35,221 nt of DNA, from the IMG/VR virus record IMGVR_UViG_3300026544_000013, positions 1 to 35,221 of that record; one strand, 5' to 3'. The DNA comes from a virus. The translations under genes were made by a program, and so were the position numbers. A model generated the notes under the pieces. The model was not told the DNA's origin. It ran no database searches and saw only the letters and a program-made list of their open reading frames with translations. Positions 1 through 35,221 of the stretch are shown here, piece after piece; position 1 is the first letter of the stretch, and every line of letters starts with the position of its first letter.

Positions 1-2065
1 CAATATGGGCCTTCATAGGAACCCAGATGTCACCCTCGTAATTACGAAGATACTCGTATGCTGAGCGTAATTCAGATTCGCGCTCTTTAACTGTCAAATT
101 ATTACCAGCAGTTCCACCAAATAATGAAGCAGCAGAAGAAGTAATATGTGGAAAGTTAGGCATATAATCATAATGTAATCTAATATGAGATACAACATTA
201 TCTTGAATAATTCCACCACCAGGTCCAGGTAAATTATCTTTACCAGTAAATTCTAATATACCATTGTATGGATCTTTTAGAATAACAGATGTACCAATTT
301 CATATTTAATACGAGTTCCATAATTAAAAATCATTGGAAAGTTTGCACTAGCATTAAGTAATAACTCTTGTCCTCTAACAAAATAATTTGTAGCAGTTTG
401 AGATTTAATACTTTGTAACTGAGATAATGTTTCAACTTCTGAAATAAATCCTTTTACAGATACTCCAGTAATTCTTACAAATTTACCAGCTTTAATTTTA
501 CCGTCTTCACCAATAAAATCAGTCATGTTAGTCCATTTAACAGATTTAACATCAGGTTGACCTGTACTGAATTCAATATCTCCAAGATTAGGAGTTGTTA
601 AATCATAACAACCAGAAGCTGCAGTACCAACACCAAATGCACATCTAGAACGAGTTCCTTTAATAGGATCTGCTTCAATAAAGTCTGCAAGATAAACACC
701 AGATGTCATATCGTAAGGTAATTCAGTCCACTGACCTTCAGGTTTAATTGTATCAGATACAAAAACTCTGATAGCACCAAATGGTCTAACCATAACACCA
801 TCAACATCTTTCTTATCAACACCTTTAGCTTTAGCATCAGTATATAAACCACTAGGTCCAGCATAGTCACTATATATTGCATTGTTATTAACAAAGAAAT
901 CGTAAACTACACCAGTATTAGACGCAACACCGTTAGTGTCAGTATCATCTAATGGTAAATCAATAGTTAAATTAAATTGATTAAGTTCATCATATCCATT
1001 TAATGAAGTAGGTATTTCATCAGCTAACACAAAGTCTACATTATACATAAATTCAGAAACAATATTACCAGTAGGTGATGTAGCGGTTCTAAAATCATTA
1101 TCGTAATCTTTAAGAGCTTGAATTGTATCCCAACGTGAAGTACCTTTACCATCTAATGGTAATATATCTAAAGTAGTTGAGAATCCATCAAATTCATGAA
1201 TGTCCCATTGGGATGTACCTAAGCCTTCAACTGTTTTTAATCTAATAATATTATTAGTTACAGTTGTATTCTTAACTTTTCCGCCATCTACAGCATCTAT
1301 ATCATACGGTAGTTCTGGTTGAGTAACAATGTATGCATCGTTACCTTGAACTATTGATCCAGATGTAGATACAACTTCAAGTAACTTGATAGTTGTAGTA
1401 TTAACATTAGGATTACTAACACCAGGTGTTAGTCCACTAATTGCAAGTTCATAATCCGCAGTTAAATCGTCATATTCAGCTGTAACAACAGAACTCATAT
1501 TTCTATCTGTATTTATAGCATAAGCTAATTGTGCAACGTTATGTGCATCAACAGATGTGTTATCGTAATTAGTTGTATCAACTTTAAAGTATGAATATAA
1601 TCTAGTTTTTGGATTAAACATAGCAATGTCACCAGCATGGTTACGACCATTGTCATATTTAATTGTAATTAGATCATAAGCAGGTCCAGGAAAGCGACCT
1701 TTTAATCTGAGTGATGTAATCATATCATCACTATCTTCTTCATTTATTCCATTAGAATTTGTTTCATGTAACTCTAAAATAGATGTTTTAGCGTTACCAA
1801 TTCGTACACCAACTATATTTTGGTTATTAGGTTGTGAATGCCAGCATTCAAATATACCTCTAACTAAGTCACCTTCAGCAAGAAATCCCCAGACGTATTC
1901 AGCATCCTCAGGTAAATCAACAACAACAGGTTCATATAGTGGACCATCCGAAGCTGTGCCAATAATCACCACTCGTCTATTACGAGCAGAAGGTCTATTA
2001 GCAACAGTTAAGCCAAAGTCTTGTAAAATAGTAGAAGAGCTTGGAATAGCGTATTCTCTAGCCAT
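1..2065 (-). CDS. Contractile tail sheath protein (partial, C-terminus off the left edge)
   Basis: This reading frame starts at ATG 2063-2065 after a strong AAGGAG SD and stays open for about 688 codons to the left edge. The N-terminus (MAREYAIPSSSTILQDFG...) leads into VVIIGTASDGPLYEPVVVD and then EYVWGFLAEGDLVRGIFE. That pattern of a GxAxxGP strand followed by an FG-type segment is typical of phage tail sheath proteins. The sheath polymerises around the tail tube and contracts to drive it through the host envelope. At 688+ residues it is in the size range of large myovirus sheaths such as T4 gp18. Its position after capsid and neck genes fits, since the tube gene normally follows next, outside the window. 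Identification rests on motif and order, not on a search. Confidence 0.8.
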   Translation of the reverse strand, partial: MAREYAIPSSSTILQDFGLTVANRPSARNRRVVIIGTASDGPLYEPVVVDLPEDAEYVWGFLAEGDLVRGIFECWHSQPNNQNIVGVRIGNAKTSILELHETNSNGINEEDSDDMITSLRLKGRFPGPAYDLITIKYDNGRNHAGDIAMFNPKTRLYSYFKVDTTNYDNTSVDAHNVAQLAYAINTDRNMSSVVTAEYDDLTADYELAISGLTPGVSNPNVNTTTIKLLEVVSTSGSIVQGNDAYIVTQPELPYDIDAVDGGKVKNTTVTNNIIRLKTVEGLGTSQWDIHEFDGFSTTLDILPLDGKGTSRWDTIQALKDYDNDFRTATSPTGNIVSEFMYNVDFVLADEIPTSLNGYDELNQFNLTIDLPLDDTDTNGVASNTGVVYDFFVNNNAIYSDYAGPSGLYTDAKAKGVDKKDVDGVMVRPFGAIRVFVSDTIKPEGQWTELPYDMTSGVYLADFIEADPIKGTRSRCAFGVGTAASGCYDLTTPNLGDIEFSTGQPDVKSVKWTNMTDFIGEDGKIKAGKFVRITGVSVKGFISEVETLSQLQSIKSQTATNYFVRGQELLLNASANFPMIFNYGTRIKYEIGTSVILKDPYNGILEFTGKDNLPGPGGGIIQDNVVSHIRLHYDYMPNFPHITSSAASLFGGTAGNNLTVKERESELRSAYEYLRNYEGDIWVPMKAHI

Positions 2066-2068
2066 TGT

Positions 2069-3040
2069 TTACTCCTTATTTTTATTGAAATGCCATTTGT
2101 CTAGAATACGATTATAATAATTAGAAAGATTATCATTCATCGTTAGTTCATTTGTTGATGTAATAGTATTAATATCAACATCAATGCGACTAATAGGCAT
2201 AATAGTATCATTATAGATATGTTCAGTTCTTATATAGTATAGCATAGAACGCACATGAAAATTATTTTTCATTTGAAAAATAGTATCATCACGCATTCTA
2301 CGAGTAAAGTACAGGTTATTTACACCTGCCTCTCTAAACATACCAGTATAAGGTAACATGTATCTACGTTGAAACCAGTCAGCTAATTCCTCAACTTCCC
2401 AATTTGAACGAGACCATATATTATACTGAACAAGATTATCCATAAATTGACCTTTTACTTTAATATATTTATAAAGTTTTCCGTTTTTCTCGATAAACAA
2501 ATTGTCACTATGGTTTTCTAATACTGATTTATACTCAGCATCGAATACCAAAACTAATTCGCGTTCACGAGGTTTTATTTCTTGTGTTCCACTGAATGGT
2601 GCACTACTTACTGTACCTGGTTCTTGTCTTACTAAACCCCAAGTTATATGAGGTGCAGGTAAATTTTCAATAGTAGCATATTCATCTTCAGATCTGTCTA
2701 ATAAATCATGTCTAAAATGAGGCATGTCTTTATATTCGTCTGGATTTAACGTTGGTAATGTTTTAACAAATTTAGGATCATCTTCAGGTAATAGATACTC
2801 AGGGAAGTCTGGTGAAAAAACTAACATAGGATGAACTATAGCTAATGAGTTCGTCATTAGCATATGCATCTCTAGTATAGATTGTACACTTCCTCTACTC
2901 TTACTATGTTCTGGATTATAGTGTCCCATTATATTATTACCACTAGCATTACCAGTAGTATCTAATACAACAAATGATAAGTCCGCAGATATTGCTGGAT
3001 CAATTCCAGCATTTTTAATAAAGTCTCTATTTATAATCAT
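2069..3040 (-). CDS. Neck protein, tail-terminator candidate
   Basis: A 323-residue soluble protein starting MIINRDFIKNAG after AGAGGT. The C-terminal half, about 165-290, has a compact alpha/beta pattern (ELVLVFDAEYKSVLEN, LADWFQRRYMLPYTGMF, LYYIRTEHIY) in which an alternating strand and a helix precede an aromatic-rich segment. It lies directly before the sheath gene, with its stop codon 3 bp from the sheath start and overlapping the sheath SD. In many myoviruses that slot is held by the tail terminator or tail-completion protein that caps the tail and joins the head. I did not recognise a named family, so the role is inferred from gene order. It could instead be another head-completion protein. 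Confidence 0.45.
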   Translation of the reverse strand: MIINRDFIKNAGIDPAISADLSFVVLDTTGNASGNNIMGHYNPEHSKSRGSVQSILEMHMLMTNSLAIVHPMLVFSPDFPEYLLPEDDPKFVKTLPTLNPDEYKDMPHFRHDLLDRSEDEYATIENLPAPHITWGLVRQEPGTVSSAPFSGTQEIKPRERELVLVFDAEYKSVLENHSDNLFIEKNGKLYKYIKVKGQFMDNLVQYNIWSRSNWEVEELADWFQRRYMLPYTGMFREAGVNNLYFTRRMRDDTIFQMKNNFHVRSMLYYIRTEHIYNDTIMPISRIDVDINTITSTNELTMNDNLSNYYNRILDKWHFNKNKE

Positions 3041-3049
3041 ACTTAACCT

Positions 3050-3598
3050 CTAATATGTTATGTTGTTTTCTTTACATAATACTTCTATGTATTGAACATT
3101 TCCATTTTCTAATCTAAATTTATGAACTCTAGCTACATCAAATTTGTATTCATATTTCATATTAGTTAAATCTGGTTTTTTGGTGTGATCGTCTAAATAC
3201 ATTTCTAATATTTGATCACCATCTTGAAGCGGGACATCCCACTCAAAATAGTAAACGTATTTGTGCTGTGCAAGTTCTGCTACTTTTTCACCTTGAATAG
3301 AACTACGAGTAAACCTAGAAGGTACTCTTCTAGCTCTAACTAAGTAATCTGTAAATGGATGATTAGCGCCACCTACTCCTTCTTTAGAATATTCGTTAAA
3401 GTATACAGACTTATCTTTACCAGAAAATACTCTAGCTATAACCCAATGCCCCAATGGATGTTTACCAAACGAACCATATAGTATTCTATTCATTTCTATT
3501 CGTAAATCAATTCCATCAGCATCAGATATTAATCCAGGATAATAACTATTTTGTATTTCACTATCAGTTGTTACTGTATCATCTATAAAAAAGTTCAT
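3050..3598 (-). CDS. Head-closure/neck candidate, 182 aa
   Basis: A 182-residue soluble protein starting MNFFIDDTVTTDSEIQN, with SD AAGGTT upstream. The C-terminal half is predicted mostly beta, including GDQILEMYLDD, KYEYKFDVARVHKFRLENG and YIEVLCKENN. This 'input dimension, transformed output' strand pattern resembles small head-closure (stopper) proteins, but no signature motif is decisive. It sits third from the sheath in an ordered series of five genes between the major capsid protein and the sheath, 2 bp downstream of the stop of the preceding 406-residue gene. It ends with TAG. Function inferred from position only. Confidence 0.4.
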   Translation of the reverse strand: MNFFIDDTVTTDSEIQNSYYPGLISDADGIDLRIEMNRILYGSFGKHPLGHWVIARVFSGKDKSVYFNEYSKEGVGGANHPFTDYLVRARRVPSRFTRSSIQGEKVAELAQHKYVYYFEWDVPLQDGDQILEMYLDDHTKKPDLTNMKYEYKFDVARVHKFRLENGNVQYIEVLCKENNITY

Positions 3599-3600
3599 AA

Positions 3601-4821
3601 TTAAAACCTTCTACGATTAGGGTATCTAGTATTACCATTTTGTAACCATGGTCCATTTGCATTTGGTTTATTATTACTTATCCTATTATGTCCGTCTTGT
3701 GAAGGATGAACATAACCTTTGGATCCATTATACAAACCTCTTGCTCCATTATTAATACCAGCACCAGTTCCACATGCGTTTGCACCATTACTAAGTATTC
3801 CTTCTAATCCAGTATAGCAATCATAGAAGTCTTTCTTAGGTCCATATCCGCAACCACTTCCACTACCACTACCAGATCCACCTCCACCATATTTGATTGT
3901 TAAATCACCTAATGTTTTTGTTTGTCCACTTGCTGATCCATCAATAGACCTAAGTCTATCTAATAGATTAAGTAAAATGTATGACACTTTACATTCAACA
4001 TAACGTCTTAAGTTATATGGGACAAGTTCAGGAGTGCAACCATAATGATCATATGTTATTCTTGGTGCTCCTCCACACGACCCACTTATATTTAATAAAT
4101 CAATTGCTTCTTTAGACACTCTATGTATGTATCTATTGATTGTATCGGATGTGAACTTTTCAGCTTCAGGTCCTAAATTCATAATAATTGTAGACGCATA
4201 TGTAAACATTGGGCACATTTTAGATGTAAACCAAAAATATGCATCTGTTAACATTGTTAATTTATTTATACTTTCAATATTTCTATCTATAAACACAGAG
4301 TATTCTTTATTATATATAAACCCAGGAACATATAAATTATCTTCGTTAATATACATAGCTGGTAAAATATAAATAATATTAGAATCAACTAAGTATTTAT
4401 AATGTAAATCATCATATACATTAGCATATGCTGTTTCATTTATAAAAACATCAACACCTCTAATATATTCAGTACGTCTATTTGTTACGGCTTTAACTTC
4501 TACAGTATATCCAGAATCAATAATACCACCATGTGTTTTAACTAATAATGTACTATTATCATATCGATTAACATCTTCTGTGAACACATTATATACTAAT
4601 GAATTATATTGTCCACTATTAATAATAATATTACCAGATATGTCAGTGAATCGATCATTCCATTCTTGTAACCGCGCATCAAATGGTTCCGTTATTTCTT
4701 TAGAATCAACATACACTATGTAATTCTTAACAACTTCACCTGGACTTAATAGTGCACTATAATCAAATACTAATTCATAGTCCTCTTCAACTGTTTTTTC
4801 AAAATATAAATTACCTGACAT
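3601..4821 (-). CDS. Structural neck/connector protein with Gly/Ser-rich tail, 406 aa
   Basis: A 406-residue protein starting MSGNLYFEKTVEEDYEL after GGAGTAGATC. Residues 1-300 look folded, alternating strands and helices. From about 310 the protein becomes Gly/Ser/Asn-rich and low complexity (YGGGGSGSGSGSGCGYG, then Asn/Gly-rich sequence to NRRRF). Several cysteines lie in the middle part (ISGSCGG) and in the tail. The disordered end could thread between subunits or act as a flexible linker in the neck. It is co-transcribed with tight spacing: 2 bp to the next gene and 3 bp from the previous one. Not recognised as a family; connector role inferred from location between capsid and sheath. Confidence 0.4.
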   Translation of the reverse strand: MSGNLYFEKTVEEDYELVFDYSALLSPGEVVKNYIVYVDSKEITEPFDARLQEWNDRFTDISGNIIINSGQYNSLVYNVFTEDVNRYDNSTLLVKTHGGIIDSGYTVEVKAVTNRRTEYIRGVDVFINETAYANVYDDLHYKYLVDSNIIYILPAMYINEDNLYVPGFIYNKEYSVFIDRNIESINKLTMLTDAYFWFTSKMCPMFTYASTIIMNLGPEAEKFTSDTINRYIHRVSKEAIDLLNISGSCGGAPRITYDHYGCTPELVPYNLRRYVECKVSYILLNLLDRLRSIDGSASGQTKTLGDLTIKYGGGGSGSGSGSGCGYGPKKDFYDCYTGLEGILSNGANACGTGAGINNGARGLYNGSKGYVHPSQDGHNRISNNKPNANGPWLQNGNTRYPNRRRF

Positions 4822-4824
4822 GAT

Positions 4825-5514
4825 CTACTCCAATACACCTTTAGTTGTAACTGATATATAATTATTATAATCAACACCACTATTAGATGGCATAATATCA
4901 TTAAACTCTAATTTAATGAATCGTAATTCATCTAATGGTATATTAGATTGCATATGTAGTGGCCAGTGTGTAAGTAACATTAGATCATCATCTAACACTG
5001 GAGGTATTAAACCAGGTGGTATAATTACACCACATGAGTCTTTTTCTTGAATACTTAATAACGCAGAGATTCGTGCAACTTCACACCAATCACCTTTTGC
5101 TACAGCTATTGCTAAATCTTTCTCTAGTTGATCAGTTGGGTCTACAATTTCACCTATTTCAATACCAGTGTAAAACTTATAAGTATACGTTTGTTGTATA
5201 TAATTATCATTAATAGATTTAACACTATCTGGATATTTATTTACGAATACACTATATGTTGTTTCAGGATCTAAAAAAGTATCAGGCGTAAACGTTAGAA
5301 TATTAGCAATACCTGATATAGTCCCAGAGTCCGTGTACTCATATCCAACAACACCAGCAACTGGAGTATATAAATAATCCGTAACAACAATATTATTATT
5401 GCCAATTGCTGACGTATCAATTTCATCATTTAAATAAATTTTAATTATTTCATTTCTATTAACATCTTGTTCATTAATAGTAGGAGAATGACTTGATATG
5501 AGTAAATCGTACAT
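4825..5514 (-). CDS. Ig-like domain (Big_5-type) virion protein
   Basis: A 229-residue protein starting MYDLLISSHSPTINEQDV after AAAAGGAAAC. Residues 6-118 match the layout of bacterial Ig-like Big_5 domains: SPTINEQDV, then IKIYLNDEIDTSAI, IVVTDYLYTPVAG, LTFTPDTFLDPETTYSVFVN, ending in YKFYTG. After a helical linker around 120-160 a second, shorter copy begins at about 180 (HWPLHMQSNIPLDELRFIKLEF) and stops after one or two strands, so it looks truncated or completed by another subunit. Ig-like domains are common decorations on phage virions that bind weakly to surfaces. Placement between capsid and sheath suggests a neck or collar decoration. Ends with TAG. Confidence 0.5.
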   Translation of the reverse strand: MYDLLISSHSPTINEQDVNRNEIIKIYLNDEIDTSAIGNNNIVVTDYLYTPVAGVVGYEYTDSGTISGIANILTFTPDTFLDPETTYSVFVNKYPDSVKSINDNYIQQTYTYKFYTGIEIGEIVDPTDQLEKDLAIAVAKGDWCEVARISALLSIQEKDSCGVIIPPGLIPPVLDDDLMLLTHWPLHMQSNIPLDELRFIKLEFNDIMPSNSGVDYNNYISVTTKGVLE

Positions 5515-5529
5515 ATAGTTTCCTTTTAA

Positions 5530-6243
5530 TTATTCATCATCATTAACAGATATTGCTGACATACTTGGAGCAAATGTGTTAAGCTTAGCGCGTAGTGCAT
5601 CAAGTATAGTAGCTCTTGGTCTATTCAATCTATTATAACCACTTAATTCGTAATCATATAAATCCATTATATTATTTTTAGCAGAGAATGGTGCGTTTTT
5701 AATAAATGAAACAAGATCGTCGTGTTTCGCATTATTAAGTTTATCATACATTTGTTTATTTTTACCAGTAAAGATGATATCACCATCCGTTCCATTTTGA
5801 GAACCCTTTTTATATGAAAAGTTTCGTTTAATTTTACGTTCAACTGGAACAACAACATTATCTGGGTCAAATGCAATAAGAATATTATTATTATAAGCAG
5901 TTATTATATTTGATATGTTAGACTTATCAATTTTAGTAGTATCAAAATATGATTTATCTTCGATGTCAACTAATCCATACTGTCCATGTTGTGAACTCGC
6001 ATTATCGTTCTTATCAACTTTAATATCTTTACTAACAGAATACCCATCTTCTTTATAATTAGTGTACTCAGCGTCGGAAATGAAACCTCGTCCAATAAAT
6101 TTAGTTGTAGTTTTATAAAGTCTAATTCCTGACGAATTAGGTCCACTAGTATCAAACCACATTGTTCCTTTATTAAGTTTAAGAAACTTTGGTAATTTAA
6201 ATTCTGTTGATTTTTTAGTTTTAGTACTATTCGAAGTAGCCAT
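5530..6243 (-). CDS. Head-tail connector candidate, 237 aa
   Basis: Start chosen at ATG 6241-6243 (MATSNSTKTKKSTEF), because AGGAGG ends 5 bases before it. An in-frame GTG two codons upstream overlaps that SD and cannot be the start. The N-terminus is basic, the middle is beta-rich (GTMWFDTSGPNSSGIRLY), and the last 80 residues are helical and basic (IIFTGKNKQMYDKLNNA, YDYELSGYNRLNRPRATIL), resembling a SAP/Rho-N-like small helical domain. It is the first gene after the major capsid terminator and has its own upstream promoter-like motif at 6276-6292, so it starts the neck/tail transcription unit. Function not recognised; connector role inferred from gene order. Confidence 0.4.
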   Translation of the reverse strand: MATSNSTKTKKSTEFKLPKFLKLNKGTMWFDTSGPNSSGIRLYKTTTKFIGRGFISDAEYTNYKEDGYSVSKDIKVDKNDNASSQHGQYGLVDIEDKSYFDTTKIDKSNISNIITAYNNNILIAFDPDNVVVPVERKIKRNFSYKKGSQNGTDGDIIFTGKNKQMYDKLNNAKHDDLVSFIKNAPFSAKNNIMDLYDYELSGYNRLNRPRATILDALRAKLNTFAPSMSAISVNDDE

Positions 6244-6275
6244 ATACACCTCCTGTATTTAGTTAATATGGTTTT

Positions 6276-6292
6276 GTAATTATAGTATAGTA
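6276..6292 (-). promoter_or_regulatory. Putative phage promoter motif upstream of the neck/tail unit
   Basis: On the minus strand this reads TACTATACTATAATTAC, about 33 bases upstream of the ATG at 6243 and directly downstream of the hairpin terminator that closes the capsid unit. The same motif recurs at 16891, 19880, 20521, 21204, 22485 and 30971. It contains a perfect TATAAT but no convincing -35 box. Confidence 0.55.
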
Positions 6293-6301
6293 ACAAAACA
6301 C

Positions 6302-6332
6302 AAAAAGGAGTAAGTCAATTAAGACTTACTCC
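6302..6332 (-). terminator. Rho-independent terminator after the major capsid gene
   Basis: A perfect 10-bp stem GGAGTAAGTC (6307-6316) and GACTTACTCC (6323-6332) with a 6-base loop. On the minus strand it is followed by TTTTT. It lies 35 bases after the capsid stop codon. This ends the terminase-to-capsid transcript or attenuates it before the neck/tail genes. Confidence 0.85.
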
Positions 6333-6367
6333 AATTTATATAAACAATAGTTTAATTATTATTTAAT

Positions 6368-7681
6368 TTATAACATACCTGAAGGCTTAACATCACGCTC
6401 AAGAGGTTTAAGAACTTGTGTATTAGAGTTCTCAAAGTTGTAGTTTCTATCAGTAGAGATATTACGAGCAACCGCAATTCCTTTACCTTGCTCAAGAAGA
6501 GCGAGTCCCCACATCTCTTTAAGTTTGATATTTTCAATATCGCGCTCAGGATCTGACCATCTGTCCATTGTAACAGGCATTGATTGTCCAATAAGACCAC
6601 AATTACTTGAATCAACCATAACTAAGTTAGAAGTTGAACCAGAAGTAGTTTCATTAGAATCACCAGCAGTACGCGCACCATAAGTAAATGGTACATAAGT
6701 TGTTACAAGAACTTCAAGTGGAGTTGGAAGATACTTTGGTGCAATATTAAATGTAGCTCCGAGTGGATTCAAAGTTTGAGTCCAAGCATAAGCACCTTTA
6801 GTATTATTACCAGAAGTTTCTGAGTTACCAGTACCTTTAGTACGAAGACCAAGTCCTGAATGACCAGTAGGCCAACCTTCAGCATAAGAACCATTAGGGT
6901 TTTTATAAGAAGAAACAGTAGCTCCATCAAGTACAACTTCACGCATTTCTGTATCAGTCATAAATGTTTTCCAAGCAAGAGGGTGCATCATAAGAGTATC
7001 TGGAGTAAATCCTCTGTGAAGAAGATAAGTATACATTTCAAATACATCATTAACAGTCATAGAACCATTTTGAACACCAGTGATATCTCTACCAGTAGTT
7101 GTACCAATGTACGAGTTACTTGGATCAAGGTTATCAAATACATCATAACCCATTTCATTGATAAGCTTAGCAGCAGTACGCTCTTTATGACGAGCAAGTG
7201 CACGTCCAGCAGCACGAAGCCAAATACCAACAACATCAAAAAGATTCTCTTGAAGAACTTCTTCAGTAAGAGAGATCTTAAGACCATGTTTGTCAGTAGT
7301 AAGTGCTACCATATCGCCGCCATCAAGGTCAACGAAACGTTCAGGATATTCTCCACCCTGTCCAACACGTCCAGCTTCCATAGCTCCGATTGCTCCAATT
7401 TGAATTCTAGATCCACGAGGGATTTGAATTTCTTGGAAAAGCTTGTCTACGATAAACAAGTTTGGTTCAATAGCTTCACGAACAACAGTTTCAACTGTTT
7501 GCGGGATGAAGCGTGTTAAGTCTTGAGTAGTGATTAAATCTTTAAGTTCAAAGAAATCAACATTACCTTCGGCATCTGACATAAGACCACGGTTAGTAAA
7601 CGCATCATATACGTTATTGAACATAACACGATCGTCTTGTTTTTTAAAATCTCTAATAGCAATTTCGTCTTTAATAAACAT
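6368..7681 (-). CDS. Major capsid protein (HK97-fold type)
   Basis: A 437-residue protein starting MFIKDEIAIRDFKKQDD after AAGGAG. The segment from about 80 to 180 is characteristic of major capsid proteins: VETVVREAIEPNLFIVDKL, then IQIPRGSRIQIGAIGAMEAG, GGEYPE, HGLKISLTEEVLQ and a helix ALARHKERTAAKLI. These correspond to the N-arm, E-loop and spine-helix regions. It forms the icosahedral shell. The neighbours are the expected ones: protease/scaffold and portal upstream, connectors downstream. It is followed by the strongest terminator in the window and has a higher G+C than its neighbours, as often seen for the most highly translated phage gene. Residues 1-60 may be a propeptide removed by the upstream protease; no cleavage site was established. 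Confidence 0.88.
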   Translation of the reverse strand: MFIKDEIAIRDFKKQDDRVMFNNVYDAFTNRGLMSDAEGNVDFFELKDLITTQDLTRFIPQTVETVVREAIEPNLFIVDKLFQEIQIPRGSRIQIGAIGAMEAGRVGQGGEYPERFVDLDGGDMVALTTDKHGLKISLTEEVLQENLFDVVGIWLRAAGRALARHKERTAAKLINEMGYDVFDNLDPSNSYIGTTTGRDITGVQNGSMTVNDVFEMYTYLLHRGFTPDTLMMHPLAWKTFMTDTEMREVVLDGATVSSYKNPNGSYAEGWPTGHSGLGLRTKGTGNSETSGNNTKGAYAWTQTLNPLGATFNIAPKYLPTPLEVLVTTYVPFTYGARTAGDSNETTSGSTSNLVMVDSSNCGLIGQSMPVTMDRWSDPERDIENIKLKEMWGLALLEQGKGIAVARNISTDRNYNFENSNTQVLKPLERDVKPSGML

Positions 7682-7692
7682 TTTATATCTCC

Positions 7693-8778
7693 TTATGATA
7701 CGCTAATATTAATACGAGCAACGCCGTATTTACCAGATCTTACAGCGAATAATACTTCTTCAATAGTAGGAGCAGTTCCAGTTGTAAGAGTTTCTGTTGC
7801 AACTACAAATTCAAATAAGAATGATGGTAGTCCAGCAGTTTGAGTTCCAGGCATACGTGAGCCAGGATATGTTTCTACATCTTCAAGGCCAGATTTTGGA
7901 AATCTAGTGTCGAGACTAATAAGTTTACCAACAGTTTGATCAGTAACAGATGTACTAGTTTGAACCATATAATCACCTAAAATAGTTGGTTGAATTAATG
8001 AACCAATAAGATTCTTTGTTGAACCTTCAGCGATAGCCATATATGAAAATACTTTAGATAGTTTACGTTGCTTAGCTGTATTTTTAGCATGAGGACTATC
8101 TGTTGCAATAAGATTTGCATCTACTACAAAAGGTACTTCAACGAACCAATCTGTAAGTACATGTCCACCATCAGGCCACATGCGATAATTAAGCCATCTA
8201 CCACGAATATCTTGATACCAATCATGATAAACTACACCGATAGGTTTATTACTTGGAATTGTGCATGTTTCACCATCAGCAGCAGCAGATCCATCAGCTT
8301 TATATGAGCCAGCATCTTCTACAGAATACTGATAATCAGCATCACCAAGTCCACCAGTTGCTGGAACGAGAAGAGTAGAAATATACTCATCATATCCAAA
8401 GTAAGATGTATCTTGTCCATATGAACCAGTTCCACCTGTTACTTGATTTTCGAATCCATATAATACACCTGAAGATGCAATTGAACCAGATACTGTATCA
8501 AGAATTAAACCACCATCAGGGTCCATGTCAAATGCTGAAACAGCACTAACAATTTTACCTTTAGGAATAACAACGTAATCCTCGGTAGTAATATCTTTCT
8601 GAGATACAGGTAAATATTTATAAGCAGCGAAATATTCTGCTGGGCGAACACCCTCTGATACTTCAAATCTAGCTCTTGCAGCAAGAGGTGATTCAGCATA
8701 TCGATCAGGGCGGTTACGAGTAGGCACTTTGTGGGTTGACTGAGCTGTGAAATTCAATCCGAAATTATTAATTGCCAT
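7693..8778 (-). CDS. Capsid-associated protein, decoration candidate
   Basis: Start chosen at ATG 8776-8778 (MAINNFGLNFTAQSTHKV) because GGAGGA precedes it by 5-6 bases. A 36-codon in-frame upstream extension would run into the preceding gene and lacks this SD. The 362-residue protein is beta-rich, with ITTEDYVVIPKGKIVSAVSA near residue 70 and GVVYHDWYQDIRGRWLNYRM near 190, then FVEVPFVVDANL. It lies between the protease/scaffold gene and the major capsid gene, with 11 bp to the latter, so it is very probably a head protein made in similar amounts. Candidate roles are capsid decoration, stabilisation or head fibre. Family not recognised. Confidence 0.5.
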   Translation of the reverse strand: MAINNFGLNFTAQSTHKVPTRNRPDRYAESPLAARARFEVSEGVRPAEYFAAYKYLPVSQKDITTEDYVVIPKGKIVSAVSAFDMDPDGGLILDTVSGSIASSGVLYGFENQVTGGTGSYGQDTSYFGYDEYISTLLVPATGGLGDADYQYSVEDAGSYKADGSAAADGETCTIPSNKPIGVVYHDWYQDIRGRWLNYRMWPDGGHVLTDWFVEVPFVVDANLIATDSPHAKNTAKQRKLSKVFSYMAIAEGSTKNLIGSLIQPTILGDYMVQTSTSVTDQTVGKLISLDTRFPKSGLEDVETYPGSRMPGTQTAGLPSFLFEFVVATETLTTGTAPTIEEVLFAVRSGKYGVARINISVS

Positions 8779-8779
8779 T

Positions 8780-10288
8780 TTAATCCTCCATTTTATTATG
8801 TTTGAAGAAGCGATCAATTCTGCTTTCTTCATGACTTTCGTCAGTGTTAACAATAGTTGTTTCAACTTCTTCAGAATTATCTGCATCAGTTGAATCTGTT
8901 AATGTTTCGTTATTTACTTTAGGAATCGAAGTAGCAGTATCATTTCTATAATCAGAAAGTGTATCTACCAAGCTATCAATTTTCCGTGAAGTAAATTTAG
9001 TTATTTCTTCATCGCGATTATCAACAATATGTTTATAATCTAAAATGTTATTAATAATTGCTTTCTTATAACCAACAGTAGCTGTAGCGTTATCGTCAAG
9101 TAATTTATTAATTTCATCTTCTTTACTAATTAGTATAGTACTTTGTTTAGTAATCTCATCAGATAAAAGAGTTTCTTTTTCTTTCAAAGACTCAATAGCA
9201 TCAGTTAAAGTTTTAACTTCAGATACGAGAAAGTCGCAGTAAGAAATAATTTCATCTTTTTTACCTTTAATGATTGTTTCATAATCATCAATTGAAAATT
9301 CTACTTTAGTTTCATCTTCAGTAGTTTCTTCATCTTCAGTAGTTTCTTCATCAGAAGGAAGATCAGCATCTTTATTCTCATCAAAGAATGATACGATGAT
9401 TTTAGTTTCATCTTCAGTGAACTCATCATCCATTCTAAATGCTAATACTTCAGCATCATCTGTTAAAATATCAAAGCGCTTACCTTTACGGTAAAGAGCA
9501 CCTTTAATTTTATTTTTAATAGCATCATCTATATCTTCCATAGTATCTAGTAATTTTAATCCTGCTTTAACATGAGCTTCATCATGTGCTGGAAAACTTT
9601 TACTAGGACCACAAAAAACTGAGTCAGCCAATTTAGCACGATCATCCGCACTAAGTTTACCCTTTTTTGTCATATCATCCTCCATAAAAAAGTCTGTTAA
9701 TATGTCTTCCTTATCACTAAGGAAAGTTTCGTAAGCCATTGACCCATCACCTAAATCAATAGAAGTAATTCTAGAGAATGGATCAGCAGGATTATTTACG
9801 AATGAGTTTTCTTTATATTCAATTGCGTCAATTATCCAATAAGCTTTTTTGCCATCGTACATTTGACCTTTTTCGTGTTCACATAATCCATCAGTTGTAA
9901 GTGATTGATTACATATAGAACATCGAACTTTGTTAGTAGAACTACCAACACTACATGTTAGATAAATTCCTTTAATAACATTAGCAATAGCATCTTCATC
10001 AGTAATCTCTACTGATAGTTCCACGAAATCTTTTGGTTCATTTTCCATAGTAGGAGTATCTTTGATTTCATAACCATCAATACGACCAACTGCATCTCTA
10101 TGTTTATCATGATGAAGTAATTGAGGTTTCTTATAAGGAGTAACCCACGTTTCACCACCACCATTTTTAATAGCATCTAATGTATAATAAAGATTATTAC
10201 CATTCACATAATTTAAGTGAGTTGCACTAATACCTACTTTGATACTATCAAGTTTTTCAATTAGGTCATTAATATTTTTCTTCATCAT
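8780..10288 (-). CDS. Prohead protease-scaffold fusion
   Basis: A 502-residue protein starting MMKKNINDLIEKLDS after GGAGCTTA. Residues 55-115 fit a herpesvirus-assemblin-like (S78/U9-type) prohead protease: a His cluster LLHHDKHRDAVGRIDGY (H59-H63) and a candidate nucleophile in TCSVGSS (S113). Residues 123-138 form a C-x2-C...C-x-H zinc-knuckle-like insertion (CSICNQSL, then CEHEKGQMYDG). CGPSKSFPAHDEAHV at 226-240 is a motif often seen in phage head-assembly proteins. From about 300 the protein is acidic and coiled-coil, as expected of scaffold, and should be degraded during maturation. It overlaps the portal gene by 20 bp. The order portal, protease/scaffold, capsid is canonical. The catalytic assignment is by pattern only. 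Confidence 0.72.
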   Translation of the reverse strand: MMKKNINDLIEKLDSIKVGISATHLNYVNGNNLYYTLDAIKNGGGETWVTPYKKPQLLHHDKHRDAVGRIDGYEIKDTPTMENEPKDFVELSVEITDEDAIANVIKGIYLTCSVGSSTNKVRCSICNQSLTTDGLCEHEKGQMYDGKKAYWIIDAIEYKENSFVNNPADPFSRITSIDLGDGSMAYETFLSDKEDILTDFFMEDDMTKKGKLSADDRAKLADSVFCGPSKSFPAHDEAHVKAGLKLLDTMEDIDDAIKNKIKGALYRKGKRFDILTDDAEVLAFRMDDEFTEDETKIIVSFFDENKDADLPSDEETTEDEETTEDETKVEFSIDDYETIIKGKKDEIISYCDFLVSEVKTLTDAIESLKEKETLLSDEITKQSTILISKEDEINKLLDDNATATVGYKKAIINNILDYKHIVDNRDEEITKFTSRKIDSLVDTLSDYRNDTATSIPKVNNETLTDSTDADNSEEVETTIVNTDESHEESRIDRFFKHNKMED

Positions 10289-12146
10289 TAAGCTCCAAAT
10301 TTGTATTCATGCTATAAACTTCATCCATAATAGAGTTAATTATATACTCATATTTTTCGTCTGAATCTATAGTACCTAGTCTATCTACTCTATCAGTTAT
10401 TCTAATCATTACAGTTTTAAGTGTTTTACTATACATAACTTCATCGTTGATATACAATTGTAGTATAGCATTGTTTACATTATTATATACTTTTGTCAGG
10501 AATGTTTTTCTATTCATAGCTGATTTATAATTACTATTATCTAATAAGTTTTTAGCTAAGTTGTCAATATATTTAACACTTGATTCAATACTATCTTTTT
10601 TAAATTTAGGCCTACTTAATTGTTTACCATATTGATTTTGCGGTTGTGATTTAGCAGTAGTTGATTTCTCAGATGACTTAGTCGCCTTATTGCCTTTACT
10701 ACTTTTAGATATAGCTGGTTTAGATGTACTAGTAGCAGTAGGCTTAGGTGCAGCTTTAGCAATCTTAATACTAGCATCAGCTTGTTTCTCAATAACAGGT
10801 ATCTGAGATTCAGCAGTAGCTTTAACTAAAGGTATCTGAATTTTATTTAAATATAAATCACCTTCATTTAAATTAGCTTCCATGTTAATTTCTAGTCTGG
10901 CTTCTTCTAGTGTTATTAAGTTACCTTGATACTTTTGTAAAACATGTGTCTCACTTTTAATAGCAGCTTCTAAATCAATCTCATTAAATCTAACTTGATA
11001 TTCAAATTTAGATGGATCATATCCACCGTCTAATACTAATTCTTTTAGGAATTCAATTTCTAATTTATTAGATATGATTCGTTGAAATGACTTAGTTATA
11101 GATTGCATAGCAACATATGCTGCTTCTGCAGTATTTCTATTTGATGTATCTGATTCACCCATAACAGCAGCCGACACACCAAGTCCAGAATATACACGCT
11201 TCTTAAAGTGATCTATAAATTTCATAATATCAATTGGGTCATTGTTATTAGTAACGGTTTCAACTGTATGAGTATGAGGTACACACATTATACCAAACGT
11301 ATTCATGTTGTTTATCTCCATTGCAACAGCATCTACTTCACCAGGTGCAGCTGGATGTGAGTCCGTTCCAACTTTATAAAGATATAGTGGCACGGCATAT
11401 TGGAATCCTAATATCTCTGCTTCTTCTTCTAGTTTACGAAGAGCTCTTACGTCATCTAGTACTGAATGAATTGGTGTTCTACCAGTTAATAGTCCAGGTA
11501 TTTTATTATACGTTAAATGTATTACGTCGTCTACTTTATATATCTTTTCATCACCAGCTAATACTTGTTTATAATATTTAATGTTACCATTTGCATCTAA
11601 ACCTATTTTCATAGTTGACGCATCTACTATAAATAACCCAACAACTGGCTGAACTGTTCTATTATACAACTTATAAGATGAACCAAATTTAGATAAATCT
11701 TTTTTACGTATTTTAATTACATACGCATTAGCGTATGTAACTAGTTGTCTAGATATATTATCAAATACTTCTTTAAATTTAGTATTAGTAAATAGTTCTA
11801 TTTCTCTAATTCTACCATTAATATGTTTTTGTAAGTTATCATTTGGTACAATTATTCCGTATCCATTTTGATTAATTTGTTCAGTAAATATTTGAGTATA
11901 TCGATTCAATAATCCATCTAATTGTACAGCATTCGCAATTGTAGTTAGATCATATTCTGAATCAGCAAAATCAATACCCATTACTGTTTTATTATATTGT
12001 CGTGTATAATTAAAGTATTTAGGTTTACTAAATTTAATATTAGGATCTTTAATTGTTGCGTCAACTAAGTCTCCATTAATATTATAATCGTTATCATTAG
12101 TATCACTATTTGTTTTAGTGACTTTAAATATTTTTAATAAATCCAT
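10269..12146 (-). CDS. Portal protein
   Basis: A 625-residue protein starting MDLLKIFKVTKTNSD. The core contains typical portal features: DDVIHLTYNKIPGLLTGRTP near 210, the helix VRALRKLEEEAEILGFQYA, IMKFIDHFKKRVYSGLGVS near 315, TAEAAYVAMQSITKSFQRII, and LITLEEARLEINMEAN near 415. The portal forms the dodecameric ring at one capsid vertex through which DNA is packaged and ejected. The C-terminal 170 residues are a Lys/Ser/Thr-rich linker followed by a helical end, longer than in compact portals. It follows three non-canonical genes after the terminase and overlaps the protease gene by 20 bp. Confidence 0.87.
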   Translation of the reverse strand: MDLLKIFKVTKTNSDTNDNDYNINGDLVDATIKDPNIKFSKPKYFNYTRQYNKTVMGIDFADSEYDLTTIANAVQLDGLLNRYTQIFTEQINQNGYGIIVPNDNLQKHINGRIREIELFTNTKFKEVFDNISRQLVTYANAYVIKIRKKDLSKFGSSYKLYNRTVQPVVGLFIVDASTMKIGLDANGNIKYYKQVLAGDEKIYKVDDVIHLTYNKIPGLLTGRTPIHSVLDDVRALRKLEEEAEILGFQYAVPLYLYKVGTDSHPAAPGEVDAVAMEINNMNTFGIMCVPHTHTVETVTNNNDPIDIMKFIDHFKKRVYSGLGVSAAVMGESDTSNRNTAEAAYVAMQSITKSFQRIISNKLEIEFLKELVLDGGYDPSKFEYQVRFNEIDLEAAIKSETHVLQKYQGNLITLEEARLEINMEANLNEGDLYLNKIQIPLVKATAESQIPVIEKQADASIKIAKAAPKPTATSTSKPAISKSSKGNKATKSSEKSTTAKSQPQNQYGKQLSRPKFKKDSIESSVKYIDNLAKNLLDNSNYKSAMNRKTFLTKVYNNVNNAILQLYINDEVMYSKTLKTVMIRITDRVDRLGTIDSDEKYEYIINSIMDEVYSMNTNLELNDEEKY

Positions 12147-13490
12147 TTAACCATTCCTACTTTGTTTTATAACATCGTCAATAATACTAAAGATATCATT
12201 AGGTTCTAATACAACTGAACATGAGTTCTGTATAGAATCATCACCATTATTCATATTAGCATTATTAGCATCACTCATTAAATTATTAGCGTCACTAGGT
12301 GACATATTCATTCTATTAATTAAAAATGCTTTTAATTCATCGTTACTAGGTAGTATAGTTCCATTCTGATCATTAGTATTTGTATTATTAGAACTATTTG
12401 AAAACACAGTACCATCATCTGCGTTAGAAAATGAATTTTTATTTTGCGCAGTATATGTTCCAGTATTTAATATACCATTCATATAAGTGTAATATGGATT
12501 ATGCCCACTAAACTCACCATCCTCAGTAAACAAATCTGTATTAGAGTCTTGCATAAACACACAAAATTCCCAGCTAACAATCGCATTCTTTATGTTGTAA
12601 AAAATACCTCTAACATAATTCAACATTTCTATTTCTTTAATATGTTTAGGAAAGTCGCTTTCAAATGCTTTTTTAAATTTTGCATGTTCTTGTCCAAGCC
12701 ACCCTTGTATAACAGCATTTAACTTAGCGGTTAAGCCATAATCATTTATATATTTTTTTAATACTTTAATGAAATCAAGATAAGGTAAACATTTCATGGC
12801 ACTTTCTGGATCAATTTTTTCATCAATTTTATCTATAATCCATTCTATTCCAGAATCTCTAATAGTAAACATTAGCTGTTGTAACGCAATAGCTAGAAAA
12901 CCAGCAGCTGCTTCAGATATCTCTCTTATAAAATCTATGATTGGCATAGTTATATCACTAATTTCTAAATCCAAAAATGTTATAATAATATCTATAACTG
13001 CAATATTTCTATCAATAGATTTACCAAACTGTGTTTCACTTATATATAACGCAAAGTTACCTTCATTAATGTGAACACCATTTAATTCTAATTCAGCAAT
13101 TTGTTTTACTCGTGCATTAAAGTTTTCAATATCACCTTGTAGTTTAGTTTGCATTAAAATATTTTTAACTAAACAACATAATGCTTGATCAGATAAATAG
13201 AATTCACCGAATACACCAATTAAGTCTTTAGCTAGCATTTTAAATAATGGCTGATCAATACTTGTAGCTGAGTCTTCAAGCATAGTAAGTAAATCATTTG
13301 ATCTACCAGACACAAACATATTTAGCTTATCTATACCTTGTAAATTATATGCTCCACCTAATTTTTCAGTATAACTATATGCATTATCCAGCCATTCTCT
13401 TGTTCTAGCCTCACGTAATGCTTCTATTGTTTGTCCAGATTTGGCAGCAGCATTAGCTAGTTCTGCATCTCTACTTTCTCTATTACTCAT
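12147..13490 (-). CDS. Unknown helical protein between terminase and portal, 447 aa
   Basis: A 447-residue protein starting MSNRESRDAELANAAAK. Its start overlaps the end of the preceding gene by 8 bp (ATGAGTAATAG), so translation is probably coupled. Residues 140-320 are strongly helical and hydrophobic (DIIITFLDLEISDITMPIID, AAAGFLAIALQQLMFTI, CLPYLDFIKVLKKYI) without being obvious TM helices. The last 100 residues are Asn/Asp/Ser-rich and probably disordered, ending in a short helix. It lies immediately before the portal gene. It may be a virion protein attached to the portal or packaged inside the head, but no family was recognised. See the paired hydrophobic protein at 13769-15061. Confidence 0.5.
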   Translation of the reverse strand: MSNRESRDAELANAAAKSGQTIEALREARTREWLDNAYSYTEKLGGAYNLQGIDKLNMFVSGRSNDLLTMLEDSATSIDQPLFKMLAKDLIGVFGEFYLSDQALCCLVKNILMQTKLQGDIENFNARVKQIAELELNGVHINEGNFALYISETQFGKSIDRNIAVIDIIITFLDLEISDITMPIIDFIREISEAAAGFLAIALQQLMFTIRDSGIEWIIDKIDEKIDPESAMKCLPYLDFIKVLKKYINDYGLTAKLNAVIQGWLGQEHAKFKKAFESDFPKHIKEIEMLNYVRGIFYNIKNAIVSWEFCVFMQDSNTDLFTEDGEFSGHNPYYTYMNGILNTGTYTAQNKNSFSNADDGTVFSNSSNNTNTNDQNGTILPSNDELKAFLINRMNMSPSDANNLMSDANNANMNNGDDSIQNSCSVVLEPNDIFSIIDDVIKQSRNG

Positions 13491-13785
13491 CTATAACACC
13501 ATCGCTATCAGTTTCAGTTTCAGTTTCATCAATTGTTTCATTTAATTTTATATTAGGGTTAGTGTGTATAGCAGTATGTCTGTCTACAAATTCATTGTTA
13601 TATATAAATCTGTGAAACCCATCATTTAACTCTTCAGTATTTTTTTTGAATTCTCTAGTAGTTTCGTTATCTACTAACATACGTGCTACAAATTTTTCAT
13701 ATTCAATATGCTTTCTCATTTCTCTAATTAGATTATTAGATAATAGAACACCAGACACATATCCATTTTTATTTTTTGTCTTCAT
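13483..13785 (-). CDS. Unknown acidic small protein, 100 aa
   Basis: Start placed at ATG 13783-13785 (MKTKNKNGYVSGVLLSNN), preceded by an AAGGA-type purine run. A longer version beginning at 13821 has no SD and a repetitive Lys-rich N-terminus that comes from the neighbouring gene's Lys-rich tail read in another frame. The protein has a helical middle (NLIREMRKHIEYEKFVARML) and an acidic Glu/Asp/Thr tail. It overlaps the upstream gene by 17 bp and the downstream gene by 8 bp, the tightest packing in this unit. The role is unknown. Location between terminase and portal suggests an assembly or virion role. Confidence 0.6.
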   Translation of the reverse strand: MKTKNKNGYVSGVLLSNNLIREMRKHIEYEKFVARMLVDNETTREFKKNTEELNDGFHRFIYNNEFVDRHTAIHTNPNIKLNETIDETETETDSDGVIDE

Positions 13786-15061
13786 CTTCTTTTTTTCCTT
13801 TTTTTCTATTATATTTAGCATCTCTATATGCTGCTTTTAGAACTGTTTCAGCAGCAGCTACACAATCAGGTGTTACATCTGAACCGTTAGGTCCATCTAA
13901 TCCACTAACTACTCTATCGTACATTTCACATGCACTCATACCATCTATACCAGTATCGTTGCCGTTAGCATCTTTAAACATATTACCAATAGCTTCACCT
14001 TGATCTTTGAAGTCTGTGTTTTTATCAAAACCAGTTTTAGCATTAGCATCTTCACCAGTTGGTTCATGTTCTTTTGAATAATCGAATTCTTGTTTTAAAC
14101 AATCTAAATGATTTAACGATTCATCTGAACATAGTCCTAATAATTGTCTAAGTTTACCATTCCAAAATATTTTAATATTAGCTTCAGGTGAATAATCAGA
14201 CCACGCTTTATGTGGTATTCTACATAGTATAATCATTTTGAATTTATTCAACGCTTTATGAATTGGACCATATCTATAATAATTTTCAGTATTAAGTTTT
14301 GGTATATGAAAGAATAAACCTTTTAATATAATAATTGGCGTATCAATTGGGCGAGCTATAAGTTTTTCTATCATACCGATTATCGCAACCCACATTCTAG
14401 ACCATATGAAATCCCAGAATAGTTTATTAATAAGATATATAAACATATCATTTAACTTTTCTTTAAACGAATTTTCAGTGTCAGCTATATCATCAGCAAT
14501 ACTTTTATCATATGCTTTATCTAATTCTTCAGATGTAAGATCACCCTTAGCAAATTTTAGTCCATCAAACGCAGCTTTAGTTATATCTGAACAAGCACCA
14601 ATATTATTAGTTATTCTAGAGTCCCCAATTAATGGAATTAATTGAGACACATACCCTTTATTTAATGGTTCCCATATATCAATAATAGCTTCAGCTTTAT
14701 CAAATGTTTCTTTTGTTATATTAGTATTACCGTCACCATTTATCAATGCTGCAGCTCTAGCAACAGCGTCACTATTAGCCGCAATATTCATATCTTTCAA
14801 GAAATCATTACGCATATCTTCTAACTGTTTTACTAATGCCTCATTCTCTTTTATACCAGCTAATACATTATCAATTGATTTTTCTCTATCACTAACACCA
14901 CCATCAACAGGACACGCACCAGCATTAGAACCAGTTGATATATTACTTGGTGCTCCTACGTTTTTAACATTAAATGATATATTTCCATTATTTAATAATT
15001 CACCTAGTGCTTCAGGTGTTAATTCTTTACCTAATATATCATTTATTTTACTATCCATCAT
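13769..15061 (-). CDS. Unknown hydrophobic virion-candidate protein, 430 aa
   Basis: A 430-residue protein starting MMDSKINDILGKELTPEAL. Its ATG shares one base with the terminase stop (TAATG), a typical coupled start. The N-terminal half is soluble and helical. Around 215-265 there is a hydrophobic region (MFIYLINKLFWDFIWSRMWV, AIIGMIEKLIARP, TPIIILKGLFFHIPKL) that could insert in a membrane or pack in a helical bundle. The C-terminus ends in a Lys/Glu-rich run (KKGKKEDEDKK). Terminase and portal are usually adjacent or separated by small genes, so a 430-residue hydrophobic protein here is unusual. A role in ejection or at the portal vertex is possible but unproven. Confidence 0.5.
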   Translation of the reverse strand: MMDSKINDILGKELTPEALGELLNNGNISFNVKNVGAPSNISTGSNAGACPVDGGVSDREKSIDNVLAGIKENEALVKQLEDMRNDFLKDMNIAANSDAVARAAALINGDGNTNITKETFDKAEAIIDIWEPLNKGYVSQLIPLIGDSRITNNIGACSDITKAAFDGLKFAKGDLTSEELDKAYDKSIADDIADTENSFKEKLNDMFIYLINKLFWDFIWSRMWVAIIGMIEKLIARPIDTPIIILKGLFFHIPKLNTENYYRYGPIHKALNKFKMIILCRIPHKAWSDYSPEANIKIFWNGKLRQLLGLCSDESLNHLDCLKQEFDYSKEHEPTGEDANAKTGFDKNTDFKDQGEAIGNMFKDANGNDTGIDGMSACEMYDRVVSGLDGPNGSDVTPDCVAAAETVLKAAYRDAKYNRKKGKKEDEDKK

Positions 15062-16875
15062 TATAACTGTCTCCTAAACTTATTACCAAACATATTAGAA
15101 CCTCTACTATTTCTTGAGCCAACCATTTTTGGTCTGTTATATACTGGTGGTGCTTCTGGATCTCTAATTCCAGTATTTGTTTTATCACTAAATGTAACTA
15201 TACTTGATTCAGATCCTCTGCCGTCGAATTCATCCATGCGTGGATCACGCATAAACTTTATCCTATTATCATAGTTATTCTTAAGTAGAACACCAAACTG
15301 ATGGTAGAATCCATAGATAGCTAAATGAAACGCATCAAGTACGTGGTCTTCACCTTCATATGTAAAATCACCACGAGCAGTAATAGACTTAATAGTATAG
15401 TCTCTCATCTGTCCAACTAATCTATGAGCACCATCTTCCTCTAATGGAAGTATCATTCTACCTTCTTCATTAGCAAGAACTGATTGGTTAATCATTAAGC
15501 CTTTATTACGTTTCTTAACTTTCTTTTTAAGAATAGGATCATAATGTTCAGTAGATGCACCAGAGTCAATAACATGTAATTTTCTAGCCATACCCAACAT
15601 TGGGTGTTGTCTACCATAGTGTGTTAGTTCTTCAACGTTAGTATCACCAGCTCCATAATCAACATAAACGAAATCTATCTTTAAATATTCCATCAATCTA
15701 ATTATTTCTTTACGAGTTTCACGTTGAGTAGCATCTTTTGCTTTAACACCTTTACGATAGAATAATCTAATCTTACCAGTGCAATCTATTTTAACTTCTT
15801 CGTTTTTAGTATGATCATAATACTCAATGAATGTTGGCACTTGACAATATTCTATTACAACTATTTGTCCACCATTTTTATAAGTATTCCAGTCAACACC
15901 AATAATATATTTATTACCAGATTGTTGTGTAAATCCAGGGTCAAATATATCTACATCATCAGAAATATAATCAGAGAAATATGGAACTAAACTAGCAGAT
16001 ATGTGTTTATGTTTATATACACCTTGTAGTTCTTCGCCAAACTCAGCACCGAACTCTCTGAGATATGCTCCGTCTGACATAACTGATTTGAATTCAAATT
16101 CAGTAGCATCAGTGATAGGTAAACCTTGTTCTTTAGCTTGTTCAATTGATACCCAGTTAGGATTATCAGGATGCCACGATGGATAGTGTCTATGCCACCA
16201 ACCAATATCTTCGGCTTTAGTACACCAAGTGTAATACAATCCTCTAGCACCTGATGGTGTAGAACAAGTTCTAATCTTAGTATCTTTATTTGTATTAGCG
16301 ATAGGTAGTACAGCTTGCTCCATAATATCACGAGGTATATAATCTACCTCATCTAAGAATATCATATCAGCAGATTGTCCACGAACAGATGTACCTTTGT
16401 TAGCAGAAGATATTCCTAGAGTCATACCCTTAATAACTGAACCATTAGAGAAGTGTATTTCATTAACGTCACTTCGTTTTACTTTTGTAATCATATTATT
16501 AAGATATTCTGAATCAGATATTAGATCAAGTAATGTATCAAAGATCATTTTAATTTGTGAGTCCATAGGGGTCATTACTAGTACGCTAAATGGAATAGGT
16601 TTAGTACCATTAGTTTCTAACATAACAGCTAGTGGTTGCGCTGCTACCCACCATAAAACGTCAGCACATAATGTAACGGTTTTACCAAGTCGTCTACCAT
16701 ATCTAAGCACTATCTTTTTATTAGCTCTGGATGCTTCTAGAACTTCTCGTTGGTAAGAACGTAGTTTCAGTGCTTGTTGTGGATCGTTAGGATTGCGTAG
16801 AAATGCTTCGGCCCATTTAGCTGGGTCTTGAATTGTTTCAGCAAACCATTCTTGATATTCTTTTGTTAATGCCAT
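15061..16875 (-). CDS. terL: Terminase large subunit
   Basis: A 604-residue protein starting MALTKEYQEWFAETIQDP after AGAGGT. It packages DNA into the prohead and cuts it. The ATPase domain has Walker A RYGRRLGKT (58-66), Walker B MIFLDEVDY (171-179) and the coupling motif region RTCSTPSGARG (202-212). The RNase H-like nuclease domain has the three acidic positions expected: IIGVDWNTYKNGG (D328), VYVDYGAGDTN (D406) and EDHVLDAFHLA (D514). Length and domain order are normal for a large terminase. It is followed by three extra genes before the portal. A promoter-like motif lies 16 bases upstream of its ATG, so it may begin its own transcript. Confidence 0.93.
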   Translation of the reverse strand: MALTKEYQEWFAETIQDPAKWAEAFLRNPNDPQQALKLRSYQREVLEASRANKKIVLRYGRRLGKTVTLCADVLWWVAAQPLAVMLETNGTKPIPFSVLVMTPMDSQIKMIFDTLLDLISDSEYLNNMITKVKRSDVNEIHFSNGSVIKGMTLGISSANKGTSVRGQSADMIFLDEVDYIPRDIMEQAVLPIANTNKDTKIRTCSTPSGARGLYYTWCTKAEDIGWWHRHYPSWHPDNPNWVSIEQAKEQGLPITDATEFEFKSVMSDGAYLREFGAEFGEELQGVYKHKHISASLVPYFSDYISDDVDIFDPGFTQQSGNKYIIGVDWNTYKNGGQIVVIEYCQVPTFIEYYDHTKNEEVKIDCTGKIRLFYRKGVKAKDATQRETRKEIIRLMEYLKIDFVYVDYGAGDTNVEELTHYGRQHPMLGMARKLHVIDSGASTEHYDPILKKKVKKRNKGLMINQSVLANEEGRMILPLEEDGAHRLVGQMRDYTIKSITARGDFTYEGEDHVLDAFHLAIYGFYHQFGVLLKNNYDNRIKFMRDPRMDEFDGRGSESSIVTFSDKTNTGIRDPEAPPVYNRPKMVGSRNSRGSNMFGNKFRRQL

Positions 16876-16890
16876 ACGTACCTCTGCGTG

Positions 16891-16905
16891 TTAATTGTAG
16901 TATAG
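16891..16905 (-). promoter_or_regulatory. Putative phage promoter motif upstream of terL
   Basis: On the minus strand this reads CTATACTACAATTAA, one base from the stop of the upstream gene and ending 16 bases before the terL ATG. It differs from the best motif copies mainly by TACAAT in place of TATAAT. The 5' leader would be very short. Weaker than the other copies. Confidence 0.4.
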
Positions 16906-16906
16906 C

Positions 16907-17965
16907 CTATTGGTGCATAAATTGAGCTTCACTACCCATCATACTTCTACCATTCATTCTAGCTTTAGATATAGCTTGTATGGCACGTTGTCTTTCAGTA
17001 GCAGCACCTTGACTTAAATAATCGAAGTTTAATGAGCCACCCATTTCTCTTGAATTAATACTTGATAATTGATTCATACCATTGTCTATTGTATTAACTG
17101 CTGCTGCACCTATTGGGTTACCTATCATTTTAGCAACTGACCAACCAAGTTGAGCAACCGCAACATACGATGAAACTTTCATAGCCATGATTCCAGCTTT
17201 AGCTCCAACTAATCCAGCATTCAAAACATTTTGATGTATATGTTTACCACCTTTAGCCATAAATAAATTAAATTTAGCAGTTGCAATATTCTTAGTTTTA
17301 CCGAACCAACGCATATAGCCTTTAGATTTACCACCATTTAATAAATCATCAGACAGGTCATCTATCTTACCAGCAATCAAATCATATCTAGCTTTATTAT
17401 ATCCAGAACTATCTGAAACTCTATCAAATGCTTTATTTTTTAATTCTAATCGTTTAAAGTGTGCTCTATCAGATGGAGACATATCTTGAAGTTCTTTTAC
17501 AGTAGCATCATATCCAGCAATCTTAGCTTTAATATTTTTTTGATAGCTTGTTTCTGATAATTTAAAATCTTTATTTATCCCTAAGTATCCTGTGTCACTA
17601 TCATATGATAGTACACCTTTAGATAATCTATTAACAGTTTTAGGCATATCAACATTAATACGCTCACCAGCAGAACCTGGTATATATTTTTTAGTTTTAA
17701 CATCAAATTGCGCAGTTTCATAACTACTAGATTGACCATATTTAAAACCAACACTAAGTTTATTTGCAGCCCATGTTAGTAATTTATTACCCTTGTTTTT
17801 TGGATCGAAAATACCACTTCGTATTTTAATAGCATTTCTACTAACACTCCACGAAGACGGGCTATAGCGCATTTGCGCTAGAGGATTTAAATACCAGTTA
17901 GCTGAACTACCAGCAAAGTCTTTAGCTTGATCTAATGTACTTAAATTATCCTCATGATACTGCAT
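16907..17965 (-). CDS. Ala/Gly-rich hydrophobic protein upstream of terminase, 352 aa
   Basis: A 352-residue protein starting MQYHEDNLSTLDQAKDF; the SD is weak and its start lies 3 bp after the preceding stop, so coupling is likely. The first 230 residues are basic and soluble. Residues 240-300 are Ala/Gly/Val-rich and hydrophobic (VLNAGLVGAKAGIMAMKV, SYVAVAQLGWSVAKMI, NPIGAAAVNTIDNG). The C-terminus RQRAIQAISKARMNGRSMMG followed by SEAQFMHQ has a conserved look and resembles C-termini I associate with proteins near terminase in large phages, though I cannot name the family. It may be an internal or ejected virion protein. Ends with TAG. Confidence 0.5.
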   Translation of the reverse strand: MQYHEDNLSTLDQAKDFAGSSANWYLNPLAQMRYSPSSWSVSRNAIKIRSGIFDPKNKGNKLLTWAANKLSVGFKYGQSSSYETAQFDVKTKKYIPGSAGERINVDMPKTVNRLSKGVLSYDSDTGYLGINKDFKLSETSYQKNIKAKIAGYDATVKELQDMSPSDRAHFKRLELKNKAFDRVSDSSGYNKARYDLIAGKIDDLSDDLLNGGKSKGYMRWFGKTKNIATAKFNLFMAKGGKHIHQNVLNAGLVGAKAGIMAMKVSSYVAVAQLGWSVAKMIGNPIGAAAVNTIDNGMNQLSSINSREMGGSLNFDYLSQGAATERQRAIQAISKARMNGRSMMGSEAQFMHQ

Positions 17966-17968
17966 AAC

Positions 17969-18370
17969 TTATCTACCGTGTCTTGACTTAGATAGTGATA
18001 ATGATAAACCAGTATGGTTACCAAGATTCATTGCACTTTGATTACGACCTTTTCCTATTCTACTTTGTAATAGTTTTGAGCTATATCTTGAATCTCTCAT
18101 ATATCTATCAGTCATGTTTTGAGTTGCAGCATGCATGCCGCCATTCATAACAGCTACACCAGTCATTGCTGCTGCGCCAACTGTGTATGTACTTTTCATT
18201 GTAATTTTTTTCACCATATTAACACCTTTAGCGTTATATAATGAATTACTAATTTTACCTGTAGTATGTAAACCTTTACCTAGAAAACGTTGTCCTTTAT
18301 AAAGTCCACCCATTGCCCCTTTAGTTACTGTTTTAAGAAAATTTAAAGCAGATGCTCCTTGTTTAAACAT
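17969..18370 (-). CDS. Small basic protein with hydrophobic Ala/Gly segment, 133 aa
   Basis: A 133-residue protein starting MFKQGASALNFLKTVTK after GAGGT. Very basic, with a hydrophobic stretch at about 55-75 (YTVGAAAMTGVAVMNGGMHA). The rest is rich in Lys, Arg, Ser and Gly and ends LSLSLSKSRHGR. Composition and layout (basic arm, Ala/Gly helix, basic arm) match its two neighbours, and all three are separated by only 1-3 bp. A membrane-interacting or DNA-contacting virion protein is conceivable. No family recognised. Ends with TAG. Confidence 0.5.
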   Translation of the reverse strand: MFKQGASALNFLKTVTKGAMGGLYKGQRFLGKGLHTTGKISNSLYNAKGVNMVKKITMKSTYTVGAAAMTGVAVMNGGMHAATQNMTDRYMRDSRYSSKLLQSRIGKGRNQSAMNLGNHTGLSLSLSKSRHGR

Positions 18371-18371
18371 T

Positions 18372-19100
18372 TTAATACCTCGTATGATTTATAGCATTGG
18401 CGTGTAAATTCAATGCTATGTTTTTATTCGTAATAGATTTAGTTGATGTAACATATCCACTACGAGTAGAATTTCTTGGACTAACCATAACTTTAGTTGT
18501 AGTCTTATCCAAATGAACTTTTGATCCAAAATCAGTTGATAACTTTTTAATATCATCAAATCCTCTAGCGTAACTAGTTGGCATATAGGCTGACCTATTT
18601 GCAAACCGATTAGTTTGTGGACCTACACCTAATCTATTACGCCCTCTATGTCCACCAGTTGCAGCTTTACTAACAGCGAATGCGGTAGCAATAACCGCAG
18701 CACCAATGAAAATACCTTTTTTATTTTTAGACATTTTTTGTAAAATGCCTTGTGTGCCATTTTTAAAAATAGGAGCATCTCTAAAATATTTACCAAACGC
18801 ACTTATTTTATTAACTACTTTATCTTTAACATCTAGTATACCTTTTGTAACCTTAGCTGTTTCTAACTTTTCAGGAGATATAATCTTATCAGATTTTATT
18901 GGTATAGGTTTACCATTTTTAATATCAATTATATCTTGCCTTACATTAGCATTGTCACCAATGATAATATTTGGTACAGCATTTTTTGCTTTCTTAGGAT
19001 CTGTAATTAAGTTTAAATCATATGTTGCTATATTAGTATCAATTACATCACGAACTGCTTCTAAATTAGCTGGATTAATTAAACTCGTTGGTAACGACAT
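18372..19100 (-). CDS. Basic protein with single hydrophobic helix, 242 aa
   Basis: A 242-residue protein starting MSLPTSLINPANLEAVRDV after GGAATAG. Residues 1-130 are soluble, then KGIFIGAAVIATAFAVSKAA at about 134-153 forms one likely TM helix, followed by an Arg/Gly-rich stretch (GGHRGRNRLGVG) and a basic, Thr/Ser-rich C-terminus. It shares one base with the start/stop of the four-cysteine gene upstream. With the two following genes it forms a trio of basic proteins each carrying one Ala/Gly-rich hydrophobic segment. Role unknown; ejection or inner-head protein is one option. Confidence 0.5.
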   Translation of the reverse strand: MSLPTSLINPANLEAVRDVIDTNIATYDLNLITDPKKAKNAVPNIIIGDNANVRQDIIDIKNGKPIPIKSDKIISPEKLETAKVTKGILDVKDKVVNKISAFGKYFRDAPIFKNGTQGILQKMSKNKKGIFIGAAVIATAFAVSKAATGGHRGRNRLGVGPQTNRFANRSAYMPTSYARGFDDIKKLSTDFGSKVHLDKTTTKVMVSPRNSTRSGYVTSTKSITNKNIALNLHANAINHTRY

Positions 19101-19765
19101 TATACTATTCCATCCATCGCATTCTTAATAATATCTTCCATGCTATTAGATGTATTAACACCATATCTTTTCTTAGATAATCTTGTGGCCATAAACTCAT
19201 TAAGTAATTTAGACTTTAATGTTTTAAGATCCATTTTAATAGTAAACTCAGGAGCTACGTCTTTACTCATAGTAGCACCACCACGACCCTCTTTAGTAAT
19301 CTCTTGTACTAATGATGTATTAGCAAGCATACCAGACGTTCTAAGGTCTAACACTTTTGCGTCAATAAAATCATATAACAATTCCATTTCAACAGTATCA
19401 GCAGTATCTATATCTAATGCGTCAGTTAATGCTAACTCTAACTCATTTATCATTTTCTTTTCAATTGGGCAAGCATATCCATCTGGTGCGAGTCCAGCTT
19501 TTAATAATGGGCAAGACATTTTATAAGGACATTCTGTTGAATCACATTTCATTACAATAACTGTAGCTGATATATTCATCATACCACGATTCATAATTTC
19601 AGATAGTTGTTTAAGCTTATCTTTATTTTTAATTAATCGTAATAATTCTTCTTCAGGATATACGGCTAGTAATGGAGTAAGATCACCAATTTCATCTTGA
19701 ATTATTTCAAGCTGTTGTATTGGTGTTAACTCTTCTCTTAAATTTAAATTACTTGACATAGTCAT
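19100..19765 (-). CDS. Four-cysteine protein, small-terminase or assembly candidate
   Basis: A 221-residue protein starting MTMSSNLNLREELTPIQQ after AAGGAAGA. Residues 74-99 contain C-x4-C-x5-C-x13-C (KCDSTECPYKMSCPLLK, then DGYACPIE), which looks like a zinc or iron-sulphur site; I have a general memory of CPxxxxCPL...P.G..CPIE motifs in phage proteins near terminase. The flanks are helical, with a coiled-coil-like first 65 residues and a basic C-terminus. No recognisable small terminase is otherwise present in the window, so this is one candidate for that role. The DNA-binding function is not shown by the sequence. Confidence 0.5.
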   Translation of the reverse strand: MTMSSNLNLREELTPIQQLEIIQDEIGDLTPLLAVYPEEELLRLIKNKDKLKQLSEIMNRGMMNISATVIVMKCDSTECPYKMSCPLLKAGLAPDGYACPIEKKMINELELALTDALDIDTADTVEMELLYDFIDAKVLDLRTSGMLANTSLVQEITKEGRGGATMSKDVAPEFTIKMDLKTLKSKLLNEFMATRLSKKRYGVNTSNSMEDIIKNAMDGIV

Positions 19766-19868
19766 TCTTCCTTAATTTTTTACTAACTAACTTACTTAGT
19801 TTAGCTTTTAGTTTTTGTCTAACAGTTTTCATCTTTTTATTAATAGCACGTCTTCGTCCAGTAAACAT
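19749..19868 (-). CDS. Very basic 39-residue protein
   Basis: A short reading frame from ATG 19866-19868 (MFTGRRRAINKKMKTVRQ) to TAA at 19749-19751. SD AAAGGA sits 5 bases upstream of the ATG, and the motif at 19880-19897 lies just upstream, so it is the first gene of a transcript. Almost 40% of residues are Lys or Arg, predicted as one long amphipathic helix. It overlaps the start of the four-cysteine gene by 17 bp, placing that gene's SD inside it. It may bind nucleic acid or act mainly as a coupled leader peptide. Confidence 0.6.
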   Translation of the reverse strand: MFTGRRRAINKKMKTVRQKLKAKLSKLVSKKLRKNDYVK

Positions 19869-19879
19869 AAAAATCCTTT

Positions 19880-19897
19880 GTTATATACTATAGTATA
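19880..19897 (-). promoter_or_regulatory. Putative phage promoter motif before the terminase-side unit
   Basis: On the minus strand this reads TATACTATAGTATATAAC. The centre TATACTATAGTATA is a perfect palindrome, so direction comes from context: a terminator lies upstream and an SD plus ATG lie 12 bases downstream on the minus strand. The transcript would begin very near the SD of the 39-residue gene. Confidence 0.45.
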
Positions 19898-19905
19898 CCG
19901 ATTTA

Positions 19906-19938
19906 TAAAAAAAAAGAGTATACTTTTACGTATACTCT
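19906..19938 (-). terminator. Rho-independent terminator after the 152-aa gene
   Basis: Perfect stem AGAGTATAC (19915-19923) and GTATACTCT (19930-19938) with a 6-base loop. On the minus strand it is followed by a run of nine T residues. It closes the unit containing 20006-20464. Confidence 0.85.
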
Positions 19939-19971
19939 CTTAAAAGATATGTTATTGGAAATGCTGTTATT

Positions 19972-19989
19972 ATAAATAGGGGTATTTAT
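19972..19989. other. AT-rich hairpin with four-G/C loop
   Basis: ATAAATA (19972-19978), GGGG loop, TATTTAT (19983-19989): a perfect 7-bp inverted repeat between the 152-aa stop codon and the terminator at 19906-19938. No U-run follows it on either strand, so it is not a simple terminator. It might stabilise the 3' end of the minus-strand mRNA. Confidence 0.45.
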
Positions 19990-20005
19990 TATAATAATGT
20001 TATGG

Positions 20006-20464
20006 TTAGGAATCCTCTGATGGAACGCCTAGATCGGTTGCTTTATCTAATAAACTTTCCATACTTCTATCAAGTAAAACCTCAGTAGCAGGATGTGCAA
20101 TTTTATTAGACATACAATACTCGACGATACTATCAACTAATAATTCCTTATCAGTTTTAATAGGCTCGCCAAAATATCTGATCATATCTTTTTGATCCAT
20201 TTCTGAATCTTCCATCAAACCAAGAGGTTTAATGTTTTCATTTATTGTTTTATCTTTACCATAATTTTCACGCTTAACATTGCCTTCTTCATCGAATGAT
20301 TGAATAGATAGTGAAATCCATCCATCATCTTCACCATAACGTTTATTAGGTGCTTCGGCCATGAAGCTAATTGCAGATAGTTTAGTACTATCATTTAATT
20401 TTTTACCATCAACTGTAATTATAGTTCCTTCATTTGTAAGGTCCGTTTCAATTGTAAATTTCAT
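20006..20464 (-). CDS. Unknown acidic protein, 152 aa
   Basis: A 152-residue soluble protein starting MKFTIETDLTNEGTIITVDG. The upstream leader carries AAAAGGAAATATAAT, a serviceable SD. The first half is beta-rich (FTIETDL, GTIITVDG, AISFMAEAPNKR, GWISLSIQSFDEEGNV), resembling small phage proteins with an antiparallel sheet. The second half is acidic and helical (LLVDSIVEYCMSNKI, ATEVLLDRSMESLLDK). It is monocistronic, between two terminators, downstream of dUTPase. I did not recognise the family and infer no function. Confidence 0.65.
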   Translation of the reverse strand: MKFTIETDLTNEGTIITVDGKKLNDSTKLSAISFMAEAPNKRYGEDDGWISLSIQSFDEEGNVKRENYGKDKTINENIKPLGLMEDSEMDQKDMIRYFGEPIKTDKELLVDSIVEYCMSNKIAHPATEVLLDRSMESLLDKATDLGVPSEDS

Positions 20465-20487
20465 ATTATATTTCCTTTTTTTTAATT

Positions 20488-20513
20488 AAAAAGGGTAAAT
20501 TACTTTACCCTTT
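20488..20513 (-). terminator. Hairpin terminator/attenuator between dUTPase and the 152-aa gene
   Basis: Perfect 10-bp stem AAAGGGTAAA (20490-20499) and TTTACCCTTT (20504-20513) with a 4-base loop, followed on the minus strand by TTTTT overlapping the stem end. It would end the dUTPase transcript. It also lies downstream of the promoter-like motif at 20521-20539, so it could attenuate the next gene. Confidence 0.75.
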
Positions 20514-20520
20514 ATTATCT

Positions 20521-20539
20521 ACCATATAGTATAGTATAT
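20521..20539 (-). promoter_or_regulatory. Promoter-like motif placed before, not after, a terminator
   Basis: On the minus strand this reads ATATACTATACTATATGGT, between the dUTPase stop codon (7 bp away) and the hairpin at 20490-20513. At the other terminator-flanked sites the motif follows the terminator. If active on the minus strand here, its transcript would read straight into the hairpin. Confidence 0.4.
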
Positions 20540-20546
20540 TTTAAAA

Positions 20547-21185
20547 TTACATGAAGTTGAAAGGTGTAGATTTATTAATAGATGTATTGAATATTTCATC
20601 TGGTATATTAAACTTCTCACGATTACTAGTAGAACCAAACCCATCAACTTTACGTTTTGTTTCATCTGATAATGTTGTTTCTTGTATTTCGATTAATTCG
20701 ACTTTAATTGGAACGACCTGAGCAATAGCTTCACCTAATACAATACGTTGTGTCTGTCTAGATGTATTAGTTATTATAATACCAACTTCACCACGATATG
20801 CTTCATCGATTGTTCCAGGTGTGTTTACAACTGTTAGTCCACGTTTAAGTGCATTACCGCTGCGAGGTCTAACTTGTAGCTCATATCCAGGTCCTACCGT
20901 CATTTTAAGTCCAGTACCAATAAGTGCACGCTCATTTGTTTGTAATTCAAATACACCAGACTCAACGAATTTACCCTCCATTGCGTCACCTTCTAATTTG
21001 ATTTCATTATTACTACCAAAATGAGCATAAATTCTAGATACGTTATGTGCGAATACATCGAATCCACTATCGGTACTAGTTTTTGGTTTAACTGGTAAAG
21101 GTGCATCTTCATATAATTTCTCAACTTTTAAAGTATTAATAGGTGTAGCTACGGTTTCTTTTTTATCAATTTTAGATTCGGCCAT
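20547..21185 (-). CDS. dut: dUTP diphosphatase (trimeric dUTPase)
   Basis: A 212-residue enzyme starting MAESKIDKKETVATPIN after AAGGAGAAC. It hydrolyses dUTP to dUMP and pyrophosphate, keeping uracil out of DNA and supplying dUMP for thymidylate synthesis. All five motifs of trimeric dUTPases are visible: I STDSGFDVFA (37-46), II RPRSGN (106-111), III NTPGTIDEAYRGEVGI (121-136, with the catalytic Asp127), IV QRIVLGEAIAQVV (146-158) and V GFGSTS (182-187). An N-terminal extension of about 20 residues and a C-terminal one of about 25 after motif V are longer than usual. It is monocistronic with its own promoter motif and terminator. Confidence 0.95.
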   Translation of the reverse strand: MAESKIDKKETVATPINTLKVEKLYEDAPLPVKPKTSTDSGFDVFAHNVSRIYAHFGSNNEIKLEGDAMEGKFVESGVFELQTNERALIGTGLKMTVGPGYELQVRPRSGNALKRGLTVVNTPGTIDEAYRGEVGIIITNTSRQTQRIVLGEAIAQVVPIKVELIEIQETTLSDETKRKVDGFGSTSNREKFNIPDEIFNTSINKSTPFNFM

Positions 21186-21203
21186 TTGTTCTCCTTGTTG
21201 AAT

Positions 21204-21223
21204 GGTATATATAATATAGTATT
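21204..21223 (-). promoter_or_regulatory. Putative phage promoter motif upstream of dUTPase
   Basis: On the minus strand this reads AATACTATATTATATATACC, ending about 19 bases before the dUTPase ATG and just downstream of the terminator at 21231-21258. It gives dUTPase its own transcript. Confidence 0.55.
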
Positions 21224-21230
21224 AAAACAA

Positions 21231-21258
21231 GAAAAGTAGTAACATTATATTACTACTT
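21231..21258 (-). terminator. Terminator closing the small-gene unit upstream of dUTPase
   Basis: Perfect 9-bp stem AAGTAGTAA (21234-21242) and TTACTACTT (21250-21258) with a 7-base loop. On the minus strand it is followed by TTCTTGTTTT, an imperfect U-run. Located 25 bases after the stop of the 65-residue gene. Confidence 0.7.
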
Positions 21259-21283
21259 CCCAAAGATAAGTAAAAGAATTGGG

Positions 21284-21481
21284 TTATTTCTTTTTCTTCT
21301 TACCTTTACAAGCGTCACTTACGACGGTTGATGTCTTTTGATTCTTACCATAATTCTTAGGAGCATTTCGCTCTTTAGAACTTTCATGATTCTTATTACT
21401 AGTTTTATCTGAAGGATAAGCTCCAGTTAAATCTTGTGTAGTTAACATATCATCAAATGGTATAGTTGTATCTTTATTCAT
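21284..21481 (-). CDS. Small Lys-rich unknown protein, 65 aa
   Basis: A 65-residue protein starting MNKDTTIPFDDMLTTQDLTG with SD AAGGAAG. Its ATG overlaps the stop of the upstream gene (ATGAATAA), so translation is coupled. It is hydrophilic and probably disordered, rich in Lys, Asn and Ser, ending in a GKKKKKK-like basic tail. No motif recognised. Last gene of the unit closed by the terminator at 21231-21258. Confidence 0.6.
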   Translation of the reverse strand: MNKDTTIPFDDMLTTQDLTGAYPSDKTSNKNHESSKERNAPKNYGKNQKTSTVVSDACKGKKKKK

Positions 21482-21731
21482 CGTACACTTCCTTTTTAGT
21501 TAAGTTGTGAAGTTTCAATAGAACTCCAAATGGCATATGTTCACGTTCAGTATCCATTGATATTAAACAATCACATAATACAGATGTTTGTCCGTCCCAT
21601 TCACTAACACCATTACCACCACATACTTTACACAATGCATCAGGCATTTTAATATTATACAAAATATCATCATCTTGTAAATTTAATTCTGTTATAACAT
21701 TCTGTAATTGATCCATTTTAAAATCACTCAT
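21474..21731 (-). CDS. Zinc-ribbon-like small protein, 85 aa
   Basis: An 85-residue protein starting MSDFKMDQLQNVITELNL. Residues 34-54 hold CKVCGGNGVSEWDGQTSVLC followed by DC, a C-x2-C-x-G-x-G...C-x-C arrangement like one half of a DnaJ-type zinc finger. The N-terminus is an amphipathic helix. It is nested in a run of overlapping small genes downstream of the P-loop ATPase gene; the SD AAGGATAGAAG covers that gene's stop. It may be a zinc-binding partner or adaptor. Function unknown. Confidence 0.6.
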   Translation of the reverse strand: MSDFKMDQLQNVITELNLQDDDILYNIKMPDALCKVCGGNGVSEWDGQTSVLCDCLISMDTEREHMPFGVLLKLHNLTKKEVYDE

Positions 21732-21734
21732 CTT

Positions 21735-22274
21735 CTATCCTTGTGTAATATTTAGGCCAGCAAATAAGCCAGCACCAATTGGGTTGAAATCAAATTCGTT
21801 TAATGTGTGTGTACCAATCATAATACAATGACTTATATCTATTAAATTTAATTCATTAATATCTATAAATTGATATTCATCTATAAATACATTACCGTAA
21901 AAACCTCTTACTAAATCATTAAACCTAGACGGTGATGCAAATCTAACTTCCGTATTAGTTTTTGTTAAAACAATACGATCACGACGAACTTGGTGGTCGA
22001 TATTATGTTTACAACAGAAATCATGCATTAACGTTTTATTAAACTCAACCATTGGTTTTGTCTTAGCAATCATAATAGTATCGTCATTAGATAATATAGC
22101 TTGCATAATTAGAAATGTTGATTTACCAGATTGTCTAGGCGCATTAATAACACATCGTCTATTTTCTTTATAGAAATTCATCATAGCTTGTTGATGCGTA
22201 GATATGGAGTTACCATACCTACGCATTTCTTTTTCACGCTTTGTTCTATTAGATTTTCTAAGATTAATAGACAT
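21735..22274 (-). CDS. Stand-alone terminase/helicase-like P-loop ATPase domain, 179 aa
   Basis: A 179-residue protein starting MSINLRKSNRTKREKEMRRY; its ATG follows the previous stop without a gap (TAGATG). Walker A is APRQSGKST (45-53) and Walker B NVFIDEYQF (128-136), with a following strand IMIGTHTL (151-158) that resembles the coupling motif. The segment RVIxTxxNTEVRFASPSRF-like region near 100-118 precedes Walker B. This matches the ATPase half of large terminases (P-R-Q-x-G-K-[ST]) and no nuclease domain follows. The fold and motifs support ATP binding; whether it translocates DNA or regulates packaging is unknown. Ends with TAG. Confidence 0.7.
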   Translation of the reverse strand: MSINLRKSNRTKREKEMRRYGNSISTHQQAMMNFYKENRRCVINAPRQSGKSTFLIMQAILSNDDTIMIAKTKPMVEFNKTLMHDFCCKHNIDHQVRRDRIVLTKTNTEVRFASPSRFNDLVRGFYGNVFIDEYQFIDINELNLIDISHCIMIGTHTLNEFDFNPIGAGLFAGLNITQG

Positions 22275-22466
22275 CTATTTATCTCCTAATAAATCCGTTT
22301 CACCAACATCGCATTGACACTGAGTGTCTTCTAATTCTTTAATTTTAGTATTAGCTTGTTCTAATTTATTTGTCAACTCAGTAATTTCATTACCTAATGT
22401 TTTAATAATTTGAATAATATCTAATGCTCCGTCTGTGCCTGCTCTTGTTAATTCATCTAATGTCAT
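22275..22466 (-). CDS. Small coiled-coil protein, 63 aa
   Basis: A 63-residue protein starting MTLDELTRAGTDGALDIIQ after GGAGGT. Residues 17-50 form a continuous heptad-like helix (IIQIIKTLGNEITELTNKLE, QANTKIKELEDT), then QCQCDVGETDLLGDK. It is the first gene of the unit, with the promoter-like motif 19 bases upstream of the ATG, and ends (TAG) immediately before the ATPase ATG. Oligomeric partner of the ATPase is possible. Function unknown. Confidence 0.6.
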   Translation of the reverse strand: MTLDELTRAGTDGALDIIQIIKTLGNEITELTNKLEQANTKIKELEDTQCQCDVGETDLLGDK

Positions 22467-22484
22467 ACAACCTCCATTGTTATG

Positions 22485-22505
22485 TTGTAATTATAATATA
22501 GTATA
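22485..22505 (-). promoter_or_regulatory. Putative phage promoter motif upstream of the ATPase unit
   Basis: On the minus strand the core reads TACTATATTATAATTACAA. It ends about 19 bases before the ATG of the coiled-coil gene, which has a GGAGGT SD. No clear terminator is present between it and the upstream stop at 22532. Confidence 0.55.
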
Positions 22506-22531
22506 TTTTATATAAAAGAAGTAACTTTATT

Positions 22532-23092
22532 TTAACTATGTATAATTTCAAAGTCAACAAAATCTTTTAACCAATGCTCTTCTGGTTTATTATTTCTATA
22601 ACTTCTATGACCAATACTTGAACGAACACCCAACATTAATTTACCTATACCAAATTTATTTAATTTCTTATATCTTAATGCTCCACTAAATATGTTATTA
22701 CTATCATCAAATAAAAATAAATGTAATGCAAAGAAACAGTCATGTATTGCTGCTGGTATAGAAACATATTGATTATGAGCAGTTGTATTAAACCATCTAG
22801 CAAATAATGGTATAGAAGCACCATCTTGAATAGCACCTTTATTAATAGTTAATTTATATACAACATCAAGATATCTAAATATAATCCACCACTCATCATT
22901 GAACACAATCAGGTCTCGTTTAAGTAGGTGTTTCCGTCTTATATCTTTATAAGGATATAATATGATGCCTTCATCTTTAAAGTCGTTATATTGACGCTCT
23001 CTTATAGCTTTATTTGTTGATATGAATTCACTTGGTATTTCGCCAGAACATGCTAATACTTCAAATGATCTTATCTTATCCATTCGTTTCAT
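22532..23092 (-). CDS. DUF1353-family phage protein
   Basis: A 186-residue protein starting MKRMDKIRSFEVLACSG after GAGGAGT. The core at 77-135 fits DUF1353: DVVYKLTINKGAIQDGASIP, then ARWFNTTAHNQYVSIPAAIH followed by DCFFAL. The G-x-x-x-D-x-A-S-I-P and A-x-x-H-D patterns are the family's hallmarks. DUF1353 proteins are common near tail, fibre and lysis genes of phages, but their activity is not established. Here it follows three small genes and precedes the ATPase unit. Confident about the family, not about function. Confidence 0.75.
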   Translation of the reverse strand: MKRMDKIRSFEVLACSGEIPSEFISTNKAIRERQYNDFKDEGIILYPYKDIRRKHLLKRDLIVFNDEWWIIFRYLDVVYKLTINKGAIQDGASIPLFARWFNTTAHNQYVSIPAAIHDCFFALHLFLFDDSNNIFSGALRYKKLNKFGIGKLMLGVRSSIGHRSYRNNKPEEHWLKDFVDFEIIHS

Positions 23093-23094
23093 AT

Positions 23095-23295
23095 TTACTC
23101 CTCATAGTATTTATCAAAATTATCATCGTGAAATTTCTTAGCGAATCGTTTAATCCAAATAGCCCATAATTCATCGTCACTAAAATAATCTCTAATATTA
23201 ACATGTGAGTCTACACCTAAACACCACACCCATGTATTAAATGCTTCAATCTCAGCATTTAAATATCTAGATAGTTGGTCTTTATTAATAGACAT
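23095..23295 (-). CDS. Unknown small protein, 66 aa
   Basis: A 66-residue protein starting MSINKDQLSRYLNAEIEAFN with SD AAGAAG. Rich in Trp, Tyr and Phe and acidic (VWCLGVDSHVNIRDYFS, DELWAIWIKRFAKKF). Separated by 2 bp from genes on both sides. Aromatic, helical, soluble; no motif recognised. Co-transcription with the DUF1353 gene and the TM/coiled-coil gene suggests a tail or lysis-related role, without direct evidence. Confidence 0.6.
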   Translation of the reverse strand: MSINKDQLSRYLNAEIEAFNTWVWCLGVDSHVNIRDYFSDDELWAIWIKRFAKKFHDDNFDKYYEE

Positions 23296-23297
23296 AA

Positions 23298-23549
23298 TTA
23301 CTTCTTATCTTGACACGGGCATTTTGCCATGTCTAATAGTATATTATTCCTACTAATATATAACTCATCTACTTGTTTTTTTAATTCATCAATCTCATCT
23401 CGCATTGATTCATTACGAATCAATGTTTCTTTTATAGTCTCAATATCCAATCTAATAGATTTAATATCATTATTACCAAAAATCATTTTAGCAGTATATG
23501 ATATTATTGCACCTAATAAAAACAGTAATATTTGGTCTGAATACGGCAT
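23298..23549 (-). CDS. TM plus coiled-coil protein, holin or spanin-like candidate, 83 aa
   Basis: An 83-residue protein starting MPYSDQILLFLLGAIISYTA after AAGGAG. One TM helix spans about 6-24, followed by a coiled coil from about 28 to 68 (SIRLDIETIKETLIRNESMR, DEIDELKKQVDELYIS) and an end AKCPCQDKK. This is the general layout of inner-membrane spanins (Rz-type) and of some phage holin-like proteins. No endolysin is visible in the window, so the lysis role is only one option. A hairpin lies just upstream of its SD. Confidence 0.5.
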   Translation of the reverse strand: MPYSDQILLFLLGAIISYTAKMIFGNNDIKSIRLDIETIKETLIRNESMRDEIDELKKQVDELYISRNNILLDMAKCPCQDKK

Positions 23550-23565
23550 AATATATCTCCTTAAA

Positions 23566-23593
23566 TGTGTGGTGGATTAATTTCCACCACACA
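23566..23593 (-). terminator. Strong intergenic hairpin, possible terminator
   Basis: Perfect 10-bp GC-rich stem TGTGTGGTGG (23566-23575) and CCACCACACA (23584-23593) with an 8-base loop, between the fibre stop at 23600 and the next SD. The following minus-strand bases are TTTAAGGAG, so the U-run is weak. It could be a partial terminator or an mRNA-stabilising or processing hairpin. Confidence 0.6.
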
Positions 23594-23599
23594 ACATAA

Positions 23600-24619
23600 T
23601 TAATCTATATCTTCATATATAACCCATAAGTATACATCACTAACAGGAATATCAGACATCTTAACTTGTGCAACTAATGCAGCTGGTTCAAATACTGTTT
23701 CTACATTTACATCAGCATCAACATATCTATATTTCCTATTATCGTATTCACCAACAGATAGTGTTGACCCATCAACGCCAATTGTTGTTATGAGTTGATA
23801 ATCACTAGGATTTAAATTTGATGGATTTAAATGACTACTATATCCAGATACTCCATTTAATTTAATACTATATAAATTAATATTAATAAAATCATTAGAT
23901 CTAATTGTAGATGAACCGATTATTAATTTAACTTTTTTAACTTTAATTTTCTTAGATGCAACATATGGAATATTCGCAAAAGTAATATCACCATTAACAT
24001 CTAATGTTTGATTTGTTCGAACTTCACCAACATTAAATAATACTATCACTTTTCCACCACCAGCGCATTGATTAGCAGCACAGTATTCTTCTACCCATTC
24101 TACTGTAACTAAATCATTTGGATCTTCTATTTCATTATCAGGTCCAACTGATACGTCTCCATTAAAAATAGTATCACCACCTATTGTTACGTTACCACCT
24201 ATGTTGGTATCACCGCCAATATTAGCAGTTCCACCTACATTTATATTACCTCCGATATTAACTGTTTCATCGATATTAACAGTATTGTGTAAATTGATTT
24301 CACCATTAACATCAACGCTATCATTAAACGCAACATCACCATCGAATTCAGTATCACAGTTAAATTTAGCAGCAGTATTAACAACAAGTAATTGCTCACA
24401 ACAATCTTGTGCTGGTGTTGGATGTGGACATCTGCCTTCATTGTGACCACAGTGTGCATCATGTACATGTACTTGCGGACAATCTGGGTTGTCAGTTATT
24501 TGTATTAACACATCAGGATTATGACAAACATCACCTTGTGTTATTTCAAAATCGCGATGATTACCAATATTAATATTTAAACCATCTCTGTTTCTAATTA
24601 TATTTTTATCTAATGACAT
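23600..24619 (-). CDS. Fibre/spike-like protein with His/Cys cluster and hexapeptide repeats
   Basis: A 339-residue protein starting MSLDKNIIRNRDGLNINIG after AGGAGGT. Three regions are visible. Residues 32-74 contain six Cys and six His (CPQVHVHDAHCGHNEGRCPH), a likely metal-binding or disulphide-rich module. Residues 95-160 are six-residue repeats built on N-I-G-G-x (INVGG, ANIGGD, TNIGGN, VTIGGD), expected to form a left-handed or trimeric beta-helix. The final 150 residues are a beta-sandwich resembling the whole of the 25568-26032 protein. It is probably a trimeric fibre or spike. The exact virion location is unknown. Confidence 0.6.
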   Translation of the reverse strand: MSLDKNIIRNRDGLNINIGNHRDFEITQGDVCHNPDVLIQITDNPDCPQVHVHDAHCGHNEGRCPHPTPAQDCCEQLLVVNTAAKFNCDTEFDGDVAFNDSVDVNGEINLHNTVNIDETVNIGGNINVGGTANIGGDTNIGGNVTIGGDTIFNGDVSVGPDNEIEDPNDLVTVEWVEEYCAANQCAGGGKVIVLFNVGEVRTNQTLDVNGDITFANIPYVASKKIKVKKVKLIIGSSTIRSNDFININLYSIKLNGVSGYSSHLNPSNLNPSDYQLITTIGVDGSTLSVGEYDNRKYRYVDADVNVETVFEPAALVAQVKMSDIPVSDVYLWVIYEDID

Positions 24620-24635
24620 AATAAACCTCCTAAGT

Positions 24636-24725
24636 TTATATATTTCTTAATACTTGAATTATTATATATACTATAACAATCAAAGTTATAACATTACCAA
24701 TTCTAGCTTGTGTGTATTTATCCAT
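24636..24725 (-). CDS. 29-residue single-TM peptide
   Basis: A short frame MDKYTQARIGNVITLIVIVY followed by IIIQVLRNI. Its ATG lies one base after the TAA of the upstream gene, and SD-like GAGTGGGAC precedes it. A single TM helix covers about residues 10-26 with a charged N-terminus and an Arg near the end. It lies at the end of the lipoprotein/membrane cluster. Tiny membrane peptides of this sort occur in phages as lysis or exclusion accessories; no specific role can be assigned. Confidence 0.5.
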   Translation of the reverse strand: MDKYTQARIGNVITLIVIVYIIIQVLRNI

Positions 24726-24726
24726 A

Positions 24727-24891
24727 TTAGTCCCACTCAATCCAATCTATATTGTCTAATGTATCTGGTTGCTCTAACGCTGGTCGTTTAACACTATTAT
24801 CTACAGCAACAATAGATGGACCAATTATTAATACACAACCAATTAATATAAATAATAATAACCACAATATTATAGCTACAATATTATTCAT
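24727..24891 (-). CDS. 54-residue single-TM protein
   Basis: Start chosen at ATG 24889-24891 (MNNIVAIILWLLLFILIG) because AGGTGAAG precedes it and the ATG overlaps the lipoprotein stop (ATGAATAA). A longer frame reaching 24987 has no SD and lies over the lipoprotein gene. One TM helix at 4-25 is followed by an acidic tail (ALEQPDTLDNIDWIEWD). ILIGC at 15-19 is a weak lipobox-like match but sits within a longer hydrophobic stretch. Part of the lipoprotein cluster; function unknown. Confidence 0.6.
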   Translation of the reverse strand: MNNIVAIILWLLLFILIGCVLIIGPSIVAVDNSVKRPALEQPDTLDNIDWIEWD

Positions 24892-25207
24892 GTTCTTCAC
24901 CTGTTTTATTCTTAATATTAACATCAGTATCCACATCAGTTGTATGCTCAGAGTTATCAATATGTTCTCGTGATCTATCATCACCATTAATAACTTTTGT
25001 TTGTTCCACTATTTTAGTTTCTTCTTCTAGATATCTAAAATCTTCTTGCATTACTTTTTCCATAGTGTGCGTTGATGTATTATTTGGTGTACTAGCTACA
25101 TTTACTTTGTTATTTGGAATAATAACCATTTTAGACATAGTTCCGTTTAGATTATATGTCGTAGTGCAAGCTGTTATAAATAACAATAATAATAATGTTT
25201 GTTTCAT
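24884..25207 (-). CDS. Phage lipoprotein B, 107 aa
   Basis: Start chosen at ATG 25205-25207 (MKQTLLLLLFITACTTTYNL) because it gives a complete signal peptide with lipobox ITAC (Cys14). A longer frame to 25321 would put the hydrophobic core internally. SD AGGT lies upstream. The mature protein is soluble, with a conserved middle (TMEKVMQEDFRYLEEETKIV) and a Thr/Asp/Asn-rich, acidic end. It is clearly paralogous to the protein encoded just upstream at 25212-25568. Surface or periplasmic lipoproteins of phages often act in superinfection exclusion or as outer-membrane spanins; neither is proved here. Confidence 0.75.
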   Translation of the reverse strand: MKQTLLLLLFITACTTTYNLNGTMSKMVIIPNNKVNVASTPNNTSTHTMEKVMQEDFRYLEEETKIVEQTKVINGDDRSREHIDNSEHTTDVDTDVNIKNKTGEEHE

Positions 25208-25211
25208 AATA

Positions 25212-25568
25212 TTACCTATGTACTTCCACGTCAGTATTAACTTCTGTCTCATGTTTAGAATCATTTTTCTTAACCCTCGACTTATCATTCCCACCAACAT
25301 CTTTTGAATTATCTGTACCATTTACAATTTTAGTATCCTCAGTTATTTCAGTTTCTTCTTCAAGAAATTTGAAATCTTCCTGCATTATCTTCTCCATTGT
25401 AGATGCTACATTAGAGTTAGAACTAGAGCTTTCCGTTGTTGTTGGTGCGCTCTGTATATTAACTCTCGTATTAGGTGTTATTATAGCTTTAGTTGGACCA
25501 TCAAAATGGTAGTTAGTTGTGCATGATACTATTATTAATAACACTAACATTTTAAAAGTGAGTATCAT
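25212..25568 (-). CDS. Phage lipoprotein A, 118 aa
   Basis: A 118-residue protein starting MILTFKMLVLLIIVSCTTNY after GAGATAATATA; its ATG shares one base with the preceding stop (TAATG). The signal peptide ends with lipobox IVSC (Cys16). The mature part contains YHFDGPTKAIITPNTRVNI, then a Ser-rich linker, then TMEKIMQEDFKFLEEETEIT, matching the neighbouring lipoprotein over most of its length, and a charged Lys/Asp/Glu end. The pair arose by tandem duplication, the copies are well diverged, and both keep the lipobox, so both are probably functional. Role unknown; see lipoprotein B. Confidence 0.75.
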   Translation of the reverse strand: MILTFKMLVLLIIVSCTTNYHFDGPTKAIITPNTRVNIQSAPTTTESSSSNSNVASTMEKIMQEDFKFLEEETEITEDTKIVNGTDNSKDVGGNDKSRVKKNDSKHETEVNTDVEVHR

Positions 25569-26032
25569 TATATTATCTCATTATTATGATAATCAATCCA
25601 AACGTACACATCTTCTACCATAATATCACCAGCTAAATCTATAATAGCAAACATAAGTTTTTCACTATTAAATTTGTAATCAGAATGTTTATATTTAGTA
25701 ACATAATTATTAACAAATTCTCCAGGTGCAGTCATATCAACAACTTCAACAAGTTCACAATCTGGTTCTAACGGAGTATCTTTTGTTATAAATATGTTAC
25801 GTTTTTTATCTACATCCATTGTGTAAATTTTTATTGACGCACTACCACCAGTTGGTCCAGTTGTTACACGCAAGCCCATAACTTTAACCTTTTCTAGTGT
25901 GGCACCAACTGGACAACTCACCCAATAAGGTATTGTTTCAGACCAGTTAGTGTGTGTTATTCCGAGTGGTTTATCATCAACTAAATCTCCGTTAGCCATT
26001 AGTAAAAACTGTCTTGTATTTTTATCTTCCAT
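25568..26032 (-). CDS. Beta-sandwich virion protein, 154 aa
   Basis: A 154-residue protein starting MEDKNTRQFLLMANGDLVDD after AAAAGGAG. Predominantly beta, including GATLEKVKVMGLRVTTGPTG, SASIKIYTMDVD, and a final EDVYVWIDYHNNEII. The same strand order appears in the last 150 residues of the hexapeptide-repeat fibre (KVKKVKLIIGSSTIRSN, then VSDVYLWVIYEDI), so this is a stand-alone copy of that domain. It lies between the lectin-like gene and the lipoproteins. Probably a fibre-tip or accessory fibre subunit. Confidence 0.55.
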   Translation of the reverse strand: MEDKNTRQFLLMANGDLVDDKPLGITHTNWSETIPYWVSCPVGATLEKVKVMGLRVTTGPTGGSASIKIYTMDVDKKRNIFITKDTPLEPDCELVEVVDMTAPGEFVNNYVTKYKHSDYKFNSEKLMFAIIDLAGDIMVEDVYVWIDYHNNEII

Positions 26033-26045
26033 TGTAATTCTCCTT

Positions 26046-26615
26046 TTATGAAACTACCATTACTCGTCTACGCTGAGCTGGTGCTGTGCCTTTTATTTCT
26101 ATGAATGTATATTCTGAAAGGTTACCAGACCATGACGCAGACGGATATATGTAACCTATATTACCAGCACTATATGTATTATCATTAACCGTTAATGCTT
26201 GTACACTATCAATATCAATAGTAAAATCTGATCCAACTTTTACTATCTTTATGTGAAAAGTAGCATTATGTGAAACAACGCTACCTTCACCGAGTAAAAT
26301 GCCAGTTGTTCCATCTCCACTTGTATTATTTTTGTACATCTTGACATGAGTGCCATCCCACTTCACTTCATATAGTATCGAATAGAAGTTACTAGCATCT
26401 TGTAACCCAAACACTACACCACCGTGAGCGAATCCGCCATCACTAGCAGTTTTAATAGTGTTGGTGAACTCAAAGTCACCAATACCATTATTCTGGTCAC
26501 GAGTTAATAACCCAGTCTCACCAGAACCATTATCAGCGACAATGGTTCCAGTTTCATCTCCTGTTGTACTACCCCAACTTCTTAATCCACCATTACTCCA
26601 ACCTGTTACAGCCAT
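26046..26615 (-). CDS. LamG/lectin-like domain protein, fibre-associated
   Basis: A 189-residue protein starting MAVTGWSNGGLRSWGSTTGD with GGGGT upstream, its ATG 4 bp from the stop of the large fibre. It is beta-rich and resembles concanavalin-like LamG or 3-keto-disaccharide-hydrolase-type jelly rolls: GFAHGGVVFGLQDASNFYSI, LYEVKWDGTHVKMYKN, HIKIVKVGSDFTIDIDSV, AGNIGYIYPSASWSG. The end APAQRRRVMVVS resembles short Arg-rich ends of fibre-type proteins. A sugar-binding receptor-recognition or capsid-decorating role is likely for such a domain next to a fibre gene. Catalysis is not indicated. Confidence 0.65.
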   Translation of the reverse strand: MAVTGWSNGGLRSWGSTTGDETGTIVADNGSGETGLLTRDQNNGIGDFEFTNTIKTASDGGFAHGGVVFGLQDASNFYSILYEVKWDGTHVKMYKNNTSGDGTTGILLGEGSVVSHNATFHIKIVKVGSDFTIDIDSVQALTVNDNTYSAGNIGYIYPSASWSGNLSEYTFIEIKGTAPAQRRRVMVVS

Positions 26616-26618
26616 AAT

Positions 26619-29600
26619 TTACCCCACATATCTATAGTGAACTGTTACATTAAAATGACCATTAGTAACAGTTGTAGAGTTTACAGCCACATTAACTGTG
26701 GCTAATTCTCCAATTGTCTGGTTTTGATCTGGAATATGTAATACTGGTACAGTATTACATGTTTGATTTGTAGCGAATATATCACCTGTTGCGGAACCAA
26801 TAATATTAAATGTAGTTTCGCCATTTGAAGATATTGCCACAACCTTTTCTATAATAATAGGATCAGTTGTAATCCACATTGTAAAGTGGTCACCTGGCTG
26901 TGGCTCAGCAATTGTCATAGCTTTAGTCAGAACCATTGTGTCTACATACTCTTTAGTAACAAGCTCTTTCTTCTGAGTTAATCCAGATACTGTAGACCCT
27001 GGAGCTAAGACTGTACCTGTAGCTGTAATCTTAAGTATTTCAGTGTCAGCACTGTATACAGAGAATGGTACACCACTAATATTAGGTACACCTATGATAT
27101 TAACACCACCGTCATCATTGTGCTCAAATATAGCACCATGTCCAACTATAAACCGCTGATTAGCTTTTATATCAGTATCTGAGTATATTGTACCAGTTGT
27201 AGATATTGCGTTGAAAAACATTTTATCATTAGTATCACCAACTGTCGCGTGTGAATTACCATTAAAACCGTAATAGTGTCCAAGTCCATGTTCGGGAGAT
27301 GTAAACTTATACGATATGACCTTAGTCATATCATGCACAGGTGAACTTGTATTATTATCTTCAGATAGTACCCACATATTATTATCAACTAGTCTTAATA
27401 CATAGAAATCATCAGAGTCATGCTTATACACATCGTTAGATTCGAATGTATAGTGCCCATTAGCAGCAGTCTTTGGATTTTCTACATTTGACACATTTAT
27501 CCCGCCTGAAACATCTGGAGCTAGTGGCGCAGCATTAATAACGCCACCAAAATCATTTGCAGTATTAACTTCTATTAACTTACTATTACTAGGTTTAATA
27601 AAGCCTACAGTGTTACCTTGTTCCCACATTACACCACTAGGCATGTTTACTAATTCCAACGCTGTTTCAGCAGCATTTACAACTGGTATCATTCCAGCAG
27701 ACCCACTGTATGTATCAGGAGTATCAAGTAGTCCTGTGAAGTTCTTAGCACCAACAAGTAGCATCTCAACATATATATTCTCATTATTATTATGAGCACC
27801 TATATGTGAACCAGGCGCAACATCAAAAGAGTAGTAAGCACCTTCATCTGTTCCTGCATCAGTAATCTTAAAGTTCATATGGTCAGTAGAGTTTCTATCA
27901 CGATATGATACATAGTCGTTCTTTTTAAGTATAGCCAATCCACCAACAGCGCTTGCTCCATTAATATCAGTCTTTGATATAAAAACCTTAGTAACACTTG
28001 CAAATGTAGCGTTGTTCATAGATGCATGACCAGCTGTAGGGTCACCAGAAATGCTATTGGAAAACTTATATTTAGCAGATGCTATACCTAAACCAGATTC
28101 TTCTGTAAAGATTAGACCATTACCGTCGTTATTAACAGTTACGCGTTTACCTTCATTGCCAGCATATGAGCCAGGAGTATCTGTTAATCCAAGGAAATTA
28201 CCACTACTTGTAATACCACTTGGTATAATAATTCCTGATACTTGTGCGTCAACGTAACTCATTGTTGCTGCGTCAGTTGCATCAGTTGGGTAACTGATAT
28301 TCTTAATTTGCTTGGCACCACCATCATTTCCAGCTGTTAATACACTAGCTAAATCTTGTAATGTACCTGATGGAATATTTATGTTACTAATCTCGTTATC
28401 AACATATGCTTTATTTACAATATGACCAGATGCTGTTGGCGTAAATGTTGAATCGACTAAAACAGTACCATCTGATTGTAGTGATTTGCTTTGAAAAGTA
28501 AAAGTGTTAATCATCTCAGCAGGTAAATCGGTTGAATCATATGCCAGATTTATAAATGTTGTGTCTAATTCTGATGTAAATGGATTAAGTCCAGATAGTA
28601 CTATTTCGACACCTTTAAGCGTTATAGAGCCAATACCTTCACCAAATGGAGTTATCCATTTTACAAGAGTACCCTCGCCATATGTGTCTAGTGCATCTTT
28701 ATACAATTGATTAATCGGTATAGTGGTACTACCAGTTGTTAAATCAAATGTTGGTATACCTAAACTATCAACGTATTTCTTCTGAGTATAATCTTTATCA
28801 TCAGTTGGTGTATGATATGCGTTACCTTTAAGTGGATTCGATTGCGTAGCAACCTCAACATCGTTACCAGATAGCTTTATCACACCACTTACTAATGCAA
28901 GTGACCCAGTATTAGTTGCGTCTACTAACTCTATTGTAGGTACATCTGCACCAGATCTACCAAATATAACTTTTGTTGTATTATCTACAAAACCAAAAGT
29001 ATCATTAGTATAAGGTCCGTTATCAGTAATATCTTGTAATGTATAACTACCACTTGGTATAACAATGCCCGATATTGCAGTATCTACGTATTTCTTTTGA
29101 ACATAATCAACATCAGTTAATGGTTTATTATAATCTCGTCCAATTATACCAGATGGTATAATTTTAATAAAAGGACTACCACCAGCCTGATCACCTATAA
29201 CTGCTAAGTCATGGTTATATACTGAAACATGTTGATTTGAATATATATTTAACCCATCTTTAGTAAGATTGGAATATTCTGATGCTGGATTGTCGCTAAC
29301 AGTCATAGAATGTGATGTTAATGCACCTTTCTCCGTTACTGCTTGTAAGTCTGGTGTAACACCAGAAGGAATGCTTGATATTTGTGTGTCCACATAACTC
29401 ATTGTTGCTGCGTCAGTTGCAACAGTTGGATCAAGTATATTCTTAATCTGCTTAGCACCACCATCATTTCCAGCTGTTAATACACCTGATAGAGTAGTTC
29501 CAGATGGAAATACGATGTTTCCAATTTCAGTGTCAACATAGTTTTTAGTTGCAGCATCTTGTAATGCTGCTGGGTCTAATATGTTCGTAATCTGTTGAGC

Positions 29601-30905
29601 ACCACCATCGTTACCTTCACTTAATACACCTGATAAATTTTGATTTGATCCAGGTGGAATAATTATACCAGATATAACAGTGTCTAAATATTCTTTAGGA
29701 ACTAACATTTTCCCATTAGAAGATGAATTCATAGTATTATTAAAATCATAATATGCACCCGATGCAACTAATAATGTTTCGTTTATATGTGCATTTCTAC
29801 CTACTAATAATGTTTCGTGTATATGTGCATTTCTATCTATTGAAGCAGAACCATGTACTAATAAATCCATATTAGTATATAAACCAATAGAACCAACGTT
29901 AGGTATATAATTACCACCATCATCACTCTCTTCTACTTGTATAGTGCCAGTACAGGTTCCCATAGCGCTCCAGTTAGCATTAACTGGTGACAATGCAGTT
30001 GTTGTATAACAACTGTCTGTCCAATTACCTGGACTCATATCATTTGTTACACACCACACTGATGCTACTCGCATTATCCATACACCTTGGTGTTCAACAT
30101 CATCACTTCCATCTTTTAAATAATAATGATCACCGTCACCATGTGAGCCATTAGGGTCATAACTAACATATGTATATTTACCATCTGCATTACCAACCCC
30201 ATCTATACCAGAACCATCACTCGACCCAGCTACTAGAAGATGACATGGTATTTCTATTGTTAAATTAGGTCCAGTTACTGGACAAGTTCCAAGTGTAGTT
30301 ACATTAGTAATACCGTCATCTATTAAGCCGTTTAATTTACCACGAGGTTGAACTGCAATTGAACCAGCTACAATTGCAGCATAATCTTTATCATTATATA
30401 ATACTTCACCAGAAGCTATAACTGCAACATCCCAATGGCCACTTCCTGGAACACCACCTCCACCTACCACAGATAGAGGATTTGTACTTGTGCCGTTACC
30501 AGTTAAGGTAGCATCAGTTGTTACTGTCGATAATTTACCATCTAACGCTGACTGTAATCCACTTATCGCTGCGATAGGATGTTGATTAGCCATGTCTCTA
30601 TTTGTTAGTGTATTGTGATCAGTTGAACCAGCAACCATATCTACTGGAACAAACTCTGTTCCATTATATTGTAATATTTGATCAGTAGTAATACCAGTAG
30701 TATTTACTCCTGATATGTGTGTAAATATAGATGGCTTTTCATATATATAATACTCACCACTATGATTAACATGATAATCGTCTTTTAAATATCGCAATGC
30801 TTTTTCATCAGTATTCCATGATATTTCACGGTCTAGTTGGACGCTACTTACTTCAGAGGTATCTCCCTCTAATAGTAGATATATACCACTTATATGTGTA
30901 CTCAT
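26619..30905 (-). CDS. Large tail-fibre protein, 1428 aa
   Basis: A 1428-residue protein starting MSTHISGIYLLLEGDTSEVS after GGAG, the largest gene in the window. It is built of fibre modules around a recurring trimerisation-type motif: AATKNYVDTEIGNI, AATMSYVDTQISSI, VQKKYVDTAISGIVI, TQKKYVDSLGI, VNKAYVDNEISNI, TKEYVDTMV. Between them are beta-rich Gly/Ser/Thr segments, and NAHIHETLLVGRNAHINETL is a 12-residue tandem repeat near residue 360. The last 100 residues (IIIEKVVAISSNGETTFNII, then FNVTVHYRYVG) resemble the beta-sandwich of neighbouring genes. It is presumably a long host-recognition fibre. Transcribed from the motif at 30971-30990. Confidence 0.75.
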   Translation of the reverse strand: MSTHISGIYLLLEGDTSEVSSVQLDREISWNTDEKALRYLKDDYHVNHSGEYYIYEKPSIFTHISGVNTTGITTDQILQYNGTEFVPVDMVAGSTDHNTLTNRDMANQHPIAAISGLQSALDGKLSTVTTDATLTGNGTSTNPLSVVGGGGVPGSGHWDVAVIASGEVLYNDKDYAAIVAGSIAVQPRGKLNGLIDDGITNVTTLGTCPVTGPNLTIEIPCHLLVAGSSDGSGIDGVGNADGKYTYVSYDPNGSHGDGDHYYLKDGSDDVEHQGVWIMRVASVWCVTNDMSPGNWTDSCYTTTALSPVNANWSAMGTCTGTIQVEESDDGGNYIPNVGSIGLYTNMDLLVHGSASIDRNAHIHETLLVGRNAHINETLLVASGAYYDFNNTMNSSSNGKMLVPKEYLDTVISGIIIPPGSNQNLSGVLSEGNDGGAQQITNILDPAALQDAATKNYVDTEIGNIVFPSGTTLSGVLTAGNDGGAKQIKNILDPTVATDAATMSYVDTQISSIPSGVTPDLQAVTEKGALTSHSMTVSDNPASEYSNLTKDGLNIYSNQHVSVYNHDLAVIGDQAGGSPFIKIIPSGIIGRDYNKPLTDVDYVQKKYVDTAISGIVIPSGSYTLQDITDNGPYTNDTFGFVDNTTKVIFGRSGADVPTIELVDATNTGSLALVSGVIKLSGNDVEVATQSNPLKGNAYHTPTDDKDYTQKKYVDSLGIPTFDLTTGSTTIPINQLYKDALDTYGEGTLVKWITPFGEGIGSITLKGVEIVLSGLNPFTSELDTTFINLAYDSTDLPAEMINTFTFQSKSLQSDGTVLVDSTFTPTASGHIVNKAYVDNEISNINIPSGTLQDLASVLTAGNDGGAKQIKNISYPTDATDAATMSYVDAQVSGIIIPSGITSSGNFLGLTDTPGSYAGNEGKRVTVNNDGNGLIFTEESGLGIASAKYKFSNSISGDPTAGHASMNNATFASVTKVFISKTDINGASAVGGLAILKKNDYVSYRDRNSTDHMNFKITDAGTDEGAYYSFDVAPGSHIGAHNNNENIYVEMLLVGAKNFTGLLDTPDTYSGSAGMIPVVNAAETALELVNMPSGVMWEQGNTVGFIKPSNSKLIEVNTANDFGGVINAAPLAPDVSGGINVSNVENPKTAANGHYTFESNDVYKHDSDDFYVLRLVDNNMWVLSEDNNTSSPVHDMTKVISYKFTSPEHGLGHYYGFNGNSHATVGDTNDKMFFNAISTTGTIYSDTDIKANQRFIVGHGAIFEHNDDGGVNIIGVPNISGVPFSVYSADTEILKITATGTVLAPGSTVSGLTQKKELVTKEYVDTMVLTKAMTIAEPQPGDHFTMWITTDPIIIEKVVAISSNGETTFNIIGSATGDIFATNQTCNTVPVLHIPDQNQTIGELATVNVAVNSTTVTNGHFNVTVHYRYVG
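28251..28345 (-). repeat. Long direct repeat inside the fibre gene, copy 1
   Basis: About 95 bases nearly identical to 29391-29485, encoding a YVDAQ/AATMSYVD module plus a Gly-rich stretch. Only a handful of substitutions separate the copies. A third, more diverged copy lies near 29530-29630. It reflects internal duplication of a fibre module. Confidence 0.8.
29391..29485 (-). repeat. Long direct repeat inside the fibre gene, copy 2
   Basis: Second copy of the 95-base module at 28251-28345. Shared stretches include ATTGTTGCTGCGTCAGTTGC on the plus strand and CCATCATTTCCAGCTGTTAA. Homologous recombination between the copies would delete about 1.1 kb in frame. Confidence 0.8.
29767..29838 (-). 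repeat. 36-bp tandem repeat in the fibre gene
   Basis: Two adjacent 36-base units (29767-29802 and 29803-29838), each encoding a 12-residue block of the form RNAHIxETLLVx. The units differ at a few positions. Confidence 0.75.
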
Positions 30906-30970
30906 ATATTATTCTCCATTTTTTTAATTTATAATTTAACCACCTAATGTTACAGTTAAAATTAATATCT

Positions 30971-30990
30971 TATACTATTTATAGTATAGT
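30971..30990 (-). promoter_or_regulatory. Putative phage promoter motif upstream of the large fibre gene
   Basis: On the minus strand this reads ACTATACTATAAATAGTATA. It contains TATAAATA, identical to the T4 late-promoter core, within the wider TACTATANTATA motif seen elsewhere. It follows a terminator and precedes the fibre ATG by about 65 bases. Confidence 0.55.
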
Positions 30991-31001
30991 CATTATATAG
31001 A

Positions 31002-31027
31002 AAGAGAGAGTGTTTAAACTCTCTCTT
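31002..31027 (-). terminator. Terminator after the 274-aa gene
   Basis: Perfect 10-bp stem AAGAGAGAGT (31002-31011) and ACTCTCTCTT (31018-31027) with a 6-base loop, 4 bp after the stop codon at 31032. On the minus strand it is followed by TCTATATAAT, a short U-rich run. Confidence 0.75.
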
Positions 31028-31031
31028 CTAC

Positions 31032-31856
31032 TTATAATTTATTCTTACTTTGTAATATCTGCTTACCTAATTTCTTAGGCAGTAATTTCATCAATATATC
31101 TATCTTATCCTCCATAACACTTATAGTATTAACTAACTCAAATATATTAACATCTTTACCATTTAAACTAAATGATCCATCTGGTTTAATTATTAAAGTT
31201 TCACCTGAACCATTACTGATATTAAGAGCTGCTCCACTAGCGGTTCCACTAGTGGAAATTACACTATCTACATAATCTCTAGTAGCTAAATCATTATTAA
31301 CAGCAATATTATATGCCGTAGCTTCAGGGATACCAAGCACAGATGCAGTACTATCAATTGGAAACCTAACAACATCTCCATCTAAATCATAACGAGCAGT
31401 ACCACTTGGACTATACGCCATCCTGTCATCACTACTCATATATCTATTAAACTCAGCGTCTTGCGTACTATTTTCTGTCGGATTACTTACTAACGCATCT
31501 GCGCCAACAGTGTTTCTTAAACTATTATTTATTCTATTATGTACATCATTAATAATATTATCAGTACTAGATAAACTAACACCACTGTCTATTACTTCCT
31601 GTAACGTAGGTGGAATGCCTGGTGAACTTGGAGTAATACCACCCCATATATTATTATTTAAATCACTACCTCGTATATCACCTAATACAGATGTATTATA
31701 ATTATCTACAGACATATCTGATATAGCTAAATTCATACTGTTACGATATGCATCATCTAATATTCCATCATTTAACTTAGATATAATATCGTCTACTGTA
31801 TTTTGTGTTTCAATAATTCTATTCTGTTCGTTTTGTTCTAAGTCGTCTTCACCCAT
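31032..31856 (-). CDS. Fibre-associated structural protein, 274 aa
   Basis: A 274-residue protein starting MGEDDLEQNEQNRIIETQ with SD AGGGGAT. The N-terminal 150 residues are Asn/Asp/Ser-rich with helical segments. Residues 185-245 carry NNDLATRDYVDSVIS and ISNGSGETLIIKPDGSFSLN, the YVD-type motif shared with the large fibre downstream, and the protein ends in a helix (TISVMEDKIDILMKLLPKKL). It is probably a short fibre, fibre adaptor or baseplate-associated protein. It is separated from the large fibre by a terminator and a promoter-like motif. Confidence 0.6.
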   Translation of the reverse strand: MGEDDLEQNEQNRIIETQNTVDDIISKLNDGILDDAYRNSMNLAISDMSVDNYNTSVLGDIRGSDLNNNIWGGITPSSPGIPPTLQEVIDSGVSLSSTDNIINDVHNRINNSLRNTVGADALVSNPTENSTQDAEFNRYMSSDDRMAYSPSGTARYDLDGDVVRFPIDSTASVLGIPEATAYNIAVNNDLATRDYVDSVISTSGTASGAALNISNGSGETLIIKPDGSFSLNGKDVNIFELVNTISVMEDKIDILMKLLPKKLGKQILQSKNKL

Positions 31857-31864
31857 ACTATCCC

Positions 31865-32095
31865 CTAACGTTCATTATTTATTACTTCTAATTCATATAT
31901 TACACTGTCTATATCATAATCACTAACCATTAATATCTCTACTATATCTGATAGCTCTCTAGACAACATAGGACTATCTATTTCACCGATATAATCACTA
32001 ATTAATGCTATGGCTTCAGTTACTTGAGATTGGGCCGTATTAGGACTATCTATTGCTGCATATAATACACTTAATATTCTATCTAATTCATTCAT
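31865..32095 (-). CDS. Small acidic helical protein, 76 aa
   Basis: A 76-residue protein starting MNELDRILSVLYAAIDSPNT, with AAGGAA upstream. Entirely helical and acidic (AIALISDYIGEIDSPMLSRE, DIVEILMVSDYDIDSV). First gene of the leftward block, preceded by a motif at 32114-32130 and the non-coding junction. It could be an adaptor or chaperone for the fibre genes after it, but no family was recognised. Ends with TAG. Confidence 0.6.
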   Translation of the reverse strand: MNELDRILSVLYAAIDSPNTAQSQVTEAIALISDYIGEIDSPMLSRELSDIVEILMVSDYDIDSVIYELEVINNER

Positions 32096-32113
32096 ATTCT
32101 TTGTTTCCTTATA

Positions 32114-32130
32114 GGTTTAATATAATATAC
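32114..32130 (-). promoter_or_regulatory. Putative leftward promoter at the divergent junction
   Basis: On the minus strand this reads GTATATTATATTAAACC, similar to the motif at 21204-21223 though lacking the TACTA start. It lies 19 bases upstream of the 76-residue gene's ATG. A second candidate, TATAAT at about 32148-32153 on the minus strand, lies just upstream. Confidence 0.35.
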
Positions 32131-32447
32131 GGATATATCATATAGTTCTATTATACGCTCTTTAGTGTTTTTTATATGGTTTATTTTATCTTGGGGTTTG
32201 TCGTAGTGTTCTCTTACCCTTATATGTATTGTATATAATATTTTTTATGCGTGGCAAAAAATATCACTTTATATATATCACAGCTAAACAGCCCACCCCC
32301 TCTTTTTATACCTGTTGTGGTGTTCATTAACGGTATATAGGGTTTTTGAATATTTTATAAGTACCAAGTTATTTTATATAATATGTTAGCTGAAGTTCGC
32401 TTCGTGCCCACGGTGTGTTATATAATATTCGTATTTTTATTAATTTT
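32131..32447. other. Non-coding divergent junction
   Basis: About 320 bases without a convincing gene, between the leftward virion block and the rightward cassettes. It holds three plus-oriented copies of TATATAATAT (32232, 32375 and 32419), which contain TATAAT, a C-rich patch (about 32291-32302), a short GCT/AGC hairpin beside it, and a GAAG-TTCG-CTTC hairpin (32392-32403). It is likely a promoter region for the rightward genes. An origin or other replication role cannot be excluded; no iteron array is seen. Confidence 0.5.
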
Positions 32448-32463
32448 ATAGTCAGGAGACTAT
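32448..32463 (+). promoter_or_regulatory. SD-in-loop hairpin, cassette 1
   Basis: ATAGTC (32448-32453) pairs with GACTAT (32458-32463) around a loop AGGA, so the SD AGGAG straddles loop and stem base. The ATG follows at 32465, a 6-base spacing from AGGAG. Equivalent hairpins precede 33831, 34115 and 34554. Confidence 0.6.
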
Positions 32464-32464
32464 C

Positions 32465-33319
32465 ATGTTTACAGTTTTATTAGTATCAGTTGTTCTTGTT
32501 GTATCAGTTGTATCAGTATCTATTAATGTAGTATCAGAAAAGGAGTTCACTATGTGGACAGTTATCAAGAGTGTTGTAGAAGCAGTAGTTGTAGGTTGTT
32601 ATGTCGTTATGTTTGCGATTGTTGAAGAGACTATGCTTGGTAGTGTATTGTATGTACCTATTGTAGCATCTATTGTATTCATAGCTTATGTTATGATTCA
32701 ATTAAACAAAGAACAGAACAGAGTACTAGTAGCATCAGTGTTTGTTGCATGTATGGTTTATGTTGTGTGGGTGTGTATTAGTGTGATGGGTGCTGCTATC
32801 AATGATACTAGTGACTTTGCTTATACCATTACTGCTGTAGTAGGTAGTAGTGTGCTTGCTAGTGTGGCTGGTAGTATGGCTATTGCTATCATGTTCTATA
32901 TAGTTAAGGCTATACAGGGCATGGGTGGTGATATGGGTATGTATACTGATATTAGTTATATGGGTATGTGTACTGACATTAGTGATATGGGTATGTGTAC
33001 TGATATCTCTACTATGGGTGACTCATGTCAATGGTTCAGTGGTATTGCATTTAAACTCTCATTCCAAGAGGGCGCAAAGAAACAAGACATGTGGAATACA
33101 GTTACTAGCAGAGCTCTATACAGCGACATTGAGTATAATGAGTATAATGGATATACTGTACACAATGCATATACACTAATGGCTGATGAAGAAGATGTGT
33201 ATGGTGACATGCAAGAGGATATGATACAGAGTGCTATTAGTAATCATATGACTATTGTTAAGGCTAAGTCATTAAAAGCACGTTCAAGACAAGGACGAAA
33301 TGACAAAAACAGTAAGTAG
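32465..33319 (+). CDS. Multi-pass membrane protein with 10-residue repeats, 284 aa
   Basis: A 284-residue protein starting MFTVLLVSVVLVVSVVSVSI. Five hydrophobic segments are visible, near 3-24, 34-50, 58-77, 82-104 and 118-150. Residues 155-185 are a 10-residue tandem repeat (MGMYTDISYMGMCTDISDMG), followed by a soluble basic C-terminal domain ending in Lys/Arg. An in-frame second start exists at Met30, preceded by AAGGAG (32540-32545), so two products are possible. First gene of the rightward cassettes. Function unknown; a membrane-acting host-takeover or exclusion protein is one option. Ends with TAG. Confidence 0.65.
   Translation: MFTVLLVSVVLVVSVVSVSINVVSEKEFTMWTVIKSVVEAVVVGCYVVMFAIVEETMLGSVLYVPIVASIVFIAYVMIQLNKEQNRVLVASVFVACMVYVVWVCISVMGAAINDTSDFAYTITAVVGSSVLASVAGSMAIAIMFYIVKAIQGMGGDMGMYTDISYMGMCTDISDMGMCTDISTMGDSCQWFSGIAFKLSFQEGAKKQDMWNTVTSRALYSDIEYNEYNGYTVHNAYTLMADEEDVYGDMQEDMIQSAISNHMTIVKAKSLKARSRQGRNDKNSK
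32929..33018 (+). repeat. 30-bp tandem repeat encoding 10-residue units
   Basis: Three 30-base units encoding MGMYTDISYM, GMCTDISDM-like and GMCTDISTM-like blocks. Imperfect, so they are ageing duplications. Copy number is a candidate for strain variation. Confidence 0.7.
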
Positions 33320-33341
33320 CATTATTGTTAATCTCTATTTG

Positions 33342-33361
33342 GTGTCTTTTAATTAAGGCAC
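33342..33361 (+). terminator. Weak hairpin after cassette 1
   Basis: GTGTCTT (33342-33348) pairs with AAGGCAC (33355-33361), with one wobble, around TTAATT. It lies 22 bases past the stop at 33319. No U-run follows, so it may be a 3' end stabiliser and not a terminator. Confidence 0.35.
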
Positions 33362-33462
33362 TAATATAGGTATTAATAATTGTTATAGACTATACTCGAT
33401 AAAGACTTTAATTTAAAGTGAAATAAGTACGTATAGATAATAACGCAACGAAAGGATTTACT

Positions 33463-33741
33463 ATGCAATATGCTGGTAAAGGTGCAGTAAAAGTGATTTC
33501 AGAAAACAATTTTTATACAATAACTTATATGGGTTTGTTTGATCCATCTAAAAGTATAAAATGCATTCCAACTGAAATTAATATCGAAGAAATCAAAGGA
33601 TTGTTTGCTAAAAATGATTCTGATGATTTCGAGGTGTTTATGAATTCAATTGGTTATGCTTCTAATTCTCAAAACTCAATGCCTAATACTCGCTATATGG
33701 AGTTGAATGGTTGGGAAGTAAGATATAACACAGTAGGTTAA
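33463..33741 (+). CDS. Unknown soluble protein, 92 aa
   Basis: A 92-residue protein starting MQYAGKGAVKVISENNFYTI after AAAGGA. Mixed alpha/beta, with a hydrophilic Asn/Ser-rich end (YASNSQNSMPNTRYMELNGW). The only cassette gene whose SD is neither in nor next to a clear hairpin. The 140-base gap upstream has AT-rich, promoter-like sequence (TATACT at about 33391) and a short ACTTT/AAAGT repeat at 33405-33419. No family recognised. Confidence 0.6.
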   Translation: MQYAGKGAVKVISENNFYTITYMGLFDPSKSIKCIPTEINIEEIKGLFAKNDSDDFEVFMNSIGYASNSQNSMPNTRYMELNGWEVRYNTVG

Positions 33742-33768
33742 GTAACAAGTCCTGAGTAACAAGTCCTG
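33741..33768 (+). repeat. Two-copy 14-bp tandem repeat
   Basis: AGTAACAAGTCCTG occurs twice in a row (33741-33754 and 33755-33768), starting at the last base of the stop codon of the 92-residue gene. It may be a duplicated regulatory site or a recent slippage product. Confidence 0.7.
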
Positions 33769-33813
33769 AGTATGACTATAAAGTGCTCATTTCCCTTATT
33801 TTTATTAATTGAT

Positions 33814-33828
33814 TAGTCAAGGAGACTA
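33814..33828 (+). promoter_or_regulatory. SD-in-loop hairpin, cassette 3
   Basis: TAGTC (33814-33818) pairs with GACTA (33824-33828) around AAGGA. ATG at 33831. The surrounding leader is closely similar to that of cassettes 1 and 4, although the encoded protein is unrelated. Confidence 0.55.
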
Positions 33829-33830
33829 TT

Positions 33831-34049
33831 ATGAAAGATTCAAAGAAATTAGTTACAGTGTTTACAAAAGTTGGTTCAGTAGTGTATTCAAATGGATTAT
33901 TGATTGGTATGCTTAGTGGTGATCTCTTTACTCACTATTATGATTCAACTAGGTCTCGTGAAGAGTACATCCGTGTCCGTTCATGTATTACAAATGCTGT
34001 TATTCTTAGTCTTTACTCTAATGATGAAGTTCATTATTACGTAAACTAA
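33831..34049 (+). CDS. Unknown soluble protein, 72 aa
   Basis: A 72-residue protein starting MKDSKKLVTVFTKVGSVVYS. Alpha/beta, no TM helix, with a Cys at about 53 and a basic middle (YDSTRSREEYIRVRSCITNA). The leader including its SD hairpin is shared with membrane cassettes 1 and 4, but the coding sequence is not. This suggests that leaders and reading frames recombine as separate modules. Function unknown. Confidence 0.6.
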   Translation: MKDSKKLVTVFTKVGSVVYSNGLLIGMLSGDLFTHYYDSTRSREEYIRVRSCITNAVILSLYSNDEVHYYVN

Positions 34050-34098
34050 GCGACCTTATCATCACACACATTTCCCGTATTCTATTTTTTTTATTTAT

Positions 34099-34112
34099 TA
34101 GTCAGGAGACTA
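34099..34112 (+). promoter_or_regulatory. SD-in-loop hairpin, cassette 4
   Basis: TAGTC (34099-34103) pairs with GACTA (34108-34112) around AGGA, ATG at 34115. Same sequence and spacing as cassette 1 except for one stem pair. Confidence 0.6.
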
Positions 34113-34114
34113 TT

Positions 34115-34462
34115 ATGTTTACAGTTATTTTGGTATCAATTGTTGTTGTTGTTGTTCTTGTTATCGTATCATTGAAGAAGTTTAATGTTGCTGCAGAAGA
34201 AGTTATTGTTAATGGCTCAATTTGGGCTAACAATGAAGCTAATGCTGAGCTACTACACGGCTTAAGTTTCATGACGATAGAGAAATATAACACCTATGAT
34301 ATGTATGCTAGGAAGATTAAAACACTTCAAGCACAACATACAGGTATGGTATATATCAGTATGACTCATGAGCGTGCAGAAATACTAATGGCGACAGCTA
34401 ACAATAAAGGTATTTCAGAAGTATGCATCAGTACATATGCAGAGTTAGGTTATATCTGTTAG
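34115..34462 (+). CDS. Single-TM cassette protein, 115 aa
   Basis: A 115-residue protein starting MFTVILVSIVVVVVLVIVSL, followed by KKFNVAAEEVIV. One N-terminal TM helix at 3-20 and a soluble domain of about 90 residues (LLHGLSFMTIEKYNTYDMYA, AQHTGMVYISMTHERAEILM). The N-terminal module and its DNA are paralogous to those of the genes at 32465 and 35079, while the soluble domain differs. Topology: short N-terminus, one helix, large domain on one side. Function unknown. Ends with TAG. Confidence 0.65.
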   Translation: MFTVILVSIVVVVVLVIVSLKKFNVAAEEVIVNGSIWANNEANAELLHGLSFMTIEKYNTYDMYARKIKTLQAQHTGMVYISMTHERAEILMATANNKGISEVCISTYAELGYIC

Positions 34463-34474
34463 TATATAAGACCC

Positions 34475-34514
34475 ATCCCCTAAGACGTATGCGGGGATTC
34501 AACAAATTGCATAC
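34475..34514 (+). ncRNA. H-type pseudoknot candidate in a 5' leader
   Basis: Stem 1 pairs ATCCCC (34475-34480) with GGGGAT (34493-34498). Stem 2 pairs GTATGC (34487-34492) with GCATAC (34509-34514). The stems interleave, stacking directly with no base between them, with loops of 6 and 10 bases, the latter A-rich. It lies 12 bases past one stop codon and 39 bases before the next ATG. The geometry is that of a classic H-type pseudoknot; activity is unproven. Confidence 0.5.
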
Positions 34515-34535
34515 ATGGTATCCAAATACAAATAT

Positions 34536-34551
34536 TAAGCTTAGGAGCTTA
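34536..34551 (+). promoter_or_regulatory. SD-in-loop hairpin, cassette 5 (different stem sequence)
   Basis: TAAGCT (34536-34541) pairs with AGCTTA (34546-34551) around TAGG, ATG at 34554. The stem is different from TAGTC/GACTA, yet the loop again shows the SD (AGGAG) with a 6-base spacer to the ATG. This is covariation-type support for the structure. Confidence 0.6.
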
Positions 34552-34553
34552 CA

Positions 34554-34922
34554 ATGTTAGAATTTCTTACAAATCTCGTTATCTCTCTTTCACTCATTGC
34601 AGCAGCATCGTTACTTATTAAGTCTATTGACTATAGTAAGACTACTGGCACCATAAGAACGGGTGTAGCAATCATTCTATTCATCATGGCCATTGGTGTA
34701 GGACAAGAAGTAGAAGGAGGAGAAGTAGATACTGCAAGTTATGTTGTAGTAGAAATTCTTCCTGGTTCATATCTTACGTTCAATGTCAATGATGTAAAAT
34801 TTACCAACGAGGCAGTATATATCAAACTAACTCAGCAAGAACGTCATATGTATTTTAACATGGAGCGTGCTGAGTATAAGATGTTTATTTCATTTGTCTA
34901 TAACTCTAGATATAAGAAGTAG
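34554..34922 (+). CDS. Two-TM cassette protein, 122 aa
   Basis: A 122-residue protein starting MLEFLTNLVISLSLIAAASL. Two likely TM helices, at 4-23 and 38-53 (VAIILFIMAIGVGQE), then an acidic and beta-rich soluble domain (ASYVVVEILPGSYLTFNVND, VYIKLTQQERHMYF). Its N-terminus does not match the Met-Phe-Thr module. SD AGGAG lies in a hairpin loop, and the pseudoknot candidate lies upstream, so it may be regulated translationally. Function unknown. Ends with TAG. Confidence 0.65.
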   Translation: MLEFLTNLVISLSLIAAASLLIKSIDYSKTTGTIRTGVAIILFIMAIGVGQEVEGGEVDTASYVVVEILPGSYLTFNVNDVKFTNEAVYIKLTQQERHMYFNMERAEYKMFISFVYNSRYKK

Positions 34923-34966
34923 CAAACAGTATTATCACACACATTATAATCCCCAATTAAGGGAAG

Positions 34967-35032
34967 ATAAGTATAATTAAGCTAAGGCAGTATAGCATGT
35001 ACTAGGTACAGTTAGTCTATCATTATACTTAT
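34967..35032 (+). ncRNA. Long structured element before the last cassette
   Basis: A perfect 11-bp outer stem, ATAAGTATAAT (34967-34977) with ATTATACTTAT (35022-35032), encloses CTAA/TTAG (34982-34985 and 35012-35015) and an apical TGTAC-TAG-GTACA hairpin (34998-35010). It forms an extended imperfect stem-loop in the leader of the last gene. Role unknown: riboswitch-like, RNA-processing or protein-binding site. Confidence 0.45.
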
Positions 35033-35046
35033 TGTTATTTTAATCC

Positions 35047-35063
35047 ACTAGATATATTCTAGT
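35047..35063 (+). promoter_or_regulatory. Hairpin next to the SD of the last cassette
   Basis: ACTAGA (35047-35052) pairs with TCTAGT (35058-35063) around TATAT. Here the SD AAAGG (35066-35070) lies just 3' of the hairpin, not in its loop. It differs from cassettes 1, 3, 4 and 5 in this. Confidence 0.4.
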
Positions 35064-35078
35064 AGAAAGGTAGACATT

Positions 35079-35221
35079 ATGTTTACACTTATTATTTTGG
35101 CTATTATGGCTATCGTTGTTTCAGTTATTAGTATTTCAGTTGTTTCATTTAACAAGGAGGTTGTTGTGGATGTGGATATGTTCGCAGCGGCAGGTCGTTA
35201 TTTCATTGGAGAGTCATATGC
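35079..35221 (+). CDS. Cassette protein with TM module (partial, 3' end off the right edge)
   Basis: Starts at ATG 35079 (MFTLIILAIMAIVVSVISIS, then VVSFNKEVVVD) with SD AAAGG 8 bases upstream. One TM helix at 3-24. In-frame GTG at codon 30 (35166) is preceded by AAGGAGG with a 5-base spacer, in the same position as the internal start of the gene at 32465. The soluble part continues beyond the window. Paralogous N-terminus with 32465 and 34115. Function unknown. Confidence 0.6.
   Translation, partial: MFTLIILAIMAIVVSVISISVVSFNKEVVVDVDMFAAAGRYFIGESY

Follow-up and report, generated by a model that had tools for sequence, protein, structure and literature searches.

The right end of this phage record raises the question of whether a short membrane anchor, placed at the start of several genes, is followed by a second start, so that one gene could give both an anchored and an unanchored protein. 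The window that was analysed is the whole viral record of 35,221 bases and represents part of an uncultured tailed phage of the contractile-tail type. The PHROGs families that were matched include tail sheath, major head protein, portal, terminase, and dUTPase. Relatives of the terminase were identified in eight viral contigs (56-77% identity) and none were found in bacterial genomes. The structural block is encoded on the minus strand. Six plus-strand genes extend from 32465 to the right end, and they are divergent from the structural block with an AT-rich gap between them.

The plus-strand genes and their leader-anchor repeat

Gene A (32465..33319, plus strand) encodes an orphan polytopic membrane protein of 284 residues where codons 1-25 form the MFT anchor module. 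About five helices are predicted for the full protein and four if the start is codon 30, according to a single-sequence model of low confidence. Gene A also holds three tandem 27-nt repeats at 32928-33019 (plus strand) that encode MGM(Y/C)TDIS-type units. Gene B (34115..34462, plus strand) encodes 115 residues that consist of the MFT anchor, with its helix at residues 2-27, and a small mixed alpha/beta domain (low-confidence model). Gene C (35079..35221, plus strand) has an anchor-like MFT N-terminus and is cut by the window end with 47 codons visible.

The preliminary description placed open reading frame starts at 32465, 34115, and 35079, each with MFT and a Val/Ile/Ser-rich helix before the proteins diverge, and these coordinates are correct. 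It also proposed one common module for the three genes, which holds for genes A and B. The leader and anchor repeat unit of gene B (34085..34152, plus strand) shows 85% identity over 68 nt to 32435-32502. This repeat takes in 30 nt of leader, and 25 of 30 upstream bases are identical between both genes. The N-termini of A and B share 13 of 30 residues (p=0.00015) and 10 of 27 residues beyond MFT (p=0.016). In contrast, neither the comparison of A with C beyond MFT (5 of 27 residues, p=0.52) nor that of B with C (7 of 27, p=0.17) is better than shuffled residues, and the similarity of copy C beyond MFT is not above codon shuffles either. Three-way homology is unproven since copy C matches only in MFT and general hydrophobicity. 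The identity across both leader and helix indicates a duplicated leader-anchor cassette in A and B. The swap-in anchor that was offered as an alternative is therefore sustained for these two copies, whereas copy C matches only in MFT and composition. The swap-in anchor and the idea of two protein forms are mutually compatible.

No meaningful match was found in Pfam and PHROGs for any of the six plus-strand genes, nor among NCBIfam profiles for the four that were tried. The Rfam and tRNA scans gave no match, and the promoter and terminator scans gave no signal above shuffle level. Relatives of the genes at 32465, 34115, 34554, and 31032 were not found in viral contigs. The plus-strand genes tried against a collection of annotated phages, by protein and by DNA, had no match, and those searched in related phage records had no relatives there. 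The leader-plus-MFT DNA patterns were not found in viral contigs, and the leader-MFT pattern had no match in eight related phage records. By synteny, the related record G002 has a homologue of the gene at 31865 at its right end and no MFT genes past it. The leader alone gave nine matches in viral contigs. Six of them, which precede a frame of 15 codons or sit at the end of a contig, look coincidental within coding sequence; the other three are single occurrences in unrelated contigs.

Candidate internal start sites in genes A and C

The internal site of gene A (32540..32554, plus strand) consists of the SD AAGGAG at 32540-32545 (codons 26-27), a 6-nt spacer, and ATG at 32552, which is codon 30. 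The internal site of gene C (35154..35168, plus strand) consists of the SD AAGGAGG at 35154-35160 (codons 26-28) and GTG at 35166, which is also codon 30. The earlier claim of AAGGAG with an in-frame ATG or GTG exactly at codon 30 in two of the three genes was thus reproduced in its positions. For the middle gene, the claim that a strong internal site is lacking stands, but its AAG AAG occupies codons 21-22 and not codons 26-27.

The pattern AAGGAG-N6-RTG occurs four times in the window (two ordinary gene starts and the internal sites of A and C) against 0.55 expected, and none of 100 shuffles reaches four. Predicted pairing with the 16S tail has a median of -6.15 kcal/mol over the 42 assigned starts that were scored and of -1.5 kcal/mol over 414 start-like codons that lie internally and in frame. 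No other scored codon of the window has predicted anti-SD pairing as strong as the codon-30 GTG of gene C (-12.0 kcal/mol). The codon-30 ATG of gene A scores -8.2 kcal/mol and is near the top, behind the gene C site and a few others that are mostly codons beside assigned starts, probable genuine starts, or the protease site (see below). When both genes were recoded synonymously with their proteins fixed, a strong codon-30 site arose in both A and C in 0.8% of trials. When codon order was shuffled instead, two of the three MFT genes shared the position of a strong site in 0 of 3000 trials. An early strong site (codons 15-60) is found in only 3 of 317 other open reading frames (about 1%) from the window and related phages. 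Inside both A and C, an SD and an in-frame start thus stand at functional spacing and above background. The chance tests on the codon-30 sites were chosen after the pattern had been seen. The internal ribosome-binding sites of A and C are unusual and exceed chance, as seen in the rank of their SD strength, the recoding and shuffle rates, and their rarity.

We tentatively favour dual translation, with confidence a little short of even, in which A and C would each be made both with the anchor and, in a shorter form, without the first helix. The idea of two forms gains from the initiation signals (SD strength, spacing, and rarity) and is a prediction from sequence only. The local fold near the internal start of gene C, from a model that ends at the window end, has the GTG paired, which counts against dual initiation, as does the lack of a strong internal site in gene B.

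A chance origin combined with membrane topology is somewhat less probable but still has to be weighed. The Lys-Glu residues after the helix would be encoded by AAG and GAG codons that happen to spell an SD before Met or Val, and only full-length proteins would be made. Lysine is expected past the helix because positive residues keep that end cytoplasmic, and AAG and GAG make up 47% and 43% of their codon choices in the plus-strand genes. Unselected recoding still puts a strong site somewhere in codons 9-60 of both genes in 3.6% of trials, and the pattern was picked after looking. This origin is at odds with the shared codon position of the sites in A and C, with the strength ranking, and with the rarity of such sites in related phages.

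A programmed translation pause is unlikely. The SD-like element at codons 26-28 would slow the ribosome during targeting of the first helix and no second product would be made. In Escherichia coli, membrane proteins have been reported to show an enrichment of programmed SD-linked pauses over codons 16-36 (Fluman et al. 2014, PMC4359368); the sites of A and C both fall within this range and both genes open with a helix. However, a pause would not require the start codon that each site has at optimal spacing; start-like codons make up about 9% of codons in the MFT genes. Gene B also has the same helix but not the element. The chance and pause readings both stay live because no homologue was found.

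Leader hairpins and the proposed cassette

The SD-loop hairpins in four neighbouring leaders and the location of the first ATG of gene C in a stable hairpin are new in this analysis. Of the five fully visible plus-strand genes, four have a leader hairpin of 5-6 bp whose loop contains the SD, and two different stem sequences occur among them. The leader hairpin of gene A is ATAGTC-AGGA-GACTAT (32448..32463, plus strand) and that of gene B is TAGTC-AGGA-GACTA (34099-34112, plus strand). The gene at 33831..34049 (plus strand) has the same leader, with the hairpin TAGTC-AAGGA-GACTA at 33814-33828. The leader and the helix are separable parts because this gene carries the leader without the MFT module. 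The orphan neighbour gene at 34554..34922 (plus strand) also has a loop SD, but its stem is different (TAAGCT-TAGG-AGCTTA, 34536-34551). Each of the four hairpins has p of 0.002-0.03 against flank shuffles, and the whole-leader folds, with z of -0.1 to -1.6, are within the range expected from composition. Taken together, the minus-strand genes exhibit no excess of SD hairpins (1 of 27 below 0.05). The SD is also in a hairpin loop with 6-bp stems at the minus-strand starts 24619 and 22274 (ATAAAC-TTAGGAG-GTTTAT and ATTTAT-TAGGAG-ATAAAT).

Regulation by RNA binding, in which a host CsrA/RsmA-type protein or a phage repressor would bind the GGA-loop leaders, and perhaps the internal GGA, and block initiation, could explain the loop SDs on two different stems but is highly improbable given that the internal sites form no significant hairpins (p 0.29 and 0.07), that the leader folds are ordinary, and that a CsrA gene was not found in the window or four related phage records.

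The first ATG of gene C is preceded and covered by a double hairpin (35044..35090, plus strand; -13.2 kcal/mol, z -3.6), and the SD of this first start is the weak AAAGG (pairing -4.9). The codon-30 GTG of gene C is a plausible main start since the first ATG would be folded away in a stable hairpin and its SD is weak.

Under dual translation, the plus-strand genes would be phage-specific accessory genes, divergent from the structural block and on the other strand. A short unit, an SD-bearing hairpin leader sometimes joined to an N-terminal membrane helix, would have been duplicated before unrelated proteins and would act as an expression-and-anchor cassette; the repeat is seen in the sequence of A and B, and we infer it for C. 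The second ribosome-binding site just past the helix of A and C would let ribosomes start at codon 30, and each mRNA would then give the anchored protein and a form minus its first helix. A fuller version is decidedly unlikely, namely that the cassette, as a duplicated hairpin leader and helix on different accessory proteins with a ribosome-binding site just past the helix, programmes both the amount of protein and its split between membrane and cytoplasm. If dual translation from these genes is real, a phage would have a modular way to obtain an accessory protein both bound to the membrane and free from a single gene, and membrane anchors would join the parts that are reused by phages.

The prohead protease gene and comparison with known systems

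The prohead protease gene (8780-10288, minus strand) has a putative nested start at its codon 206, with GGAGGA-N4-ATG and the ATG at 9673-9671. The aligned ATG and GGAGGA are kept in the four overlapping relatives (L026, L010, L029, and L019), down to 47% protein identity, and the site ranks first among 7-11 internal start-like codons in each of them. A separate profile, phrog_16160, matches the protease from residue 210 at profile position 2. Codon 206 is probably a nested in-frame start, and as a predicted internal start it is better supported than the sites of the MFT genes. Its conservation points to the use of internal in-frame starts in this phage group, and it serves as an example of a conserved internal start signal in the group. 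For uncultured phages, ranking by SD strength can flag candidate nested starts, and the conserved protease site offers a comparison. At 8886 (minus strand), the start of the longest open reading frame is probably placed too far upstream, and codon 37 (GGAGG-N6-ATG, MAINNFG...) is the likely one.

The preliminary description likened the MFT genes to dual-start holins, and this comparison is weak. The likeness is that in both cases a membrane protein of a phage could be started in frame at either of two places near its N-terminus. The first helix is present in both the S107 and the S105 form of lambda, which are two residues apart in length, whereas 29 residues and the entire first helix would be lost here. 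No holin family match was found for A or the cut gene C in Pfam, PHROGs, and NCBIfam, and gene A, with its size and number of predicted helices, is unlike the small holin families of one to three helices. No endolysin was found among the proteins searched (a subset of the open reading frames) and no lysis neighbour was found on the plus strand; candidate lipoprotein and small membrane genes are located on the minus strand at 23.3-25.6 kb. Two overlapping short open reading frames at 24884-25568 (minus strand) have similar lipoprotein-like N-termini (CTTxY) and the common pattern MEKxMQEDFxxLEEET, and are perhaps a tandem duplication.

The C and Nu3 proteins of lambda are in-frame nested products where the short form is the C-terminal part of the gene, and the protease site looks like a nested scaffold start of this style. 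The Rpn intragenic antitoxins are nested in the same manner (PMC10327210). Genes A and C resemble both systems in that an internal ribosome-binding site would give a shorter protein in the same frame, here judged from sequence alone, but only the N-terminal anchor module would be dropped. They also resemble the SD-like pause elements (PMC4359368) in having an SD-like sequence within codons 16-36 of a membrane protein; in contrast to those elements, the sites of A and C also carry an in-frame start at optimal spacing.
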